Source: Aeromicrobium senzhongii (GTDB lineage Bacteria > Actinomycetota > Actinomycetes > Propionibacteriales > Nocardioidaceae). Taken from it: a stretch of DNA of 64,000 nucleotides. Position numbers and translations under genes: made by a program. Below, one piece after another: positions 1 through 64,000 of the stretch (within the stretch, counting starts at the first letter, position 1; each line of letters begins with the position of its first letter). The stretch is from the NCBI RefSeq assembly GCF_014334735.1, contig NZ_CP060587.1:1426001-1490000 (forward strand), written 5' to 3'. Below the pieces are notes generated by a model. That model saw nothing but the letters and a program-made list of their open reading frames with translations. It searched no databases and was not told where the DNA came from.

Positions 1-115
1 GCGCGGTGTCGTGGACCAGCACGGCGGCTCGATCTCGATCGAGGACGCCGACGGCGGGGGAGCCTCGATCTGCGTGTGGTTCCCGGTCAACGAGCCGGAC
101 TCCCTGACCTCCTGA
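1..115 (+). CDS. Sensor histidine kinase, C-terminal end (partial)
   Basis: The frame opening at base 2 runs to a TGA at 113-115 and gives about 37 residues. It reads VVDQHGGSISIEDADGGGAS and then a VWFPV strand. This is the last part of a HATPase_c fold: the helix preceding the G2 box, the glycine-rich turn that closes the ATP lid, and the final beta strand of two-component kinases. The rest lies upstream of the window, so the input signal and partner regulator cannot be named. The call rests on this short but characteristic tail. Confidence 0.72.
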   Translation, partial: RGVVDQHGGSISIEDADGGGASICVWFPVNEPDSLTS

Positions 116-1240
<1,125 letters not shown>

Positions 1241-1241
1241 C

Positions 1242-3752
1242 ATGCGTGTCCCCGTGGAGTGGCTGCGGTCACTCGTCGAGTTGCCCGATGCCGTCACGAC
1301 GGAGCAGTTGGCCGATCGCCTGACGATGTACGACCTCAAGCTCGAGGAGATCGTCGGCGGCGGCCTGTCCGGCCCGCTGACGGTCGGCCGCGTGCTGGCG
1401 ATCTCGCCCGAGGAGCAGAAGAACGGCAAGACGATCAACTGGTGCCGCGTCGACGTCGGTGCGCACAACGAGCCGTCGGTGCCCGACGCCCCCGGTGACG
1501 ACGTGCCCTCGCGCGGCATCATCTGCGGCGCGCACAACTTCGGTGTCGGCGACCTCGTCGTCGTGTCGCTGCCGGGCACGTACCTGCCCGCGCTCGGCTT
1601 CGAGATCGGCTCGCGCAAGACCTACGGCCACGTGTCCGACGGCATGATCTGCTCGACCACCGAACTCGGTTTGGCCGAGGACGAGTCGACCGCCCACGGC
1701 ATCGTCGTGCTCGAGCCCGGCTCCGCGGAGCCCGGCGACGACGCGATCGCGCTGCTGGGCCTGGCCGACCAGACCCTCGACCTCGAGGTGAACCCCGACC
1801 GTGCCTACGCGCTGAGCCTGCGTGGCGTCGCCCGCGACGCCGCCCTGGCGTTCGACGTGCCGTTCACCGACCCCGCCGACCGTCCCGTGCCGTCCACCGA
1901 TGCCGCGGCCTACCCGGTCCGCGTCGAGGACCCGATCGGCTGCCCCGTCTTCACGACGCTCGTCGTCGAGGGCATCGACCCGTCCGCGAAGACTCCGGCG
2001 TGGCTGGCCAAGCGGATCACCGACGCGGGCATGCGTCCCATCTCGTTGACCGTCGACGTCAGCAACTACGTCATGCTCGAGCTCGGTCAGCCGAACCACT
2101 GCTACGACCGCGCCAAGCTGAGCGGCGACATCGTCGTCCGCCGCGCGCACGAGGGCGAGACCCTGCGCACGCTCGACGACGTCGACCGCAAGCTGAGCAC
2201 CGACGACCTCCTCATCACCGACTCCGCGGGCCCCATCGGCCTGGCCGGCGTCATGGGCGGCGACCGCGTCGAGATCGACGCCACCAGCACCGACGTCGTC
2301 ATCGAGGCCGCGCACTTCGACCCCGTCACGATCTTCCGCACCCAGAAGCGCCACAAGCTGCCCACCGAGGCCGCCAAGCGGTTCGAGCGTGGCGTCGACC
2401 CCGAGCTGCCGCTGCGCGCCGCCACCCGGGTCGCCGAGCTGCTGGTCGAGTTGGCCGGCGGCACCCTGGTCCCCGGCGCCACCGTCGTCGGCACCGCTCC
2501 GGAGCGGAAGCCGGTCACGTTCTCGACCGAACTGCCCGCCCGGATCAGCGGCCTTCCGATCACCGCCGAGCAGGCGCGTGACACGTACGAGCGCAACGGC
2601 TGCCTCGTCGAGGTGGCCGGTGACCGGTTCACCGTCACGCCGCCGTCGTGGCGCTTCGACCTGAACGACCCCTACGACTTCGTCGAGGAGGCGCTGCGCA
2701 CCGCTGGGTACGAGAACGTCCCCTCCGTGCTGCCCACGCCGACCGGCGGTCGCGGACTCACCCGCTCGCAGGAACTGCGGCGCCGAGTCGGCCACGTGCT
2801 GGCCGGTGCCGGCCTCGTCGAGGTCACGACGCTGCCGTTCGTCGGCGACGCCGACCTCGACCGGCTCGCGCTGCCGCAGGGCGACCCGCGACGCGACCTC
2901 GTCCGCCTGGCGAACCCCCTGTCGGCCGAGGAGCCGGGCCTGACCCCGACGCTGCTGATCGGCCTGCTGCGCGCGGCCTCGCTCAACATCGGTCGCGGTC
3001 ACGACTCCGTGCAGATCAGCGAGATCGGCCGTGTGTTCCACCCGCGTTCCGGCGATGCCGTCGCGCCCATCTACGGCGTCGACCGTCGTCCGACGGCCGA
3101 GGAGCTGGCTGCCCTCGACGCCGCCCTGCCCGAGCAGCCGCGCCACGTCGGCTTCGTCCTGGTGGGCGAGCGCGAGCGCTCCGGCTGGTCCGGCCCCGGC
3201 CGACCCGTCGCCTGGACCGATGCTCTGGAGATCGCCCGGCTCCTGGCCCAGAACCTGCACGTCGAGCTGACGGTCGAGGCGGCGCAGTTGGCGCCGTTCC
3301 ACCCCGGCCGCTGCGCGCAGCTGAGCGTGGGGGAGCAGGTCGTCGGTCACGTCGGCGAGCTGCACCCCAAGGTCGCCGAGGCGTACGGCCTCCCGGGCCG
3401 GGTCGCCGTCGGCGAGCTCGACCTCGATGCGCTGATCGACGCGGCGCCGCTGGTCGGCCCCAAGCCCGACTTCTCGGCCTTCCCGGTCGCGAAGGAGGAC
3501 TTCGCGTTCATCGTCGACGAGGCGCTGCCCGCGGGTGAGCTGGAGTCGGTCATCGCCGGTGCCAGCGACCTCTTGGAGTCGGTGCGACTGTTCGACGTCT
3601 ACACGGGCGACCAGGTGGGCGAGGGCAGCAAGTCCCTGGCCTTCAAGGTGCGCCTGCGTGCGGATGACCGGACGCTCACCGAGGCTGACATCAAGGCTGC
3701 GCGCGACCAGATCGTGGCGGCTGCCGCGACACTCGGAGCGCAGCTGCGCTGA
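1242..3752 (+). CDS. pheT: Phenylalanine--tRNA ligase beta subunit
   Basis: Beta subunit of PheRS; it carries the editing site that hydrolyses Tyr-tRNA-Phe and the tRNA-binding domains. The ATG at 1242 directly after the pheS stop gives 836 residues, a normal length. In order one sees the OB-fold tRNA-binding domain (about 40-160), the B3/B4 editing module (about 210-400, with VNPDRAYALSLRGVARD before it), the B5 domain (about 410-480), the inactive synthetase-like core, and a C-terminal ferredoxin-fold anticodon-binding domain ending RDQIVAAAATLGAQLR. The frame is open further upstream into pheS, but homology and operon spacing favour 1242. Confidence 0.97.
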   Translation: MRVPVEWLRSLVELPDAVTTEQLADRLTMYDLKLEEIVGGGLSGPLTVGRVLAISPEEQKNGKTINWCRVDVGAHNEPSVPDAPGDDVPSRGIICGAHNFGVGDLVVVSLPGTYLPALGFEIGSRKTYGHVSDGMICSTTELGLAEDESTAHGIVVLEPGSAEPGDDAIALLGLADQTLDLEVNPDRAYALSLRGVARDAALAFDVPFTDPADRPVPSTDAAAYPVRVEDPIGCPVFTTLVVEGIDPSAKTPAWLAKRITDAGMRPISLTVDVSNYVMLELGQPNHCYDRAKLSGDIVVRRAHEGETLRTLDDVDRKLSTDDLLITDSAGPIGLAGVMGGDRVEIDATSTDVVIEAAHFDPVTIFRTQKRHKLPTEAAKRFERGVDPELPLRAATRVAELLVELAGGTLVPGATVVGTAPERKPVTFSTELPARISGLPITAEQARDTYERNGCLVEVAGDRFTVTPPSWRFDLNDPYDFVEEALRTAGYENVPSVLPTPTGGRGLTRSQELRRRVGHVLAGAGLVEVTTLPFVGDADLDRLALPQGDPRRDLVRLANPLSAEEPGLTPTLLIGLLRAASLNIGRGHDSVQISEIGRVFHPRSGDAVAPIYGVDRRPTAEELAALDAALPEQPRHVGFVLVGERERSGWSGPGRPVAWTDALEIARLLAQNLHVELTVEAAQLAPFHPGRCAQLSVGEQVVGHVGELHPKVAEAYGLPGRVAVGELDLDALIDAAPLVGPKPDFSAFPVAKEDFAFIVDEALPAGELESVIAGASDLLESVRLFDVYTGDQVGEGSKSLAFKVRLRADDRTLTEADIKAARDQIVAAAATLGAQLR

Positions 3753-3788
3753 CCGGCACCCGGGTGGTCGGTCTGGTTACATGGCACC

Positions 3789-5222
3789 ATGACCGACCAC
3801 GAGCGCGTTCGGACCGAGCATGACCTGCTGGGGGAGCGCGAGGTACCGGCGGACGTCTACTGGGGAGTGCACACCCTGCGCGCCCTGGAGAACTTCCCGA
3901 TCACCGGTGTGCCCATCGCCATCAGCCCGTACCTCCCGCAAGCCCTCGCGGCGGTGAAGGAGGCGGCGGCCGAGGCGAACCACGACCTCGGCCTGCTGGA
4001 CGACGAACGCCATGCGGCGATCGTGCAGGCCTGCCGCGAGATCCGGGCCGGCGAGCTGCACGACCAGTTCGTCGTCGACGTCATCCAGGGTGGCGCCGGC
4101 ACGTCGACGAACATGAACGCCAACGAGGTCATCGCCAACCGGGCGCTGGAGATCCTCGGGCACCGCTTCGGCGACTACGACCGCCTGCACCCGAACGAGC
4201 AGGTGAACCTGAGCCAGTCGACGAACGACGTCTACCCGACGGCCGTCAAGATCGCGGTCATCAACGCGACGTACGACCTGATCGACTCCATGGGTCGCCT
4301 CGAGGACGCCTTCGCCGAGAAGGCGGTCGAGTTCCACGAGGTCCTCAAGATGGGCCGCACGCAGCTGCAGGACGCCGTGCCGATGACGCTCGGCCAGGAG
4401 TTCGGCACCTACGCGCTGATGATCGGCGAGGACCGCGAGCGCCTGCGCGAGGCCGTCCTGCTGCTGCACGAGATCAACCTCGGTGCCACCGCGATCGGCA
4501 CCCAGCTCAACGCCCCGCAGGGGTACGTGCCCCGCGCCCGCGAGCACCTGTCGCGCATCACCGGCCTGCCCCTGCGCACGGCCGTCGACCTGATCGAGGC
4601 GACGCAGGACTGCGGCTCCTTCGTGCAGATGTCCGGTGTGCTCAAGCGCGTCGCGGTGAAGCTCTCGAAGATCTGCAACGACCTGCGTCTGCTGTCGTCC
4701 GGCCCGCGTGCCGGCCTCGGCGAGATCAACCTGCCCGCGCGCCAGGCCGGGTCCAGCATCATGCCGGGCAAGGTCAACCCGGTCATCCCCGAGGTCGTCA
4801 ACCAGGTGGCGTTCCAGATCATCGGCCACGACGTCACGGTGTCGATGGCGGCCGAGGCCGGACAGCTGCAGCTCAACGCCTTCGAGCCGGTGATCTGCTA
4901 CTCCCTGTCGGCCGGTCTCTACCGGCTGCGGATGGCGATCGAGTCGCTGACCGAGCACTGCGTCCGAGGGATCACCGCCAACCGCGAGCACCTCGCGGCC
5001 GAGGTCGCCAACTCCGTCGGCCTCGTCACGGCCCTGAACCCGTACCTGGGCTACCAGACCGCCACCGAGCTGGCCAAGGAGGCGTTGCTCAGCGGGCGCG
5101 GCGTCGCCGAGCTCGTGCTGGAGAAGGGCCTGCTGCCCGCGGACGAGCTCGAGCGGATCCTGCGGCCCGAGACGCTGGCCCATCTGGGGCCCAAGCCGGC
5201 GGACCGCTCCGGCGGCGTCTGA
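3789..5222 (+). CDS. aspA: Aspartate ammonia-lyase
   Basis: Fumarase/aspartase superfamily enzyme that reversibly converts L-aspartate to fumarate and ammonia in the cytoplasm. The 477-residue product has the family's three signature regions: a GAGTSTNMNANEV stretch near residue 100, QSTNDVYPTAVKIA near 140, and the catalytic-loop signature GSSIMPGKVNPV near 320. The N-terminus RTEHDLLGEREVPADVYWGVHT is typical of aspartases rather than FumC, although class II fumarase is the main alternative. It lies 36 bases after pheT. TTACAT 6 bases before the ATG may be part of its own promoter, and no clear ribosome binding site is seen. Confidence 0.9.
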   Translation: MTDHERVRTEHDLLGEREVPADVYWGVHTLRALENFPITGVPIAISPYLPQALAAVKEAAAEANHDLGLLDDERHAAIVQACREIRAGELHDQFVVDVIQGGAGTSTNMNANEVIANRALEILGHRFGDYDRLHPNEQVNLSQSTNDVYPTAVKIAVINATYDLIDSMGRLEDAFAEKAVEFHEVLKMGRTQLQDAVPMTLGQEFGTYALMIGEDRERLREAVLLLHEINLGATAIGTQLNAPQGYVPRAREHLSRITGLPLRTAVDLIEATQDCGSFVQMSGVLKRVAVKLSKICNDLRLLSSGPRAGLGEINLPARQAGSSIMPGKVNPVIPEVVNQVAFQIIGHDVTVSMAAEAGQLQLNAFEPVICYSLSAGLYRLRMAIESLTEHCVRGITANREHLAAEVANSVGLVTALNPYLGYQTATELAKEALLSGRGVAELVLEKGLLPADELERILRPETLAHLGPKPADRSGGV

Positions 5223-5251
5223 GGCCTCGCGGGGTGGCCGCAGCGTGCGTG

Positions 5252-5257
5252 TACGCT
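5252..5257 (+). promoter_or_regulatory. -10 box for the cimA leader transcript
   Basis: TACGCT lies 6 bases before the leader-peptide ATG at 5264. It fits a leaderless transcript that begins at that ATG. No clear -35 element is visible. Confidence 0.45.
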
Positions 5258-5263
5258 GTGGCC

Positions 5264-5302
5264 ATGACCACATCGGTGATCATCATTGGAAAGCGCGTCT
5301 GA
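5264..5302 (+). CDS. Ile-rich leader peptide of an attenuator upstream of cimA
   Basis: A 12-codon frame reads MTTSVIIIGKRV and stops at 5300-5302. Three consecutive isoleucine codons (5279-5287) plus two valines are the classic composition of a transcription-attenuation leader for branched-chain amino acid genes. It is followed directly by a perfect hairpin and an intrinsic terminator, and the next gene is citramalate synthase, an entry enzyme of isoleucine synthesis. The function is inferred from this arrangement. No Shine-Dalgarno sequence is seen, but a TANNNT box sits 6 bases upstream, so leaderless translation is likely. Confidence 0.72.
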   Translation: MTTSVIIIGKRV

Positions 5303-5321
5303 AGCACCATCTCAGACGCGC
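5293..5321 (+). promoter_or_regulatory. Hairpin overlapping the leader-peptide stop codon
   Basis: GCGCGTCTGA (5293-5302) and TCAGACGCGC (5312-5321) form a perfect 10-bp stem with a 9-base loop. The left arm contains the last codons and stop of the leader peptide, so a ribosome reaching the stop would melt it, while one stalled at the first Ile codon would leave it free. It ends one base before the terminator stem. Confidence 0.65.
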
Positions 5322-5322
5322 C

Positions 5323-5349
5323 GCCTCCCGTACCCGGGGGGCTTTTTTT
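5323..5349 (+). terminator. Intrinsic terminator in the cimA leader
   Basis: GCCTCCC (5323-5329) pairs with GGGGGGC (5336-5342) through one G-U pair, and seven T residues follow (5343-5349). It lies between the leader peptide and cimA, so it would act as the regulated terminator of an attenuator. It could also end aspA transcripts. Confidence 0.85.
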
Positions 5350-5389
5350 GTGAACGAACAGTGTGTGGAACGAACAGAGCAGGACAACC

Positions 5390-6991
5390 ATGAGCACGAG
5401 CTTCGGCAAGCACGACCCGGCGGACTTCCACGTCTATGACACGACGCTGCGTGACGGCGCCCAGCAGGAGGGCCTGAACCTCTCCGTGCAGGACAAGATG
5501 GCCATCTCCCAGCATCTCGACGAGCTGGGCGTGGGCTACATCGAGGGCGGCTGGCCCGGCTCGAACCCCAAGGACACCGAGTTCTTCGCCCTCGCGGCCA
5601 AGGAACTGGACCTCAAGCACGCGACCCTGGCCGCGTTCGGCTCGACCCGCCGCGCCGGTGCGGTCGCCGCCGACGATCCGCAGGTCGCCGCGTTGCGCGA
5701 CTCCGGCGCGTCCGTCGTGACCGTGGTGGCCAAGAGCCACGACCAGCACGTGCTCCGCGCCCTGCGCACCACGCTGGACGAGAACCTCGCGATGGTCCGC
5801 GACACCGTGACCCACCTGCGCGAGGAGGGCCAGCGCGTCTTCCTGGACTGCGAGCACTTCTTCAACGGCTACATCGACAACCGCGATTACGCGATCGAGG
5901 TCGTGCGCACCGCCGCCGAGGCGGGTGCCGAGGTCGCGGTGCTGTGCGACACGAACGGCGGCATGCTGCCGCACTGGGTGAACGAGATCGTGGCCGATGT
6001 CCTCGCCTCGACCAACATCCGCTTGGGCATCCACGCCCACAACGACACCGGCTGCGCCGTGGCGAACTCGATCGCCGCCGTGCAGGCCGGCGCGACCCAC
6101 GTGCAGGGCTGCATCAACGGCTACGGCGAGCGCACCGGCAACGCCGACCTCGTCACGTGTGTGGCGAACCTGGAGTTCAAGCTGGGCATGAGCGTCATGC
6201 CCGAGGGCGTGCTGGCCGATGCCACGCGCATCTCGCACGCGATCAGCGAGATCACGAACTACCCGCCTGTCGCCCGTCAGCCGTACACGGGAGTGTCGGC
6301 GTTCGCGCACAAGGCCGGGCTGCACGCCAGCGCGATCCGGGTCGATCCGGACCTGTACCAGCACATGGATCCGGCCCTGGTCGGCAACGACATGCGGCTG
6401 CTGGTCTCGGAGATGGCCGGTCGCGCGACGATCGAGCTCAAGGGCCGCGAGTTGGGCTTCGACCTCTCGGGCGACAACGAGCTGCTGACCCGCATCACCG
6501 ACCAGGTCAAGAAGATGGAGCAGGACGGCTACACGTTCGAGGCGGCCGACGCCTCGTTCGAGCTGCTGCTGACCGAGGCGGTCACCGGCGTGCGCCCGGC
6601 CTACTTCGACGTCGAGTCCTGGCGCGTGATCGCCGGCTCCGCCGGTGACGGTGGTGCCGAGGCGATCGTCAAGGTCGTCGCCGGCGGCCGCCGGACCGCC
6701 GTGGTGGGCGAGGGCAACGGCCCGGTCAACGCGCTCGACCACGCATTGCGTCAGGCAATCGAGCGGATCTACCCCGATGTCGCCCAGTTCCACCTGATCG
6801 ACTTCCGCGTGCGCATCCTCGACCAGGGGCACGGCACGGACGCCGTGACGCGCGTGCTGATCGAGACGACGGACGGCAAGAGCTCGTGGGTCACCGTGGG
6901 GGTGGGGCCGAACATGATCGAGGCCTCCTTCGAGGCGCTCGTGGACGCGCTGACCTACGGTCTGCGCTCGCACGGGGTCGAGACGCCCTAG
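5390..6991 (+). CDS. cimA: Citramalate synthase
   Basis: Condenses pyruvate with acetyl-CoA to (R)-citramalate, giving a threonine-independent route to 2-oxobutyrate and isoleucine. The 533-residue protein has the HMGL-like TIM barrel with VYDTTLRDGAQQEG near residue 20, the metal-binding IHAHNDTGCAVANS near 215, and a LeuA-type allosteric C-terminal domain (about 400-530) with GNGPVNALDHALRQ. Length and the TTLRDGAQQEG variant fit the CimA family (TIGR00977 type) better than 2-isopropylmalate synthase. I chose ATG 5390 (STSFGKHD) over an in-frame GTG at 5363. Expression is probably controlled by the upstream leader peptide and terminator. Confidence 0.92.
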   Translation: MSTSFGKHDPADFHVYDTTLRDGAQQEGLNLSVQDKMAISQHLDELGVGYIEGGWPGSNPKDTEFFALAAKELDLKHATLAAFGSTRRAGAVAADDPQVAALRDSGASVVTVVAKSHDQHVLRALRTTLDENLAMVRDTVTHLREEGQRVFLDCEHFFNGYIDNRDYAIEVVRTAAEAGAEVAVLCDTNGGMLPHWVNEIVADVLASTNIRLGIHAHNDTGCAVANSIAAVQAGATHVQGCINGYGERTGNADLVTCVANLEFKLGMSVMPEGVLADATRISHAISEITNYPPVARQPYTGVSAFAHKAGLHASAIRVDPDLYQHMDPALVGNDMRLLVSEMAGRATIELKGRELGFDLSGDNELLTRITDQVKKMEQDGYTFEAADASFELLLTEAVTGVRPAYFDVESWRVIAGSAGDGGAEAIVKVVAGGRRTAVVGEGNGPVNALDHALRQAIERIYPDVAQFHLIDFRVRILDQGHGTDAVTRVLIETTDGKSSWVTVGVGPNMIEASFEALVDALTYGLRSHGVETP

Positions 6992-7001
6992 TCTTCGGCG
7001 C

Positions 7002-7943
7002 ATGAGTGACGCGCTGCAGGGGTTGAGAGAGCTCGCCAGGGTCGAGGTCGAACGCGACGGTCTGCAGCAGCAACTGCAGGCAGCCCGGCAGCAGGTGGAC
7101 GAGGCGACCCGCCGTTACGTGGACGCCGCGGCGAAGCTGGAGCAGGAGAAGTCGGACGTCGCGGAACTCGAGTCGTTCTCGATGGCCCGCATCCTGGCCG
7201 GGCTGCGCGGCACCCGCGACGTCGACCTGTCGCGTGAGCAGGCCGAGTACCTGGCCGCCCAGTACGCGACGTCGGATGCCGAGGCGCGCTTGGCTGCTGC
7301 GCGACGTGAGGTCATCGACCGCGAGACACGGCTGGACGCGATCGGCGACCTCGAGGCTCGCCGCGTCGAACTGCTCAACCAGCGCGAGCGAGAGCTGGCG
7401 GCCGATCCGGGATCGCTCGCGGTCTCGACCGAGTTGACCGAGCTCGCTGCCCGGCAAGGGGGCCTCGAGGCCGAGGTCGTCCAGCTGCAGGAGGCGATCA
7501 CCGCGGCAAGCCAGGCGAGCGAGGCGCTCCGTGAGGCGTCTCTCCACCTCGGCAACGCCGGCAGCTGGGCGACGTACGACACCTTCTTCGGCGGCGGGCT
7601 GGTGGCCGACCTCGCGAAGCACAACCGTCTGGACAAGGCTGGTGAGCTGATGCATCGGGCGGACGCGGCGCTGGCGCACCTGTCGGCCGAGCTCGCTGAC
7701 GTGCGCGTCGACGCGGTCGGGTCGGTGGGTGTCACGGAGCTCGCCCGCACCTTCGACATCTGGTTCGACAACATCTTCAGCGACCTGCAGGTCCGGGGTC
7801 GGATTCACGACGCGGCGGCTCGGGTGGACGGGTTGCTGCGGGACGTCGAGTCGGTCGGGCGCGATCTGACCAGGCGGCTGGCGGATGCCGAGCGGTCCGT
7901 GAGCGCGGTGGAGGACGCGCGTCGCGATCTGCTCGTCACGTGA
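7002..7943 (+). CDS. Coiled-coil protein of unknown function
   Basis: A 313-residue soluble, charged protein with no signal peptide or membrane segment. Residues about 5-55, 75-125 and 140-180 are heptad-rich (for example RVEVERDGLQQQLQAARQQV), predicting long coiled coils. A middle segment near 185-215 (NAGSWATYDTFFGGGLVADL) is better conserved-looking and glycine-containing. A last coiled coil covers about 255-310. It starts 10 bases after cimA, and its 3' end overlaps the convergent DUF222 gene by 8 bases. I do not recognise the family; no function is proposed. Confidence 0.75.
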   Translation: MSDALQGLRELARVEVERDGLQQQLQAARQQVDEATRRYVDAAAKLEQEKSDVAELESFSMARILAGLRGTRDVDLSREQAEYLAAQYATSDAEARLAAARREVIDRETRLDAIGDLEARRVELLNQRERELAADPGSLAVSTELTELAARQGGLEAEVVQLQEAITAASQASEALREASLHLGNAGSWATYDTFFGGGLVADLAKHNRLDKAGELMHRADAALAHLSAELADVRVDAVGSVGVTELARTFDIWFDNIFSDLQVRGRIHDAAARVDGLLRDVESVGRDLTRRLADAERSVSAVEDARRDLLVT

Positions 7944-9108
7944 GCGAGGCTGACGCGGGCATCGCGTACTGCTCGCTCCACTGAGCGGGCGGAGCGAGGT
8001 GGCGCTCGGCGAGGTGGCCGTGCGACTTCATGTTGTGGTGCTTGCGACACAGGCACCGCAGATTGTCTCCCGAGGTCTGGCCGCCGGAGTCGTAGGCGAC
8101 GGCATGGTCCTGATCGGTCCCCGAGGCGGGAGCACGACACCCCGCAACTCTGCAGGTGCCGTCTCGCCATCGGAGCGCCTGACGTAGATCCTCGGTGGGT
8201 CGATATCGCAGGACCGTGGTGTCGAGCACCCGACCCCTCGGGTCGAGGACGAGCCGGCGGAACAGCGTGTGCTCGGACTGAGCCAGTTCGCGGACCCACT
8301 CGCTGCCGATCGGCTCGCCGTCGAGCGCGATCCCGGGCCCGTCGGTGAGCCCGATCAGATCGGTGGCCGCGATCGAGATCGCGATCTCGGCGCGGACGTC
8401 GGTCCCCGTGCCGGTGCAGGACGTGAGCCAGTGCGCGACCAGGTCGGCCTGCTTCTGGTCGCGGGTGCGGCGGTCCCGCTCGTCGGTCTCGGGGTCGATC
8501 GCGGGCAGTGCCTTGGCCGCCCGTCGGAGCCGCTCGCCGACGGCGATGGCGACGCCAGTGGGCAGGAGTGCGTTCAGCCAGGAGGTGCCGTCGTCGTTGT
8601 GGGTGATGGAGACGCGCCGCTCCTCGAGGGCACGCGCGCGCTCGATTGCGGTCTGCTCGGGTTCGAGGCGCTCCCGCAGGCGGCGTAGCCACGAGCGCAG
8701 CTCACCGACGGTGTGGGTGGCGGCGTACTGGACCGCGGAGCGGGCAAGAGCGAGCCAACTCTCGGCCCTGGTGAGGCGTTCGGCCGTGTAGGCGATCGCG
8801 CTGGCCCGGCCAGCGTCGAGGTCGCCACGTCCGAACGCCTCCCACACCTCGGGTGTCCGCTCGCGGAGGGTTTCGGTCTCGGAGACGATCGCCCACACGT
8901 GACGCTCGGTGACCCGCAGGGCCTGGGCGATCTCGAGCGTGACCTCGCGCCGGGCCAACTCCTTGCTCAGGACGATGTCGTCGGAGCGATCGATCTCGGC
9001 GACCCGGCGGTCGTGATGCCGGGCGATCAACTGCCACTCCGCGAACTCCGCGATCGCCCGGGCGCGACGGACCTCGTCGAACGCACCAGCCGTGGTCTCG
9101 AAGTTCAT
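7936..9108 (-). CDS. DUF222 / HNH endonuclease family protein
   Basis: 390 residues with the DUF222 (13E12 repeat) alpha-helical domain over about 15-290 and an HNH nuclease motif at the C-terminus: CRVAGCRAPASGTDQDHAVAYDSGG is followed by NLRCLCRKHHNMKSH, giving the paired cysteines, DH and H-N-H ligands of the zinc/metal finger. The family is highly amplified in actinomycetes, often as many paralogues, with no settled role; a mobile or recombination-linked function is often assumed. No transposon or intron structure is visible here. Start ATG 9108 has a TAGGTT box 6 bases upstream. Confidence 0.88.
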   Translation of the reverse strand: MNFETTAGAFDEVRRARAIAEFAEWQLIARHHDRRVAEIDRSDDIVLSKELARREVTLEIAQALRVTERHVWAIVSETETLRERTPEVWEAFGRGDLDAGRASAIAYTAERLTRAESWLALARSAVQYAATHTVGELRSWLRRLRERLEPEQTAIERARALEERRVSITHNDDGTSWLNALLPTGVAIAVGERLRRAAKALPAIDPETDERDRRTRDQKQADLVAHWLTSCTGTGTDVRAEIAISIAATDLIGLTDGPGIALDGEPIGSEWVRELAQSEHTLFRRLVLDPRGRVLDTTVLRYRPTEDLRQALRWRDGTCRVAGCRAPASGTDQDHAVAYDSGGQTSGDNLRCLCRKHHNMKSHGHLAERHLAPPAQWSEQYAMPASASLT

Positions 9109-9114
9109 GCACCC

Positions 9115-9120
9115 AACCTA
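9115..9120 (-). promoter_or_regulatory. -10 box of the DUF222/HNH gene
   Basis: On the minus strand TAGGTT is followed by GGGTGC and then ATG, the leaderless spacing seen repeatedly in this window. Confidence 0.45.
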
Positions 9121-9182
9121 GTGGGCGCCACCGACACTTCCGATGGGCCGCTGCATCAGCCCTTCGACGTCTCAATCGGCGG

Positions 9183-9734
9183 TCATCGGTGGTGAGGATG
9201 CCGGAGGCGTTGACGGACGATGCGCTGGATCATGATCGGATACGCGTGAAGTGGGAGACCGACCAGAATGATCTGGACGGCTCCGGCGACATGCGCTGTG
9301 CCGACAGCCGCCGCGGCCAGCAGAAGCGTCGCCACTCCCGCGATGATGTGCCCCGTTTCGGAGAGTTCTGTGCCTCGGAGCAGGCGAGTCCGGCGTGTGT
9401 GACCCTCACCGTGTTCACGCGGGCTGTCGATGACCGAGTTCCAGCCGATGCGTCCGAGTAACCGACGCAGCGCGTCGGCCCCGAGCAGTGCATGGATTCT
9501 CGGTTCCGCGCTGCTGACCGCGTATCGGCGGCGTGCGGTGTCGACGAACAGTGGCCCCGCGAGCAGTCCCAGGAAGGTGAATCCACCCTGTACGACCACC
9601 GCGTAGACGATGTGGTCCGGCCCGATGAAGCGCCATCCTGTGACCGCCAGACCGGCCGCCACGATGGCGCCGATCGCAGCCGCCACGCCGGGTTGAGCAG
9701 CTGTCTCGCTCGTTCCCTCGCCGCGCGATCTCAC
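9183..9734 (-). CDS. Small integral membrane protein, unknown function
   Basis: 183 residues with hydrophobic segments at about 17-35, 43-62, 128-146 and 149-170, so three or four membrane spans, and a hydrophilic arginine-rich loop between (about 65-125) containing RIGWNSVIDSPREHGEG. The W-N and R-x-H residues in that loop faintly recall membrane acyltransferases, but the similarity is too weak to name a family. GTG start at 9734 with TAGCCT 7 bases upstream. It stands alone between the DUF222 and VOC genes. Confidence 0.6.
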   Translation of the reverse strand: MRSRGEGTSETAAQPGVAAAIGAIVAAGLAVTGWRFIGPDHIVYAVVVQGGFTFLGLLAGPLFVDTARRRYAVSSAEPRIHALLGADALRRLLGRIGWNSVIDSPREHGEGHTRRTRLLRGTELSETGHIIAGVATLLLAAAAVGTAHVAGAVQIILVGLPLHAYPIMIQRIVRQRLRHPHHR

Positions 9735-9741
9735 ACGTCAC

Positions 9742-9747
9742 AGGCTA
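9742..9747 (-). promoter_or_regulatory. -10 box of the membrane protein gene
   Basis: Minus-strand TAGCCT, 7 bases before the GTG start at 9734; leaderless arrangement. Confidence 0.4.
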
Positions 9748-9776
9748 GTCGTGAGGCTGAACGGCTCCGGCGCGGA

Positions 9777-10214
9777 TCAGGACTTCTGGAGGGCCTCGGC
9801 GAGCATCACGATGATGCCGCTGGGCCCGCGGACGTAGGTGAGCTTGTAGATGTCCTCGTAGGTCGCGACCCCGCGCAGCGGGTGGCACCCATGCCGCGCG
9901 GCGATCTCGAGGGCCTCGTCGATGTCGTCGACGGAGAAGGCCACGCGGTGCATGCCGATCTCGTTCGGACGGGTCGGCTCGGTCTCGATCGGGTCGGGGT
10001 GGATGTACTCGAACAGCTCGAGGCGGCCGTGGCCGTCGGGCGTCTGGAGCATCGCGATGCGCACGCGGTTCCCGTCGAGGCCGACGGCGGTCTCGGCCCA
10101 CTCGCCGCTGACGGTGTCACGACCGAGTTCCGTGAGCCCGAGGTCGGTGAAGAAGGCGATGGCGGCGTCGAGGTCGCGGACGGCGATGCCGACGTTCTCG
10201 AGCGTGATGGGCAT
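9777..10214 (-). CDS. VOC (glyoxalase/methylmalonyl-CoA epimerase-like) protein
   Basis: 145 residues forming two beta-alpha-beta-beta-beta vicinal-oxygen-chelate modules: LENVGIAVRDLDAAIAFF at the N-terminus and MHRVAFSVDDIDEALEIA in the second half. The second-module His (MHRV), the Glu of RLELFEY and a Glu in VMLAEAL match usual metal ligands, but the usual first His (in I-D-H-I-G-I-A-V) is absent here (E-N-V-G-I-A-V). It is therefore either a three-ligand variant or a binding rather than catalytic member. Methylmalonyl-CoA epimerase is the nearest pattern but not assured. TAGTGT sits 6 bases before the ATG. Confidence 0.82.
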   Translation of the reverse strand: MPITLENVGIAVRDLDAAIAFFTDLGLTELGRDTVSGEWAETAVGLDGNRVRIAMLQTPDGHGRLELFEYIHPDPIETEPTRPNEIGMHRVAFSVDDIDEALEIAARHGCHPLRGVATYEDIYKLTYVRGPSGIIVMLAEALQKS

Positions 10215-10220
10215 GCGTGA

Positions 10221-10226
10221 ACACTA
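10221..10226 (-). promoter_or_regulatory. -10 box of the VOC gene
   Basis: Minus-strand TAGTGT followed by TCACGC and ATG (10214); leaderless spacing. Confidence 0.45.
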
Positions 10227-10433
10227 GGCAAGACAGGAGTCGGAGGCCATGGCCCGAAGCGATCCCAGCGTCATCAGCATGTGGAATGAACGACGATCTT
10301 CAGTGCCGGAGGGAAACCGGTCCAGGTGCGGGAGCAGGCGGGTCCAGTTACTGGGGCCGAGTCACTCACGGTGTGTCTGGTTGCGGCGCGTATGCCAAAG
10401 CTGCCGACGATTCGGCCGGCGTGCCACTCGGGC

Positions 10434-12155
10434 CTACCCGTCGAGTCCGTCCGAAGCTGCAATCGATCGGTCGGGGGCCTCATCGCGAACTGCGAACTGG
10501 AGGCGCTCGGACTCGGGAAGCATCATTGACTGCGCCAATATCGCTGCGAACGCCTCGAGGTCGGGCGTTCCGATCTGAGGCGAGAAGAACCACTCGTGAT
10601 TCTTCACGCGCGTAATGAGATCGATCCTGCTTTCCTGAGACTCACCCTCACCCGCGATGGCTCGTACGTAGCGAACCTCGTCGAGCCTGGTGTCGTCTTG
10701 GAAGACAGCTTCCTTGAAAAACTCGGTCGTGCCACCAGTCAGGATTCGACGGTCGGTGACGGCGACCATGACCCGGTTCGGGTCCTTGTCGAGAGTCGAG
10801 CCGATCTTCTCCTTCGCCGCGCTCACGACAGCACCAACCCTGCCATGGGCAGGGTTCTCAGCAGCCAAACCGATGGCGCGTAGTTGTTCGTCGGGTTCCA
10901 GCAACCAGCGCAAGAGCTCCCAGTACGGTTCAAGGACCACGTCCGGTGGAGCACACACCACTTCAGGTCTCTCGAGAGGTGCCGAAGGCGCGAGAAACGT
11001 GTCCCCCAGTGGGGCGATGGCTTCGAGGACGCTCGACGCAAGCTTTCGAGTGGTGTCGATGTCTTTTCGCTTCGAAGACAACTTGAGCGAGCTGGGTCCC
11101 GGCATCGCGACGATGATCCGTAACTCTCGCGTGAGCGAACCCAACAGGGTCGCAATGTCGTCGAGGTCGGAGGTGAGCTCGCGCTGAGTGTTCTCGACGA
11201 TGGACTCGAAGTGCTTTGCTTCGGCGGGGTCTGTTGCGCCCGCCTCTCGCGCGACGGCACCCGCGAGCGCTTGGAATCCGGTCCACGCCTTCACTGCAGC
11301 CAAGAGGGCGAAGGCGTCGAACGCGATCGTTTGCGCATTCGACTGCAGGAACTCCCGCCGCTGGCGAACGTTCAGTTCGGTGATCTTCCGAAGATGGTCC
11401 TCGATACTTGAACGGTACTTGTTGCGTTCCGTACCTATGTCAGTCTTCTTGCTCGCGATCGTGTCCCACAGTGACGCAGGCACTGAACCTGCGATCTGAG
11501 CAGCTTCGAGCGCCTGGTCGACGGACTCGATGAGACTCATCAGCCGCGCTCGTTCGTCTCGGCGGTTGCTCTCGATCACGCTTTGCGTCAGATCGATGTT
11601 CCTCCGGACTAGTGCGCTGACCTCGTTCAGTTGAGTCTGTAGCGCAACCATCGCGAGGGCGGGACCGAGCGCGACGGCCGTCTGGGCAACGCTTACACCT
11701 GCCGCGGGAGTAAATCGTGCTTGGGCGAGCGTTTTTGTCGAACCTTTCGGGAGCAGGATGGTTCCGAGGTTCTTGCCGTCCTTGACCGCGAGCCGCCCGC
11801 CTGCATTCAGCAGGGCTCGGCTCTCCTCCGAGAGTCGGTAAAGCCCCTGCATGCTTGCGGCGCCCTGAGCGAGGTTTCCACCCACCGTGGCGGCGGTACC
11901 TGCGGCCGCAACGACGCTGGCGATGTGCGTGTGATCGCGCGTTGAGAGCAGCCCCGTGTTCAGTCGTTCGAGGGAGTTTTCCAGCTCCTCGGGGAGCTCA
12001 CCGAAAACGGCAACGACGTTAGGGAGCACCTCGACGAGTTCCGGTGCCGTCTCGTTCGCCCGCGATTCGTCTTCGTTGGGAAGCCCCGGTCTACCGGGGC
12101 CGGACTCCTGGCCATCGATAGGCTCATCGGTGCCGTCCGAGACGTTCTCGGGCAT
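10434..12155 (-). CDS. Large protein with C-terminal PH-like domain, unknown function
   Basis: 573 residues from ATG 12155, chosen because AGGAG lies 6 bases upstream; the open frame extends 27 codons further without such a site. The N-terminus (about 1-45) is acidic and low-complexity. Residues about 75-185 are Ala/Gly-rich with weakly hydrophobic helices (SVVAAAGTAATVGG; SVAQTAVALGPALAMVAL), then come long charged helices (about 190-400). The last 110 residues contain RVMVAVTDRRILTGG and later NHEWFFSP, the strand pattern of bacterial PH domains that bind membranes or proteins. Codon use is visibly less GC-biased than in neighbours, which suggests transfer. Function unknown. Confidence 0.7.
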   Translation of the reverse strand: MPENVSDGTDEPIDGQESGPGRPGLPNEDESRANETAPELVEVLPNVVAVFGELPEELENSLERLNTGLLSTRDHTHIASVVAAAGTAATVGGNLAQGAASMQGLYRLSEESRALLNAGGRLAVKDGKNLGTILLPKGSTKTLAQARFTPAAGVSVAQTAVALGPALAMVALQTQLNEVSALVRRNIDLTQSVIESNRRDERARLMSLIESVDQALEAAQIAGSVPASLWDTIASKKTDIGTERNKYRSSIEDHLRKITELNVRQRREFLQSNAQTIAFDAFALLAAVKAWTGFQALAGAVAREAGATDPAEAKHFESIVENTQRELTSDLDDIATLLGSLTRELRIIVAMPGPSSLKLSSKRKDIDTTRKLASSVLEAIAPLGDTFLAPSAPLERPEVVCAPPDVVLEPYWELLRWLLEPDEQLRAIGLAAENPAHGRVGAVVSAAKEKIGSTLDKDPNRVMVAVTDRRILTGGTTEFFKEAVFQDDTRLDEVRYVRAIAGEGESQESRIDLITRVKNHEWFFSPQIGTPDLEAFAAILAQSMMLPESERLQFAVRDEAPDRSIAASDGLDG

Positions 12156-12277
12156 TTTGTCTCCTGGCGAGTCGGGTGGTGCGGCGGTGCCCGGACGGTC
12201 CGTCACCCTGCAGGGAGTGTAGATCTCCGCGGCCACCCGTTTGAGGCAAACGACGAACGACTAACGACCGCAACGTC

Positions 12278-13039
12278 TCACGGCTCGTGGTTGGCCAAGC
12301 GTTCGCTGGGCTCGCACGTGACGTGAATCCAGCCCTCCCTCCGCGCTGCAGCGGCGTCTTCGCCAGGCGGGGGGATGGTCAGGTCGAGATCGCGTGCTCG
12401 TGCGACGAGCGCACACACTACGGCGTCGCACACGTCGTCGCTCTTGAAGAACCTTGAGACCAAATCCTGGTCTGCGGTCAGGAACGGAAAGTTCGACTGC
12501 AAGGCGGGCCACGCAAGCTTCGACTTGCCGAACTCCCAAGCCGAGAGCGCTGCTGCGGGATAGGTCTCGCACACCGTTCCGTCCGACCCGGACCGATCGA
12601 CAGCGACACCGAGACGAAGCAGTTCTGCCTCAACCAGCACCCACATGGCAGCGGTCGCCCCGAGCATCTGGAACGACGCGGGGAGCGGACGAGTTCTGAT
12701 CGCAGGATGTTCCGTGAGGAACCGGTCGGTGCGTCGTTGGGCGACCTGCTTGGTGCGCCAGACGCTCCAGTCACCCGGGCGAGGCAAGTCATCATCGGGC
12801 AGAGGCTGGTCGTGCCGTTTCGCCATCAGAGCGACGAACAGATCCGGCCATCCGAATGGGACGTCGACGGCCCAGGTGCTTTCCCGGTGCTCAGCGATCA
12901 GTGGTGCGATGGCGATGGCTTCGAGTGGGTGACGCACGTCGACAACCCGAGCCTCACCTGGAACTGACCAGTCGATGGCGACGGCCGCGGTCTTCTTCTT
13001 GTTGGTCGAGACGTCGAGGCCCCAGGTCACGTGGTTCAC
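12278..13039 (-). CDS. DUF429 family protein (RNase H-like fold)
   Basis: 253 residues from GTG 13039, which has GAGGA 7 bases upstream; the frame extends further but without a good site. TWGLDVSTNKKKTAAVAIDW opens the protein like the first strand of an RNase H/actin-like fold with a conserved Asp, and STWAVDVPFGWP provides the second acidic strand, as in DUF429 proteins. A basic middle part (WRTKQVAQRRTDRFL) and DDVCDAVVCALVARARD follow; the D-A-x-x-x-A helix is characteristic. Biochemical role of the family is unknown. It is the upstream neighbour of the PH-like gene on the same strand, 122 bases away, and shares its lower codon bias. Confidence 0.78.
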   Translation of the reverse strand: MNHVTWGLDVSTNKKKTAAVAIDWSVPGEARVVDVRHPLEAIAIAPLIAEHRESTWAVDVPFGWPDLFVALMAKRHDQPLPDDDLPRPGDWSVWRTKQVAQRRTDRFLTEHPAIRTRPLPASFQMLGATAAMWVLVEAELLRLGVAVDRSGSDGTVCETYPAAALSAWEFGKSKLAWPALQSNFPFLTADQDLVSRFFKSDDVCDAVVCALVARARDLDLTIPPPGEDAAAARREGWIHVTCEPSERLANHEP

Positions 13040-13270
13040 CGGGACATCCTCGCGTGGATCTCGGTCCGAGAGCCGTGGTTCGGACGAATGAGTTCGTCTG
13101 GGTTGCGTCCTTGCAGAGGACCAGAGCATGGAAACCTGAGCGGTGCGTCGCGTGTCGTGGCAGACCGTGTCAAGCATGGGAGGCGTGGGGTCCGGAGGGA
13201 CGTGACGATGATGTCGTTCACCCCTTCGCCCTCACATGCCGAGGGCGAGAAGTCCACGGTGGTCGACTGG

Positions 13271-13568
13271 AGTCGAGAGTTGCGGCGTCCACGGACGTCT
13301 GCCGGAGGCCCTGCACATCGCGCGCCAAGCATTGGCGGACGGTGATGCCGCCGAAGCCGCGAGCCGTGACGCGTTTTCGTTCTGTCACGGGTTCTGCACC
13401 GCGCTGACGCAGCACCACGAAGGTGAGGACCGCCTGCGTCGACAGTCACCTCGAGGGTTTCGCCGCCGTCATGCAGTCGCACCTCCGCTACCAGAGCGAC
13501 AACTGCTGGTGGTGCTCGAAACCCTCGAGTTGGATGCGCAGGTCGACGCAGTCTTCGGTCCGCTGTGA
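13271..13568 (+). pseudogene. Decayed hemerythrin (HHE) domain gene
   Basis: Two frames together spell parts of a hemerythrin-like protein. From 13281 one frame reads GVHGRLPEALHIARQALADG and later FCHGFCTALTQHHEGED, including the diagnostic HHEGED iron-ligand motif. Right after it the sequence jumps to another frame that reads HLEGFAAVMQSHLRY (near 13447-13491), and then back to the first frame for ERQLLVVLETLELDAQVDAV and FGPL with a stop at 13568. The region normally lying between HHEGED and the second histidine pair (about 50 residues) is missing, so the gene has an internal deletion plus frameshifts and no credible start. Intact relatives are oxygen- or NO-responsive di-iron proteins. 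Confidence 0.7.
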
Positions 13569-13586
13569 TGGAAAGGTGGGGGAGTG

Positions 13587-14003
13587 ATGGACGAGTACAC
13601 GCTGATCGAGTCGGCCCCCGACGTGACGGACTACCTCCACCTGCGGCGCGCGTCGGGGCTCACGCCCAAGTCGCTCGAGCAGGCCCGACCGGCGGTCGCG
13701 GGAGGGTGGGCCGCCTGCCATGTCCGGCACTCCAGTGGCCGGACGGTGGCGATGGGGCGCGTCATCGGCGACGGTGGCTGGTACTTCCACATCGTCGACA
13801 TGGCCGTGCTGCCGGACCACCAGCGGCGAGGGCTCGGTGATCGTGTCCTCTCGCATCTGCTGGACGTGATCCGCCGGGACGCCCCTCCGGGTGCCTACGT
13901 CTCTCTGATGGCCGATCCGCCGGGGCGACGACTCTACGAGCGTCACGGCTTCGTCGAGAGTGCGCCGCACTCGGTCGGGATGGTGCTGGCCCCGGGGACC
14001 TGA
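13587..14003 (+). CDS. GNAT family N-acetyltransferase
   Basis: About 138 residues. The acetyl-CoA-binding motif A is clear: HIVDMAVLPDHQRRGLGDRVLSHLL contains the Q/R-x-x-G-x-G/A loop, and RRLYERHGFVES is the usual C-terminal motif B with the Tyr preceding the last strand. ATG 13587 follows a GTG at 13584; GGTGGGGG upstream gives ribosome binding. Substrate unknown; the N-terminal DYLHLRRASGLTPKSLEQA resembles small-molecule acetyltransferases annotated as aminoglycoside-type or YhbS-like, but no resistance role can be claimed. It begins 19 bases after the hemerythrin remnant. Confidence 0.9.
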   Translation: MDEYTLIESAPDVTDYLHLRRASGLTPKSLEQARPAVAGGWAACHVRHSSGRTVAMGRVIGDGGWYFHIVDMAVLPDHQRRGLGDRVLSHLLDVIRRDAPPGAYVSLMADPPGRRLYERHGFVESAPHSVGMVLAPGT

Positions 14004-14014
14004 CCCTCGTCTCG

Positions 14015-14416
14015 TCAGGTGGCGATCAACGGCGGATGAGCCGCGTCCACCGGGACGATGTCCCGACCCAGGGGCCACAGCGAGACGGGGATCAGCTTGA
14101 AGTTCGCCAGGCCCAGCGGGATGCCGATGATCGTGATGCAGAGCAGAGCCCCGGTCACGGCGTGCCCGATCGCGAGCCACAAGCCCGAGAAGATGAACCA
14201 GATGACGTTGCCGACCCCAGAGCCGACGCCGGCGGTGGGCTTGGTGACGACCGTGCGCCCGAACGGCCAGAGGGCGAACAGGCCGATCCTGAACGACGCG
14301 ATGCCGAACGGGATGCCGATGATCGTGATGCACCAGAGTGCTCCGGCGACCATGTAGCCGAGGAACATCCAAAAGCCCGAGACGACGAGCCACAAGATGT
14401 TGAGCAGTAGTCGCAT
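14015..14416 (-). CDS. YccF domain-containing membrane protein
   Basis: 133 residues made of two similar halves, each ending in CITIIGIP-F/L-G (FGIASFRI in the first, LGLANFKL in the second), which is the hallmark of the YccF/DUF307 family. Four hydrophobic segments predict an inner-membrane protein with a duplicated two-helix unit. The molecular role is unknown in the family. A G-rich ribosome binding site (GTGGGGG) precedes ATG 14416. It lies downstream of the siderophore importer operon but is separated from it by about 50 bases. Confidence 0.92.
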   Translation of the reverse strand: MRLLLNILWLVVSGFWMFLGYMVAGALWCITIIGIPFGIASFRIGLFALWPFGRTVVTKPTAGVGSGVGNVIWFIFSGLWLAIGHAVTGALLCITIIGIPLGLANFKLIPVSLWPLGRDIVPVDAAHPPLIAT

Positions 14417-14466
14417 GGTTCCCCCACGTGAGTTCGGACTCTCAGAATCTCACGCATGAGGTCGAT

Positions 14467-15279
14467 TCAACCGTAATAGGTGGCGATCAGCTGGCCGTCG
14501 AGCTCGTGCACGCGGACCGGCAGGCCGTAGATCTCCTCCAGCAGTTCGGGGCGCATGATGTCGGCGGGAGACCCGCAAGCAGCGACGGTGCCGTCGCGCA
14601 TCGCGACGATCGTGTCGGCGTAGCAGGACGCCACGTTGATGTCGTGCACGACGACCACGACGGTCCGGCCCAGTTCGCGCGCGGCGTCGCGCAGGCGCCC
14701 CATCATCGAGACGGCATGGCGCAGGTCGAGGTTGTTGAGCGGCTCGTCGAGCAGGACGACGTCGGTGTCCTGGCACAGCACCATCGCCACGAACGCCCGC
14801 TGACGCTGACCGCCCGAGAGCTGGTCGAGGAAGCGGTCGGCGAGGTGGTCGAGATCCAGGTAGTGCAGTGCCTTCTCGACGTGCTCGAGATCGTCGGCCG
14901 TGGGCCGTCCCTTGGAGTGCGGGTAGCGGCCGAAGGTGACCAGGTCGCGCACGGTGAGCCGGATGTCGAGGTGGTTCTCCTGGCGCAGCACCGCCATGCG
15001 CTTCGCCAGCTCGTCGCTGCGGGTGGTGGCCACGTCGAGGCCGGTGACGGTGACGCGGCCTCCGTCGGCGGTCAGCAGCCGGCCCACGATCGAGAGCAGG
15101 GTCGACTTCCCGGCGCCGTTCGGTCCGATCAGCGCGGTGACCCCGCCGAGCGGCAGGTCCAGGTGCACGTCGTCGACCACGACCGTGCGGCCGTACCGCT
15201 TGGTGACCCCCTCGGCGCGGATGGCGGGGTGGTCGGTGTCGACGCAGGCACGAGTGTCGGCGGCGGGCGTGAGGGTCAT
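14467..15279 (-). CDS. Iron-siderophore ABC transporter, ATP-binding protein
   Basis: Cytoplasmic ATPase that powers siderophore import. The 270-residue protein has Walker A GPNGAGKST, signature LSGGQRQRAF, Walker B VVLLDEPLNNLDL and the H-loop VVVVHDINVAS, all canonical. The NNLDL variant and RLTVRDLVTFGRYPHSKGRP are typical of the petrobactin/catecholate group (YclP, FatE, CeuD). ATG 15279 overlaps the stop of the upstream permease by 4 bases, so it is translationally coupled and is the last gene of the four-gene operon. Confidence 0.93.
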   Translation of the reverse strand: MTLTPAADTRACVDTDHPAIRAEGVTKRYGRTVVVDDVHLDLPLGGVTALIGPNGAGKSTLLSIVGRLLTADGGRVTVTGLDVATTRSDELAKRMAVLRQENHLDIRLTVRDLVTFGRYPHSKGRPTADDLEHVEKALHYLDLDHLADRFLDQLSGGQRQRAFVAMVLCQDTDVVLLDEPLNNLDLRHAVSMMGRLRDAARELGRTVVVVVHDINVASCYADTIVAMRDGTVAACGSPADIMRPELLEEIYGLPVRVHELDGQLIATYYG

Positions 15280-16268
15280 GCGAGGTTCCTCCTGGCGCGA
15301 CGGATCAACAGGGCGATGAAGGTGAGGCCGCCGACGAGCTCGATGACGACGGACAAGGTGGTGGTCACCTCGAGCAGGCGCTCGAGCACGAACTGCCCGC
15401 CCACGAGGCAGATCACGGCGGACAGGCCGGCCATCGGCAGGACGACGGCGTGCCGATGGGTGCCGGCCAGCTGGTAGGCGAGGTGGGCGACGAGCAGGCC
15501 GAAGAAGGTGATCGGGCCGACCAGCGCCGTCGAGCCCGAGACGAGGACGGCGACGAGCGCCAGCACCCGCGTGGTCTCGCGGCGGTGGTCGACGCCGAGG
15601 CTGGTGGCCGGTCCTGCTCCCAGAGCGAGCACGTCGTAGACCCGCAGCCGGCGGACCACAAGAACGGTGGCGACGGCGACGACCGCGGCGGTGACCCACA
15701 CCAGGTCCTCGTCGACGGTGGTGAACGAGGCGAACATCAGGTTCTGCAGCACCTGGAACTCGCTGGGATCGATCAGTCGCTGGAGGAAGGCCGCGATGCT
15801 GCGGAACAACGTCGCGAAGACCATGCCGACCAGGATCAGCACGTGCAGCTCGTAGCGTCCGGACGAGAACAGCCAGCGGAACAGGGTCAGCGCGAAGCCC
15901 AGCATCAGCAGCGTCTCGAGGACGAACTGCAGGCGCGTGTCCGTGGCGTTGAGCAGCGAGGCGGAGAACGCGAAGACGACGACCGTCTGGACCAGGACGT
16001 AGAGCGCGTCGAACCCCATCAGTGCCGGGGTGAGGATGCGGTTGCCCGTGACCGTCTGGAACAGCACGGTCGACAGGGCGATCGCCCAGCCGACCAGGAC
16101 CAGCGCGACGAGGCGCCGCACCCGCAGCGGCACGACGAAGTCGGCGTAGCCGTGAGTGTCGGCGAACAGGAAGCCCGCGATCACGGTGAGGGCGATGGCC
16201 CCGGCGATCGCGACCCGGGTCCACGGGTTCAGTCCCGGGGAGACCCGGGTGGCTGTCTCAGTCGGCAC
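15276..16268 (-). CDS. Iron-siderophore ABC transporter permease (second)
   Basis: FecCD-family inner-membrane permease, 330 residues with about nine to ten hydrophobic helices, for example WTRVAIAGAIALTVIAGFLF and LVALVLVGWAIALSTVLFQ. The GSTALVGPITFFGLLVAHLAY stretch near residue 260 is the conserved cytoplasmic coupling region of BtuC/FecD permeases. GTG 16268 has GAGGAG 8 bases upstream; GTG 16277 is an alternative. Its start overlaps the end of the first permease gene and its end overlaps the ATPase gene, so the three are coupled. It likely pairs with the first permease as a heterodimer. Confidence 0.92.
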   Translation of the reverse strand: MPTETATRVSPGLNPWTRVAIAGAIALTVIAGFLFADTHGYADFVVPLRVRRLVALVLVGWAIALSTVLFQTVTGNRILTPALMGFDALYVLVQTVVVFAFSASLLNATDTRLQFVLETLLMLGFALTLFRWLFSSGRYELHVLILVGMVFATLFRSIAAFLQRLIDPSEFQVLQNLMFASFTTVDEDLVWVTAAVVAVATVLVVRRLRVYDVLALGAGPATSLGVDHRRETTRVLALVAVLVSGSTALVGPITFFGLLVAHLAYQLAGTHRHAVVLPMAGLSAVICLVGGQFVLERLLEVTTTLSVVIELVGGLTFIALLIRRARRNLA

Positions 16269-17217
16269 GGGGAGCACTCCTCAACAGCAGGAACAGGAAG
16301 AAGCCCGCGCCCAGCACGCCCATGACGGTGCCGACGGGGATCTCGTAGGGATAACGCACGACCCGCCCGACGATGTCGCAGGCCAGGACCAGGCCCGAGC
16401 CGAGGACGGCCACCCAGGGCAGTCCGCGCCGGGCATTGTCGCCGACCAGCGTGCTGACGATGTTCGGGACGACGAGGCCAAGGAACGGGATGACCCCGAC
16501 GGTCACCACCACGACGGCGCTGACGACCGAGACGATGGTCAGGCCGACCGCGACGACCGTGCGGTGGTCGAGGCCGGCGTTGGTCGAGAAGGTGTCTCCC
16601 ATGCCGGCGACGGTGAAACGGTCGGCCGCCAGGAACGCGATCACGACCAGGCCGGCCACCAGCCAGAGCAACTCGTAGCGGCCCCTCAAGACGCCGGAGA
16701 AATCGCCGGTCATCCAGCTGTTGAGGGTCTGGAGCAGGTCGTGGTGGAAGGCCAGGAAGGTCGTCATCGCGGCGATCACGCCACCGAGCATCAGCCCGAT
16801 CAACGGCACGAGGATCGTCTCGCGCACGGGCATCATCCGCACGACGCGCAGGAACAACCAGGTGCCGGCCAGGGCGAAGAGCGCGGCGGTGATCATCTTC
16901 ACCATCAGTGGCGCGCCGGGAGCGAGGAGGGTGATGGCGATCAGTCCCAGGCCGGCGGCCTCGGTGGTGCCGACGGTGGAGGGCTCGACGAAGCGGTTGC
17001 GCACCAGCAACTGCATCAGCAGGCCGCAGACGGCCAGGGCCGCGCCGGCGAGTACGAGCGCCACGGTGCGGGGGATCCGCGAGACCCAGAGGATCTCCCA
17101 CGAGATCTCGGCGACGCCCACCATCGTGCTGATCACGGCCAGGACGACCAGCCCGACGACCCCGCCGGCCAGTGCGGCCGGCGGGGTGGTGCGGGTGGTG
17201 TGACGGGTGACCGTCAT
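16258..17217 (-). CDS. Iron-siderophore ABC transporter permease (first)
   Basis: 319-residue FecCD-family permease with about nine hydrophobic helices. It contains the classic N-terminal IPRTVALVLAGAALAVCGLL segment (about 49-68) and the GVIPFLGLVVPNIVSTLVGDN coupling loop near residue 240. It begins two bases downstream of the binding-protein stop and overlaps the next permease by 11 bases. Together they form the membrane channel of a YclNO/FatDC-type importer. The order binding protein, permease, permease, ATPase is the standard arrangement. Confidence 0.93.
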   Translation of the reverse strand: MTVTRHTTRTTPPAALAGGVVGLVVLAVISTMVGVAEISWEILWVSRIPRTVALVLAGAALAVCGLLMQLLVRNRFVEPSTVGTTEAAGLGLIAITLLAPGAPLMVKMITAALFALAGTWLFLRVVRMMPVRETILVPLIGLMLGGVIAAMTTFLAFHHDLLQTLNSWMTGDFSGVLRGRYELLWLVAGLVVIAFLAADRFTVAGMGDTFSTNAGLDHRTVVAVGLTIVSVVSAVVVVTVGVIPFLGLVVPNIVSTLVGDNARRGLPWVAVLGSGLVLACDIVGRVVRYPYEIPVGTVMGVLGAGFFLFLLLRSAPRAD

Positions 17218-17219
17218 GG

Positions 17220-18182
17220 TCAGGCCAGGCTCTTCTCGACGTCGTCGATCAGGGTGCCGAGGCTGGTCAGGCCACCGATGACGATGTACCAGGCCTCCGC
17301 GTCGACGTAGGTGACCTTCTCGTTCTTCCAGGCGTTGGTCTTCTTCACGAGGGCGTTGTCGAGGATCTCCTCGGCCGACTTGCCGTCCTCGCCGATGGCC
17401 GAGTCGCGGTCGACGACGTAGAGCAGGTCGGGGTTGACCTTGCGGATGAACTCGAAGGAGACGGCCTCGCCGTGGCGGGACTCGCTGTCACCCAGCTCGC
17501 CGGTGGCGGCGGGGACGCCGAAGACGTCGTGCACGAATCCGAAGCGCGAGTTGATGGAGTAGGCGGTGACCTCGCCGCCGCTCGTCAGCAGGACGAGGCC
17601 CTTGCCGGCGCTGCTCGCCTGCTTCTTGACCGCGGCGATCCGCTCGTCGTAGCCGGCGAGGATCTCCTCGGCCTGCTTCTCCTTCTCGAAGATGCTGGCC
17701 AAGGTGAGGATGTTCTTGCGCGAGCTGTCGAGGTAGGCGTTCTGGTCGACCGACATGTCCAGCACGGGGACGCCCTCGAAGGTGTCCTCGAGGGTGTCGT
17801 GCATGGAGGCCGAGCGGCCGCCGACGATGATCAGGTCGGGCTTGGCGCGGGGGATGGCCTCGAGGTTCGGCTCGAAGAGGTCGCCGACCGCGACGTAGTC
17901 GTCGCCGTCGTACTTCTTCAGGTAGGAGGGGGTCGCGCCGCCCTTGGCGACGCCCGTGACCGCGTCGACACCGAGCGTGTCGAGCGTGTCGAGAACGCCC
18001 ATGTCGAAGACCACGACGCTCTTGGGGTTGAGCGGGACCTCTTCATCGCCGAGGGCATCGGTCACGGTGATCGTCTCGGTGTCACCACCGGACGCGGACT
18101 CGTTCTCGTTGCCGCACGCGCTGAGCGCGAGGCCGAGGAGGGGAAGAGTGAGAACTGCCGCGAAGCGACGGCGCAGGGACAT
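17220..18182 (-). CDS. Siderophore-binding lipoprotein of the ABC importer
   Basis: 320-residue extracellular solute-binding protein. A lipoprotein signal (MSLRRRFAAVLTLPLLGLAL then SACG) predicts acylation at Cys23 or so. The mature part has the TroA/FepB-like bilobed pattern, with PKSVVVFDMGVLDTLDTLGV, AIPRAKPDLIIVGGR and the long linking helix containing ASIFEKEKQAEEI, closest to YclQ/FatB binding proteins of petrobactin-type siderophores. AAAGGA lies 7 bases before ATG 18182. A nearly ideal iron box just upstream implies repression by IdeR/DtxR when iron is plentiful. First gene of the operon. Confidence 0.93.
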   Translation of the reverse strand: MSLRRRFAAVLTLPLLGLALSACGNENESASGGDTETITVTDALGDEEVPLNPKSVVVFDMGVLDTLDTLGVDAVTGVAKGGATPSYLKKYDGDDYVAVGDLFEPNLEAIPRAKPDLIIVGGRSASMHDTLEDTFEGVPVLDMSVDQNAYLDSSRKNILTLASIFEKEKQAEEILAGYDERIAAVKKQASSAGKGLVLLTSGGEVTAYSINSRFGFVHDVFGVPAATGELGDSESRHGEAVSFEFIRKVNPDLLYVVDRDSAIGEDGKSAEEILDNALVKKTNAWKNEKVTYVDAEAWYIVIGGLTSLGTLIDDVEKSLA

Positions 18183-18202
18183 GAGTAGTCCTTTCGAACT
18201 AG

Positions 18203-18229
18203 TTGGTTAGGTAAGGCGACACTAACCAA
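18203..18229. promoter_or_regulatory. IdeR/DtxR-type iron box upstream of the siderophore operon
   Basis: The 19 bases at 18207-18225, TTAGGTAAGGCGACACTAA, match the DtxR/IdeR consensus TTAGGTTAGGCTAACCTAA at 15 of 19 positions. It sits inside a perfect 8-bp inverted repeat (TTGGTTAG at 18203 and CTAACCAA ending at 18229), centred 34 bases upstream of the first codon of the binding protein. Its position predicts iron-dependent repression. Confidence 0.8.
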
Positions 18230-18242
18230 TAGCTCTCCCGAG

Positions 18243-19643
18243 TCAGTCGTCGGGCCAGTCGTCCGCCTCAGGTGAGGCCTCGAAGCTGCGCGGCCCGGAC
18301 GCGAGCAGGCTCCTCGTGAAGGAGTCCTGGTCGGACAACAGCTCGTCGAGCGCAACGGTCAGATCCGCGTCGCCGGGCGGCCGGTGGGCGATCGCGGCCG
18401 ACAGCACCGCGCGTCGGACCAGCTCCTTCGCGAAGGACGCCGTCACGCCCTCGGCCCGGTCGGCGGCGAGGTCGAGCGCCTCGGCCGAGAAGCCCAGGCC
18501 GTCGGCGTACAGGGCGAAGAGCGCACGGCGGGCGTCGAGGTCCGGAAGGGGGATCTCCACCGCCAGGTCGATGCGGCCCGGACGCTGCGACAACGCCCGC
18601 TCCAGCAGGTCGGGTCGGTTCGTCGTCATGAGGAAGGTGACGTCGGCGTCCCCGTCGAGTCCGTCCAGCGCTTCGAGCAGCTCGAAGAGCATCGAGTCGG
18701 GCGAGTCGACCATGTCGCGGTCCTCGGCGACGAGGTCGCAGTCCTCGAGGACGACGATGGCCGGTTCCATCGCGCGGGCGATCTGCGTCGCCTCCTTGAC
18801 CAGGCCCAGGGTGTTGCCGCTGAGCAGGATCGCGGTGATGCCGGGGGAGCGACTCAGCAGGTGCCTGACGGTGTGGGTCTTGCCCGTGCCGGGCGGGCCG
18901 TAGAGCAGGATGCCGCGCTTGAGGTGCTGGCCGGCGCGCAGCAGCTCGTCACGGAACTCGCCCATCGCCAGGGCGTGCCGCTCGATCCTGCGCAGCGACT
19001 CACCCGGCAGCACGACGGCGGACGCGGGAACGGTGGGTCGCTCATGGAACGTCACCCCGCCCAGCGACGAGCCGTACTCGTCCCCGGCGAAGGACAGGAC
19101 CTGCCCGCGCAGCACGCTGTTCTCGCGCATGAGCGTGCGGAGGCGAGCCAGGAACGCGCTGGTGGTCTCGCGGTCGGCCGCCATGATCTCGAGGGTGGGG
19201 GACGAGCGGCCCCATTCGGGGTTGGCGTCCCGTTGGAGCAGCGCGAGCGCCGTGCCCTCGAAGGTCAGCAGCCGAACGGCGCTCGCCACGACCTGACGAT
19301 CCTGGTTCGGGCCGACCGGCGAACTCACGTACTCGACCGGTCCCAGGTCGACCGGGCCGTGCTCGCCGCGCACGAGGCCGAGGAACCCGAGGTCGTGTCC
19401 ACGGCCGCCGAAGCCGATCACTCGAGCCTCCGGGTCGATGAGATCGAGCGCGATGTCCGCGTCGACCAGCTGGGCGCGGCTCAGCCGCTCGGTGACGGCC
19501 GTCAGCTCTCGGGCATCCACGCCGAGGTGCTCGGTCAGGGCCGTCGTCAGCTCGCCCGGGCCGTGAGGCGCCGCACCGTGCTGCTCGACCACGTCACGCA
19601 GGAACGCGGTGAATGTCTCGATGAAGTCGGTCTGCTCGGTCAC
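18243..19643 (-). CDS. AAA+ ATPase with unusual N-terminal domain
   Basis: 466 residues. The C-terminal half is a classical AAA domain of the CDC48/FtsH/Bcs1-like clade: Walker A GPPGTGKT near 248-255, Walker B IVVLEDCDLVAEDRD near 295-308, sensor 1 MTTNRPDLLE, arginine-finger region LSQRPGRIDLAVEI, and a C-terminal lid. The first 220 residues have no peptidase, transmembrane or zinc site that I can see; ALAMGEFRDELLRAGQHLKRG just before the AAA core is the linker typical of ARC/CDC48-like ATPases. Probably a single-domain unfoldase or remodelling factor. Stand-alone, 59 bases past the siderophore operon's promoter on the same strand. Confidence 0.85.
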   Translation of the reverse strand: MTEQTDFIETFTAFLRDVVEQHGAAPHGPGELTTALTEHLGVDARELTAVTERLSRAQLVDADIALDLIDPEARVIGFGGRGHDLGFLGLVRGEHGPVDLGPVEYVSSPVGPNQDRQVVASAVRLLTFEGTALALLQRDANPEWGRSSPTLEIMAADRETTSAFLARLRTLMRENSVLRGQVLSFAGDEYGSSLGGVTFHERPTVPASAVVLPGESLRRIERHALAMGEFRDELLRAGQHLKRGILLYGPPGTGKTHTVRHLLSRSPGITAILLSGNTLGLVKEATQIARAMEPAIVVLEDCDLVAEDRDMVDSPDSMLFELLEALDGLDGDADVTFLMTTNRPDLLERALSQRPGRIDLAVEIPLPDLDARRALFALYADGLGFSAEALDLAADRAEGVTASFAKELVRRAVLSAAIAHRPPGDADLTVALDELLSDQDSFTRSLLASGPRSFEASPEADDWPDD

Positions 19644-19695
19644 GCAGACACCTTCGCAGAGCGGAGTGCTCCGCGCGGCCGTTCGACCGATCGCG

Positions 19696-20208
19696 TCACG
19701 TGGTCGCGAGGTCCTCGATCAGGTCCTGGGACGGGTCCCACCAGCGGAGGCGGTCGCAGGTCAGCTCGACCGGCGCCTCGGTGGACTCCAGGACCTCGAG
19801 GGCAGCCGGCAGCAGGCGCCGGGGGACACGTCGCGCCAAGGTGACGTGCGGAGTCCAGACGGGATGCCGCCCGGTCGGGACCAGCTCGCGGATGCGTGCC
19901 GTGGCAGCCGCGAGTGCCGGATCAGGCTCGATCAGGTGGGCGATGGTCACGCGAGGGCCTTGGCCGAACAGGACGAGTCCTCGCACTCCGATGCGTGCTG
20001 GCAAAAACGGTCCGATCGCGTCGCGCGCGGCGTCCACCACTGCCGGCGCGATCCCGACGGCTGCCACCAGCGTGAGGTGCGGCGCATTGGTCATCGACCG
20101 GTGGTCCGCCTGCGACGGGATGCCGGCCGCCTTCAACGCCTCCCACTGGGCCACGACCGCAGCATCGGACGAGGGCTCGAAGCTGAGTTCGAGGGCTTGG
20201 TCGGGCAC
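19696..20208 (-). CDS. 2'-5' RNA ligase family protein (2H phosphoesterase)
   Basis: 170 residues with the two H-x-T motifs that define the 2H superfamily: HLTL (His44) and HVTL (His121). The spacing, about 77 residues, fits the LigT/ThpR-like group that hydrolyses or ligates 2',5' phosphodiester bonds or cyclic phosphates; the true substrate is unknown. GTG 20208 is chosen because it stands 6 bases after a TATCCT box in a 24-base segment repeated exactly at the next gene; an in-frame TTG at 20226 is possible but less convincing. It lies 31 bases after the GNAT gene. Confidence 0.85.
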   Translation of the reverse strand: MPDQALELSFEPSSDAAVVAQWEALKAAGIPSQADHRSMTNAPHLTLVAAVGIAPAVVDAARDAIGPFLPARIGVRGLVLFGQGPRVTIAHLIEPDPALAAATARIRELVPTGRHPVWTPHVTLARRVPRRLLPAALEVLESTEAPVELTCDRLRWWDPSQDLIEDLATT

Positions 20209-20222
20209 ACGTGGAGGATAGG
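20199..20222 (-). repeat. 24-base direct repeat, copy 1 (promoter plus start of the 2H gene)
   Basis: The 24 bases are identical to 20785-20808. On the minus strand the unit holds a TATCCT box, the spacer CCACGT and the first codons GTG CCC GAC of the gene, so it is a complete leaderless promoter with its start codon. Confidence 0.85.
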
Positions 20223-20239
20223 TCAACCTCGGTCACGAC

Positions 20240-20794
20240 TCATGGCGCCGGCCGAGTGATCCGGTAGAGCACGTGGCGCACCGGTGGGCCGTCCGGGGCA
20301 CTCGCGTCGTCGAAGTCGTCGGCCGGATCTCGGGTCATGCCGATGCGCTGCATCACGAGCTGCGAACGGACGTTGTCCACGGTGGTGATGGCGAGGACCT
20401 CACGCAGGTCGAGGGACTCGAAGGCGAAAGTGAGGGTGGCGATTGCGGCTTCCGTGGCGTAGCCCTGGCCCCACGCGGAGCGGGCCAACCGCCAACCGAT
20501 CTCGACGCCGCTGAACGGCAGGTGCTCATCGACCTGATCCAGTCCCGCGAAGCCGATGAACGCACCGGTCGCCTGCTCCTCGACCGCCCACCAGCCGTAG
20601 CCGCGCTGAGCGAAGTCGGCTTGGAACCTCGCGACCGAGGAGTCGCTCTGAGACCGGGTCAACGGGCCGCCGAGGTGTTCTCGAACCTCGGGGTCGGCGT
20701 TCATGGCGGCCCACGGCTCGAGGTCGGACTGGCGCCACGGGCGCAGCAGCAGGCGAGTCGTCCGGATGTCGGTCATGGCGCTGCGGTCGGGCAC
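20240..20794 (-). CDS. GNAT acetyltransferase, RimJ/RimL type
   Basis: 184 residues. The N-terminus IRTTRLLLRPWRQSDLEPWA is the standard opening of the Acetyltransf_3 (RimJ/RimL) group, and EIGWRLARSAWGQGYATEA holds the acetyl-CoA pyrophosphate loop W-G-x-G-Y-A. The FESLDLREVLAITTVDNVRSQ segment is the conserved second motif. It may modify a protein N-terminus or a small amine. GTG 20794 is 6 bases after a TATCCT box, within the 24-base repeat; a downstream ATG at 20776 (TDIRTTR) is the alternative. Both this gene and the 2H gene therefore start in the same duplicated segment. Confidence 0.9.
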   Translation of the reverse strand: MPDRSAMTDIRTTRLLLRPWRQSDLEPWAAMNADPEVREHLGGPLTRSQSDSSVARFQADFAQRGYGWWAVEEQATGAFIGFAGLDQVDEHLPFSGVEIGWRLARSAWGQGYATEAAIATLTFAFESLDLREVLAITTVDNVRSQLVMQRIGMTRDPADDFDDASAPDGPPVRHVLYRITRPAP

Positions 20795-20808
20795 ACGTGG
20801 AGGATAGG
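20785..20808 (-). repeat. 24-base direct repeat, copy 2 (promoter plus start of the GNAT gene)
   Basis: Exact copy of 20199-20222, 586 bases away, at the equivalent place relative to the next gene's GTG start. The flanks on both sides differ. Confidence 0.85.
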
Positions 20809-20851
20809 CCCGAGCGTGGTCGAGCCGTGCGGATGGGCGCAGCGACGCACG

Positions 20852-21163
20852 TCAGAAGTCAGGCATGAAGAACAGGTACCAGACCACGGCCGCGCCCAGC
20901 AGCGCGCCGAGCAGCCAGGTCATCAGCTGACGGGCCGAACCTCGATCCCACCCGTGTCGTTGCGGGGACATCGTCCAGAACACGAAGAGCGCCAGAGCGA
21001 CGAGCGCCGAGCCCAGTGCCAGTTCGAAGAAGGGGCCGGCCAGGAGCGCGCAGACGGAGGCGAGGACGACCGACCCGAAACCGCTCGCGAACAGGTGCCA
21101 TCCCTCGTCGAACCGGACACCACGACGGTGAGTATCGCCGCGGTCTTCCTCGCTGTCGTGCAT
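20852..21163 (-). CDS. Small membrane protein, unknown function
   Basis: 103 residues: a charged N-terminus of about 25 residues (HDSEEDRGDTHRRGVRFDEG), then three hydrophobic segments at about 27-46, 48-66 and 82-101 separated by a basic loop (SPQRHGWDRGSARQ). A GGAGA ribosome binding site precedes ATG 21163. There is no recognisable family. It stands alone between the GNAT gene and the divergent lipoprotein. Confidence 0.65.
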   Translation of the reverse strand: MHDSEEDRGDTHRRGVRFDEGWHLFASGFGSVVLASVCALLAGPFFELALGSALVALALFVFWTMSPQRHGWDRGSARQLMTWLLGALLGAAVVWYLFFMPDF

Positions 21164-21329
21164 TCCGTCTCCTACGCGATCATCGTGCGCGGCAGCGTAC
21201 TCCCTCGCGGACCGGCTGGAAGTCCCTGTGACTGCGGGGTTGACTCGAAGGTGTGGCGCCGCTCGGTGTCGCGCGGGCGGGAGCCACGATGCGGGGTGCG
21301 GCGATGCATGAGTCGGGGAGAGTCACGCA

Positions 21330-21857
21330 GTGAGGACCATCGCGGTCAGTCGCGTGGCGGTCCTCGTTCTGGCGGCTGTCGCCCTGCCTGCGGTGGTGGC
21401 GGCGTGCGGGACGTCCAACGGGACGCCGGACGGGACGAACAACAGCGCTGCGGAGCGTTCCACCGCCATCCGCACTCCCACCACCGAAGCCCAGGAGAAC
21501 ATCATGCAGATCCGCATCACCATCGGCGACGAACGATTCACCGCGACCCTCGACGACAGTGCAGCAGCGGACGATCTGCTGGCCCAGCTGCCCGTGACGA
21601 TCGACATGGTCGACCACGGTGGTGTGGAGAAGACCGGTCCGCTGCCGTCGCCGCTGTCGTTGGCCGGCCAGCCCGAGGGAGCGGACCCGGACGTGGGGGA
21701 CCTCGGCTACTACGCGCCCGGCCGTGACCTGGTCCTCTACTACGGCGACCAGTCCTACTTCGACGGCATCGTGGTCCTGGGGCGCCTCGACGGTGACGCC
21801 GCGAAGCGGATCGCGCAGCTCGACGGCAATGTCACCGCCAGGGTGGAAGCCGGGTGA
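21330..21857 (+). CDS. Cyclophilin-like domain lipoprotein
   Basis: 175 residues with a lipoprotein signal (AVLVLAAVALPAVVAACG, lipobox Cys about 27) and a Thr/Ser/Asn-rich linker to about 58. The rest, starting MQIRITIGDERFTATLDDSA, then LPVTIDMVDHGGVEKTGPLP, DVGDLGYYAPGRDLVLYYGD and a G-IVVLGRLDG strand, matches the small cyclophilin-like beta-barrel family (Cyclophil_like), usually of unknown activity. GTG start with GGGGAGAG 7 bases upstream. Many relatives lack the lipoprotein part; an internal ATG at 21504 would give that shorter form. Confidence 0.8.
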   Translation: MRTIAVSRVAVLVLAAVALPAVVAACGTSNGTPDGTNNSAAERSTAIRTPTTEAQENIMQIRITIGDERFTATLDDSAAADDLLAQLPVTIDMVDHGGVEKTGPLPSPLSLAGQPEGADPDVGDLGYYAPGRDLVLYYGDQSYFDGIVVLGRLDGDAAKRIAQLDGNVTARVEAG

Positions 21858-21909
21858 GCCGGAAGGACCGGGGAGCGTTCCTCTGTCGAATCCGGGTACT
21901 CCTCATGAC

Positions 21910-22740
21910 ATGGAGCAGAAGACGATCGTCATCACCGGAGCCAGCGACGGGGTCGGCGCCGCGGCCGCTCAAGCTCTCAGCGATCACGGTCATCGGGTGG
22001 CCATCGTGGGACGGGACCCGGACAAGACGCGCACCGTGGCCGAGGAGTTGGGAGTCCCGTTCCATCTCGCCGACTACGCCGACCTGGCCCAGGTCCGACG
22101 CCTCGGGGCAGAGCTCGCCGAGGCCTACCCGCGCATCGACGTCCTGGCGAACAACGCCGGCGCGTTGACGGACCACCGGACCATGACCGTGGACGGGTTC
22201 GAGAAGACCTTCCAGGTGAACCACCTCGCCGGGTTCCTCCTGACGCAACTGCTGCTTCCACAGCTGATCGAGAGCCGCGCCACCGTCATCCAGACCGCGT
22301 CGATCGCGGCGAGACTTTTCAGTGACTTCGACATCGACGACCTGCAGAACACGAGGCACGACGGAGGCCAGCGGGCGTACGGGAACACGAAGCTGGAGAA
22401 CATCCTGTTCACCCGAGAGCTGGACCGGCGCCACCGCGACCAAGGGATCTCGGCCGCGGCGTTCCATCCCGGCCTGGTCGGCTCCAACTTCGCCCACGGC
22501 ACGAAGTCGCCGCTGAACTTCGTCTACCACACGCCGATGGTGAGCAAGCTCTTCACGATCTCGCCCGAGCGCGGGGCGGAGCAGCTCGTCTGGCTCGCCA
22601 CGTCGACGCCCGGCACGGACTGGGAGCGCGGTCAGTACTACGAGAAGAAGAAGCCCGCGAAGTCGGCGCCCGAGGCCCACGACGGCGAGCTCGGGCGGCG
22701 ACTCTGGGATGAGTCGATGCGGATGGTCGCGCCGCTCTGA
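21910..22740 (+). CDS. Short-chain dehydrogenase/reductase
   Basis: 276-residue NAD(P)-dependent oxidoreductase of the retinol-dehydrogenase-like SDR group. TIVITGASDGVGAAAA is the Rossmann T-G-x3-G-x-G motif (9-16), VLANNAG is the NNAG motif, and TASIAA with YGNTKLEN gives the catalytic Ser and Y-x-x-x-K. The RHDGGQRAYGNTKLENILFT stretch resembles WWOX/RDH-type enzymes. Substrate unknown. No strong ribosome binding site is seen; the frame continues upstream but ATG 21910 begins exactly at the fold. The 3' end converges on the antiporter gene, 18 bases away. Confidence 0.9.
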   Translation: MEQKTIVITGASDGVGAAAAQALSDHGHRVAIVGRDPDKTRTVAEELGVPFHLADYADLAQVRRLGAELAEAYPRIDVLANNAGALTDHRTMTVDGFEKTFQVNHLAGFLLTQLLLPQLIESRATVIQTASIAARLFSDFDIDDLQNTRHDGGQRAYGNTKLENILFTRELDRRHRDQGISAAAFHPGLVGSNFAHGTKSPLNFVYHTPMVSKLFTISPERGAEQLVWLATSTPGTDWERGQYYEKKKPAKSAPEAHDGELGRRLWDESMRMVAPL

Positions 22741-22758
22741 GTCGCCCGCCTCGCCACC

Positions 22759-24336
22759 TCACTCCGGGGGAGCGGCGCGGGTGAACCGCACCTCCTCGAT
22801 GTCCAGTCGGGCCTGCACCTGACGCAGCACGATGTCGTCGATCCGCCGCTCGTCGCGCAGCTGCAGGAGCGCGTCGCGCCGCAGCGCGAGCAGTGCGAGC
22901 GACAGGCTGGTGTACTCGCTGGTGTGCTGGACGAGCGGGTCGTCGCCGGCGCCTTCGGCGTCCACGAGTCGTCGCTGCTTGTCGAGCTCCTTCCGGACCC
23001 GCTCGGTCACGTGCCCGTCGACGCCGAGATCGGCAGCAGCGTCGTCGAGGGCCTCGATCGCCGCGTCCAGGGTGAAGACCTCGGCGAGCTGGATCTCGTC
23101 GATCACGGACTGGTCGCTGGGCAACCGGGCGTAACGGACGACGGCGGGCAGCACCAACGCCTGCAACAGGCTCAGCACGATGACGCCGCAGGCGATCACC
23201 ACGATCAGGTCGCGGTCGGGGAAGGGCGCACCGGACTCGAGGGTCCGAGGGACCGCCAGCACCGCGGCGAGGGAGATCGCTCCGCGGAAGCCGGCAGTTG
23301 CACTGACCGTGCGCTGGCGCGCGCTGACCCGACGCTCGCGCTGGGAGGGACGCCGGTCGACGGCCCGGATCAGGTACGGGGTCGTGTAGATCCATGCCCA
23401 ACGCACCCCGATGACGACGGCGGTGACCAGCAGGATGTCCAGCCACGCGCGTTGCAGGGTCGTGCTCGACAGGCCACGGAAGGCGGACTGGGCCTCGAGC
23501 CCGATCAGCACGAACAGGGCGCTGCTCAGCACCGTCGTCGAGAGTGTCCAGAACGGGGTCACGAGGTGCCGGGTGGCCGCTGTCGTGATCCGTGGCGCGA
23601 CCTGGCTGATGAACAGGCCGCAGGCCACGACGGCCAGCACGCCGGACGCCTCGATGAGCTCGGCCGCGAGGAAGGCGGCGAACGGCGTGACGAGCATCGC
23701 GATGCCCTCGAGCATCGGGTCGTCCATCCGGCGGCGGATCTGCCAGCTGAGCAGGCCGACGACACCGCCGGCCAGGACGCCGCCGCCGTAGGAGACCACG
23801 AGCAGCCACGTGACGTGCCAGCCGGTCAAGGTCTCCTCACCGACGGTGACGCCCACGGCGAGTCCGTAGAGCACCAGCGCCGTGCCGTCGTTCACGAGGC
23901 TCTCGGCGCGCAGTGTCGTGACGGTCCGGCGCGGCAGGTTGCGCGCCAGCACGCCCACCGCAGTCGCGTCGGTCGGGGCGAGTGCGGCGCCGAGCACCCA
24001 CGCGGGACCCCACGGCATGCCCAGCGCGTGAGCGGTCGCTGCGACCGCTCCTGCGGTGGCCAACACCAGCGCCGTGCTGGTGAGCACCACCACCCGCAGG
24101 TTGTTGCGGATCTCGCGCAGCGAGGTGGTCAGGCTCTCCCAGTAGAGAATCGCGGGCAGGAAGACCAGGAGGATGACCTCGGGCGGCAGATGGGCATGAC
24201 GTAGGTGGGGCACGAACCCGATGAGGATGCCGGCGATCACGAGCAGGATCGCCGGGGCGATCGGGTAGCGGCGGGCGAGCGCGCCGCACACCACGAGGGC
24301 GATTCCCAGCAGGACGACCATCTCGAGTCCGAGCAC
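22759..24336 (-). CDS. Na+/H+ antiporter, CPA1 family
   Basis: 525-residue membrane protein exchanging Na+ (or K+) for protons to maintain pH and salt balance. About 11-12 hydrophobic segments span residues 1-395. Family motifs include FLPAILYWESLTTSLREIR, GAALAPTDATAVGVLAR with the ion-binding Asp pair region, and RAESLVNDGTALVLYGLAV, the signature of NhaP/NHE-like transporters (E-S-L-x-N-D). A hydrophilic helical C-terminal tail of about 130 residues (QLAEVFTLDAAIEALDDAAA) is probably regulatory. Stand-alone on the minus strand. Confidence 0.93.
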   Translation of the reverse strand: MLGLEMVVLLGIALVVCGALARRYPIAPAILLVIAGILIGFVPHLRHAHLPPEVILLVFLPAILYWESLTTSLREIRNNLRVVVLTSTALVLATAGAVAATAHALGMPWGPAWVLGAALAPTDATAVGVLARNLPRRTVTTLRAESLVNDGTALVLYGLAVGVTVGEETLTGWHVTWLLVVSYGGGVLAGGVVGLLSWQIRRRMDDPMLEGIAMLVTPFAAFLAAELIEASGVLAVVACGLFISQVAPRITTAATRHLVTPFWTLSTTVLSSALFVLIGLEAQSAFRGLSSTTLQRAWLDILLVTAVVIGVRWAWIYTTPYLIRAVDRRPSQRERRVSARQRTVSATAGFRGAISLAAVLAVPRTLESGAPFPDRDLIVVIACGVIVLSLLQALVLPAVVRYARLPSDQSVIDEIQLAEVFTLDAAIEALDDAAADLGVDGHVTERVRKELDKQRRLVDAEGAGDDPLVQHTSEYTSLSLALLALRRDALLQLRDERRIDDIVLRQVQARLDIEEVRFTRAAPPE

Positions 24337-24423
24337 GGGTCAATCTTCGTCTCGGTGCTGCAACTCGACCACCCCTCGACACTTCGCCGGGCATGATGAG
24401 CAGGTCGACGGGAGGGGGAGAGA

Positions 24424-24901
24424 ATGGCGCGTCATCGCCTGTCCGTCAGGTTCGTCCCGGACTGGTCGGCCCGGGGCGGCCAGTGGGTGGCCACGCCGCC
24501 TGAGCGATCAGGCGGCGCTCGTCGCCGTCGGTTGGCGCGACGAGCCCAGTCGGCGCGAGTTCCTCGCAGTCCTCGATCGCATCGAGATCTCACTGCGCCT
24601 TCGTCTCGGCGGGGAGTGGGATGTCGTGGTGCAACGCAGCCCCGGCGTCAACGAGGTCAGGCTCATGGGGGAGTACGGGTGCGACTGGCCGCTGTGGACC
24701 GATGACGGCGGCAGCGACCGCAGCGACTGGCCGATGCTGTCCGATGCGATGGCCGAGCGGCTGCGCGCATGGGCGGTCGAGGCCGAGCCGGACCACCGGG
24801 TGAATCACCTGCCGGGGCCGGACCCGGAGGTGACCCAGAGACTGCTTCGCGATCTGCGCCGCGAGCTGGGCGACCGGTACAGGATCGTCACCGTCCTCTA
24901 G
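24424..24901 (+). pseudogene. Frameshifted hypothetical protein gene
   Basis: ATG 24424 has an excellent ribosome binding site (GGGAGGGGGAGA) and encodes MARHRLSVRFVPDWSARG, but this frame soon turns into arginine-rich nonsense. The +1 frame from about 24490 instead gives protein-like sequence (WPRRLSDQAALVAVGWRDEP, then REFLAVLDRIEISLRLRLGG) continuing without break to a stop at 24901 with LLRDLRRELGDRYRIVTVL. That frame has no usable start of its own before an internal GTG at 24626. I read this as one gene of about 158 residues broken by a single-base shift between 24475 and 24500, or a sequencing error. Family unknown. Confidence 0.55.
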
Positions 24902-24913
24902 GCCGGCCGGTGG

Positions 24914-24984
24914 AGCGGACGCGAGGATTTGAACCTCGACCCATTCCCTGGAAGGGAAGCATGCTGCCACTACACCACATCCGC
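24914..24984 (-). tRNA. tRNA-Gly (anticodon UCC)
   Basis: The minus strand folds into a tRNA: acceptor GCGGATG pairing with CGTCCGC, a D-arm containing GTAGTGGCAGC, an anticodon arm with loop CTTCCAG (anticodon UCC), and a T-arm CGAGGTTCAAATCCTCG. The 3' CCA is not encoded, and T is the discriminator base. A UCC anticodon reads GGA and GGG glycine codons. Confidence 0.93.
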
Positions 24985-25059
24985 GACGCCGGTCTCTGCC
25001 GAGACCGACAGGTGCCAGTATGCCGATCTCCGGGACCACTCGGATGCCCGGGGTGAGTT

Positions 25060-25779
25060 CTAGCCGGCCGCCAAGTCCTGGGAGGCGAGCCTGATCCCGC
25101 CGCCGGAACGGGGGTGAGGATCGTCTTGGCTCTCGACCCGGAACGAGCCGTCGAGGACCTGTTGGGCCAGCACTCGGAGCTTGACGTTGCGATGCTGCGA
25201 GTTGCGTACGAGAAAGCCGAACGCTCGGTCCCAATCGAGTCCGTAGCGTTCCATGAGGATGCCGACCGCGGCGCCGATGTCCTGCCGAGAGTCGACGGCC
25301 CTGCTCAGGTGCTCCACCTGGTGCGCCGAACGGAGCAGGACGGCGCCGTAGCTGGCGAAGAGCTCGACGAGGTGCGTGGTCAACTCGTCGAAGGCGCCAC
25401 GTCGGCGGGAGTAGAGGTTCAGCCCGGCGACCTGATCGGTGTGGGTGAGCTGGACGGCGGCCTGGGAACCGACGCCGCGTCTGGCTGCGAGCGGGCCGTA
25501 GTGGCTGAAGGGCTCCGCATGGACCAGGTCGTTGACCAGGACCAGGCGTTCGTGGGTGACCGCAGCGACGCAAGGGCCCTCGCCGACGTCGTACTGGAGC
25601 TGGTCGCACTCGTTCGCCAACGCATCGGTGGCCGCGACGGTCCGAAAGCCACCGTCGACGTGGACGGTGATGCTGGCGAAGTCGACACCGGGGATGCTCT
25701 CTGCGGCCAGGGCAGCCAATGACGTGAGTGCCGCCGCCCGCGCCGAGGGCGCGGGGGAGCGCATCGTGTCAGCCGCCAT
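25060..25779 (-). CDS. GAF and ANTAR domain transcription antitermination regulator
   Basis: 239 residues. A GAF sensor domain occupies about 10-145 (DFASITVHVDGGFRTVAATD, YDVGEGPCVAAV and VGSQAAVQL are family landmarks). The C-terminal ANTAR domain (about 150-205) has SRAVDSRQDIGAAVGILMER and later helices. ANTAR proteins bind paired hexaloop hairpins in nascent RNA to prevent termination; the GAF part would sense a small molecule or redox signal. I chose ATG 25779, which has GGAG 9 bases upstream; ATG 25794 and a GTG at 25851 are possible. This GAF-ANTAR form is common in actinomycetes. Confidence 0.9.
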   Translation of the reverse strand: MAADTMRSPAPSARAAALTSLAALAAESIPGVDFASITVHVDGGFRTVAATDALANECDQLQYDVGEGPCVAAVTHERLVLVNDLVHAEPFSHYGPLAARRGVGSQAAVQLTHTDQVAGLNLYSRRRGAFDELTTHLVELFASYGAVLLRSAHQVEHLSRAVDSRQDIGAAVGILMERYGLDWDRAFGFLVRNSQHRNVKLRVLAQQVLDGSFRVESQDDPHPRSGGGIRLASQDLAAG

Positions 25780-25931
25780 GTGGCGTGTCTCCATCCGATC
25801 GACGTCCGAAGCCGACGTCGAGCCTCTCGAGGCTGGACCGTGGCGTCCCATCAGGCGAGACCGGGAGCCGCAGTTGCGGCCCCTCCGCGCATCACCGGTG
25901 CCAACCTAGGCTTTCGCGCCGGGCCCACACC

Positions 25932-25947
25932 TCACCCTTAAGGGTGA
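25932..25947. promoter_or_regulatory. Perfect 16-bp palindrome between two regulator genes
   Basis: TCACCCTTAAGGGTGA is a perfect palindrome lying 28 bases past the stop of the LuxR regulator and about 150 bases before the GAF-ANTAR start. It is too short and lacks a T run for a terminator, so it is an operator candidate. Confidence 0.4.
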
Positions 25948-25974
25948 ATCACTGCCGGAGGCGGGCGGGGTGGA

Positions 25975-26634
25975 TCACTCGCTCGCTGCGTCAGGCCGTG
26001 CGGCCTTGATGGCGTCAGGTCGAAACCCGTGATCGACACCCCAGAGGACCGCCCGAGTCCGACTGTCCACGCCGATCTTGCGATAGGCCGTCCGGATGTT
26101 CGTCTTCACGGTGTTGATGCTGGTGAAGGTGCGTGCGGCGATCTCCTCGTTGCCGAAGCCCTGGGTGATCAGCGCGATCACCTCGGACTCACGGGCACTC
26201 AACCCGTACTCGCGGCCGGGCCACTGTCCGAGGTCCGCGTCGGGCGACGCCGGATAGTCGGAGCTGACGACGCCGCTCTCGCCACGAGCGATCCGCTCGA
26301 GCGCGTCGGCCAGCTCCTCGGCCGTCAGTCTCTTGTCGAGGAAGTCGATCACCCCGAACCGTGACCACGTCTCGATGAGCTCGGGTTTCAGGCTCCAGCT
26401 GTAGAAGACGTACCGCTCCGCGTTCGCGGCGGCCAGGACCTCGTTGATGTCGCGCGTCTGTGCGAACGAGTCGATGAGCGCGATGTCCACCCGTTCGCGG
26501 CCGGGCTGATTGGTGGAGACCTCCACCACCTGGATCCGATCCTTGAACGGCTCGAACATGCGCGCCAGGCCCTGAACCACCACGTCGTAGTCGTTGACGA
26601 TGGAGATGCGGACCGGCGTCTGGGGCTTCACCAC
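25975..26634 (-). CDS. LuxR/NarL-type response regulator
   Basis: 219 residues with an N-terminal receiver-like domain (VRISIVNDYDVVVQGLARMF; the acidic pocket and a candidate phosphoacceptor Asp in DIALIDSF; the late Lys in DFLDKRLT) and a C-terminal LuxR helix-turn-helix (YGLSARESEVIALITQGFGN, then EEIAARTFTSINTVKTNIRT). DNA-binding regulator; no cognate kinase lies next to it. The receiver has N-D rather than the usual D-D at its start, so phosphorylation may be altered. GTG 26634 or the adjacent GTG 26631, the latter 6 bases after a TACCGT box. Divergent from the F420 enzyme gene. Confidence 0.9.
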   Translation of the reverse strand: MVKPQTPVRISIVNDYDVVVQGLARMFEPFKDRIQVVEVSTNQPGRERVDIALIDSFAQTRDINEVLAAANAERYVFYSWSLKPELIETWSRFGVIDFLDKRLTAEELADALERIARGESGVVSSDYPASPDADLGQWPGREYGLSARESEVIALITQGFGNEEIAARTFTSINTVKTNIRTAYRKIGVDSRTRAVLWGVDHGFRPDAIKAARPDAASE

Positions 26635-26720
26635 CCCACGGTACGGGACCGGGCTGGTCCGAGGCGGCCGCGACCTCGGTGGCCGAGAGTGAGACGTGCT
26701 GTCCCGGGTACACGAGCACC

Positions 26721-27701
26721 ATGAGCCTCTCCATCGGATGCACCCTCATGTGCGAGCAGTCCCCGCCGACGAAACTGGTGTCGTACGCCCAGGCCGCCGA
26801 GGAGGCGGGGTTCCCCTTCGCCGTCATGAGCGACCACTTCAACCCGTGGCTCAAGGAACAGGGTCACAGCCCGAACGCGTGGGTGACCCTCGGAGCGGTC
26901 GCCCAGGCGACGCAGACGCTCGAGCTGATGACGTACGTGACGTGCCCGATCGGGCGCTATCACCCGGCGGTGGTGGCGCAGCAGGCCGCGACCCTCGGGG
27001 CTCTGAGCGAGGGACGCTTCTCGCTGGGCCTGGGTGCGGGGGAGAACCTCAACGAGCATGTCGTCGGCGAGGGCTGGGACCCGGTCAACGTGCGCCACGA
27101 GCGGTTCTCCGAGGCGCTCCAGATCATCAGTGCCCTCCTCGACGGCGGGTACGTCAACTTCGTCGGTGACCACTACCGGGTCGACTCGGCGAAGCTCTGG
27201 GACCTGCCGGAGTCGCGGGTGCCGATGGGCGTCGCGGTCAGCGGGCCCCAGTCGATCGAGGTCGCTGCTCCGTGGGCCGATTTCATGATCGCGGTCGAGC
27301 CCGACGGCGATGCGGCCACGGCGTTCGACGAGGCGACCCGCGCGATGACGCCGGCTCGCAAGGTGGGTCAGCTGCCGATCTCGTGGGACACCGACGCCGA
27401 CCGGGCCGTCGCTCGGGCCCATGAGCAGTTCCGGTGGTTCGCCGGTGGCTGGAAGGTCAACGCCGAGCTCCCGGGACCGTCGGCGTTCGACGCGGCCACC
27501 CAGTTCGTCCGGCCCGAGGACGTGGCCGACCAGATCCCCTGCGGCAACGACATCGACGCGGTGATCGAGGCCGTGCGGCCGTTCGCCGAGGCAGGGTTCA
27601 CCGACCTCGCGCTGATCCAGATCGGCGACGAGGGGCAGGACCCGTTCTTCGAGGCTGCGCCCGACATCCTGGCGGCGTTGGAGCAGGAGTTCGGGGCCTG
27701 A
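26721..27701 (+). CDS. F420-dependent LLM-class oxidoreductase (TIGR03557 type)
   Basis: 326-residue TIM-barrel enzyme of the luciferase-like monooxygenase family that uses coenzyme F420 rather than FMN. Landmarks are IGCTLMCEQSPPTKLVSYAQ, FAVMSDHFNPWLKEQGHSPN (the D-H-F-x-P-W motif of glucose-6-phosphate dehydrogenase-like F420 enzymes), SLGLGAGENLNEHVVG and FADLALIQIG-like DLALIQIGDEGQDPFFE. Substrate unknown. ATG 26721 is preferred because the family begins IGCTLM; the frame is open 14 codons upstream. Divergently transcribed from the LuxR-type regulator, which might control it. Confidence 0.92.
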   Translation: MSLSIGCTLMCEQSPPTKLVSYAQAAEEAGFPFAVMSDHFNPWLKEQGHSPNAWVTLGAVAQATQTLELMTYVTCPIGRYHPAVVAQQAATLGALSEGRFSLGLGAGENLNEHVVGEGWDPVNVRHERFSEALQIISALLDGGYVNFVGDHYRVDSAKLWDLPESRVPMGVAVSGPQSIEVAAPWADFMIAVEPDGDAATAFDEATRAMTPARKVGQLPISWDTDADRAVARAHEQFRWFAGGWKVNAELPGPSAFDAATQFVRPEDVADQIPCGNDIDAVIEAVRPFAEAGFTDLALIQIGDEGQDPFFEAAPDILAALEQEFGA

Positions 27702-27753
27702 GCGAGCGGGGGCGGGCTCGGACGGTCGGAGGTCCTCGCCGTGATCCCGCTGC

Positions 27754-28536
27754 TCAGCGGTCCGCTGACGATGCTCCAGGTGCGGCGCGCCGTGCTCGGG
27801 TCTTGCGACCCGACGACGCAACAACGGCGAACATCACGAGTTGGGCGGCCAGGACGGTCATGCCGGCCACCACTTCGCCGCGACCGAAGCTCAAGCCTGC
27901 ATCGATGCTGCCGATCCCCGAGCTGATGGCCCAGGTCAACGGCCACATCGACAGCAGGTTGTTGGTGAGGGCGAAGACCGCGCCCAGGACCAGTCCGACC
28001 GCGGCGAAGCCGAGCGCGGTGCCCACGGGTACGGAGCCCAGGTGATAGACGCCGAACGCGAGGGCGGTCAGCACGGGAGCACACAGGTAGCCGAACGCTC
28101 GCTCGAAGCTGAGCTGCAGCCAGCCGAACAGGAAGAGCGGTTCCCACAGGACGGTGAGGTTGTAGAGCAGGTGCGTGACCGGATCCACGCCGGCGCCGCT
28201 GGCCCGGTCGAGCAACGCAGGCAGGCTGCCCATCGAGACCACGGCGATCAGCAGCGCCCAGCGCCACCGGTGGCGCGTGATTCCCAGGCCCGCGAGGTTG
28301 CTGCCATCGGCCCGGTTGGCCATCAGCGGCAACAGCGTTGCCACGAGCAGACACGCGCCGCCGAGGAAGAGCAGGAGCGACAACGGGACGGACCAGTCCC
28401 GCACGACTGACTCGCCCCAGTAGAAGAGCCACATCGCCGGAACCGAGGCGATGGCGAGCCACGTCCGGCGGGTGGGTTCGAAGGCGGTCGCACGACGCAC
28501 GGCGACCGGCGCGTCGTCGGTGATGAAGTCCGTCAT
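27754..28536 (-). CDS. CPBP-like (Abi) integral membrane protein with altered active site
   Basis: 260 residues with about seven or eight hydrophobic segments. The layout recalls CPBP intramembrane proteases: WEPLFLFGWLQLSFER (131-146) sits where motif 1 (E-E-x3-R) should be, and FGVYHLGSVP (161-170) where F-x3-H should be. Glu132 and His165 are present but the second Glu is Pro133 and the usual Arg is missing, so protease activity is doubtful. The family includes CAAX prenyl proteases and bacteriocin-immunity proteins. A TAGGTT box lies 9 bases before ATG 28536. Confidence 0.65.
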   Translation of the reverse strand: MTDFITDDAPVAVRRATAFEPTRRTWLAIASVPAMWLFYWGESVVRDWSVPLSLLLFLGGACLLVATLLPLMANRADGSNLAGLGITRHRWRWALLIAVVSMGSLPALLDRASGAGVDPVTHLLYNLTVLWEPLFLFGWLQLSFERAFGYLCAPVLTALAFGVYHLGSVPVGTALGFAAVGLVLGAVFALTNNLLSMWPLTWAISSGIGSIDAGLSFGRGEVVAGMTVLAAQLVMFAVVASSGRKTRARRAAPGASSADR

Positions 28537-28574
28537 GGTGGCACGAACCTAGCCGAGGCTCTGCTGGCGGCGGC

Positions 28575-31085
28575 TCACCTTCGAGCGCGGGGCGTGTTGG
28601 TCCGTCGGGTGGCGGGAGCGCTGCGGGGATCGTCGGGCCAGGAGTGCTTGGGGTACCGCCCGCGCAGGTCTGCGCGCACGGCCGGGTAACCGGTGTCCCA
28701 GAAGGAATCGAGGTCGGCCGTGATCGCTGCCGGGCGGCGGGCGGGGGAGAGCAGGTGCAGCAGGAGCGGCACCCGGCCACCGGCGAGGGCGGGCGCCGAG
28801 GACCAGCCGAAGACCTCCTGGAGCCTGACCGCGAGCACCGGTTGCTCCTGGGAGTAGTCGATCCGCACGACCGATCCGCTGGGGACCTCCACGCGCTCCG
28901 GCGCCAACTCGTCGAGCCGGCTCGCCTCGGGCCATGGCAACAGCGCCCGCAGGGCGCCGAGGATGTCGATGCGGCGGAGGTCCTGCGCCGATCGGACCCG
29001 CGCCAGCTGCGGTCCCAGCCACGACCGGAGGTTCTCCGTCAGCGCCTCGTCGCTCACGTCGGGCCACGGGTCGCCCAGTGCGCGGTGAAGGAAGTCGAGA
29101 CGAGCACGCAGCGCCGTGGCCGCCTCGGACCAGGTGAAGAGACCGATGCCTTCTGTCTCCAGTGCCTGTCGGATGGCCTCGGTCACGGCCTCGGCTGGCG
29201 GGTCGCTGAGCCGGACGGAGCCGAGCTCGATCGCGCCCAGCAGCGTGCGTCGGCGCGCCAGCACCCGCCCGCCGGTCCAGCTGACCTCGTCCACCTCGGT
29301 CCACAGCGAGCCGGCAGCCTCCAGCGCGAGGTCCTCGGTCAGCGGGGCAGCCGACCGGATCCGGGCCTCACGCTGCCCGGACCGGCGATCGGCATCGCCG
29401 ATCGCGAGCCACTCCAGGCCGGCCAGAGGACCGGGGTCGCGCTGATCGAGCGCCGCGCCCGTGCCGGAGGTCATCAGGTAGCTGGAGGAGCCGGAGCGCT
29501 TCCGCGCGATCCGGTCCGGGTGTGCCAGCGCGACCACCAGACCCACCGCCACGTCATCGGTCAGTGCCGCGCCGCGCTTCTCGGCGCCATGCTCCTTCGC
29601 GATGGCCTCGAGCCGGGTCACCTGGGTGCGCCACCCGCCCGCCCGGTGGCCCGCGCGCAACGAGCGGAGCGCAGCCACCAGGTCGGCGCCGGGAGCCCGG
29701 ACGTCCTCGCTGAGCATCGCCACGACCTCGGCGGCCCGCCTCGTCCCGACGAGGCCGGCACCGTCGATGAGGGCCCGAGCCAACCGGGGGTCGACGGGCA
29801 CGCCGGCGATGACCCGGCCTCGGGCCGTGGCGCGTCCGTCCTCGGTGATCGCTCCGAGGTCCAGCAGCACCTGCCGAGCGGCCGACATGGCGTGCTCCGG
29901 CGGCTGGTCGAGCAGCGCCAGGTCGCGCACGTCGTCCGTTCCCCAGCACGCCACCTCGAGAGTGAAGGCGGTCAGGTCGGCGGTGGCGATCTCGGGCTCG
30001 GGGTGAGCGGCCAGGTGCGCGTGCTCCGCCTTGGACCAGCACCGCAGCACGGCGCCCGGACCCAGGCGGCCGGCGCGGCCCGCGCGCTGCTCGGCCGCTG
30101 CCCGGCTCACGGCGACGGTGACGAGGGAGGCCAGTCCGCGACGGTGGTCGGTGCGGGGCTCGCGCGAGAATCCGGCATCCACCACGACACGCACGCCGGG
30201 CACCGTCAGCGACGACTCGGCGACGGCGGTCGAGACGATCACGCGGCGACGTGGGCCCTCGGTGAGCGCACGGTCCTGCTCGGCGCCGGACAGACGTCCG
30301 TGCAGGGGATGCACGTCGGCGTCGACGCCGGTGAGACGACGCATGGTCGCGTCGACCTCGGCGACACCCGGCACGAAGACCAGGACGTCACCCTCGTGCT
30401 CGGCCAGAGCCCGGCGCACGGTCGCGGCGACGTGGTCGTGGAAGGCGGGAGTGATGCCGCGATCGTCGGTGCGGCGCGATCCCGGCGGCAGCGGACACCA
30501 GACCGTCTCCACGGGGTGCAGGGCACCGGGGACGCTGATCACCGGAGCGCCACCGATCAGCGCGGCCGTCCGTTCGGCCTCGATGGTGGCCGACATCGCC
30601 ACCAGGGCGAGGTCCTCGCGGAGGTTGGCCCGGATGTCGACGAGCAGGGCCAGGGTCAGGTCGGCGTCGAGATGGCGCTCGTGCACCTCGTCGAGGACGA
30701 CGGCGCCCACGCCGGCCAACTCCGGATCGTGCTGGATCCGCCGCAACAGCAGTCCGGTCGTGACGATCTCGACCCGCGTGCGTCGACTGGTGCGCCGGTC
30801 TCCGCGGACGGAGTATCCGACGGTCTCGCCGACCTGTTCACCCAGCAGGTGCGCCAACCGGCGGGCAGCGGCGCGGGCCGCGATGCGACTCGGTTGCGTG
30901 ACGACGACCCGTCCAGCGACGACGTTCGCGACCGCGGGCGGGACCAGGGTCGTCTTGCCGGTGCCGGGGGGAGCGTGGACCACGGCGATGCCGCTGGCGC
31001 GGAGCGCCTCGTCGAGAGCGGGCAGGCCCGCAGTGACCGGGAGGTCGGGCGGTGCGGCGAGCAGACGGCTCAGCGGGTCGGACAC
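28575..31085 (-). CDS. hrpB: ATP-dependent helicase HrpB
   Basis: 836-residue DEAH-box helicase. Motif I APPGTGKTT (38-46), motif II DEVH (132-135), motif III MSATIE, motif V-like STAVAESSLTVPGV and motif VI QRAGRAGRLGPG are all present, followed by the HA2/OB region and the HrpB-specific C-terminal domain (GWSSAPALAGGRVPLLLHLL, DSFWDTGYPAVRADLRGRYP, KHSWPDDP). The length fits the family (about 820-850). Role in bacteria is poorly defined. GTG 31085 follows AGGGG closely. It is 18 bases downstream of the M14 peptidase gene and may be co-transcribed with it. Confidence 0.95.
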   Translation of the reverse strand: MSDPLSRLLAAPPDLPVTAGLPALDEALRASGIAVVHAPPGTGKTTLVPPAVANVVAGRVVVTQPSRIAARAAARRLAHLLGEQVGETVGYSVRGDRRTSRRTRVEIVTTGLLLRRIQHDPELAGVGAVVLDEVHERHLDADLTLALLVDIRANLREDLALVAMSATIEAERTAALIGGAPVISVPGALHPVETVWCPLPPGSRRTDDRGITPAFHDHVAATVRRALAEHEGDVLVFVPGVAEVDATMRRLTGVDADVHPLHGRLSGAEQDRALTEGPRRRVIVSTAVAESSLTVPGVRVVVDAGFSREPRTDHRRGLASLVTVAVSRAAAEQRAGRAGRLGPGAVLRCWSKAEHAHLAAHPEPEIATADLTAFTLEVACWGTDDVRDLALLDQPPEHAMSAARQVLLDLGAITEDGRATARGRVIAGVPVDPRLARALIDGAGLVGTRRAAEVVAMLSEDVRAPGADLVAALRSLRAGHRAGGWRTQVTRLEAIAKEHGAEKRGAALTDDVAVGLVVALAHPDRIARKRSGSSSYLMTSGTGAALDQRDPGPLAGLEWLAIGDADRRSGQREARIRSAAPLTEDLALEAAGSLWTEVDEVSWTGGRVLARRRTLLGAIELGSVRLSDPPAEAVTEAIRQALETEGIGLFTWSEAATALRARLDFLHRALGDPWPDVSDEALTENLRSWLGPQLARVRSAQDLRRIDILGALRALLPWPEASRLDELAPERVEVPSGSVVRIDYSQEQPVLAVRLQEVFGWSSAPALAGGRVPLLLHLLSPARRPAAITADLDSFWDTGYPAVRADLRGRYPKHSWPDDPRSAPATRRTNTPRARR

Positions 31086-31103
31086 CCCTGCAGTCTGCCT
31101 GCC

Positions 31104-34100
31104 TCAGTCGAGCAGGTGCGCCATCACCCGCTCGACGAACTCCGCCCGTTGCGCGGCGGTCTGGAGCCCTTCGGCGCCGAAACCGGTGAACACGGTGTCC
31201 TTGGTCAGTGTCGCCGAACCCTCTTCGAACGCCCGCTGCGAACGCTCCCAGGTGTTGGTCTGGCGGGATCCCTCGGGCGCCGGCGGGGTGGTCCAGCCGC
31301 CCAGGTCGGTCTCGAAGGACGTCGCCGTCGTCTCGGCGCCGTCCACGATGACGTGGGCATCGTCGACGAACACGCCGAGACCCTGGGTGACCCAGTCGCT
31401 GATGTAGCTGATCGACACCTCGACCTGCTTGCCGGCGAACGGCGTCAGGTCGAGGTTCCAGTCCTGCCAGCCGTTGCTGCTTCCGGTCGCCGCGTTCCAC
31501 TCCCCGGTGGAACCCGTCGGCGAGCAGTCCGCGCCCTGGTAGTGCGCGACCTGCGGGTGGATGTCCACCCAGCCCTCCGGGCACGCTGCGCCCGTGGACT
31601 GTGTCGTGTGGCCGTTGGTCTCCGGGAGCGTCGTCCAGTTCTCGGTGCCGACCTCGCGGGCCTCGACGACGAGGAAGTCCCAGTCGGTCTCGGTGTCGTA
31701 CGAGACCTGGAACTGCAGCGCACCCGACGTCGCACCGGTCAGGTCGACCGTGCGGGCGAGCCGCTTCCAGCCTTGGTCCGCCACCTGGCTGAAGGCGTAC
31801 CAGTCGCCGTCGACCGGATCGAACGGAGCCGCTCCGGGCCGGTCCCATTTCAGCGGAGCGGAGCTCCTGAACTGGGGGAACTCGTCGGGGGGCAGGAAGC
31901 TGGACGTGGACAGCAACGAAGCCGTGTGCTCCTGGTTGTCGGGGGAGTCCCCGCCGTTGAGGGCGCTGGCGAAGCCGGCGAACGGTCCGCCGTCCTCACC
32001 CCGCACGCCGTACGGTCCGTCCTCGCCGGTGGCACCGTCGCTGACGTAGTTGTAGGCGCCGAGCCAGTACTGCTGGAAGTCGTTCTCCAGCGTTAGGCAG
32101 GGTTCGGCGCGCACGGTGCACTCCGGTGGTGCGGTCGGACTGAAGAAGTACGACGCCGCGGTCGCCTGGCCGTATTGGTTGTACTGGCCGGTGACCAGCG
32201 CCTTGCCACCCTCGTTGAGGTAGTCGCGGACGGTCAGCTCGAGGTCGTTGGCCAGCTTGGCCGCGGTGCCGCCGGGTTGCTCGACGGCGCGGGTGATGAT
32301 GTCGTCCCCGGACTCCCAGACGATCGCGTCGTAGTGGGACAGCACCCCGAGGTGATGGGGAGCGACCCGGCCGTTGACGTCCACGTCGTAGACGTCCGAG
32401 GAGTACCCGGCGGCGGTGAGCGCAGCGGCGTACTCGTCGGCGTACTTCGCGCTGGCGACGCCTTGGACCGGACTGATGCCGGTGACGTCCTCGGCGGCCA
32501 GGATCAGCACGTCGCCTCCGATGTCGTTCGCCACTCGATAGGTGAACGGCGTGCTGCTGACGCTGGTGCCCTTCCCGCCGCCGTGCCTGCCGCGGCTGCC
32601 GTGGTGACGGGAGCGCGGCTCGGTGCCGGTGAACCACACCTCGACCGAGTCACCCGGACGGGTACGCTCCACCTTCCCGCGGAACTCCGCGTAGTAGTCG
32701 TCGTGGGTGTCGCCGTAGCGCTCGCCGCCCCTCCACTCGCGCACCTTCACCGACTGCGTGCGACCACGGTTGATCCGGTAGCGCAGCCGCAGATCCTTGA
32801 GGGCGCGCTTCGCGGTCACTGCAACCGGCTGCGTCCTGCCGTGCGACACGGAGAAGGGGTCGGCCACCAGCGCCGGGGTGTCACGTCCGACGACCGAGAC
32901 CGGGTCGTCCGGATCCTGGGCCGAGGCGGCCGTGGCCAGTGCGAAGGGGATGTTCTTCTCGAACTCGGCCTGGATGAGCTCCTCGTCGTCGGGGAAGTTG
33001 AAGCCGCTGACGCAGTCCTCACTCACCCACTCGTCGTCCGGGACCGAATCGGAGACCGTCTCGCAGGTCGTCATCTCGGGGGTGAAGCCGAGGGTTCCGT
33101 ACTTCACGGTCGCGTGCGTGTCGGTGTCTCCGTTGGTGGTGTAGAGCTCCGCGGAGATGTCCGGGTCGTAGCCCGGGACGGCCGGCTCGGCGTCGTCGCC
33201 GGCCATGGCCACGTTGATCACGTCGTCGGGGGATGGAGTGGAGACCTGCCAGCCGATGCCGTAGAGGAGGAGCTCGGCGGCCGAGTGGTAGTTGATGTAG
33301 AACTCGAAGCCGACTTTCCTGAACAGTGAGTCGAGCGCCTTGGTCTCCGGCTCGGAGCCGGCGCTCGGCCCGCGGTACGTCTCACTGGTCGGGTCGGGGG
33401 AGGAGCCCTCGTTGTCCCAGCCCCACTTGGTCTTGAAGTTGCGGTTCGGGTCCACGCCGTCGCCGGGCGTGATGGCGCCGTCGCCGTTGTTGTCGCGCAC
33501 GTTCTTGCGCCACAGGCGGTTGCCCTCGGTGAAGGTGAGGTCGTAGCCGTCGGGGTTGGACACCGGCAGGAACCACAGCTCGGTGGTGTTCACCAGCCGG
33601 GTGATCTGCGCGTCGGTGCCGTAACCGTCCAGGAAGTGGTGCATCAGCCGGCGCACCATCTCGGGGGTGATCCACTCGCGGGCGTGTTGTGCGCCGCCGT
33701 ACAACACGGCCTTGCGCGAGCCGTCCCTCATGTTCCGGGCGTTCTTGGTGACCTTGAGGGCGAGGATCTCCTTGCCCTGGACGGTCCGACCGATGCGGAC
33801 GAGCTTGGCGATGCGGGGATTCGCGGCCGCGGTGGCGCGAAGCTCGTCCGCGATGCCGCCGTCCTCGCTCCAGGAGCGGTAGACCGAGTAGCCGGCCCGC
33901 TGCTGGGCGCGGGCAGCCTGCGAGGCCTTCTTGCCGTCGACTTGCTTGACCTTGGCCTGGAAGCCCGCGTCGCGGACCTTGGCCGCCTGGCGGCCCGTGA
34001 CGATGAGCTCGAGGCGTACCTTCCCGGCCCCGGCGCTCTCCTGCATCACGTGCTGGGTGTCGATGCCCAGCTCACCGAGTTGCCCGAGGTTCGCGGTGGG

Positions 34101-34235
34101 GCCTTCGACGACGTACACCTCGAGGGCGTCGCTCTGTGGTGGGGCTGCCGCGGGTTGGCTCGCCGCGGGCAGGGTGGAGAGACTGAGTCCGGCCACCAGG
34201 ACCAGGGCACCGAGGGGAATGGTCAGGGATTTCAT
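31104..34235 (-). CDS. Large secreted M14 zinc carboxypeptidase
   Basis: 1043 residues with a Sec signal peptide (about 1-28), a propeptide-like region to about 115, and an M14 carboxypeptidase domain to about 440. Zinc ligands are His184 and Glu187 (GAQHAREW) and His317 (INYHS); substrate-binding NPDGY (227-231), DPNRNF (262-267) and the catalytic Glu387 (FTPEM) are intact. The remaining 600 residues hold an immune-inhibitor-A-like/MAM-type beta region (LQFQVSYDTETDWDFLVVEA; WNLDLTPFAGKQVEVSISYI) that probably binds substrate or the cell surface. The enzyme would digest external protein. GGAGGG precedes ATG 34235. A perfect CRP-type site lies just upstream. Confidence 0.93.
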   Translation of the reverse strand: MKSLTIPLGALVLVAGLSLSTLPAASQPAAAPPQSDALEVYVVEGPTANLGQLGELGIDTQHVMQESAGAGKVRLELIVTGRQAAKVRDAGFQAKVKQVDGKKASQAARAQQRAGYSVYRSWSEDGGIADELRATAAANPRIAKLVRIGRTVQGKEILALKVTKNARNMRDGSRKAVLYGGAQHAREWITPEMVRRLMHHFLDGYGTDAQITRLVNTTELWFLPVSNPDGYDLTFTEGNRLWRKNVRDNNGDGAITPGDGVDPNRNFKTKWGWDNEGSSPDPTSETYRGPSAGSEPETKALDSLFRKVGFEFYINYHSAAELLLYGIGWQVSTPSPDDVINVAMAGDDAEPAVPGYDPDISAELYTTNGDTDTHATVKYGTLGFTPEMTTCETVSDSVPDDEWVSEDCVSGFNFPDDEELIQAEFEKNIPFALATAASAQDPDDPVSVVGRDTPALVADPFSVSHGRTQPVAVTAKRALKDLRLRYRINRGRTQSVKVREWRGGERYGDTHDDYYAEFRGKVERTRPGDSVEVWFTGTEPRSRHHGSRGRHGGGKGTSVSSTPFTYRVANDIGGDVLILAAEDVTGISPVQGVASAKYADEYAAALTAAGYSSDVYDVDVNGRVAPHHLGVLSHYDAIVWESGDDIITRAVEQPGGTAAKLANDLELTVRDYLNEGGKALVTGQYNQYGQATAASYFFSPTAPPECTVRAEPCLTLENDFQQYWLGAYNYVSDGATGEDGPYGVRGEDGGPFAGFASALNGGDSPDNQEHTASLLSTSSFLPPDEFPQFRSSAPLKWDRPGAAPFDPVDGDWYAFSQVADQGWKRLARTVDLTGATSGALQFQVSYDTETDWDFLVVEAREVGTENWTTLPETNGHTTQSTGAACPEGWVDIHPQVAHYQGADCSPTGSTGEWNAATGSSNGWQDWNLDLTPFAGKQVEVSISYISDWVTQGLGVFVDDAHVIVDGAETTATSFETDLGGWTTPPAPEGSRQTNTWERSQRAFEEGSATLTKDTVFTGFGAEGLQTAAQRAEFVERVMAHLLD

Positions 34236-34253
34236 GGGGCCCTCCGGGGAGCG

Positions 34254-34259
34254 ATGTTA
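34254..34259 (-). promoter_or_regulatory. Possible -10 box of the M14 peptidase gene
   Basis: Minus-strand TAACAT, 18 bases before ATG 34235 with a GGAGGG ribosome binding site between. The CRP-type site is centred about 24 bases further upstream. Confidence 0.4.
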
Positions 34260-34272
34260 CGTTCCAACTTGA

Positions 34273-34288
34273 TGTGAGCCCGGTCACA
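34273..34288. promoter_or_regulatory. CRP-type operator upstream of the M14 peptidase
   Basis: TGTGAGCCCGGTCACA matches the CRP/Cmr consensus TGTGA-N6-TCACA perfectly. It is part of a longer imperfect inverted repeat (CTTGA at 34268, TCAAG ending at 34295), 38 bases upstream of the peptidase start and 26 bases past the stop of the SNF2-like gene. The long stem could also form an RNA hairpin. Confidence 0.65.
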
Positions 34289-34313
34289 CGTCAAGAGGTC
34301 AGAGGATCCGGAT

Positions 34314-36047
34314 TCAGGCGCCTTCCTCGGTCAGGGTCGTGGGCGGGAGCCAGTCGGCCCCGAGCAGCTCGGCGAGTTCGGACAGGCCGGTGGTGTCGCT
34401 GCCGGCCGTGTCGGAGGCGGCGGCGATCCGCTCGACCATGACCTTGCCGACCTGTTCCTCGACGGTGCCCTCGGCGTAGGCGATGTGCCACGGCGAGACC
34501 TGGTGGTCGCGGTGCGTCCGTCCGGTCACCTGGCGTCCGGCGATGCCCGAGAAGCGCGCCTGGTGGAAGACGCCGACCCGTGGGTCCGTGCTCGCCTGGC
34601 TGCCGTCGGCCAGGGTCTCGCCGGCGTGCAGGCTGATCGAAGCGACCGTCGTGAACACGCAGACCTTCGCCTGCCCGGTCTGGAACCGGAGCCGCTCGGC
34701 CTCGACGTCGAACCGGTCGCGGCCGTAGATGGTGGCGACCTCGATGCCGCTGTCGCGCAGCCGGTCGGCGATCGGGTCGGCGGCGGTGGCGACGAACTCG
34801 ACGGAGCACGCGACCTGGCGCTCGGCCTCGACCTGCTGGGCGATCCAGGCGACGGTCGAGTCGACGCGGATCAGTCCGGCCTTCTGCCGGAAGCGCAGCA
34901 GCGCGGAGCGGCCCTTCGCGACGCTGCGGCCGCGTCGGGCGATGTCCATCTCGCGGCAGAACTCGCCCCACTCGGCCTCATAGGCACTTCGCTCCGTCGG
35001 GGTGAGCGTCACGGGCATGCCGGAGATCGGCACCGGTCCCCACGGCGCGGCGCGGTGCAGCATCGCGGGCGGCTGCTCCTCGGCCAGCCAGCCGCGCACG
35101 AGTTTGAGATCGGCCGCGCGCCGGGCCGGATCGGTGGTCCAGGTCGCGCCGTAGCGTCCACGTTCCACCCCGACGCCGTGGCGCTCGAGCGCGGTGGCGA
35201 ACGCGGCTCCGGGCTGTGTGGCCGAGGTCCACTCCTTCATCGGCTCACCGAGCACCTGCGCGTAGGCCGGAGCGAGGTAGGGCAGCTCGAGCGGCGTGTG
35301 CCCGGGTGTCGCGGTCGTCGCGATGACGAACGGCGCCTGGTCGTGCGGCCGCCCGTGCCCGGAGATCCGCGCCCAGAGCTTCCACCGCTTCGTCGTCGTG
35401 CGTCGCAGCGCGTGGGCCTCGTCCGCGATGATGACGTCCCAGGGGTGGTCCTTGACCTTCTCCAGACGGTCCCAGGTGATCACCACCCACTCGAGGCCGC
35501 CGTCGCCCAGTGCTGTGATGGTGCGGCACCAGTGGCCGATGGTGATCGCAGCGGGCCGGTCGGCCACGACGAGGACCCGCTGAGCACCTCGGAGGTCGCC
35601 CACCGCCGTCGCGCCGAGGACGGCCGAGATCGTCTTGCCGACACCCGGCTCGTCGGCGAGCAGGAACTGCCGCCCGCCCGCTGCGGCCCGCGCGGCGATC
35701 GCGTCGGCTGCTTCGTACTGAATCTGCCGGGGCTCCAGGTCACCCGTTGCCTCGGGCTGAGGCGTCGGATCGCCGGGGTTCAGCGAGTTCTCGATGAATC
35801 GACCGAGCGTGTACGGCCCGGGGGAGTAGGGCGCGAGGTGCGCGGGCAGCCCGCGCCCGACGTGGAGATGGGTCTTGACCGCCGGATGCCACGTGGCACC
35901 GTCGACCTGGGTCCCGTAGGGGACGTCGAGCACCCATACCCGCTCACCCGGTCCGGCCGCCGGCAACGGGCGCGGTTGCTGCCGCGGCTTGCCACGTCGG
36001 GTCGAGGGGCTGCGCCGACGAGCACTGGATCGGCGAGTAGTGGCCAC
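34314..36047 (-). CDS. SNF2-like DEAH helicase/ATPase
   Basis: 577 residues. After an arginine-rich, probably disordered N-terminus (about 1-30) comes a two-RecA SF2 core: EPRQIQYEAADAIAARAAAG (Q-like region), motif I ADEPGVGKT (131-139), motif II DEAH (209-212), TTATPGHTPLELPYLAPAYA for motif III, and a C-terminal helicase lobe with QARFSGIAGRQVTGRTHRDH as motif VI. The layout resembles phage and plasmid SNF2-type ATPases more than a chromosomal Rad54. Function unknown; DNA remodelling, repair or defence are possible. GTG 36047 with a TAGCGT box 6 bases upstream. It stands alone. Confidence 0.8.
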   Translation of the reverse strand: MATTRRSSARRRSPSTRRGKPRQQPRPLPAAGPGERVWVLDVPYGTQVDGATWHPAVKTHLHVGRGLPAHLAPYSPGPYTLGRFIENSLNPGDPTPQPEATGDLEPRQIQYEAADAIAARAAAGGRQFLLADEPGVGKTISAVLGATAVGDLRGAQRVLVVADRPAAITIGHWCRTITALGDGGLEWVVITWDRLEKVKDHPWDVIIADEAHALRRTTTKRWKLWARISGHGRPHDQAPFVIATTATPGHTPLELPYLAPAYAQVLGEPMKEWTSATQPGAAFATALERHGVGVERGRYGATWTTDPARRAADLKLVRGWLAEEQPPAMLHRAAPWGPVPISGMPVTLTPTERSAYEAEWGEFCREMDIARRGRSVAKGRSALLRFRQKAGLIRVDSTVAWIAQQVEAERQVACSVEFVATAADPIADRLRDSGIEVATIYGRDRFDVEAERLRFQTGQAKVCVFTTVASISLHAGETLADGSQASTDPRVGVFHQARFSGIAGRQVTGRTHRDHQVSPWHIAYAEGTVEEQVGKVMVERIAAASDTAGSDTTGLSELAELLGADWLPPTTLTEEGA

Positions 36048-36053
36048 CCTCGG

Positions 36054-36059
36054 ACGCTA
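36054..36059 (-). promoter_or_regulatory. -10 box of the SNF2-like gene
   Basis: Minus-strand TAGCGT followed by CCGAGG and GTG (36047); leaderless spacing. Confidence 0.45.
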
Positions 36060-36185
36060 CCGGGGCGCCCGCGGTGAGGAGAGTTGGCTCGCCCGAGTCC
36101 GCTGCCCGGTGACCCAGGCGCGGACGTGCCGCGCCACATCCCGTTGCGAACGCATCTTTGTGGGGGTCACGGGTACAGAGACCTC

Positions 36186-36560
36186 GTGACTGACACCAAA
36201 CACGGCTTTCTCACGATGATCGGCGCCCCTTCCCCTGAGGCAGCCGACGGACAAGCGACGTTGACGATGGATGCCGATGAACGTCATCTCAATCCGGCTG
36301 GCACGGTTCACGGCGGCATGCTCGCCACCTTGGTCGACACGACGATGGGCGCAGCCATCCTCAGCGTCGTGGAGGACGAGACGCCCGCCACCAGTCAGCT
36401 CACGGTCACCTACCTCCGGCCCGGGAAGCCTGGTCCGCTCACGGTCACTGCCACGGTGCGCAAGCGCGGCGACAGGCTCACCATCTGCGAAGCCGAGGTG
36501 GAGCAGGATGGGAAGTCGCTCGTGCACGCGCTGGCCACCTTCGCACTCAAAGAGACCTGA
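36186..36560 (+). CDS. PaaI-type hotdog thioesterase
   Basis: 124 residues. NPAGTVHGGMLATLVDTTMG is the diagnostic PaaI/4HBT_2 helix with the catalytic Asp replacing Glu downstream of H-G-G, and TVTYLRPGKPGPLTVTATVR is the following strand pair. It probably hydrolyses acyl- or aryl-CoA thioesters. GTG 36186 begins at the family's normal N-terminus; TACAGA 6 bases upstream is a weak -10 candidate. Divergent from the SNF2-like gene. Confidence 0.9.
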   Translation: MTDTKHGFLTMIGAPSPEAADGQATLTMDADERHLNPAGTVHGGMLATLVDTTMGAAILSVVEDETPATSQLTVTYLRPGKPGPLTVTATVRKRGDRLTICEAEVEQDGKSLVHALATFALKET

Positions 36561-36942
36561 CAGGCCGACACGCGGTGGAATGGGCGACCGTTGGTCGTTT
36601 CAGTTGTCGGACATGGAGGCGAAGTCGCCGCTCCTCGTCATGGCCGTACTCCACGACGAGGCCAGACGAATGCAGTGCGGTCTGAAGAACGATGTGCGTA
36701 CAACTGTTCCGCGCGGACACCCGCTCGCGACACTCGCGGTGGTAAGACGCAGATCCTGGAGTGCGCGACTTGCGGCAGATGCGGGCGCGCCACTGAGCCT
36801 GGGCCTCGGGACATGTCTGCGCACATCCGTCTTGCGGTTCCGCGCGGCTGAAGGGGCGACATCTGCTTGCTTCGTCAACTCGGATAGTTGATGGTCGAAG
36901 TCACAGCAGATAGCCGCCGCTTCCGTGGCAGAGGAGTACACG
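36561..36942. other. 382-base stretch without a supported gene
   Basis: No open frame here has protein-like composition or a start with a ribosome binding site; the frames on both strands are arginine- and serine-rich shadows. Its base composition is slightly less GC-biased than the surroundings. Only the last 20 bases (GAGGAG) belong to the next gene. Confidence 0.5.
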
Positions 36943-37521
36943 ATGACCGCGACCTACACCTGGGACGTCTTCTCCACACTGGACGGCTATGGCTCGTTCG
37001 GCCCGGAGGGCGACTGGGGCGGCTACTGGGGCAAGCAGGGACCTGAGCTGCTCGACCACCGCGCCGCTCTCTTCGACGCCGAGCAACGGATGATCTTTGG
37101 AGCCACCACCTTCCGGGAGAACGCCGAGATTCTGTTTCGCGCCGACGACCCGAACAATCAGGACGAGTGGAACCTTCGGATGCTGCGAATGCCCGCCACC
37201 GTCATCTCCTCCACCCTGCATGACACCCTCGGCTGGCCGAACGCCACCATCGTCAGCGGCGACGCTGTCAACATTGTCTCCAGGCTGAAGGACGAATCAG
37301 ACATCCCTCTGCGCTCACAGGCCAGCTTGTCGCTGAACTGGTCGCTGATGGCCGCAGGTCTGGTCGACCGCCTTCAAGTCACGATCTTCCCTGCGATCTC
37401 AGGGCGGACCGGAACCAGTCCCATCCTCAAGGGAGCGGGCGATTTCGACCTGGAGCTGCTGGAGAGCCGCACCTTCGACCGGCGCACCCAAGAGCTGGTC
37501 TACCGACCTAGTCGCCGCTAA
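36943..37521 (+). CDS. RibD C-terminal / dihydrofolate reductase-like protein
   Basis: 192 residues beginning TATYTWDVFSTLDGYGSF, the opening of the RibD_C/DHFR-like family, with a FGATTFRENAEILF region matching the usual G-R-x-T-Y/F-E turn. SLSLNWSLMAAGLVDRLQVT and IFPAISGRTGTSPI are the conserved late helix and strand (L-V-D-E-L-x-L-x-I-x-P-V-x-L-G-x-G). NADPH-dependent reductase activity is likely; substrate unknown. GAGGAG lies 6 bases before ATG 36943. An operon with the next gene (53 bases away) is plausible. Confidence 0.88.
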   Translation: MTATYTWDVFSTLDGYGSFGPEGDWGGYWGKQGPELLDHRAALFDAEQRMIFGATTFRENAEILFRADDPNNQDEWNLRMLRMPATVISSTLHDTLGWPNATIVSGDAVNIVSRLKDESDIPLRSQASLSLNWSLMAAGLVDRLQVTIFPAISGRTGTSPILKGAGDFDLELLESRTFDRRTQELVYRPSRR

Positions 37522-37574
37522 CCACATACAACCCAGGCAACTTCCGCCAACTCCGCCAGTGAGAGGTGATGAAC

Positions 37575-38021
37575 ATGTCTGACAATGACGAGATCGGAAA
37601 GCTCTCGGCTACGCAGCCGAACACCGATCTGAAGACGCTCGACAAACTGGTAAGCACCTGGACCGTGTCGGGTGGGGCTGAGGGCACGGTCATCTACGAG
37701 TGGACCGAGGGAGGGTTCTTCCTGCTGCAGCACGTCGACCTGGGCGGCAACCAGGGCCTCGAAGTCATCGGTCACGAATCCAAGTACGGCGAGGAACCGA
37801 GCGTCGACATCCGGTCTCGTTACCACGGATTCTCGGAGGGAGAGACCCTCGACTACACCTATGAGGTCCTCGACGACACGCTCGCGATCCGGATGGGCGA
37901 ACGCGGATCGCTGGCGTACTACCAGGGCACGTTCGATCAGGAGGGAAACACCCTCACGGGCGCGTGGCACTATCCGGACGGTGGCGGATACTCGACGATC
38001 TCGACCCGCGTGGTCGACTGA
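37575..38021 (+). CDS. DUF1579-like small protein
   Basis: 148 residues. LVSTWTVSGGAEGTVIYEWT followed by GGFFLLQHVDL resembles the 'L-x-G-x-W-x-x-x-G ... G-G-R-F-L' opening of DUF1579/lipocalin-like beta-barrel proteins, and GTFDQEGNTLTGAWHYPDGG is the matching late hairpin. It is probably a soluble small-molecule-binding barrel, often found beside regulators and DHFR-like genes. AGAGGTG lies 6 bases before ATG 37575; two other in-frame starts lie at 37566 and 37569. Confidence 0.8.
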   Translation: MSDNDEIGKLSATQPNTDLKTLDKLVSTWTVSGGAEGTVIYEWTEGGFFLLQHVDLGGNQGLEVIGHESKYGEEPSVDIRSRYHGFSEGETLDYTYEVLDDTLAIRMGERGSLAYYQGTFDQEGNTLTGAWHYPDGGGYSTISTRVVD

Positions 38022-38188
38022 AGATCGAATCTCGGCATGAGCGGATGTGCACCTGGCGTGCGTGCCCATAAGCGGTGTTATGACGCGAGGCCTTCGGCGA
38101 GCGTCCCGTCGCGCAATGATCACGCGGGCGGGAGTGTGGACGGCCTCGTCCGGAACACATTCGACGGACATCGGGCGGCACACGAACC

Positions 38189-38194
38189 TAAGGT
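38189..38194 (+). promoter_or_regulatory. -10 box of the orphan membrane protein gene
   Basis: TAAGGT is followed by GGCCGT and GTG (38201); leaderless spacing, though AAGGTGG could act as a ribosome binding site. Confidence 0.4.
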
Positions 38195-38200
38195 GGCCGT

Positions 38201-39049
38201 GTGACGACCGCCCGTGTCCTGACTGGTCTGAGCCGCACGGTCCCTCCGGGCGTGGGCCTGGGTGTGTGCGTGGCGCTCAACTACGTGGTCGCGTACGCGA
38301 TCCTCGAGTCGCGCTACGGGTCGGTGTTCTTCATGTCGGACGACACCCGCAGCAGCGTCGTGTGGGTCCCGCTCCTGGTGGGCGTGGTGGTGGGCTGCGC
38401 CCAGTCGTTGTCGTTCGGCTTCCGTGTCGCGGCGGGTGCTTCGGTTCTCACCGTTGTTCTCAGCTATGCGTTCCTCTTCACACGCCTGGGTCTGCTTTCG
38501 GGGACGCTGATCCTGTGTGCCATGGGTACTGCCGCGGGATGGGCAGTGGCATGGGCTCTTGCCCGGTTGACCTCGAGGCTCGTGCCGGCGTCGCGCCTTC
38601 TCCTGGCGGCCGTCGTGGTGGCCTCGCCGGTCAGCGTCGTCGTTTCCAAGGCGACTGCCGCTGGTGATGAGGACTTCGCTCGCGTCCACACGTCGTCAGA
38701 TGGGCCGGCCGTGCTGATCCGGGTAGGGGGCGACGCCCATCAGCACGCCGTCACCGGACGACTGGCCGACGTCGACGGCTGCCTGGGGATCGTCGACGCG
38801 GCTCCCGTGCCCGTCCGTGGCCGCGATCCCCGATCCCTGATCGAGGCAGCCGAGTCAGGCAGGGCCGTGGTGATCTGGCCGTCGGGGACGACTGTCGGGT
38901 CCGATCCGTACACCGTGTCCAGCGAGGGACGCACCTATCAACTTGGCGACCACGTGACCGTCGGTGGGTGGTGGGTCCGACTTGACGAGGACGACCCGTT
39001 CTACAGCCAGACACCCGAGGCCTGTCTCGCGAACCCCTTCATTTCCTAG
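38201..39049 (+). CDS. Membrane protein with extracellular domain, unknown function
   Basis: 282 residues: hydrophobic segments at about 17-35, 53-70, 76-94, 98-120 and 128-147, then a soluble C-terminal domain (about 150-282), presumably outside the cell, rich in beta-forming residues (GPAVLIRVGGDAHQHAVTGR; LGDHVTVGGWWVRLDEDD). A Cys at 195 and another at 276 might form a disulfide. The family is not recognised. It starts 180 bases after the DUF1579-like gene, with no partner visible. Confidence 0.65.
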   Translation: MTTARVLTGLSRTVPPGVGLGVCVALNYVVAYAILESRYGSVFFMSDDTRSSVVWVPLLVGVVVGCAQSLSFGFRVAAGASVLTVVLSYAFLFTRLGLLSGTLILCAMGTAAGWAVAWALARLTSRLVPASRLLLAAVVVASPVSVVVSKATAAGDEDFARVHTSSDGPAVLIRVGGDAHQHAVTGRLADVDGCLGIVDAAPVPVRGRDPRSLIEAAESGRAVVIWPSGTTVGSDPYTVSSEGRTYQLGDHVTVGGWWVRLDEDDPFYSQTPEACLANPFIS

Positions 39050-39611
39050 CTCGGCGCCGTCTTGTCTCGGGTCCTCCTGCGTATGCGCACGCTCGGCGAA
39101 GCGACGCGCTTTTGAGGTGCGGCGCGTCAGAGGCAGATGGGTGCGGTTCCATCTCTGAGGCAGCGGCTCGTGGACGATGATGTTCCAGTGATCGATGGAG
39201 ACTTGACTGGCTGGTTACCCGCCTAACGGTCCCTGCCCATTCGCCGACTGACATGACAACGGCTCCGAGAACGATGCTCACGATCAGCGACTGCCTCATG
39301 AGGACTCGTCCACGGCCCGAGTTTTGGGATTGGCACGCGAACGTCGATGAGACCACCCTCGCCCGATTGGAGCTTGCACCCGAGGCGAACGTCACCCCAG
39401 TCGCGCTTCGTACCGCTGATGCGAACTCACTAGTGCTCGCGATGGGTGAGGTCTACCAAAGTATCGGCCGTCCCTTGTCGCGGCTTTCCAGTGGCGGGTT
39501 ACACCTGGTTAGCAGGGCGGGCACAGCGCGAGTCTCCTGCGGCAAGGAGCTGCGACGTACTAAGGTCGCCGCAAACACCTGCCGCGAGGCCGTACCTCAA
39601 GAAAGTGACCG
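39050..39611. other. 562-base stretch before the ABC three-component cassette
   Basis: No convincing gene. The base composition drops here and stays lower through the cassette, as at the edge of acquired DNA. An open frame at 39253-39663 (136 residues) runs into the cassette's first gene in another frame and lacks a ribosome binding site or a recognisable fold. The cassette's promoter must lie here, but no strong -35/-10 pair stands out. Confidence 0.5.
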
Positions 39612-40673
39612 ATGGACTACGTGGATCTGCCAGTGCCGCCTGATGGCGCTGAAGGACCAGTAGTTCCCCGTCTTTCTCCTCGCCAACTCGTCGCTGTCTA
39701 CGAGCCAGGAGACTGGGAGTCGTTTGTCCACGAGTGGCTCCAAACGCGAGATGGCTACGCGCGGCTCGTACGCCCTTCCGGGCCAGGCGACGAAGGGATC
39801 GACGTCGCCGGGCTGGCCGACGCGGATGGGTTAGAAGGAGTCTGGGACAACTACCAGTGCAAGCACTATCAGGCTTCCCTTACGCCAAGTGACGTCTACC
39901 CCGAGGTTTACAAGGTGCTCAGAGGGGTTATCAAAGGGGCCTACGTGATGCCGCGAAAGTACTACTTCGTGGCACCAAAGGGATGCGGCACCAAGCTTGG
40001 GAAGTTGCTCAGCAGTCCAACAAAGTTTCGAGAATCATTCCTCAAGCTGCTTGAAGATGACCCGCCGGCTTGGTTATCAACGAAGCCCGAAGAGGAGCGG
40101 AATGAAGTCGCCGAACTCGCGGCGACGACGAACTTCCAGCTCTTCAACGAGATTCCGGTCGCAGACGTCGTCAAGGAACACTCGAGCCATCCCAACCACG
40201 CCGCGCGATTCCAAGTCGCCCTCTCGCGCCGTGGTCCGGCCGAACGGCCGCCCGCGGAACCGGCAGCGCTGGAAAGTCGATACGTCGAACAACTCGTCGA
40301 CGTCTACTGCGAACGCTTCGGCTTGCCGGCCCCGGGCACGCTTGAGGATGTAGTGGGCCATGACCAAGCGCGGGAGCACCTCCAGTGGCAAAGGGTTGCC
40401 TTCTACAGCGCCGAGGCGCTCAAGCGGTTCGCCCGCGATGAGGTTCCGGACGGAACGTTCGAGGCTCTTGCCGATCAGTTGCATGCAGGCGTCGTAAATG
40501 TGCATGACGATGACTACTCCTCGGGGTACGCCCGTCTCTTGGCTGTGCTCAACACGGCTGGAAACCTTGCGCTAGGTGCCAACGCGCTGCTTCCCCGTGT
40601 CGAGATTCAAGATCGCCACGGCATTTGCCACCAACTCGCCAACGTCGACCGTCTGGTGTGGGTGCGGCCATGA
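39612..40673 (+). CDS. Mrr-like nuclease effector of an ABC three-component system
   Basis: 353 residues. The N-terminal half has a PD-(D/E)xK nuclease of the Mrr/restriction-endonuclease type: WESFVHEWL (helix with Glu36/Glu41), RPSGPGDEGIDVAG (Asp64 in the G-D-x-G-I-D motif) and YQCKHY (Gln82, Lys84, the Q-x-K form). The C-terminal half (about 215-353; LESRYVEQLVDVYCERFGLP, then VVNVHDDDYSSGYARLLAVL) looks like the C-terminal docking domain of ABC-3C effectors. It likely cuts DNA when licensed by the ATPase. ATG 39612 has only a weak AAAGTGA upstream. Its stop overlaps the next start by 4 bases. Confidence 0.8.
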   Translation: MDYVDLPVPPDGAEGPVVPRLSPRQLVAVYEPGDWESFVHEWLQTRDGYARLVRPSGPGDEGIDVAGLADADGLEGVWDNYQCKHYQASLTPSDVYPEVYKVLRGVIKGAYVMPRKYYFVAPKGCGTKLGKLLSSPTKFRESFLKLLEDDPPAWLSTKPEEERNEVAELAATTNFQLFNEIPVADVVKEHSSHPNHAARFQVALSRRGPAERPPAEPAALESRYVEQLVDVYCERFGLPAPGTLEDVVGHDQAREHLQWQRVAFYSAEALKRFARDEVPDGTFEALADQLHAGVVNVHDDDYSSGYARLLAVLNTAGNLALGANALLPRVEIQDRHGICHQLANVDRLVWVRP

Positions 40674-41152
40674 TCCAGGTACTCAACGGCCCGATCGAGA
40701 TGGCACTTCGTGTCATCGCTCTGCTGGACGCCTACGAGGATGTTCCGCTTAGTCGGGAACAGCTGATCCTTCTGGACCACGCATTGATTCACAGTGCCGA
40801 CTACGACGGTCCTCCCAGTCTGCACCCACCCTTGCCGGCGCGCGAAAGTGAACTCTCGGTGAAGCGCAGCCAGGTCAACGCTGCCCTGCAACTGCTCGTA
40901 CGAGCCGGCCTGGCCGATATTCAGAGCCGGGGACCGGAAGTTGGCGTCCGGGCGGCCGACGGCGCGCGGCCCTTCCTGCAGCTCCTCGAGACTCCCTACG
41001 CACGTCGCTGCGGCGAGCTCGCCCGCTGGACCCGAGAGGTGTTCGGCGAAGCAAGTGTCATAGACCTGGATCGCCGGATCGGGCTGCTCGCGGCCAGAAG
41101 CGTCCCGAACCGCCGCGATGCCGAAAATCGCGACTCAACTACGGAGGATTGA
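40670..41152 (+). CDS. Middle component of an ABC three-component system
   Basis: 160 residues. It is helical, with a winged-helix-like part: LSVKRSQVNAALQLLVRAGL, then ADIQSRGPEVGVRAADGARP. MIQVLNGPIEMALRVIALLD at the N-terminus and the hydrophilic C-terminus fit the small middle-component proteins found between effector and ATPase in ABC-3C cassettes. It probably bridges the two partners or senses the invader. ATG 40670 shares an ATGA overlap with the nuclease gene, and its TGA overlaps the first base of the ATPase ATG. Confidence 0.75.
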   Translation: MIQVLNGPIEMALRVIALLDAYEDVPLSREQLILLDHALIHSADYDGPPSLHPPLPARESELSVKRSQVNAALQLLVRAGLADIQSRGPEVGVRAADGARPFLQLLETPYARRCGELARWTREVFGEASVIDLDRRIGLLAARSVPNRRDAENRDSTTED

Positions 41153-42975
41153 TGACCAGCATCACGCTACGGTCGCTCGCTGTGGTCGGGAGCGGAGTCC
41201 CTCCGGCGGTCGTCGAGTTCGGTGACGACCTCACTGTCGTCCACGGTGCGAGCGACACAGGAAAGTCATTCGTGTTTAACGCCATCGACTACATGCTCGG
41301 CGGGAAGTCGATTAGGCACGTAAGGGAACTCGACGCCTACGACACCGCACTCCTCGCTCTAACCCTTGCGGATGGCACCGAGTGGACGCTGTCCCGGGGG
41401 CTGAATGGCGGAGCATTCCAGCTTTACAACGGCCTTCACTTGGTCGAGCCCACAGCCGGGGGTGAGAAGTTGGCGGCAAAACATCATTCGGAGAACGATG
41501 AGAACGTCTCGGCTTGGCTCTTGGCCAAGAGCGGCATCGGTCGCCGACGAATCCGCAAGAACGCGAGCAACGCGACAGTCGGTTTGAGTTTCAGGGACGT
41601 GGTTCGCTTATGCATGGTGGACGAGGTTGAAGCAATCTCCACGCACTCGCCTGTAGAGACTGGTCAGTTCACCAGCCGCACGAAAGAGCGGTCAGCATTT
41701 CGAGTGATTCTTGAGGACTCCGACGACGCTTCCCTTGTCGACATTTCCTCGGCCAGCGACAGGACCAAAAGCACGAAGTCGCAGCAAGATGCACTCGGGC
41801 GCCTGCTTGGTCGCCTGCAGGAAGAGACCGGCTCAAGCCTCGAGAGACCTCAGGTTGAGGAACAGCTTGAGCGGCTCGACCTAAGCCTCACAGACGCGAT
41901 CGGGAATCTGACAAGCGCGGCAACGGAAGCAGAGCGGATACAAACCGCGCAGGCCCAATTGTCCAGGACTCTGCGCGAAGTCGGCGACTCCATCTCGGAC
42001 CGACAGACCCTCATCGCGCGCTTTTCTCTGCTGGGTGAGGCGTACCAGTCCGACCTGGAGCGGTTGGACGCGGTGGAAGAACTTGGCTCGCTACTCGGCT
42101 TCTTCGGTGAAGACACCTGTCCGTTCTGTGGCGCGCCCTCAACCGCCTGGGAGCACGCTGAAGTCGAGGGAGATGTACTTCGCGGCTTGGTTGAGTCCGA
42201 GAGGGACAAGATCCGTCTCCTCGGATCGCAGTTACAGGACACGCTCCGTGCCATGCAGGTCGACCTGGCCGCCGATGAGGAGAACCTCGCCAACCTGCGA
42301 GCGTCGCACGACGCGCTGGTCGCGGAACTGGCGGAGTTGAACGGACGAGTGTCGCCGATCAGCGTAGAGATGCGCGAAGTGATGGACTTGCAGAACCAAC
42401 TCCGCGAGCGCGTCGCGCGGTGGGACCAGATAGCCGAGATCGAAGAGTTTCGTGACACTCTGGGCGAGACGGAGTCCCCTGAAGCTGAGCCGAGCTCGTC
42501 GCCGTTGGGTTCGCTTTCAGAGTTCGAGCGGCAGATGGAGTTGGTCCTTCGGGCCTGGGAAGTACCTGGCGTGGACTCGGTGGCCTTTGACCAGACGAAC
42601 TGGGACTTGGTCGTTGGCGGCCGTCCGCGTGCAGAACGCGGGGCTGGCATGCGAGCTCTGCTGCACGCTGCGTTTACGGTCTCGTTCGCTGAGTTCTGCA
42701 TAGACAACGAGCGTCCGCATCCAGGATTTGTCGTGCTTGATTCGCCATTGGTCACCTACCGGGATCCCGAGGACGAAACAAGCGTCGACTTCGTTGGTGG
42801 ACAGGTCGCCGATGCGTTCTATAGCTACCTTGGCAATCAGTTCTCGGGACAGGCGATCGTTTTCGAGAACACGCAGCCACCGGGCGCTGGCCTCGGAAGT
42901 GCGTTGCTGCACACCTTCACTCGTTCAAAGAAGAAGGGGCGGTACGGCTTCTTCCCGTTGTCTGCGGAGGACTGA
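41152..42975 (+). CDS. SMC-like ABC ATPase of an ABC three-component system
   Basis: 607 residues. Walker A is GASDTGKS (32-39) in an N-terminal ABC half beginning ITLRSLAVVG. Two long coiled coils (about 195-310 and 345-450) flank a zinc-hook-like CPFCGAP (Cys323, Cys326), as in Rad50/SMC-like proteins. The C-terminal half has ERGAGMRALLHAAFTVSFAE for the signature region and GFVVLDSPLV (Asp530) for Walker B; the D-S-P-L ending is typical of DUF3732/ABC-3C ATPases. GGAGG lies 4 bases before the ATG. It should sense or clamp invading DNA and activate the nuclease. Confidence 0.85.
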   Translation: MTSITLRSLAVVGSGVPPAVVEFGDDLTVVHGASDTGKSFVFNAIDYMLGGKSIRHVRELDAYDTALLALTLADGTEWTLSRGLNGGAFQLYNGLHLVEPTAGGEKLAAKHHSENDENVSAWLLAKSGIGRRRIRKNASNATVGLSFRDVVRLCMVDEVEAISTHSPVETGQFTSRTKERSAFRVILEDSDDASLVDISSASDRTKSTKSQQDALGRLLGRLQEETGSSLERPQVEEQLERLDLSLTDAIGNLTSAATEAERIQTAQAQLSRTLREVGDSISDRQTLIARFSLLGEAYQSDLERLDAVEELGSLLGFFGEDTCPFCGAPSTAWEHAEVEGDVLRGLVESERDKIRLLGSQLQDTLRAMQVDLAADEENLANLRASHDALVAELAELNGRVSPISVEMREVMDLQNQLRERVARWDQIAEIEEFRDTLGETESPEAEPSSSPLGSLSEFERQMELVLRAWEVPGVDSVAFDQTNWDLVVGGRPRAERGAGMRALLHAAFTVSFAEFCIDNERPHPGFVVLDSPLVTYRDPEDETSVDFVGGQVADAFYSYLGNQFSGQAIVFENTQPPGAGLGSALLHTFTRSKKKGRYGFFPLSAED

Positions 42976-43030
42976 CGTCGCTGGCGTCGTTCTGGGCGGA
43001 AGGACGCAACCTGGAGGCTGCGGCGGGAGG

Positions 43031-43057
43031 TCTGCAGGGACCGCCGGTCCCTGCAGA
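43031..43057. terminator. Long hairpin between convergent genes (terminator-like)
   Basis: TCTGCAGGGACC (43031-43042) and GGTCCCTGCAGA (43046-43057) form a perfect 12-bp stem with a 3-base loop. It lies 55 bases past the ABC ATPase stop and 110 bases before the convergent hydrolase stop. No T run follows, so it may be a bidirectional, Rho-assisted stop or an mRNA-stabilising hairpin. Confidence 0.55.
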
Positions 43058-43166
43058 ATGGCGAACCGCATCGCCTCACCGATCTGGGCCCGGCCCTTGC
43101 GCGACGACTGGCCGGTCGTCCACGCGCTGCATGCATGGAGGACCGACCACTCAGCCGCATCCACCG

Positions 43167-43889
43167 TCAGTCGGCGGTGGCTTTGGCGGCCTCGTCGATG
43201 ACCAGCGCGACGGTCTCGGGTCGTGAGACCGTGACGGCGTGCGAGGCGTCGACCTCGACGTTCTTCGAGCCGGCGCGGTCGCCCATGAACCGCTGCGACT
43301 CGGCCGGGACGGCGAGGTCCTGGAGCGTGACGATGTTCCATGTCGGGACGTTCCTCCAGCCCGCCTTCGTGGCCTTCTCCTCGAGGGCGTCGCCGATGAT
43401 CGGCCGCTGGGTGACGGCCATCAGCGCCGCGTCCTCCTCGGGGACGTCGGCGGCGAAGACTGCATGGAACTTCTCCTGTTCGATGTAGAGGTCGACGGCC
43501 TCCGCGTTGTCCGGCGTCGCCACCGGCACGGGGTGCAGCGCCGACCCCAGCTCTGCGCCGGGGAACTTGGCCGAGAACTCTCCGGTGCTCTCACCCTCCT
43601 CGAGGATGAAGCTGGCCACGTAGACCAGCGCCTTCACGCCGGGGTGACCGTCGATCGCCTGGCTCATCACGCTGCCGCCGTAGGAGTGGCCGGCGATGAC
43701 GATCGGGCCCTCGATGCTGTCGAGGACGGTGCGCAGGTACTCGGCGTCGCCGTGCAGGGTCCGCAGCGGGTTCGCCGCCGCGATCACGGGGTAGCCGTCG
43801 CCCCGCAGGGTCGCGATCACCTCGTTCCAGCTGGAGGAGTCGGCGAAGGCGCCGTGGACCAGGACGATGGTGGGTTGGGTGGTGGCCAT
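43167..43889 (-). CDS. Alpha/beta hydrolase
   Basis: 240 residues. VLVHGAFADSSSWNEVIATL is the oxyanion-hole region, GHSYGG (Ser69) is the nucleophile elbow, and EVDASHAV near the C-terminus carries the catalytic His. The group is the EstC/haloalkane- or salicylate-esterase-like set of small hydrolases, often annotated as 'alpha/beta hydrolase' beside stress regulators. Substrate unknown. AAAGGA lies just upstream of ATG 43889. It starts 20 bases after the stop of the next hydrolase gene, so the two are one operon. Confidence 0.9.
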   Translation of the reverse strand: MATTQPTIVLVHGAFADSSSWNEVIATLRGDGYPVIAAANPLRTLHGDAEYLRTVLDSIEGPIVIAGHSYGGSVMSQAIDGHPGVKALVYVASFILEEGESTGEFSAKFPGAELGSALHPVPVATPDNAEAVDLYIEQEKFHAVFAADVPEEDAALMAVTQRPIIGDALEEKATKAGWRNVPTWNIVTLQDLAVPAESQRFMGDRAGSKNVEVDASHAVTVSRPETVALVIDEAAKATAD

Positions 43890-43909
43890 GATGGGTTCCT
43901 TTCGGTGGG

Positions 43910-44734
43910 TCAGCTCTGGGTGAAGGCGAGGAGGTCGGCGTTGATGACGTCGGCGTTGACGGTCGCCATGCCGTGGGGGAAGCCGGGGTAGACCGTGAGC
44001 GTCCCGTTCGGCAGCAGCTTGATCGCGACCTCCGCCGAGGCGCCGATCGGCACGACCTGGTCGTCGTCGCCGTGCATGAGCAGTGTCGGCACGTCGATGG
44101 CACGCAGGTCCTCGGTGAAGTCGGTCTCGGAGAAGGCCTTCACACCGTCGTAGTGCGCCTTCGCGCCGCCGGCCATGCCCTGTCGCCACCAGTTCCAGAC
44201 GATCCCCTCCGAGGCGTTCGCGCCCGGCCGGTTGAACCCGTAGAAGGGACCTGAGGCGACGTCGAGATAGAACTGCGACCGGTTGGTCGCGACGCCCTCG
44301 CGGAAGCCGTCGAAGACCTCGATCGGCAGGCCGCCCGGGTTCGCCTCGGTCTGCAGCATCAGCGGAGGAACGGCGCCGATCAGCACGGCCTTCGCCACGC
44401 GGCCGTCACCGTGTCGAGCGACGTAGCGCGCGACCTCGCCGCCGCCCGTGGAGTGCCCCACGTGCACGACGTCGTGCAGGTCGAGGTGCCGGACCACGTC
44501 GGCGGCGTCGGCCGCGTAGTGGTCCATGTCGTGCCCTTCGGCGACCTGGCTGGACCGGCCGTGGCCGCGCCGGTCGTGCGCGATGACGCGGTAGCCGTGC
44601 TGGACGAAGAACAACAACTGGGCGTCCCAGTCGTCCGAGCTCAGCGGCCAGCCGTGGTGGAACATGATCGGCTGCCCCGATCCCCAGTCCTTGTAGAAGA
44701 TCTCGGTGCCGTCGTCGGTGGTGATGGTCGCCAT
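43910..44734 (-). CDS. Alpha/beta hydrolase, cofactor-free chloroperoxidase type
   Basis: 274 residues. [20 protein letters not shown] and [11 protein letters not shown] are the landmarks of the non-heme chloroperoxidase/arylesterase group (CpoF-like). The triad is visible: Ser95 in GHSTGGGE, Asp225 in [10 protein letters not shown] and His254 in GFPHG. Such enzymes hydrolyse esters and can perhydrolyse with hydrogen peroxide; the natural substrate is rarely known. It is the first gene after the MalT-like regulator on the same strand, 118 bases away, with direct repeats in the gap, so regulation by that protein is likely. Confidence 0.92.
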
Positions 44735-44816
44735 GGCGGACTCCTCGCAGGTGGCGACCGGCGATCTGCCGGTGTCCCACCACGGTGGTCCGGTGCGAGG
44801 CTGACAGCGTCAGTCA

Positions 44817-44848
44817 GATGACTGCACGTCCACTCGGCGATGACTGCA
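44817..44848. promoter_or_regulatory. Direct repeats upstream of the hydrolase operon
   Basis: GATGACTGCA occurs at 44817-44826 and again at 44839-44848, exactly 22 bases apart (two helical turns). The second copy overlaps the palindrome GACTGCAGTC (44842-44851). They lie 83-114 bases upstream of the hydrolase start: candidate binding sites for the neighbouring LuxR-type regulator. Confidence 0.5.
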
Positions 44849-44852
44849 GTCG

Positions 44853-47606
44853 TCAGTGACGGGCTGCGTCGCCGAGGGCGTCGCGCAGTGCCGCCCGGCT
44901 GGTGATCCCGAGCTTGGGGAAGATCCGATAGAGATGCGCCGACACGGTACGCGGGGAGACGTAGAGCCGGGCCGCGATCTCGCGGTTGGTCAGGCCGCTC
45001 GCCGCCAGCTCGGCGACCTCGAGCTCCTGCGGCGTCAACGAGTCCGCACCGGTCACCGTGGCGGTGCCCCGGCTGACGCCGGTCGCGCGCAGCTCGGTCG
45101 CCGCTCGGTGCGCCCACGGTACGGCGCCCAACCGCTCGAACCCGGCGCGGGCGGCGTCGAGCTGCACGCGCGCGTCACGCGTACGGCGCAGCCGACGCAG
45201 GCGCTCACCGAGGGCCAGGCGCACCCTGGCCAGCTCGAACGGCCACGACTCGACAGCCGGGAGGGCCACCGCCCGTTCGAACAGCCCGGGCGCCTCAGCG
45301 TCGGGGGCCACCATCGCCGCCGCCGCGGCCGTGGTGAACGCGAACCGCGGGGTGATCCGGCCGAGATCGGCCTGCTGCAGGACGGCCGCGTGATGGCGTG
45401 CCTGAGCCGTGCGGCCCGTGTGGTGCGCTGCCTCCACCAGGTCGAGTCCGGTCCAGACCGCCTCTGGGTTGTGGGTGCCGAGGCTGCCCGGCTCCGTGAT
45501 GCTCACGGCGTGGGCGTAAGCGGTCTCGAAATCACCGTGTGCGAGGGCGGCTTCGGTCAGCGCGTGCCGGGCCCAGTTGGCCACCCATCCGAACTGGCGC
45601 GGCTCGGCCCAGTCGAGCATCGCCCGGCACTGGGCGATGCACGCGTCCCGGTCGCCCCGATTGGCCGCGACGAGAGCCAGGCCGTACAGCGGGCCCCAGG
45701 TGTAGAGCCGGTACCCGAGGTCGGCGCACAGGTCCTTGGTCTCGTGAGCCGCCCGAGCAGCTGCGTCCCACCGTCCCGACCGGTAGTCATCGAACGCCAC
45801 CATGGTCAGGGCCAGGACCGCCGAGCCGGCGGCACCGCCCTCCCGCCCGTCGTGGACGACGCGGTCCAGCGCACCTCGGCAGCCGGCCAGACGGTCCACG
45901 TTGAAGGCGGCGATCACGGTACGGACGATGTGCGCGACGTCCATCGAGTCATCGAGCCCCGTGATGGCCCGATCGAGCTTCTCCAGCGTGGCGGGGGGTA
46001 CCACCAGCGGGTCACCCTGCGCCGCGGCGATCACGACCGCGTCGGTGATCGCGGAAGGGGGGAGGCGCGCGACGATCTCGCGCAGGCTCTCCCAGTAGTC
46101 CGCGCGTCCGGCGAACTGGCACACGGAGGACAAGGTGTAGACGGCCTGGGTGAGGTCGTCCCCGCATGCTTCCGGCCGATCCAGCGCGGAGCGGATCGCA
46201 TCGGTCAGCAGTTGGTGGGCCGTCGTGACGTCGGCCTCGCTCGTGAGCAGCAGGTAGCTGGCCGTGACCGCCGCCTGCAGCGTCTCGGCCGCCGTCGGGT
46301 CGCCGCGCGTCACGTCGCGCAACAGCCGGGACGCGTCCTCGAGCCGGCCCGTGGAGAACGCCCCGATGAACGCGGCGTCCGCCAGCCGACGGTTGCGCTG
46401 GGTGCGGTCCGGGCTCAGGTCGGCGGCCCGCATCAGTCGGGTGACGGCTCCGACGACGTCACCGCGCTGGAGCGTGCTGCGAGCGCCGGCCTCCACGGCC
46501 GCCGCCGTGTCCTCGTCCGGGCAGAGCGCGGCCTCGGCCAGGTGGTGTCCGCGTCGCTCGGGGTCGGTGAAGACCTCGGCGAGTGCCAGGTGCACGCCGC
46601 GGCGTTCCTCGAACGTGGAGCGGTCGACCATGACGCTCTTGATCAGGGGATGGCGGAAGGTCATGTGGCCCGCCGCGTCATCCACGAGGACGAGATGGTC
46701 GAGCTCTGCCGGAGCGAGGTCGTCGAGGGTGCCGGTCAGGCTGGCTGCGGCGATGACCGCCAGGTCACCGGACCCCTCGAGCGCGGCGAGCAGCATTAGC
46801 GAGCGCGTCGCGCTGGGCAGCACGGCGATCCGGGCGTTGTACAGCGCCTTCACCTCGCGCACCGTCCCGTCGACCTGGCCGCCGGTCCCGGTGGGTCCTC
46901 GTCCCGCCGAGGCGAACTCCAACAGGGCCAGCGGGTTCCCTTGGGTCTCGTGGGCGATCTCGCGGTGCACCCTGATCGGGAGGTGCGCGAACTGGTGCGC
47001 CAGCAACTCCAACGACTCCGCGTCCGCCAGCGGCGGGACGACGACGTCGCGCCAGCCGGTGCGGTCGAAGAACCCGCCGGCACCGGGACGCGCCGCCGCG
47101 AGCAAACCGAGCCGGGAGTCGTCCAGGCGCCGTCCGACGAAGCCGATGACCGACGCGCTGGCTCGGTCCACCCAGTGCATGTCGTCGATCACCACCAGCA
47201 GAGGCAGCTCGGCGGCGGCCAGGCGGAAGAGAGTCAGGGCGGCGTCGAACACGGCCAATCGGTCGGGGATCGGCGCGGACCCGATGCCCAATGTCGTCTC
47301 GAGGGTCGCGCGGGTCGCGTCCGGCAGCCGGGGCAACCAGGCGGCGAGCGGGACGACCAGCTGGTGCAGGGCGGAGAAGCTGACATCGGACTCGTACTCG
47401 ACACCGGCGCCGCGGACCACCCGCATCTGCTCGGCGTCGGCGACATCACAGGCAGCGTGCAGGAGGGCTGACTTCCCGACGCCCGGTTCGCCCGTCAGCA
47501 GCAGGGCACCGCCGTCGACCGCGGCCTTGCGCACGAAATCGGTGAGGGCGGCTACCTCGCGCGCGCGTCCTACGAGGCGGGGCGTCGGCGGATGCGCGTT
47601 GGCCAT
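44853..47606 (-). CDS. Large MalT/LAL-type LuxR transcription regulator
   Basis: 917 residues. An N-terminal STAND/AAA_16 ATPase has Walker A GEPGVGKS (39-46) and Walker B LLVVIDDMHWVDRAS. A long helical TPR-like middle follows (about 330-830). The C-terminal LuxR helix-turn-helix holds LTPQELEVAELAASGLTNRE, then IAARLYVSPRTVSAHLYRIF. Such LAL regulators use ATP binding and an inducer to switch on metabolic operons. Two alpha/beta hydrolase genes lie directly downstream and are the probable targets. ATG 47606; no strong ribosome binding site. Length is normal for the class. Confidence 0.93.
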   Translation of the reverse strand: MANAHPPTPRLVGRAREVAALTDFVRKAAVDGGALLLTGEPGVGKSALLHAACDVADAEQMRVVRGAGVEYESDVSFSALHQLVVPLAAWLPRLPDATRATLETTLGIGSAPIPDRLAVFDAALTLFRLAAAELPLLVVIDDMHWVDRASASVIGFVGRRLDDSRLGLLAAARPGAGGFFDRTGWRDVVVPPLADAESLELLAHQFAHLPIRVHREIAHETQGNPLALLEFASAGRGPTGTGGQVDGTVREVKALYNARIAVLPSATRSLMLLAALEGSGDLAVIAAASLTGTLDDLAPAELDHLVLVDDAAGHMTFRHPLIKSVMVDRSTFEERRGVHLALAEVFTDPERRGHHLAEAALCPDEDTAAAVEAGARSTLQRGDVVGAVTRLMRAADLSPDRTQRNRRLADAAFIGAFSTGRLEDASRLLRDVTRGDPTAAETLQAAVTASYLLLTSEADVTTAHQLLTDAIRSALDRPEACGDDLTQAVYTLSSVCQFAGRADYWESLREIVARLPPSAITDAVVIAAAQGDPLVVPPATLEKLDRAITGLDDSMDVAHIVRTVIAAFNVDRLAGCRGALDRVVHDGREGGAAGSAVLALTMVAFDDYRSGRWDAAARAAHETKDLCADLGYRLYTWGPLYGLALVAANRGDRDACIAQCRAMLDWAEPRQFGWVANWARHALTEAALAHGDFETAYAHAVSITEPGSLGTHNPEAVWTGLDLVEAAHHTGRTAQARHHAAVLQQADLGRITPRFAFTTAAAAAMVAPDAEAPGLFERAVALPAVESWPFELARVRLALGERLRRLRRTRDARVQLDAARAGFERLGAVPWAHRAATELRATGVSRGTATVTGADSLTPQELEVAELAASGLTNREIAARLYVSPRTVSAHLYRIFPKLGITSRAALRDALGDAARH

Positions 47607-47983
47607 GATGCTCCAGGAGCCCGCGAGTCGCGGGACGGCGTTGGATGCTGCTGGTCAGTGAGCTCAAGGCTAGAGGCTCGACGCTTCGGAGCGCACCCCA
47701 TTTCTCGCTCTCTGGCCAGAGCGGGGAGGTGGGCCGGCAGGGGGTGACCCTTGGCGGTGTTTGCATGATGAACTCTGGTGCGGTGATCGCCATGGTGTCG
47801 CCGCGAGCGGGACTCCACAGGGGCAGACCATCGAGAACTCGAGCACCGGACCTCATTGCTACGCCTGAGGCCCACGACCCCAGATGTCCGTTCTTGCTGG
47901 CGGGGCTTGATGCGTCACGGGGCATGAGAGGTTTCGAATCCCGCTCGATTCTCTCTTTGCGGGACTAGCATCCAGACACCGGC
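47607..47983. other. 377-base stretch without a supported gene
   Basis: It separates the divergent MalT-like regulator and DUF6011 genes, so it should contain both promoters. An open frame at 47645-47968 has no ribosome binding site and no recognisable fold. A segment at 47931-47946 (GTTTCGAATCCC) looks like a tRNA T-loop, but the flanks do not pair as a T-arm. Confidence 0.45.
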
Positions 47984-48679
47984 ATGCACTACGCGACAAG
48001 ACCGGCGACTAAGAACAGGGGGGAATGGGTGACCCTTGGGATCGGCCTTCTTGCTGCGGTGCTCGCGATCGCCCTGTTAGTGGTGCTCCTGCGCGGGAAC
48101 GATGCTCGTCGAGCAACGATTCAGTCGCTCCCCAGGTACGCGACTGATGAAGCTGAGGTACTTCAAAGCGCGATCGCAAAACACGGCGCTCCGCGACTGG
48201 CCTCTTCAGATGATTCAGTCCCGAAGTTTGTGGTGATTGATCCTCCCCGGGGCGTGGACGACTTCCGTGGGGAGATGGGACTGTCTCAGGACTCCCGCGT
48301 AACGCCCCTGGTGAGGTGGCGTCGCTACAAGGTGAGGCCTGCCCGGCCGAAGCCGATGACCGCGCCTAAGCCGCGGCCCGGCCAAGCCCCTCCGCGCCTT
48401 CTCCTGGTGGAGGCCGATAGATGCCGAATCTGCGGTCGGATGCTGTCCAATACTGAGAGTCGCAAGAGAGGCGTCGGCCCAGATTGTTACCGAAACTACG
48501 GACCGCGTGTCGTGCATCGACCAAATCCCGCGTTCGCCGTCTGGTCGGAGCGCCGAGGGGTCATGTACGACCAGCATGACGCGTGGCAAGCGCTTCTCGA
48601 CGCGATGTATGAGCAACTCTTGGAACGCTTCGAAATAGAGTTCAGCAACTGGGCCGAGGCAGGGAAGCTCGATAAGTGA
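47984..48679 (+). CDS. Membrane-anchored DUF6011-type zinc-knuckle protein
   Basis: 231 residues. An N-terminal anchor (WVTLGIGLLAAVLAIALLVV, about 15-36) is followed by a basic, proline-rich linker (PARPKPMTAPKPRPGQAPP) and then CRICGRMLSNTESRKRGVGP with a Cys four residues on. The C-x-x-C-G-R-x-L-x-N-x-x-S ... G-x-x-C pattern is that of the DUF6011 zinc-binding motif common in phage and mobile-element proteins. Role unknown. Base composition is lower in GC than the core genes, and no partner gene is adjacent. ATG 47984; no clear ribosome binding site. Confidence 0.72.
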   Translation: MHYATRPATKNRGEWVTLGIGLLAAVLAIALLVVLLRGNDARRATIQSLPRYATDEAEVLQSAIAKHGAPRLASSDDSVPKFVVIDPPRGVDDFRGEMGLSQDSRVTPLVRWRRYKVRPARPKPMTAPKPRPGQAPPRLLLVEADRCRICGRMLSNTESRKRGVGPDCYRNYGPRVVHRPNPAFAVWSERRGVMYDQHDAWQALLDAMYEQLLERFEIEFSNWAEAGKLDK

Positions 48680-48726
48680 GGCGTGCTGTGCTTGTACGAG
48701 CGCTTACCCGCCGTTTGTACGAAGGC

Positions 48727-49167
48727 TTAACCGCCGCACGCCTGTCGCACCATGGGGATGTGGTCGATGCCGGCGTCCAGGTAGTGGGGGCCGGAGGTGA
48801 CGAAGCCGAAGGTGCCGTACCAGTCCTCGAGGTAGGCCTGGGCGCCGATGTGGATCTCCTCGGTGCCCCAGCGGTCCAGGACCTCACGCAACAGCGAGCC
48901 CGAGAGCCCTTGTCCGCGGGCTTCCTTGAGCGTGGCGACGCGGCCGATCTTGCGGTGGCCGTCGGCCACGTAGGTGCGCAGGTACGACTGGATGATCCCG
49001 TCGTCGTCGGCGATCCACAGGTGGATGCAGTCGTCGCGCAGGTCGACACCGTCGACGTCCGGCTCGTCGCACTGCTGCTCGACGGCGAAGACGACGTCGC
49101 GAATGCGCCAGATCTCGTAGACCTCGCGGGCGGTCAGCTCGGCCGCGGGCCGGACGGTGATGCTCAC
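48727..49167 (-). CDS. elaA: ElaA-type GNAT acetyltransferase
   Basis: 146 residues. IWRIRDVVFAVEQQCDEPDV then DGVDLRDDCIHLW is the ElaA opening (R-x-x-V-F-x-V-E-Q-x-C), and IGRVATLKEARGQGLSGSLL carries the acetyl-CoA loop. YGTFGFVTSGPHYLDAGIDH then IPM is the family's C-terminus. Substrate unknown. GTG 49167 overlaps the stop of the glycosylase-like gene by 4 bases, placing it last in the zinc-uptake chain of coupled genes. The larger open frame upstream is a shadow. Confidence 0.9.
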   Translation of the reverse strand: MSITVRPAAELTAREVYEIWRIRDVVFAVEQQCDEPDVDGVDLRDDCIHLWIADDDGIIQSYLRTYVADGHRKIGRVATLKEARGQGLSGSLLREVLDRWGTEEIHIGAQAYLEDWYGTFGFVTSGPHYLDAGIDHIPMVRQACGG

Positions 49168-50024
49168 GCGTCGACTGTAGTGAGCAGTCCCTCGACCAGC
49201 TCGAGCAACCGGGCGCGCAGGGGAGCGGCGGCCTCGGTGAAGCCGCGCTGGCGGCGCACGTACTCGGCCTTGCCCTCGGAGGTCTCGATAGCGATCGGCT
49301 CGTAGCCCAGACTCGCGAGGTCGTAGGGCGAGGCCATCATGTCGACCTCGCGGATCGCCAGAGCCAGCTCGAACGTGTCGAGCACGATCGTGGCCTCGAT
49401 GAACGGCAGGAGCCGGAAGGCGATCCGGTACAGATCCATGTTCGCGTGCAGACAACCCGGTTGCTCGCGGTCGAGCTGGTGCTCGCGGCCGAGCTCCTCG
49501 ATGTTGAGCGGCCGTGCCTCGTCGGTGAAGAACCGGAACGCGTCGACGTGGGTGCACGTCAGCTTGTGCGACTCGACGACCTCGTCGGTGCCGGCGGCAC
49601 CGAGGCGCAGGGGAGCGGGGTGGCGGCGGTCGTCGGCGTCGCGGTAGACCATGGCCCACTCGTGCAGGCCGAAGCAGCCGGTGCGGGCGGGACGCGACGC
49701 CGTGCGTGAGAGCAGGTCGCGGGTCCACTTCAGGCCCGGCAGCCGCTTCCCGAGCCGAGCCTCATCGACCGAAGCGACGCCGTCGGACTCGACGTAGGCG
49801 CCCAGGGCGGCGTACTCCGGCGCGTCGGCCAGGCCCACGCCGAGGCCCGGGTGCCAGCGCTCGAGCTGACCGGGGGAGAGGTTGTAGTACTCGAACAGGA
49901 AGTCGGCGACGGGGTGCTTCTCGCCGTCGGCACGCCGCGCCAGATGAGGACGCGTGTGAACCTGCGCCCGCTCACGGTGCGCCTCGGCCAGCGGCAGCCA
50001 CTCGGAGCGGCTCAGGACCTGCAT
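49164..50024 (-). CDS. Conserved actinobacterial protein annotated as 3-methyladenine DNA glycosylase
   Basis: 286 residues. It begins QVLSRSEWLPLAEAHRERAQ and continues HPVADFLFEYYNLSPGQLER, WHPGLG, then CFGLHEWAMVYR and QPGCLHANMDLYRIAFRLLP. Databases commonly label such proteins '3-methyladenine DNA glycosylase', but I see neither the AlkA/Tag helix-hairpin-helix nor the MPG fold, so the label is uncertain. Conserved His and Cys residues (HANMDLY, CFGLHEW) could bind a metal. ATG 50024 lies inside the end of zur (13-base overlap), which couples it to the zinc-regulated operon. Confidence 0.75.
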   Translation of the reverse strand: MQVLSRSEWLPLAEAHRERAQVHTRPHLARRADGEKHPVADFLFEYYNLSPGQLERWHPGLGVGLADAPEYAALGAYVESDGVASVDEARLGKRLPGLKWTRDLLSRTASRPARTGCFGLHEWAMVYRDADDRRHPAPLRLGAAGTDEVVESHKLTCTHVDAFRFFTDEARPLNIEELGREHQLDREQPGCLHANMDLYRIAFRLLPFIEATIVLDTFELALAIREVDMMASPYDLASLGYEPIAIETSEGKAEYVRRQRGFTEAAAPLRARLLELVEGLLTTVDA

Positions 50025-50401
50025 GATCCGCAGGTGCCGAAGATCTCGAGCGTGTGCGAGACGTCGGCGAATCCGTTCTCCTCGGCCACGCGGTCGGCCC
50101 AGCGCTCGACCGTGGGGCCCTCGACCTCGACCGTGCGGCCGCAGTCGCGGCACACCAGGTGATGGTGATGACCGTGGCTGCACCGGCGGTACAGCGTCTC
50201 GCCGTCGTCGGAGCGCAGCGCGTCGATCTCGTCGGCGTCCGCCAGCGCCTGCAGCGTGCGGTACACCGTCGACAGGCCCACGTTCTCGCCACGCGACGCC
50301 AGCATCGCGTGGATCTGCTGCGCCGAGCTGAACCCGTCGAGGTCCTCCATGAGGTCCGCGACGGCGCGACGCTGACGGGTGTTGCGGGGGGCCTCAACCA
50401 C
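50012..50401 (-). CDS. zur: Zinc uptake regulator, Fur family
   Basis: 129 residues. The winged helix is NTRQRRAVADLMEDLDGFSS then GLSTVYRTLQALADADEID. The metal-binding half has HGHHHHLVCRDCGRTVEVEG with the C-x-x-C and a second pair in FGTCGSCRS, which form the structural zinc site. Location after znuB, overlapping it by 8 bases, and Zur-box palindromes at the operon promoter identify it as Zur rather than Fur or PerR. GTG 50401 has GGAGG upstream. It should repress znuACB-zur when zinc is sufficient, an autoregulatory loop. Confidence 0.93.
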   Translation of the reverse strand: MVEAPRNTRQRRAVADLMEDLDGFSSAQQIHAMLASRGENVGLSTVYRTLQALADADEIDALRSDDGETLYRRCSHGHHHHLVCRDCGRTVEVEGPTVERWADRVAEENGFADVSHTLEIFGTCGSCRS

Positions 50402-51224
50402 GGGGTGCCTCCTGGCGGGTGCGGATGTGCGACAGCGCATGGACCAGCGCGGTGACGATGAAGACGGCCAGCGCGATGACCACGATCGTGGGTCCGGGCT
50501 GCGTGTCGATCTGGTAGCTCGCCAGCAGGCCCGCGACCGCGGAGAACAGACCGATCGCCATGGCCGCGAGGTGCGTCGAGCGGAAGCTGCGCGTGACCTG
50601 TTGGGCCGCCGCAACCGGCACCACCATCAGTGCCGACACCAGCAGTAGTCCGACGGTGCGCATCGCGACGGTGATCGTCACGGCCGCCAGGACCGCGATG
50701 AGCATCCCGTACAGCCGCACGGGGATGCCCATGACGCGCGCCTGCGCCTCGTCCTGGCACAGCGCGAACAGCTGCGGCCGCAGGGCGATCGTCGTGACCA
50801 CCACGACCAGCCCGAGCACGGCCACGATCGTCAGATCGGTGGGGCTCATCGTGATGATCGATCCGAACAGGTACTGGTTCAGGGCGGCGGCCGACTCGTC
50901 GGCGAGGTTCGCCAGCAGGACGCCGCCGGCGATGCCGCCGTAGAACAGCATCGCCAGGGCCAGGTCGCCGCTGGTGCGGCCGACGCTGCGCAGCACCTCC
51001 AGCAGGATCGCTCCGGCGACGGCCACGATGATCGCCGTCGTGAGCGGTGCGACGCCGGTGAGCATGCCCAGCGCGACACCGGTCAGCGCCACGTGGCCCA
51101 GGCCGTCGCCGAGGAGGGCCAGCCGGCGCTGCACGATGAAGGTGCCGACAGCCGGGGCCGACAGCCCGGTGATGATCGCCGCGGCCAGCGCGTACTGCAT
51201 GAAGGGGTAGGACAGGACGCTCAT
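50394..51224 (-). CDS. znuB: Zinc ABC transporter permease
   Basis: 276 residues with eight or so hydrophobic helices; FMQYALAAAIITGLSAPAVG then TFIVQRRLALLGDGLGHVAL holds the ABC-3 (ZnuB/TroC) family landmark Q-R-R-L-x-L-x-G-D-x-L-x-H. VGLLLVSALMVVPVAAAQQV is the conserved coupling segment. It forms the inner-membrane channel for Zn2+. Its start overlaps znuC by 4 bases and its end overlaps zur by 8 bases. Confidence 0.93.
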   Translation of the reverse strand: MSVLSYPFMQYALAAAIITGLSAPAVGTFIVQRRLALLGDGLGHVALTGVALGMLTGVAPLTTAIIVAVAGAILLEVLRSVGRTSGDLALAMLFYGGIAGGVLLANLADESAAALNQYLFGSIITMSPTDLTIVAVLGLVVVVTTIALRPQLFALCQDEAQARVMGIPVRLYGMLIAVLAAVTITVAMRTVGLLLVSALMVVPVAAAQQVTRSFRSTHLAAMAIGLFSAVAGLLASYQIDTQPGPTIVVIALAVFIVTALVHALSHIRTRQEAPRG

Positions 51225-52000
51225 GCGTCGCCTCCCGGGAGCGGCCCCTGCGAGGGGACGGGGCGCGTCACGGCGGGCTCGCTGCTGTGCGCGTGGTCAT
51301 GGGCGTGCTCATGGGTGCCCGGCCCGTGCGCCGGACCCTCGTACTCCACGAGTCCGGCGTCGAGGTGGACCGCCCGGTCGACCAGCGGTGCCAGCGGGCC
51401 TAGCTCGTGCGCCACCATGACGATGGCGGTGCCGCGCTCGTCGAGCTCGCTCAGCAGGCCGGCGAACACCTCGGCGCTGTGCGCGTCGATGCCGGCCATC
51501 GGCTCGTCCATCACGACCAGGTCGGGATCGGCGACCAGAGCGCGGGCGATGTGGGCCCGCTGCTGCTGTCCGCCGGACAGGTGGGTGATCGGTCGCTTGG
51601 CGAGGCGCGCCAGGCCGACGCGCTCGATCAGCTCGGCGGCGGCGGCGCGGTCGGCGCGTGTGGGCCAGCCGAAGCGGGGTCGGCGGGACAGGGCACCGCT
51701 GACGACGACCTCGGTCACGGTGGCCGGCACGCCGGAGAACACCTCGGGGCGCTGGGCCATGTAGCCGACGCGCTGGTGGTCGTGGAAGCGGTCGAGCGGC
51801 GTGCCGAACAGCTCGATCGAACCGCGGTGCGGGATCAAACCCACGAGCGCCCGGACGAGGGTGGACTTGCCCGAGCCGTTGGCGCCCAGGATCGTCACGA
51901 ACTCGCCGGGCATGACCCGCAGGTCGACCCCGCGCAGCACCGGCGTGCCGGCGAGGTCGACCATGACGCCTTCGGCGTCGATGACGGGGGTGGTGGTCAT
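51221..52000 (-). CDS. znuC: Zinc ABC transporter ATP-binding protein
   Basis: 259 residues with Walker A GANGSGKST, signature LSGGQQQRAHIA, Walker B LVVMDEPMAGIDA and H-loop MVAHELG, typical of the ZnuC/MntB group. A His-rich C-terminal tail (HGPGTHEHAHDHAHSS) probably buffers or senses zinc, supporting a zinc rather than manganese role. ATG 52000 overlaps the znuA stop by 4 bases. Confidence 0.94.
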   Translation of the reverse strand: MTTTPVIDAEGVMVDLAGTPVLRGVDLRVMPGEFVTILGANGSGKSTLVRALVGLIPHRGSIELFGTPLDRFHDHQRVGYMAQRPEVFSGVPATVTEVVVSGALSRRPRFGWPTRADRAAAAELIERVGLARLAKRPITHLSGGQQQRAHIARALVADPDLVVMDEPMAGIDAHSAEVFAGLLSELDERGTAIVMVAHELGPLAPLVDRAVHLDAGLVEYEGPAHGPGTHEHAHDHAHSSEPAVTRPVPSQGPLPGGDA

Positions 52001-52923
52001 GCGCAGCCGTTCGCCTTCTGCAGCGCGGCCAGGTTCTGTCGCATGAGGGAAACGTAGTCCTCGTCGGCGGTCTCGTCCGAGAGGCCCTCGATCGGATCGA
52101 GCACCGCGGTGGCCACGCCCGTCTCACGGGCGACGGTCTCGGCCAGCGCCGAGGAGGCGAGTCGCTCGGTGAAGACCGTGGTGATCCCGTCGCGCTTGAC
52201 CAGGTCCGTGATCTCGGCCAGCGCCGCGCTCGACGGCTCGGCCGTCGGGTCGATGCCGCTGATCGCGATCTGCTCGAGGTCGTAGGCGTGGGCGAGGTAG
52301 GCGAAGGCGGCGTGCGAGGTCACGAAGTCACGGCGCTCGCAGTCGGCCAGACCGCTCTCGAAGTCGGCGTTCAGCGACTCGAGCTCGGTGACGAGCGCGT
52401 CGGCGTTGGCCTCGAACTGGTCCCGGCGATCCGGGTCGGCGGCGATGAGGGCGTCACGGACGTGGCCTGCCGCGATGACCATGTTGGCCGGGTCGAGCCA
52501 GACGTGCGGGTCGTCGCCGCCGTGGTCGTGGCCGTGGTCGTCCTCGTGCGCGTCGTCGTCCTCGCCCTCGTGCAGCTCGGGCACGCCCTCGGCGATGTTC
52601 ACCGTCGTCTTCGCGTCGCGGTCGGCGTCCTCCAGGGCCTTGTCGACGGCCGGCTGGAAGTGGTCGAGGTACACGACGACGTCGGCCTCGTTCACCTTGA
52701 CGACCTGCTTGGCGGTCAGCTCCAGGTCGTGCGCCTCGACACCGGGGGAGGTCAGCGTCGTGACGGCGACGTCGTCGCCGCCGACCCGCTCGGCCAGGAA
52801 CGCCGCGGGGTAGAAGGAGGCGACGACCTGGGTGTGGCCGTCGTCCTTCGCGTCGGTGCCGCAGGCGGACAGGGACAGACCGGCGAGCAGGCACGCGGCG
52901 GCGACGAGGGGGAGACGCTTCAT
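51997..52923 (-). CDS. znuA: Zinc-binding lipoprotein of the ZnuABC transporter
   Basis: 308 residues. Lipoprotein signal MKRLPLVAAACLLAGLSLS then ACG; the cluster A-I domain follows with VVASFYPAAFLAERVGGDDV, the ligand His in GVEAHDLELT, the His/Asp-rich mobile loop HEGEDDDAHEDDHGHDHGG then DDPHVWLDP, and TSHAAFAYLA. The loop is a hallmark of zinc rather than manganese proteins. ATG 52923 coincides with the predicted transcription start, so no ribosome binding site is needed; the Zur box covers the start itself. First gene of the operon. Confidence 0.94.
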   Translation of the reverse strand: MKRLPLVAAACLLAGLSLSACGTDAKDDGHTQVVASFYPAAFLAERVGGDDVAVTTLTSPGVEAHDLELTAKQVVKVNEADVVVYLDHFQPAVDKALEDADRDAKTTVNIAEGVPELHEGEDDDAHEDDHGHDHGGDDPHVWLDPANMVIAAGHVRDALIAADPDRRDQFEANADALVTELESLNADFESGLADCERRDFVTSHAAFAYLAHAYDLEQIAISGIDPTAEPSSAALAEITDLVKRDGITTVFTERLASSALAETVARETGVATAVLDPIEGLSDETADEDYVSLMRQNLAALQKANGCA

Positions 52924-52937
52924 GAGAATCATTCTCA
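52923..52937. promoter_or_regulatory. Zur box 1, overlapping the znuA start and -10 box
   Basis: TGAGAATCATTCTCA is a perfect 15-bp palindrome of the Fur/Zur type. On the minus strand it covers the GAGAAT -10 box (52931-52936) and reaches the A of the znuA ATG (52923). Binding would block initiation directly. Confidence 0.75.
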
Positions 52938-52960
52938 ACTCGATTGAGAACGATTGTCAA
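52931..52960 (-). promoter_or_regulatory. znuA promoter, leaderless
   Basis: TTGACA (52955-52960) and GAGAAT (52931-52936) are 18 bases apart on the minus strand; 7 bases later comes the ATG of znuA. Both elements lie inside the two Zur boxes. Confidence 0.6.
52945..52959. promoter_or_regulatory. Zur box 2, overlapping the znuA -35 element
   Basis: TGAGAACGATTGTCA is a near-perfect copy of box 1, centred 22 bases away (two helical turns), and covers the TTGACA -35 element. It is also upstream of the divergent glyS gene. Confidence 0.7.
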
Positions 52961-53057
52961 ATCCTGCTGCGGTAGAGTGGGCGGTTGATCTCGGGCGCGC
53001 CTCGTCACGACGACGCGCAACGGCCCGCCGACATCCAGCCGGACAGGAATTCCCCCC

Positions 53058-54443
53058 ATGGCCTCAGTCATCGACACCGTCATCAGCCTCTGCAAGCGCC
53101 GCGGCTTCGTCTACCAGTGCGGAGAGATCTACGGCGGCACCCGCTCCGCCTGGGACTACGGCCCGCTGGGCGTCGAGCTCAAGGAGAACGTCAAGCGCCA
53201 GTGGTGGCGTTCGATGGTGCAGAGCCGTGACGACGTCGTCGGTCTCGACTCGTCGGTCATCCTGCCCACGCAGGTCTGGGAGGCCTCCGGCCACCTCAAC
53301 GCGTTCGTCGACCCGCTGGTCGAGTGCCTGAACTGCCACAAGCGGTACCGCCAGGACCACCTGCAGGAGGCCTACGCCGAGAAGCACGACATCGCCGACC
53401 CCGACTCGGTCGAGATGTCGCTGCTGGCCTGCGCCAACTGCGGCACCCGCGGCGAGTGGACCGAGCCGCGCATGTTCAACGGCCTGCTCAAGACGTTCCT
53501 CGGCCCCGTCGAGTCCGAGGAGGGCCTGCACTACCTGCGTCCCGAGACGGCCCAGGGCATCTTCGTGAACTTCGCCCAGGTGATGAACTCCTCGCGCAAG
53601 AAGCCCCCGTTCGGCATCGGCCAGATCGGCAAGAGCTTCCGCAACGAGATCACGCCCGGCAACTTCATCTTCCGCACGCGCGAGTTCGAGCAGATGGAGA
53701 TGGAGTTCTTCGTCAAGCCCGGCGAGGACGAGGAGTGGCACCAGTACTGGATCGACACCCGGCTGAAGTGGTACACGGACCTGGGCGTCAACCCCGACAA
53801 CCTGCGCCTCTTCGAGCACCCGGCCGAGAAGCTCTCGCACTACTCCAAGCGCACCGTCGACATCGAGTACCGCTTCGGCTTCGCCGGCTCGGAGTTCGGT
53901 GAGCTCGAGGGCGTCGCCAACCGCACCGACTTCGACCTGTCGACGCACGCCAAGCACTCGGGTCAGGACCTGTCGTACTTCGACCAGGCCAACAACGAGC
54001 GCTGGACGCCGTACGTCATCGAGCCCGCAGCCGGTGTCAACCGCTCGCTGATGGCGTTCCTGGTCGACGCGTACACCGAGGACGAGGCCCCCAACGCCAA
54101 GGGCGGCGTCGACAAGCGCACCGTCCTGCGCCTGGATCCGCGCCTCTCGCCGGTCAAGGCCGCCGTGCTGCCGCTCTCGCGCAACGAGGCGCTGTCGCCC
54201 AAGGCGCGCGACCTCGCTGCCGAGCTGCGTCAGAACTGGAACGTCGACTTCGACGACTCGCAGGCGATCGGCAAGCGCTACCGCCGTCAGGACGAGATCG
54301 GCACGCCGTACTGCATCACGGTCGACTTCGACACGCTCGAGGACGACGCCGTGACGATCCGCGAGCGCGACTCGATGTCGCAGGAGCGGATCGCCCTGGA
54401 CCAGGTGAGCGGCTACCTGGCGTCGCGTCTCATCGGTTGCTGA
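53058..54443 (+). CDS. glyS: Glycine--tRNA ligase
   Basis: 461-residue homodimeric class II synthetase of the archaeal/eukaryotic-like type. [20 protein letters not shown] is the N-terminal motif-1 region, [18 protein letters not shown] and [20 protein letters not shown] are the active-site motifs, and the C-terminal anticodon-binding domain ends [26 protein letters not shown] and CANCG form a zinc-binding insertion near residue 100. ATG 53058 is the natural start. Divergent from znuA; a TAGAGT near 52974 may be its -10 box. The gene product uses glycine tRNAs such as the tRNA-Gly at 24.9 kb. Confidence 0.96.
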
Positions 54444-54445
54444 GC

Positions 54446-55003
54446 ATGCGCGCGCTGGCCGCCGCCGTCCTGCTGTTCGCGCTGACCGCGTGCTCGGGCG
54501 GGGACACCGAGGAGTCGTCGGACACCAAGCCGGGCTTCGACGTGCCCACCGGTCTCACGCTGTCCGATCCCGGCACCGAGAAGAAGGTCGGCGAGAGCCT
54601 CGCGATCGGCTACCCGTCCGCCGAGGACGAGGCCGGGACCGCGTTGGCCCTCGGTGTCACGAAGGTGGTGCCAGCGCCGCGCAAGGACCTGTCGCTCTAC
54701 CGGATCCCGGCCGGGATGCAGCCGTACTACGTGCGCGTCATGGTCGGGAACCGTGGCCCGGCGGAGGCCTCGTTCCCCGAGGGCCTGCCGTGGTGGCTGC
54801 ACGTCGCCGGCGACACGCTGATCCCCGCGACCCCGACGCCCGGCGGCTTCTCGAAGTGCGCGCCGCCGCAGGTGGGTCGCACGATGGCGGCCGGCACCAC
54901 GGCCAAGGGCTGCCTGCTGTTCCTGGTCCCGCGAGGGACGGCGGTCGAATCGGTCGACTTCCAGCCCGGCGGCGTCGCGACGGCGGTGCGGTGGCGACCG
55001 TGA
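54446..55003 (+). CDS. Hypothetical lipoprotein
   Basis: 185 residues. MRALAAAVLLFALTACSG is a lipoprotein signal with lipobox L-T-A-C (Cys16), followed by an acidic, Ser/Thr-rich linker (GGDTEESSDTKP). The mature part may form a beta-sandwich (YYVRVMVGNRGPAEASFPEG; GCLLFLVPRGTAVESVDFQP), like DUF4352/telomeric-repeat-like secreted domains, but no family is certain. It starts two bases after glyS, and its stop overlaps the dusB start, so it is part of the glyS operon. Confidence 0.75.
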   Translation: MRALAAAVLLFALTACSGGDTEESSDTKPGFDVPTGLTLSDPGTEKKVGESLAIGYPSAEDEAGTALALGVTKVVPAPRKDLSLYRIPAGMQPYYVRVMVGNRGPAEASFPEGLPWWLHVAGDTLIPATPTPGGFSKCAPPQVGRTMAAGTTAKGCLLFLVPRGTAVESVDFQPGGVATAVRWRP

Positions 55004-56127
55004 CGGCGGGGCTGGACCTGGGGCGCGTCCACGTGGACGTGCCGGTGGTGCTCGCCCCGATGGCCGGCGTCACCAACGTCGCGTTCCGCCGGCTGTGCGC
55101 CGAGCAGGGCGCGGGTCTCTACGTGTGCGAGATGATCACCAGCCGTGGCCTGGTCGAGAACGACCGGGTCAGTCTCTCGATGCTGACGTTCGCCGAGGGC
55201 GAGCAGGTGCGCTCGGTGCAGCTCTACGGCATCGACCCCGAGACCGTCGGCAAGGCCGTCGAGATCCTGTGCGCCGACCACGGTGTCGACCATGTCGACC
55301 TCAACTTCGGCTGCCCCGTCCCCAAGATCACGCGCAAGGGCGGCGGGTCCGCGCTGCCGTGGAAGGCGACGCTGCTCGGCCAGATCCTCACCGAGGCCGT
55401 CCGCGCCGCCGAGCCCTACGGCGTCCCGGTCACGATGAAGACCCGCAAGGGCATCGACGAGGATCACCTCACCTACCTCGACGCCGGACGCATTGCCCAG
55501 GACACCGGCTGCGCCGCGATCGCCCTGCACGGTCGTACCGCCGCCCAGCACTACAGCGGCCAGGCCGACTGGAACGCGATCGGCGAGCTCAAGGCCGCCG
55601 TCGACATCCCGGTGCTGGGCAACGGCGACATCTGGGAGGCCGCCGACGCCCTGGCCATGGTCGAGCAGACCGGTTGCGACGGCGTCGTCGTGGGACGCGG
55701 CTGCCTCGGCCGACCCTGGCTCTTCCGCGACCTCGCGGCCGCGTTCGAAGGGCGCACGGTCGCCACCTTGCCGAACCTCGGCGAGGTCACCGCGGTGATG
55801 CGGCGGCACGCCCAGCTGCTGGGGGAGTGGCTCGGCGAGGAGCGCGGCTGTGTCGAGTTCCGCAAGCACGTCGCCTGGTACCTCAAGGGGTTCCCGGCCG
55901 GCTCCAGCGTGCGTGAGCGACTGGGTCACGTCAGCTCCTACCGGGCCCTGGACGAGCTGCTCGAGGACCTCGATCCCGACGTGCCGTTCCCGGTCAGCGA
56001 GCTGGGTGTCCCGCGCGGGCGTCAGGGCTCGCCGCGCAAGGTCGTGCTGCCCGAGGGCTGGCTGGACTCGCGCGAGATGGTGGGCGCGCTCGACGCGGCC
56101 GCCGAGGACGCCGTCAGCGGCGGCTGA
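55000..56127 (+). CDS. dusB: tRNA-dihydrouridine synthase
   Basis: 375 residues. FMN-dependent enzyme that reduces uridines in the tRNA D-loop. VVLAPMAGVTNVAFRRLCAE, the catalytic Cys105 in LNFGCPVPKITRKGGG, and the FMN phosphate site DGVVVGRGCLGRPWLF are the family landmarks; the LAPMAGVTN opening is that of the DusB group. GTG 55000 overlaps the lipoprotein stop (GTGA); an in-frame GTG lies at 54991. The 3' end overlaps the convergent bPH2 gene by 14 bases. Confidence 0.94.
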   Translation: MTAGLDLGRVHVDVPVVLAPMAGVTNVAFRRLCAEQGAGLYVCEMITSRGLVENDRVSLSMLTFAEGEQVRSVQLYGIDPETVGKAVEILCADHGVDHVDLNFGCPVPKITRKGGGSALPWKATLLGQILTEAVRAAEPYGVPVTMKTRKGIDEDHLTYLDAGRIAQDTGCAAIALHGRTAAQHYSGQADWNAIGELKAAVDIPVLGNGDIWEAADALAMVEQTGCDGVVVGRGCLGRPWLFRDLAAAFEGRTVATLPNLGEVTAVMRRHAQLLGEWLGEERGCVEFRKHVAWYLKGFPAGSSVRERLGHVSSYRALDELLEDLDPDVPFPVSELGVPRGRQGSPRKVVLPEGWLDSREMVGALDAAAEDAVSGG

Positions 56128-57424
56128 GCCGCCGGGCCAGCCGGGCCCGCTCGACCTCGTCGAACGTCACGTCGCGCGCGACGGGCGCGTCGAGGTGCTT
56201 GATCTTGGCCGAGACGGGGCCGTCGGGCGTGTGCACCTGCACCGTGGCCACGCCGCGCCGCCGCTGCAGCGGCCCCTGCGACAGCCCCACCGACTGCACC
56301 TTGTGGTGCGGCACGATCGAGCGGTGCCGGGTGATCCAGCCCGTGGTGGTCGTGACGGTGTGCAGCGTGGCCGCGAACGACCGGAACTTCCAGCCGATCG
56401 GCGCGAAGATCCAGGAGCGCCGCGTCGGGCGGACCTCGGGCGCCGTGCCGCGCTCCGGGTCGGGGATGAGCTCCTCGACGATCCGGCGGGCGACGTCGTC
56501 GTTGGCGATCGGCAACAGCGTCGTCGACGCCACGCCACCGCTGTCGTCGCTGGCGTTGCCGTAGCCGGCCACGTCGACGTCCAGTCGCGACCAGCCGAAC
56601 CGGCGCCACACGATCGGCTCGACCACGCCGATGCCCTGCACCCGGTCGTAGGGGATCGTCTGGGAGCTGCGGCTCAGCAGGCCGCGCTCGATCCGCACGC
56701 CGCGCTCGCCGCGCGACACCGTGAAGTTCCACTGGGCGATGATGCGGGTCATGATCATCTGCGCGACGGCCCAGGACGAGGGGATGATCAGGCCGAGCAG
56801 CGCCCAGCCGCCGTCCTCGAGCAGCACCGCCGCGACGATCGAGCCGACGGTGGTCAGGACCGTGGCGGCGAAGTCCAGCGACAGCAGGGTGCCGATGATG
56901 ATCTGATCGGGCGTCACGACGTGCAGGATCGTGCGGTGCTCCTCGACGAGCGACTCGCCGGACTCGTCGGTCGCCTCGGTGCCCTGGGCGCGCGCGAGCA
57001 GCAGGCGGCGCAGCCGCCGGGACTCCACGAGGGTCAGGAAGCGCAGCGTCGTGCGCGAGTCCGACCCGCCGGCCATCTCGATGGTCAGCTCGGACAGGCC
57101 GACGACACGAGCGATGAGCGGCTCGTTGATGTCGACCGACTGCAGACGCTCGAAGGGGATCCGGCGCGACGAACGGAACAGCACGCCGCGCTCGATGCGG
57201 ATCTCGGCGTCGTCGATGACGTAGCGCGTGAACAGCCAGCTGACGTAGCCCGCCAGCACGCCGACCACGAACCCGCCCGGTACCGCCAGCAGCTTCCACC
57301 ACTGGGGGTCCTGGACGTCGAAGACCTGCCAGGCGACGGCCACCGCGACGCCCGCACCCCAGATGAGCCCTTGCAGCAGTGCGGTCAGGGGGTGGGTGCG
57401 GTGCGCGTCAGACGCCGGCGCCAT
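56114..57424 (-). CDS. bPH2-domain membrane protein, YdbT-like (larger subunit)
   Basis: 436 residues. Two or three copies of the bacterial PH2 (DUF304) domain lie between membrane helices: EIRIERGVLFRSSRRIPFER near 80-100, GVRIERGLLSRSSQTIPYDR near 255-275, and HRSIVPHHKVQSVGLSQGPL near 370-390. The I-E-R-G-x-L/V-x-R-S-S-x-x-I-P repeat is diagnostic. In Bacillus such pairs (YdbS/YdbT) help resistance to pore-forming toxins. ATG 57424 overlaps the upstream small partner by 17 bases. Its end converges on dusB. Confidence 0.9.
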   Translation of the reverse strand: MAPASDAHRTHPLTALLQGLIWGAGVAVAVAWQVFDVQDPQWWKLLAVPGGFVVGVLAGYVSWLFTRYVIDDAEIRIERGVLFRSSRRIPFERLQSVDINEPLIARVVGLSELTIEMAGGSDSRTTLRFLTLVESRRLRRLLLARAQGTEATDESGESLVEEHRTILHVVTPDQIIIGTLLSLDFAATVLTTVGSIVAAVLLEDGGWALLGLIIPSSWAVAQMIMTRIIAQWNFTVSRGERGVRIERGLLSRSSQTIPYDRVQGIGVVEPIVWRRFGWSRLDVDVAGYGNASDDSGGVASTTLLPIANDDVARRIVEELIPDPERGTAPEVRPTRRSWIFAPIGWKFRSFAATLHTVTTTTGWITRHRSIVPHHKVQSVGLSQGPLQRRRGVATVQVHTPDGPVSAKIKHLDAPVARDVTFDEVERARLARRLSRR

Positions 57425-57914
57425 GGCTCTCGCCCAGATCGGTGAGCCGGTCACGCAGGCGGGCCGCCTCGTCCAGGGGGACGCCGGGGATCGCGGCGGC
57501 CGTGGCGGTCGAGGCGGTGTGCAGGGTGACCGTGCCGAACCCGAACCAGCGCGCGAGGGGACCGGACTCGACGTCGACGAACTGCATGCGGCCGTAGGGG
57601 ACCACCACGAGTCGGCGGAACATGATGCCGCCGCGCACCAGGAAGTCGTCCTCGGCCTCGGCGTAGCCCCAGCTGCGACGGTTGCGCGGCGCCCACCACC
57701 AGACCCATGCGGTCAGACCGACGCCGATGACGGCCGGGACCCACAGCACCGGCTCCCACGCGCCGGCGGCGTCGGCGAACACCAGCCACAGGCCGAGCGA
57801 CACGAGCACCAGGACCACTCCCGTGATGGTGCCGATGAGACCGCGTACCGTCGCGAGTCGGGACGAGACCGGGGTCCACTGACCCTCGGTGCTGGTGAAC
57901 AGGTCCTGACGCAT
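57408..57914 (-). CDS. bPH2-domain membrane protein, YdbS-like (small subunit)
   Basis: 168 residues: a soluble N-terminal stretch of about 20, two adjacent membrane helices (VRGLIGTITGVVLVLVSLGL and VLWVPAVIGVGLTAWVWWWA), then one bPH2 domain (EDDFLVRGGIMFRRLVVVPY then GRMQFVDVESGPL), ending in LRDRLTDLGES. Partner of the larger protein encoded immediately downstream and translationally coupled. ATG 57914 has TAGGGT 7 bases upstream, favouring it over an in-frame GTG at 57923. Confidence 0.9.
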   Translation of the reverse strand: MRQDLFTSTEGQWTPVSSRLATVRGLIGTITGVVLVLVSLGLWLVFADAAGAWEPVLWVPAVIGVGLTAWVWWWAPRNRRSWGYAEAEDDFLVRGGIMFRRLVVVPYGRMQFVDVESGPLARWFGFGTVTLHTASTATAAAIPGVPLDEAARLRDRLTDLGESHGAGV

Positions 57915-57921
57915 GACGTAC

Positions 57922-57927
57922 ACCCTA
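57922..57927 (-). promoter_or_regulatory. -10 box of the bPH2 pair
   Basis: Minus-strand TAGGGT, 7 bases before ATG 57914; leaderless spacing. Confidence 0.45.
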
Positions 57928-58036
57928 GGGGGCGCGACGCGCGAGGGCGGTTGACCCTTCCGTATGGGCGGTGAGACACTGATAGACGCAGCCTTCGGGC
58001 TGCAACACCACCTGATTTCCCTGCTGAAGGATCACC

Positions 58037-58237
58037 ATGGCCAAAGCCCTGTACGGCTACCTCGGCGGCCCGTCCCCGGAGCACGCCCACGAGGTCGCAG
58101 TCCTGCGCCGCCGCATCGGAGACCTCGAGAACGAGGTCCTGCGACTGAAGGCCGAGAACGACGGCCTGCTGGCTCGCCTCGCCGAGACCGCCCACGACGG
58201 CGATCTGGCCGAGCTGCTCGAGTCCGCATCGCGCTGA
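58037..58237 (+). CDS. Small coiled-coil protein upstream of smc
   Basis: 66 residues starting AKALYGYLGGPSPEHAHEVA, then a heptad-patterned helix (LRRRIGDLENEVLRLKAEND) over about 22-50. AAGGA lies before ATG 58037. The short conserved N-terminus and coiled coil suggest a small partner or DivIVA/Wag31-like scaffold protein; I recall very similar short proteins in other Nocardioidaceae, but cannot give a function. It lies 52 bases before smc on the same strand. Confidence 0.65.
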   Translation: MAKALYGYLGGPSPEHAHEVAVLRRRIGDLENEVLRLKAENDGLLARLAETAHDGDLAELLESASR

Positions 58238-58277
58238 CCTGCGGCGTTTCCCCTGCGGTGGCCCCCACCGCAGGCAC

Positions 58278-58283
58278 TAGGCT
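58278..58283 (+). promoter_or_regulatory. -10 box of smc
   Basis: TAGGCT is followed by GACGTC and GTG (58290); leaderless spacing. Confidence 0.45.
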
Positions 58284-58289
58284 GACGTC

Positions 58290-61200
58290 GTGTACCTGAA
58301 GACCCTGACGCTGCGGGGATTCAAGTCGTTCGCCTCGTCGACGACTCTGGCCCTCGAACCGGGCATCACCGCGGTCGTCGGCCCCAACGGCTCCGGCAAG
58401 TCCAATGTCGTCGACGCCTTGTCCTGGGTCATGGGCGAGCAGGGCGCCAAGACCCTGCGCGGCGGCAAGATGGAGGACGTCATCTTCGCCGGCACCGCCG
58501 GTCGCGCCCCGTTGGGCCGCGCCGAGGTCGTGCTGACGATCGACAACACCGACGGCGCGCTGCCGATCGAGTACTCCGAGGTCACGATCAGCCGCACGAT
58601 GTTCCGCAGCGGCGGCTCCGAGTACGCCATCAACGGCAACACCTGCCGGCTGCTCGACGTCCAGGAGCTGCTGAGCGACTCCGGCATCGGCCGCGAGATG
58701 CACGTCATCGTCGGCCAGGGACAGCTCGACTCGGTCCTGCGGGCCACGCCCGAGGAGCGCCGCGGCTTCGTCGAGGAGGCCGCCGGCGTCCTGAAGCACC
58801 GCAAGCGCAAGGAGAAGGCGCTCCGCAAGCTCGACGCGACGCAGGACAACCTGACCCGCCTCAACGACGTGCTGACCGAGCTGCGCCGCCAGCTCAAGCC
58901 CCTGGGTCGCCAGGCCGAGGTCGCGCGCCGGGCCGCCGGCATCCAGGCCACCGTCCGTGACGCCCGCGCCCGCCTGCTGGCCGATGACATCGTCGCCGCC
59001 CGCACCACCATCGAGACCGAGCTGGCCGACGAGCACGCCCTGCGCACCCGCCGCGAGGAGGTCGAGAAGGCTCTCGCCGAGGCCCGTCAGGTCGAGACCG
59101 AGCTCGAACAGGCGCTGGCCGCTGACGCCCCGTTGCTGGCCCGCGCCCGTGACACCGTCTACGCGCTGGGCAGCCTGCGCGAGCGGTTCAACGGCACCGC
59201 CAACCTGGCGCGCGACCGCATCCGGCTCGCTGCCGACGCCACCGACGACCGGGTCGACGGCCGCGACCCCGAGGAGCTGGAGGCCGACGCGCGGCGCGCC
59301 CAGGAGCGCCTCGTCGAGCTCGAGGCCGACGTCGCGACGTCCGGCGAAGGACTGAAGGAGGCCGTCGCCGCCCGTGGCGAGGCCGAGCAGGCGTACTCCA
59401 CCGAGGAGCGGCGCATCGCCGGGCTGCTGCGCGCGGCTGCCGACCGTCGTGAGGGCTTGGCCCGGCTGCACGGCCAGGTCAACGGTCTCAAGAGCCGCGC
59501 CGCCGCGGCCGACGAGGAGATCGGTCGACTGACGGCTGCCCAGGCCGAGGCCCGCCAGCGCGCCGACGACTCCCAGCACGAGTTCAGCGCTCTCGAGAGC
59601 ACGATCGCGGGCCTGAGCGCCGGCGAGTCCGGCCTCGACGAGGAGCTGGAGGACGCCGAGGAGGTGCTCGCCCGCGCCGAGGCCGAGGAAGCCGAGATCG
59701 CCACCCGCCGGGGCGAGCTGGAGCGTCGGCTCGCGACGGCCACCGCCCGCAAGGAGGCGCTCGAGCTGGGCCTCAACCGCAAGGACGGGTCCGGTGCCCT
59801 GCTGGCCGCGTCCGACCGGCTCAACGGCGTCCTGGGTTCGCTCGCCGCGCTCATCACCGTCACCGGGGGCCATGAGGCCGCGGTCGGTGCCGCGCTCGGC
59901 TCGGCCGCCGATGCCGTGGCGGTCGACCGCGTCGACTCCGCGATCGACGCTCTGCACCTGTTGCGCGAGGAGGACCTGGGCCGGGCCGGCCTGCTGCTGG
60001 GCTCGGGCGACGTCTCCACCGACGACTGGCCGGCGCTGCCCGCCGGCGCCGTCTACGCCGAGTCGCTCGTCGAGGCGCCCGCCGAGCTGCGCGGCTCGAT
60101 GCGTCGGCTGCTACACAAGGTGGCCGTCGTCGAGGACCTCGCCGCCGCGAAGCGTCTCGTGGCCGACCTGCCCGACGTCACCGCGGTCACCGCCGCCGGC
60201 GACCGGATCGGGGCGCACTTCGCCGAGGGCGGCTCCACGTCGACGCCCAGCCTGATCGAGGTCACGGCCGCGATCGACGAGGCCACCGACACGATCGAGC
60301 GCACCGGACGCGAGCTGGAGACGCTGCGCTTCGAGACCGAGAAGGCCAAGGCGGCCACCCAGGCTGCCCAGGACCGCGTCGACGCCGCGCTGGCGCGCCT
60401 GCACGAGTCCGACGCGTCGATGTCTGCCGTCGCCGAGAAGCTGGCCCAGCTGGGCACCACGAGCCGCTCGGCAGCCGCCGAGGCCGACCGCCTGCAGGCC
60501 GCGATCGTCGCCGCCGAGGAGGCGCGCGACCGCGACGTCGCCGGTCTCGCCGAGCTGGAGGAGCGCCTGGCCGCCGCACAGGAGGCGCCCGACGAGGAGC
60601 CCGACACGACCGAGCTCGAGCAGTTGGCCGAGCGCGCCTCGGCCAGCCGTCGGGCCGAGATGGACGCGCGGCTGGCGCTGCGCACCGCCGAGGAGCGGGC
60701 CAAGGCACTGACGGCGCAGGTCGCCTCCCTGCTGCAGGCCGCCGAGGCCGAGCGCGAGGCGCGGGAGCGTGCCCGACTGCGGGCCGAGCGACGTCGTCGC
60801 GAGGCCGAGACGGCCACGGACGTGCTGCGTGCCGCCGAGATCACCATGCAGCGGCTGCAGCAGTCGCACGACGAGGCCACCCGCACCCGCATCGAGATCG
60901 AGCAGTCGCGGGCCGACCGCGAGCAGCGCCTCAAGGAGGCCCGCTCGACCGTCCGTGGCCTGTCGTCGGACCTCGAGGGCCTGACCGACTCGGTGCACAA
61001 GGACGAGATGGCCCGTGCGCAACTGCGGCTGCGCCTCGAGGGCCTGCAGGAGCGGGCCCTGGAGGAGCTGGGCATCGATCCCGACACCCTCGTGGCCGAG
61101 TACGGACCCGACCAGCTGATCCCGCCGATCGGTGGCGACGACACCGACGAGGCCCCGTCGATCCCGTTCGACCGCGCCGAGCAGGCCAAGCGCCTCAAGA

Positions 61201-61832
61201 CCGCCGAGCGTGAGCTGGCGATGCTGGGCAAGGTCAACCCGCTGGCGCTCGAGGAGTTCTCCGCGCTGGAGGAGCGCCACCAGTTCCTCTCCGAGCAGCT
61301 CGATGACCTGAGGAAGACCCGCGAGGACCTGCTGGGCATCGTCTCGGACGTCGACGCCCAGGTCGAGCGCGTGTTCACCGAGGCGTGGGCCGACGTCGAG
61401 CGCGAGTTCGACGACGTCTTCTCGCGGCTGTTCCCCGGTGGCGAGGGCCGCCTGATCCTGACCGATCCGTCCGACATGCTCGCGACCGGCATCGACGTCG
61501 AGGCGCGGCCGCCGGGCAAGAAGGTCAAGCGGCTGTCGCTGCTGTCCGGTGGTGAGCGCTCACTGGTCGCCGTGGCGTTCCTCGTGGCGCTGTTCAAGGC
61601 CCGGCCCAGCCCGTTCTACATCCTCGACGAGGTCGAGGCCGCCCTGGACGACACCAACCTGGGCCGCCTGCTGGAGATCTACGAGGAGTTGCGCACCAAC
61701 TCCCAGCTCATCGTCATCACCCACCAGAAGCGCACGATGGAGGTGGCCGACGCGCTCTACGGCGTCTCGATGCGAGGCGACGGCGTCTCGGCCGTCATCA
61801 GTCAGCGCATGCGCGAGGAGGCATCAGCGTGA
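58290..61832 (+). CDS. smc: Chromosome segregation protein SMC
   Basis: 1180-residue condensin ATPase that organises and segregates the chromosome with ScpA/ScpB. GFKSFA opens the protein, Walker A is GPNGSGKSN (31-39), the hinge (about 500-640, GHEAAVGAALGSAADAVAVD) lies between two long coiled coils, and the C-terminal head has signature LLSGGERSLVAVAF near 1085, Walker B FYILDEVEAALDD, and VITHQKRTM. Length and order are standard. GTG start with TAGGCT 6 bases upstream. The stop overlaps the next start by 4 bases. Confidence 0.97.
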   Translation: MYLKTLTLRGFKSFASSTTLALEPGITAVVGPNGSGKSNVVDALSWVMGEQGAKTLRGGKMEDVIFAGTAGRAPLGRAEVVLTIDNTDGALPIEYSEVTISRTMFRSGGSEYAINGNTCRLLDVQELLSDSGIGREMHVIVGQGQLDSVLRATPEERRGFVEEAAGVLKHRKRKEKALRKLDATQDNLTRLNDVLTELRRQLKPLGRQAEVARRAAGIQATVRDARARLLADDIVAARTTIETELADEHALRTRREEVEKALAEARQVETELEQALAADAPLLARARDTVYALGSLRERFNGTANLARDRIRLAADATDDRVDGRDPEELEADARRAQERLVELEADVATSGEGLKEAVAARGEAEQAYSTEERRIAGLLRAAADRREGLARLHGQVNGLKSRAAAADEEIGRLTAAQAEARQRADDSQHEFSALESTIAGLSAGESGLDEELEDAEEVLARAEAEEAEIATRRGELERRLATATARKEALELGLNRKDGSGALLAASDRLNGVLGSLAALITVTGGHEAAVGAALGSAADAVAVDRVDSAIDALHLLREEDLGRAGLLLGSGDVSTDDWPALPAGAVYAESLVEAPAELRGSMRRLLHKVAVVEDLAAAKRLVADLPDVTAVTAAGDRIGAHFAEGGSTSTPSLIEVTAAIDEATDTIERTGRELETLRFETEKAKAATQAAQDRVDAALARLHESDASMSAVAEKLAQLGTTSRSAAAEADRLQAAIVAAEEARDRDVAGLAELEERLAAAQEAPDEEPDTTELEQLAERASASRRAEMDARLALRTAEERAKALTAQVASLLQAAEAEREARERARLRAERRRREAETATDVLRAAEITMQRLQQSHDEATRTRIEIEQSRADREQRLKEARSTVRGLSSDLEGLTDSVHKDEMARAQLRLRLEGLQERALEELGIDPDTLVAEYGPDQLIPPIGGDDTDEAPSIPFDRAEQAKRLKTAERELAMLGKVNPLALEEFSALEERHQFLSEQLDDLRKTREDLLGIVSDVDAQVERVFTEAWADVEREFDDVFSRLFPGGEGRLILTDPSDMLATGIDVEARPPGKKVKRLSLLSGGERSLVAVAFLVALFKARPSPFYILDEVEAALDDTNLGRLLEIYEELRTNSQLIVITHQKRTMEVADALYGVSMRGDGVSAVISQRMREEASA

Positions 61833-62245
61833 CCCTGGCCGAGTATCGCGGCACCTACACGATCTCGACCCGTTGGGAGGACGAGGACGTCTACGGCCAC
61901 GTCAACAACGTCAAGTACTACTCGTACTTCGACACGGCCGTGAACGGCTACCTGATCCGCGAGACCGGGATCGACATCCGGACCCTGCCGGCCTACGGCA
62001 TCGTCGCGGAGTCCTCGTGCCGGTTCCAGCGTGAGCTGAAGTTCCCGCTCGACGTCGTCGCGGGCCTCAAGGTCACCAAGCTGGGCAACTCCAGCGTCGT
62101 GTACGAGATCGCCCTGTTCCAGGGCGACGAGCCCGAGCCGGCTGCCGTCGGCCGGTTCGTGCACGTGTACGTCACCGGGTCGGACCGCAAGGTCACACCC
62201 GTTCCCGCGCAGATCCGCGCGGTGCTGGAGCCGCTCGCCGGCTGA
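61829..62245 (+). CDS. Acyl-CoA thioesterase, 4HBT/YbgC type
   Basis: 138 residues. TRWEDEDVYGHVNNVKYYSY is the 4HBT signature with the catalytic Asp in the D-x-x-G-H-V-N-N turn. ESSCRFQRELKFPLDVVAGL and later strands complete a hotdog fold. It probably hydrolyses acyl-CoAs of unknown chain. GTG 61829 overlaps the smc stop (GTGA), so it is translationally coupled to smc, an arrangement I would call accidental rather than functional. Confidence 0.92.
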   Translation: MTLAEYRGTYTISTRWEDEDVYGHVNNVKYYSYFDTAVNGYLIRETGIDIRTLPAYGIVAESSCRFQRELKFPLDVVAGLKVTKLGNSSVVYEIALFQGDEPEPAAVGRFVHVYVTGSDRKVTPVPAQIRAVLEPLAG

Positions 62246-62246
62246 G

Positions 62247-63068
62247 TCAGCCCGCGGTCGTGCGGTAGTGCAGCCAGCTGCGGCGCAGCCGCCGGGCGAC
62301 CTCCTCGATCGTCTCGACATCGGTCAGGTGCTCGCGCGAGAGGTCGGCGCGGACCGCGTCGACGTGATCGAACTCGCGGGCGGTCTCGAGGGTCTCCTCG
62401 CACTCGCCGGGCGAGCGGTTGAGCGCGATCTCGTCGTGGCTGCGCACGTCGAAGCCCGTGCGGTGCGAGTCGGCCAGCAGGCGCAACCGCTCGGGATCCA
62501 TCGTGACGAACGGGTCGAGCGGACGCGGGTTGCCGGCCCGGTCGCCGCGATTGCCCAGGGTCAGCACCGCGGGCTCGTCGGGAGGTGTCACCTCGTCGTG
62601 GAGGGTCACCGCCGTCAGGGTCCGCATCGGGCGGTTGCCGCGCGCCAGCACCAACCGGCGCACCAGCTCGAGGCGCGTCGCGCGATAGACGTCGGCGCCC
62701 CGGGCGGCGACCTCGGCCACGACGTCCGGGTCGGGGGAGAGCAGGACGGTCGGGTCGGGGTGCGAGACGACGCGCGGGTGCGGGTTCTCGATGTAGATGA
62801 CGGTCGGGTCGATCGTCGCCCAGCGGCGAGCGACGAGCCGAGCACGACCGCTGGCGACGTCGTCCTGACGGCGCCGGGTCAGGGTGGGAGAGACCCACGG
62901 CTCGAGCTCGGCCGGCCACGGCGCGGTGGCGTCCGGACAGGTCACCAGCACCTCGGCGTCGGCCACCGCGTCGGCCAGCGATCTGTGCCGTGAATCAGCG
63001 AAAAAAGTGATGTCAGCCACATCAAAGGCGGCTCCCGCGGTGATGTACGCCACTGCGTCCTCGTGCAC
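62247..63068 (-). CDS. N-formylglutamate amidohydrolase-like protein (uncertain)
   Basis: 273 residues. IDPTVIYIENPHPRVVSHPD resembles the early strand of FGase-family enzymes, followed by MRTLTAVTLHDEV, then VLTLGNRGDRAGNPRPLDPF and DVRSHDEIALNRSPGECEET, whose late S-H-D/x-x-x-x-N-x-P turn recalls the usual N-x-P-F/Y-x-G-G motif. His residues that could bind zinc are H150-range and in SHDEIAL. The match is partial, so the activity is unsure. GTG 63068 has GAGGG immediately upstream and a TACCGT box. Divergent from cydA. Confidence 0.5.
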   Translation of the reverse strand: MHEDAVAYITAGAAFDVADITFFADSRHRSLADAVADAEVLVTCPDATAPWPAELEPWVSPTLTRRRQDDVASGRARLVARRWATIDPTVIYIENPHPRVVSHPDPTVLLSPDPDVVAEVAARGADVYRATRLELVRRLVLARGNRPMRTLTAVTLHDEVTPPDEPAVLTLGNRGDRAGNPRPLDPFVTMDPERLRLLADSHRTGFDVRSHDEIALNRSPGECEETLETAREFDHVDAVRADLSREHLTDVETIEEVARRLRRSWLHYRTTAG

Positions 63069-63128
63069 CCCCTCACGGTAGTGCTCAACGGTCGTTTCGT
63101 GACCCCTGCGCGACCTACCATCACCGTG

Positions 63129-63148
63129 GAGTCACAACGTCGTGACTC
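63129..63148. promoter_or_regulatory. 20-bp palindrome upstream of cydA
   Basis: GAGTCACAACGTCGTGACTC has perfect 7-bp arms and a 6-base centre. It lies 20 bases before the cydA start and just downstream of a TACCAT -10-like box (63116-63121), a natural operator position for an oxygen or redox regulator. Confidence 0.5.
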
Positions 63149-63168
63149 ATGGATCTGAAGGGACCAGT

Positions 63169-64000
63169 GTGGATACAGCACTCGACCTCGCGCGGTGGCA
63201 GTTCGGCATCACGACCGTCTACCACTTCCTCTTCGTCCCGATGACGATCAGCATGGCGTTCCTCGTCGCCATCATGCAGACCGTCTGGTGGAAGACCGGC
63301 AACGAGCGGTGGCTCAAGCTGACCCGCTTCTTCGGCAAGCTCTTCCTCATCAACTTCGCCATGGGCGTCGTGACCGGCATCGTGCAGGAGTTCCAGTTCG
63401 GCATGAACTGGAGCAGCTACTCCCGCTTCGTCGGCGACATCTTCGGTGCGCCGCTGGCGATCGAGGGCCTGCTGGCCTTCTTCCTCGAGTCGACGTTCCT
63501 GGGCCTGTGGATCTTCGGCTGGGACCGGCTCAAGCCCGGCCTGCACCTCATGACGATCTGGATCGCCGCGATCGGCACCGCACTGTCGGCCTACTTCATC
63601 CTGGCCGCCAACTCCTTCATGCAGAACCCGGTCGGGTTCACGATGAACGAGGAGCGGGGCCGCGCCGAGCTGACCGACTTCATGGCGGTGCTGACCAACA
63701 AGGTCGCCCTGATCACCGTGCCGCACACCCTGTTCGCGGCCTTCATGGTCGGTGGCGGCTTCGTCGCGGCCGTCGCCATGTGGCACCTGCTGCGCCGGCC
63801 CGAGCAGGACGTCGAGGCGTTCCGCAGTGCCGCCAAGCTCGGTGCGGTCACCCTCCTGATCGCCGGCATCGGCGTCGTCCTCACCGGCGACATCCAGGGC
63901 AAGATCATGACCGAGGTCCAGCCCATGAAGATGGCGGCCGCCGAGGCGCTCTACGAGGACGCCGACTCGAACGCGCCGTTCTCGGTGTTCACCGTCGGTA
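63169..64000 (+). CDS. cydA: Cytochrome bd oxidase subunit I, N-terminal part (partial)
   Basis: 277 residues to the window edge; the gene continues beyond. High-affinity terminal quinol oxidase subunit in the cytoplasmic membrane. DTALDLARWQFGITTVYHFL starts the protein with His19, the expected ligand of heme b595; GAPLAIEGLLAFFLESTFLG carries the conserved Glu pair of the proton channel; His186 in VPHTLFAAFMVGGG is the heme b558 ligand. The distal Met ligand lies outside the window. GTG 63169 has GAAGGGA about 5 bases upstream. cydB is expected next. Confidence 0.95.
   Translation, partial: MDTALDLARWQFGITTVYHFLFVPMTISMAFLVAIMQTVWWKTGNERWLKLTRFFGKLFLINFAMGVVTGIVQEFQFGMNWSSYSRFVGDIFGAPLAIEGLLAFFLESTFLGLWIFGWDRLKPGLHLMTIWIAAIGTALSAYFILAANSFMQNPVGFTMNEERGRAELTDFMAVLTNKVALITVPHTLFAAFMVGGGFVAAVAMWHLLRRPEQDVEAFRSAAKLGAVTLLIAGIGVVLTGDIQGKIMTEVQPMKMAAAEALYEDADSNAPFSVFTVG

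Follow-up and report, generated by a model that had tools for sequence, protein, structure and literature searches.

The window analysed here, a 64,000-nucleotide stretch from the complete, 3.13-Mb genome of Aeromicrobium senzhongii, carries aspA followed by cimA, which encodes a 533-aa citramalate synthase (5390-6991, + strand; start ATG at 5390) and is the gene proposed to be under control. The first-pass annotation had assigned cimA to the isoleucine pathway; its product is confirmed as a citramalate synthase by TIGR00977 (634.7 bits; cut-off 450). aspA ends at 5222 and, ~40 nt further on, a short ORF (5264-5302, +) encodes the leader peptide MTTSVIIIGKRV, whose frame and Ile run are kept in relatives. 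Its codons are ATG ACC ACA TCG GTG ATC ATC ATT GGA AAG CGC GTC TGA, with the regulatory Ile-Ile-Ile triplet, ATC ATC ATT, at 5279-5287 (+); by codon usage, the last of these, ATT, is rare. A -10 box, TACGCT (5252-5257, +), can be read directly 6 nt (GTGGCC) ahead of the leader's ATG and would place the transcription start at or adjacent to A5264, giving a leaderless leader mRNA. The leader's stop codon is inside the 5' arm of a hairpin, A:B (5293-5321, +; arms 5293-5302 and 5312-5321), which has 10 perfect pairs and a 9-nt loop, is backed by folding and covariation, and is our proposed antiterminator. A single-base spacer (5322, +) separates A:B from an intrinsic terminator (5323-5349, +) identified by sequence, folding, and alignment; it is composed of hairpin C:D (5323-5342; 8 pairs in the MFE structure) and T7 (5343-5349). 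Upon re-reading, the Ile triplet, the 10-bp hairpin overlapping the stop codon, and the terminator with seven Ts were all found where they had originally been placed. Folding of 5264-5352 gives an MFE of -38.7 kcal/mol (z = -4.75), a value that 0 of 200 shuffled sequences equaled. An Rfam search of 5264-5349 gave nothing above gathering score, the top model being Phe_leader (19.9 bits vs. 55).

cimA was matched in 48 of the 49 Aeromicrobium genomes searched, and an Ile-rich leader, hairpin, and terminator lie upstream of it in 44 of these 48. In this genus, the ORF mostly extends a few codons further, through arm A. The four genomes without the element (G018, G026, G007, and G039; loci L125, L127, L121, and L126, respectively) have a -10 box, TAGACT, directly before the cimA start codon. 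In these, cimA itself appears to be leaderless, and it looks like the element was lost from leader start to gene start; the abutting -10 box fits a transcription start site at the leader's ATG. The four attenuator-free genomes are also a natural control for expression studies. Since the end of aspA is so close to the leader ORF, the hairpins could be regarded as merely the aspA terminator, with the ORF being fortuitous. However, of 102 leader loci examined, just 9 have aspA directly upstream, whereas the element remains associated with cimA; also conserved are the run of Ile codons, the use of rare codons, and the context of the start. Because the element is retained in lineages where aspA is not directly upstream, we rejected this reading, which has almost no chance of being correct.

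Beyond the genus, cimA is preceded by the element in Nocardioides, Terrabacter, Humibacillus, Rarobacter, and others, and a leader was present at 116 of the 128 cimA loci examined, although the genomes compared share ancestry and such counts are not independent. Judged by its recurrence in other families in addition to the 44 Aeromicrobium genomes, the element is not due to chance. Leaders outside Aeromicrobium usually end Ile-Ile-Ile-X-TAG, which puts the stop codon at the base of the hairpin. All 104 distinct leaders fold as exactly two exterior hairpins; in 102 of them, 4-5 nt separate the last Ile codon from arm A, and the gap between A:B and the terminator is 0-1 nt in 102 as well. Because a leader was called when a short ORF had an Ile pair close to its end and was followed by a T-run, neither of these two features is independent evidence in this set, whereas the offset, gap, and hairpin are independent of the recognition criteria. 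Control might conceivably be exerted on translation of cimA rather than its transcription, through coupling or re-initiation after the leader, as mycobacterial leaderless poly-Cys ORFs give translational attenuation (cited in PMC13236596). However, an intrinsic terminator with a U-tract is conserved between ORF and gene in 104 of 104 distinct leaders (the T-run being a recognition criterion), and we regard translational control as very improbable.

In an alignment of 43 sequences, 96% of the A:B cells are paired, and changes on both sides are seen at six of the 10 pairs. The covariation score of the whole structure is 0.356 vs. 0.160 ± 0.011 for shuffled alignments, with 0 of 500 shuffles reaching it, and versions of the structure slid along the alignment scored only 0.07-0.12. 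RNAalifold recovered A:B unaided. A:B thus covaries strongly; the basal GCGC:GCGC pairs are near-invariant and therefore uninformative for or against pairing. While the amino acid (Ile) is constant among leaders, its synonymous codons vary. The rare codon ATT makes up 98 of 278 leader Ile codons (35%) as compared to 1.2% in 80 cimA coding regions (binomial p ~5e-114; since relatedness is not accounted for, this value indicates a large effect and is not to be taken as exact), and at least one ATT occurs in 94 of 106 leaders. Finally, 112 of 116 leaders have an in-frame start preceded, at a distance of 6-7 nt, by a -10-like hexamer ([TC]ANNNT), as against 1.5% of background starts, so that the leaderless start suspected earlier is well supported at the sequence level.

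As first read at this locus, the element is an isoleucine attenuator, and the retention of Ile codons upstream of cimA in both close and distant relatives supports this; an Ile-responsive attenuator is highly likely. The full explanation, a ribosome-mediated transcription attenuator tying cimA expression to charged tRNA-Ile, is likely. Such an element would very probably turn on an isoleucine-making enzyme when isoleucine is short, in the window's bacterium and in hundreds of relatives. RNA polymerase would start at the ATG of the leader ORF, and a 70S ribosome would initiate on the leaderless mRNA. With ample Ile-tRNA, the ribosome would reach the stop codon and cover arm A (5293-5302), A:B would be blocked, and C:D would form and end transcription. 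The front edge of a ribosome is ~15 nt from the first P-site base. With scarce Ile-tRNA, a ribosome whose A site holds the first Ile codon would thus wait with its front edge just short of arm A, leaving A:B free to form and the polymerase to read through into cimA. Stalling at the third Ile codon, rather than the first, would hide about half of arm A, which counts against the model. In addition to cimA, a threonine deaminase is encoded at G000:C1:698621-699745 (+), scoring over the TIGR01127 cut-off; hence, cimA need not be the sole entry to isoleucine, and 2-oxobutanoate seems to be reachable by two routes in this organism.

A:B is probably the antiterminating state, given that starvation must raise expression and given the polarity of the M. 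tuberculosis ilvB1 attenuator. There, codon-dependent induction on starvation has been reported, and changing the LVVI leader codons to AAAA resulted in low, uninducible expression (PMC13236596). Speaking against the explanation, codon changes in the S. coelicolor ilvB leader were without effect on regulation, according to work cited in PMC1262725. In our 104 leaders, A:B and C:D coexist thermodynamically (median pair probabilities of 0.99 and 0.98, respectively), and folding alone therefore predicts no switch. The tight 0-1 nt gap suggests steric exclusion at the polymerase, in which the formed A:B duplex, positioned at the base of C:D inside the exit channel, would hinder C:D from closing. 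We put this mode forward as a possibility, at somewhat less than an even chance.

A classical trp-type attenuator, in which ribosome stalling lets arms B and C form a 2:3 antiterminator, would also call for a leader peptide, regulatory codons, and 1:2-like and 3:4-like hairpins, all of which are present. However, with B and C separated by the same 0-1 nt in nearly all leaders (102/104), pairing of B with C near the junction would have no loop and a 2:3 hairpin would not fit, so the leaders lack the textbook switch. Furthermore, when C:D is disallowed, the best folds are less stable by at least 11 kcal/mol, and the twelve such folds that were shown keep A:B and leave C and D unpaired. Constrained folding of the 104 leaders found neither a 2:3 antiterminator nor a stable alternative pairing of C or D, making the trp-type mechanism improbable. 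Indeed, it had been noted earlier that the hairpin and terminator stem do not overlap, which is correct and general among relatives' leaders, and that the mechanism may not be of the classical, mutually exclusive type, which the lack of shared pairing in these folds supports. Two other pairings were considered and set aside. In many Aeromicrobium leaders, A:B can be seen by eye to extend into C (AGGC with GCCU), but the partner sequence is missing from G045 and from those Nocardioides leaders that were inspected, and arm B could pair with arm D in some of the Aeromicrobium leaders whose arm B contains CCCCC; neither pairing is general. A:B might instead serve as a pausing or synchronizing hairpin, with antitermination arising from another contact, such as Nus factors or ribosome-polymerase coupling. 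The 1:2 hairpins of known attenuators pause polymerase, and A:B would form with the polymerase still in C. However, a pause hairpin alone explains neither the short, conserved gap nor why stalling leads to read-through, and we consider this account unlikely, though not negligible. As a control, abutting hairpins were sought at ordinary terminators; the 14 cases obtained, several of which are themselves attenuators, are too few to serve as a rate.

The first-pass annotation underestimated the breadth of the element, which is Actinomycetia-wide and has a platform in common with ilvB and leuS leaders. A covariance model of it (R1) matched 219 of 395 Actinomycetia genomes and 83 of 123 genera, with the caveat that E-values of purpose-built covariance models are rough; cimA was found in 313 of the 395. 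In the window's genome, R1 gives a single strong match, i.e., the cimA leader. Sixty R1 matches were opened, and 52 of them lie before cimA, six before ilvB, and two before leuS (cimA being called by tblastn, and ilvB and leuS by protein sequences and tblastn). When the codon run was omitted from the model (R2), 20 of 20 secondary matches opened preceded ilvB or leuS. The codon run tracks the gene, with Ile before cimA, Leu/Val/Ile mixtures before ilvB, and Leu before leuS. GTA occurs in 18 of the 19 ilvB codon triples shown and CTT in nine of the nine leuS leaders shown; each accounts for <1% of its own amino acid's codons in cimA genes. This rare-codon rule (ATT, GTA, and CTT) is a simple way to locate further members. 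Across the 19 ilvB and nine leuS leaders, the gap is 0-2 nt and the offset is 3-8 nt.

The nine leuS leaders (L169, L226, L258, L263, L264, L268, and L270-L272) come from several families and have CTG/CTC/CTT Leu runs on the two-hairpin platform. The window's genome has an ilvB leader as well, MHSLLLVLR* (G000:C1:2009906-2009968, - strand; L134), which is leaderless and has its own hairpin and terminator of the cimA-leader design. Four genomes without cimA have ilvB leaders with codons CTC GTA GTA ATT/CTT (LVVI or LVVL) and a hairpin and terminator downstream; judging from these codons, they are presumably mycobacteria. In two of them (G117 and G104), the hairpins abut in the fold shown; in G051 and G090, the folded segment starts within the ORF and leaves arm A out of view. 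An ilvB leader ending VIVVVIR was found in a small-genome actinobacterium (L269 in G085; 1.4 Mb) on the same platform in AT-richer sequence. In two assemblies, ilvB and cimA attenuators are ~7-12 kb apart on one contig (G399:C11, 115-122 kb; G390:C39, 4-17 kb), a proximity which suggests that one was possibly derived from the other by local duplication.

Actinobacterial ilvB and leuS attenuators have already been described (PMC8079986, PMC10272879, PMC13236596, and PMC1262725). In the literature searched, mostly non-subscription journals, we found no description of an attenuator or leader peptide for cimA or citramalate synthase, in agreement with the earlier opinion that a cimA leader is not a standard example, and cimA and citramalate are absent from a survey of premature terminators (PMC2965389). 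The sensing principle is therefore known; what would be new are the gene, the amino acid, and a shared platform lacking the base-sharing of the classical type. With this element, the pyruvate route to isoleucine in Actinobacteria gains a control point that is widespread and apparently undescribed; the element also supports, on genomic grounds, the view that actinobacterial TIGR00977 enzymes serve isoleucine rather than leucine synthesis. Tentatively, and with odds somewhat against it, the leaders could represent a modular actinobacterial platform in which the antiterminator uses no terminator bases, an abutting hairpin blocks the terminator sterically, the ribosome decides via the 5' arm, and a few rare codons retarget the device to Ile (cimA), Val/Leu (ilvB), or Leu (leuS). 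This raises the question of whether an intrinsic terminator can be stopped by a neighboring hairpin that does not compete for the terminator's bases and, if so, the question extends to the M. tuberculosis ilvB1 attenuator.

Among known systems, the ilvB attenuators of Actinobacteria (Mycobacterium ilvB1, Streptomyces ilvL, and Corynebacterium ilvB-II) resemble the cimA leader in having a leader ORF with branched-chain amino acid codons, a first stem-loop at or just after these codons, and a U-tract terminator. The ilvL leader of S. lividans is also leaderless (PMC8079986), and its peptide, MRTRILVLGKRVG, has GKRV in common with the leader in the window; in Corynebacterium, stem-loops P1 and P2 occur with a uORF over P1 (PMC10272879). 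The cimA leader differs from these in its Ile codons and in its gene. In addition, the M. tuberculosis ilvB1 leader is 166 nt long, unlike that of cimA, and its published model has mutually exclusive structures (PMC13236596), whereas no shared pairs were found in the cimA leader. Streptomyces leuS attenuators are similar in their Leu-run leader ORF, two hairpins, and terminator but differ in amino acid and gene, and their description (Seliverstov et al., 2005; PMC1262725) presents them as being of the classical kind, having an antiterminator as well as a terminator. The ilvB/leuS-type platform, i.e., a codon run, a few nt, a GC-rich hairpin, 0-2 nt, and a terminator, is present in full in the cimA leader. 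As in the trp and ilv-type attenuators of E. coli, stalling at codons for the pathway's amino acid would decide termination; however, the E. coli type has a 2:3 antiterminator that the cimA leader is without, and in the absence of translation the cimA leader is predicted to allow read-through, whereas the E. coli type would be expected to show super-attenuation.

Follow-up and report, generated by a model that had tools for sequence, protein, structure and literature searches.

The three coupled genes at positions 39612-42975 of the window, the 64,000-nucleotide stretch of the Aeromicrobium senzhongii chromosome that was analysed, had been read as an ABC three-component (ABC-3C) defence cassette and as a strong candidate for a poorly described system. 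We therefore asked to which family the genes belong and whether they represent a new kind of system. The features concerned are as follows.

39612..40673, + strand: lmuA, effector with an N-terminal Mrr/Cap4-type PD-(D/E)xK nuclease and a C-terminal ABC-3C CTD6 (residues 221-350); 353 aa
40670..41152, + strand: lmuC, middle component MC2, helical with a central winged-helix-like element; 160 aa
41149..42975 (TTG start) or 41152..42975 (ATG start), + strand: lmuB, Rad50/SMC-like ATPase; 608 or 607 aa
39096..43100, strand not given: strain-specific segment carrying the operon, from blastn against the closest genome (G005)

The three open reading frames were found, co-directional and coupled, where the preliminary description had placed them. 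lmuA and lmuC overlapped by 4 bases (ATGA at 40670-40673), and lmuC and lmuB by 1 base when lmuB was started at ATG 41152 or by 4 bases when it was started at TTG 41149. The ATG start is more likely, and the 4-base and 1-base overlaps described earlier were borne out, the latter value holding for this start. The lower GC content of the stretch was also reproduced (61.2% for the cassette vs 68.9% for the window), and the GC3 values of the cassette genes were 0.68-0.72, compared with about 0.9 in most genes of the window. These values, being below those of the neighbours, suggest acquisition from elsewhere.

The first protein matched the PADLOC LmuA profile (PDLC03852) over nearly its whole length with an E-value of 9.5e-102, and a Pfam scan assigned its residues 221-350 to CTD6 of the ABC-three-component systems (4.6e-36). 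The nuclease residues Asp64 and Gln82-x-Lys84, which had been picked out from the single sequence, were invariant in an alignment of 46 LmuA relatives together with Glu36 and Asp60; these five positions correspond to the residue set expected of a predicted PD-(D/E)xK nuclease. An AlphaFold model of LmuA (mean pLDDT 93.8) was compared with the PDB, in which the solved LmuA structures ranked first, followed by Cap4 and other Lamassu chains, and an LmuA tetramer on DNA (9hr5) was among the best matches. These PDB matches and the CTD6 match indicate that the C-terminus shares a fold with ABC-3C effectors. The global TM-scores of the model to the solved LmuA structures were modest, about 0.3, which would be compatible with a differing relative placement of the domains and with low identity, and no Lamassu entry was matched in a sequence search of the PDB with LmuA.

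For the second protein, the PADLOC LmuC profile (PDLC03871) gave a match of 2.7e-34 over nearly the whole length, and residues 4-136 were assigned to the Pfam ABC-3C middle component 2 (MC2) with an E-value of 4.2e-28. The middle protein thus does not belong to an unrelated family, and its description as small and winged-helix-like agreed with the helical MC2 with its central winged-helix-like element. When its AlphaFold model (pLDDT 89.1) was compared with the PDB, the first-ranked entry was 9uxh_D, the LmuC chain in a complex of type II Lamassu LmuACB and DNA, although the E-value was weak (0.02) and the TM-score was 0.54. As with LmuA, the sequence search of the PDB matched no Lamassu entry.

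The third protein matched the PADLOC LmuB profile (PDLC03863) with an E-value of 3.7e-151, again over nearly the whole length. It matched 9hqu, a DUF3732-type Lamassu ATPase, with an E-value of 1.4e-5 as a single sequence and 6.2e-19 by profile; 9ny5, 9uxh, and 9uxl were also matched by profile. The Walker A (GASDTGKS), the CPFCG hook in a short coiled coil, and the Walker B (FVVLDSP) that had been ascribed to a Rad50-like ATPase were all present; the Walker B, however, lacks the catalytic Glu, reading LDSP instead of LDEP with Ser at that position. DUF3732, which had been named as a family to be searched, gave no family-level match to this ATPase: DUF3732 was absent from LmuB in a direct Pfam scan, and a search of its own genome, the control of which was silent throughout, likewise gave no match. 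DUF3732 belongs to a sister branch of LmuB, that of Vibrio.

Judged by the Pfam and PADLOC profile E-values, the occurrence of these three genes together is far beyond chance. In the literature, type II of Lamassu includes ABC-3C and DdmABC (PMC10586767, PMC12409362), and a single Lamassu superfamily is taken to unite these two with the Lamassu-like systems (PMC10586767). The locus has an LmuB-like ATPase, an MC-family protein between the effector and the ATPase, and an effector with an ABC-3C CTD, all encoded by three genes in one operon with the conserved A-C-B order. The ABC-3C identity was confirmed by the searches against the Pfam MC and CTD families, in which CTD6 and MC2 were matched. 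Taken together, these findings make it highly probable that the locus is a type II Lamassu (ABC-3C) operon that is complete, apparently intact, and equipped with a nuclease effector of the Mrr type. The operon is an ordinary, well-formed new copy of a known defence family and not a new kind of system; indeed, it is recognised by public profiles and automatic annotation, and plasmid relatives are already annotated as 'ABC-three component system'. The system is known and structurally characterised, with a release-and-tetramerise model. Accordingly, its identification from the sequence alone was correct, whereas the view that it is poorly described, with few members tested, is out of date; anti-phage and anti-plasmid assays have been reported and structures have been solved. 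The locus adds an intact actinobacterial chromosomal example to a known anti-phage and anti-plasmid system.

Compared with the CTD6-MC2 systems of Lamassu type II/ABC-3C, the operon has the same three genes, order, domains, motifs, and overlaps with full-length profile matches, and it differs only by ordinary sequence divergence (relatives are about 24-44% identical). The Lamassu systems of Vibrio cholerae (DdmABC/Lamassu) and Salmonella (9hqu, 9hr5, 9ny5, 9uxh, 9uxi, and 9uxl) likewise combine a nuclease carrying a CTD, a small middle protein, and a Rad50-like ATPase with a zinc hook, and the folds match. However, their effector is Cap4-type in annotation, whereas that found here is Mrr-type; their middle component is DUF6521 instead of MC2; and their LmuB has DUF3732 and a Walker B Gln, whereas the LmuB found here has no DUF3732 match and a Ser. 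Cap4 of CBASS has an effector nuclease fold related to that of LmuA, but Cap4 carries a SAVED receptor for cyclic nucleotides, whereas the operon has CTD6 as a docking domain and an ATPase as the sensor.

The Walker B residue was followed in 80 genomic LmuB relatives, none of which lacked the Walker A or the C-x-x-C-G hook. In every one of them the residue after the Walker B Asp was Ser or Thr and never Glu (LDxP with Ser in 66 and with Thr in 13, and IDSP in 1). The search that gathered these loci used the Walker A together with the C-terminal motif QVIVVEN, so that the count is not biased by a search for the Walker B; the viral set, gathered in part by the Walker B motif, was left out of it. 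A Gln in place of the Walker B Glu is given as a general, though not a defining, feature of LmuB (PMC10586767), and the Walker B of 9hqu reads LDQP. This Gln was found neither here nor in the 80 relatives; as the feature does not define Lamassu, its absence leaves the membership of the operon unaffected. The constant Ser/Thr, set against the Gln of the review and of 9hqu, argues that Ser/Thr is a trait of the CTD6-MC2 branch of LmuB. For an LmuB that lacks the catalytic Glu, one would predict ATP binding with slow hydrolysis or none, and activation may consequently be one-way. It is possible, albeit somewhat doubtful, that the CTD6-MC2 LmuB with its fixed Ser/Thr binds but does not hydrolyse ATP and so would act as a one-way, single-use switch, with kinetics unlike those of the systems in Salmonella and Vibrio. 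The absence of the catalytic Glu throughout this branch, where Ser or Thr is fixed at its position, offers a small, testable point on whether any ATP hydrolysis occurs in Lamassu sensors.

The gene order was compared among relatives. LmuB homologues were found on 143 plasmid records, 76 of them conjugative; 15 plasmid loci were read, and the effector and middle component stood in tandem in all of them, followed by the ATPase in all but one, a Burkholderia glumae plasmid (L015) in which the gene after the middle component is shortened and adjoins insertion sequences. Within the order of the host, all 7 of the other full-length MC2 matches with enough flanking sequence kept the three genes in the same order, and an eighth locus (L040), cut by a contig end, showed the end of LmuA and LmuB. 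On genomic contigs, a scan with the single sequence gave no match, whereas an alignment query retrieved 340 relatives; 80 genomic loci showed the A-C-B order with few exceptions, and the exceptions inspected were contig edges, N masks, an insertion in lmuC (L114), and an lmuA frameshift (L130). The four genomic loci without a nuclease motif upstream (L096, L099, L113, and L130) were a masked stretch, contig-edge fragments, or a frameshift. Neither L114 nor L130 was accepted as a case of separated genes, given the reverse-transcriptase gene lying inside lmuC in the former and the lmuA frameshift in the latter. No separated case was found among the 15 plasmid loci, the order-level MC2 loci, and the 80 genomic loci, and hence none of the three findings that would have spoken against the preliminary description, in the family of the middle protein, the effector C-terminus, or the linkage of the genes, was made. 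The insertion in L114, of Pseudomonas putida (2115-4501), carries the gene of a 506 aa reverse transcriptase resembling those of group II introns. Some gammaproteobacterial relatives have a fourth gene directly upstream of lmuA with a 4-base overlap, encoding a restriction-endonuclease-like protein of about 332 aa (L004 1433-2428; L008 1355-2350; L009 1355-2350; L114 11-1009). Such loci may be a four-gene form of the system that recurs and has two nucleases; the window lacks the fourth gene.

Among 49 genomes of the same genus, the full system was present only in the Aeromicrobium senzhongii genome analysed here. Another of these genomes (G012) has a distant LmuB relative of 735 aa with 24% identity, preceded by a protein of 198 aa (L002 644-3444); this two-gene locus is probably another Lamassu type. 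The flanks of the cassette (38183-39095 and 43101-47620) were 92-94% identical by blastn to G005; in that genome, unrelated genes occupy about 7.6 kb between the same flanks, which indicates a variable site with differing cargo. The G005 cargo (L049 7175-14780) encodes a 570 aa protein and several unknown ORFs. Neither an integrase nor a terminal repeat was seen at the segment boundaries, and a search for direct repeats on either side, such as a mobile element might leave, gave only matches of chance length. The sequence indicates that the operon was horizontally acquired, and it provides a clean case of such acquisition at a variable site. Gene identity, motifs, predicted folds, kept order, and a sporadic, horizontal distribution were thus all observed for this operon.

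The frequency of close relatives on plasmids, as counted above, and the elimination of plasmids by Vibrio DdmABC (PMC12409362) would fit a module that is Lamassu by descent but, kept from a plasmid, serves mainly in addiction or plasmid exclusion and not in phage defence. We consider this unlikely; the operon is chromosomal, lies at a variable site, and has no plasmid genes nearby, and since characterised members defend against phages and plasmids alike, the difference would be one of emphasis and not of system. A decayed, non-functional remnant could also lie in a low-GC, horizontally acquired segment, and no sigma-70 promoter was detected for the operon by a scan that has little power in a high-GC host. 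Nevertheless, the three frames are intact, the overlaps are preserved, and all family-invariant residues are present, which makes decay very unlikely.

A DNA repair complex like Rad50-Mre11 (SbcCD) is suggested by the ATPase head, coiled coil, and zinc hook that Rad50 and LmuB have in common and by the GO term 'double-strand break repair', which some relatives carry through automatic annotation. It was rejected, as an extremely improbable reading, on the nuclease family and the accessory distribution: the nuclease is of another superfamily, a PD-(D/E)xK enzyme with an ABC-3C CTD instead of an Mre11 phosphoesterase, an extra middle component is present, and occurrence in one of 49 genomes is unlike that of a housekeeping repair gene.

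For the operon as a type II Lamassu system, a mechanism can be proposed from reviews citing the primary structural papers and from PDB entry titles. Members of the Lamassu superfamily are presumed to work through abortive infection, LmuB being the sensor and LmuA the effector (PMC10586767). On activation, LmuA is reported to be liberated and to form a homo-tetramer, by which the nuclease is activated (2025 review, PMC12409362), and DNA hairpins and DNA ends are listed as triggers (2026 review, PMC12904381). By analogy with characterised members, two LmuB ATPases joined at the zinc hook would, together with LmuC, keep LmuA inactive. LmuB would sense DNA ends or hairpins arising in phage or plasmid replication, and its ATP-dependent engagement would free LmuA, which would then assemble as a tetramer with active PD-(D/E)xK domains and cut DNA with no sequence preference, so that the cell would be killed or crippled before the invader spreads. 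We infer the sensing, release, tetramerisation, and abortive outcome from related systems; because identity to the solved members is very low and the LmuA TM-scores are modest, the mechanism would be transferred by family. Furthermore, the best-studied effector, that of Vibrio, is Cap4-type and its LmuB has Gln and not Ser/Thr, and hence details of ATP use may differ.

Two further candidates in the surroundings of the operon were rejected. A tRNA-Glu called by ARAGORN at 43401-43500, a possible integration site, was a false positive of 100 nt, antisense inside a hydrolase gene and with no Rfam match. A wider defence island was not supported by PADLOC on ten other genes of the window, which gave generic helicase and oxidoreductase matches and one weak match 26 kb away. 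The latter concerns a DUF429 protein (12278-13177), which matches the PADLOC candidate PDC-S44 (5e-12) and lies in a stretch of low GC3 (10434-13177); its neighbour is a protein of 600 aa for which Pfam gave no match.
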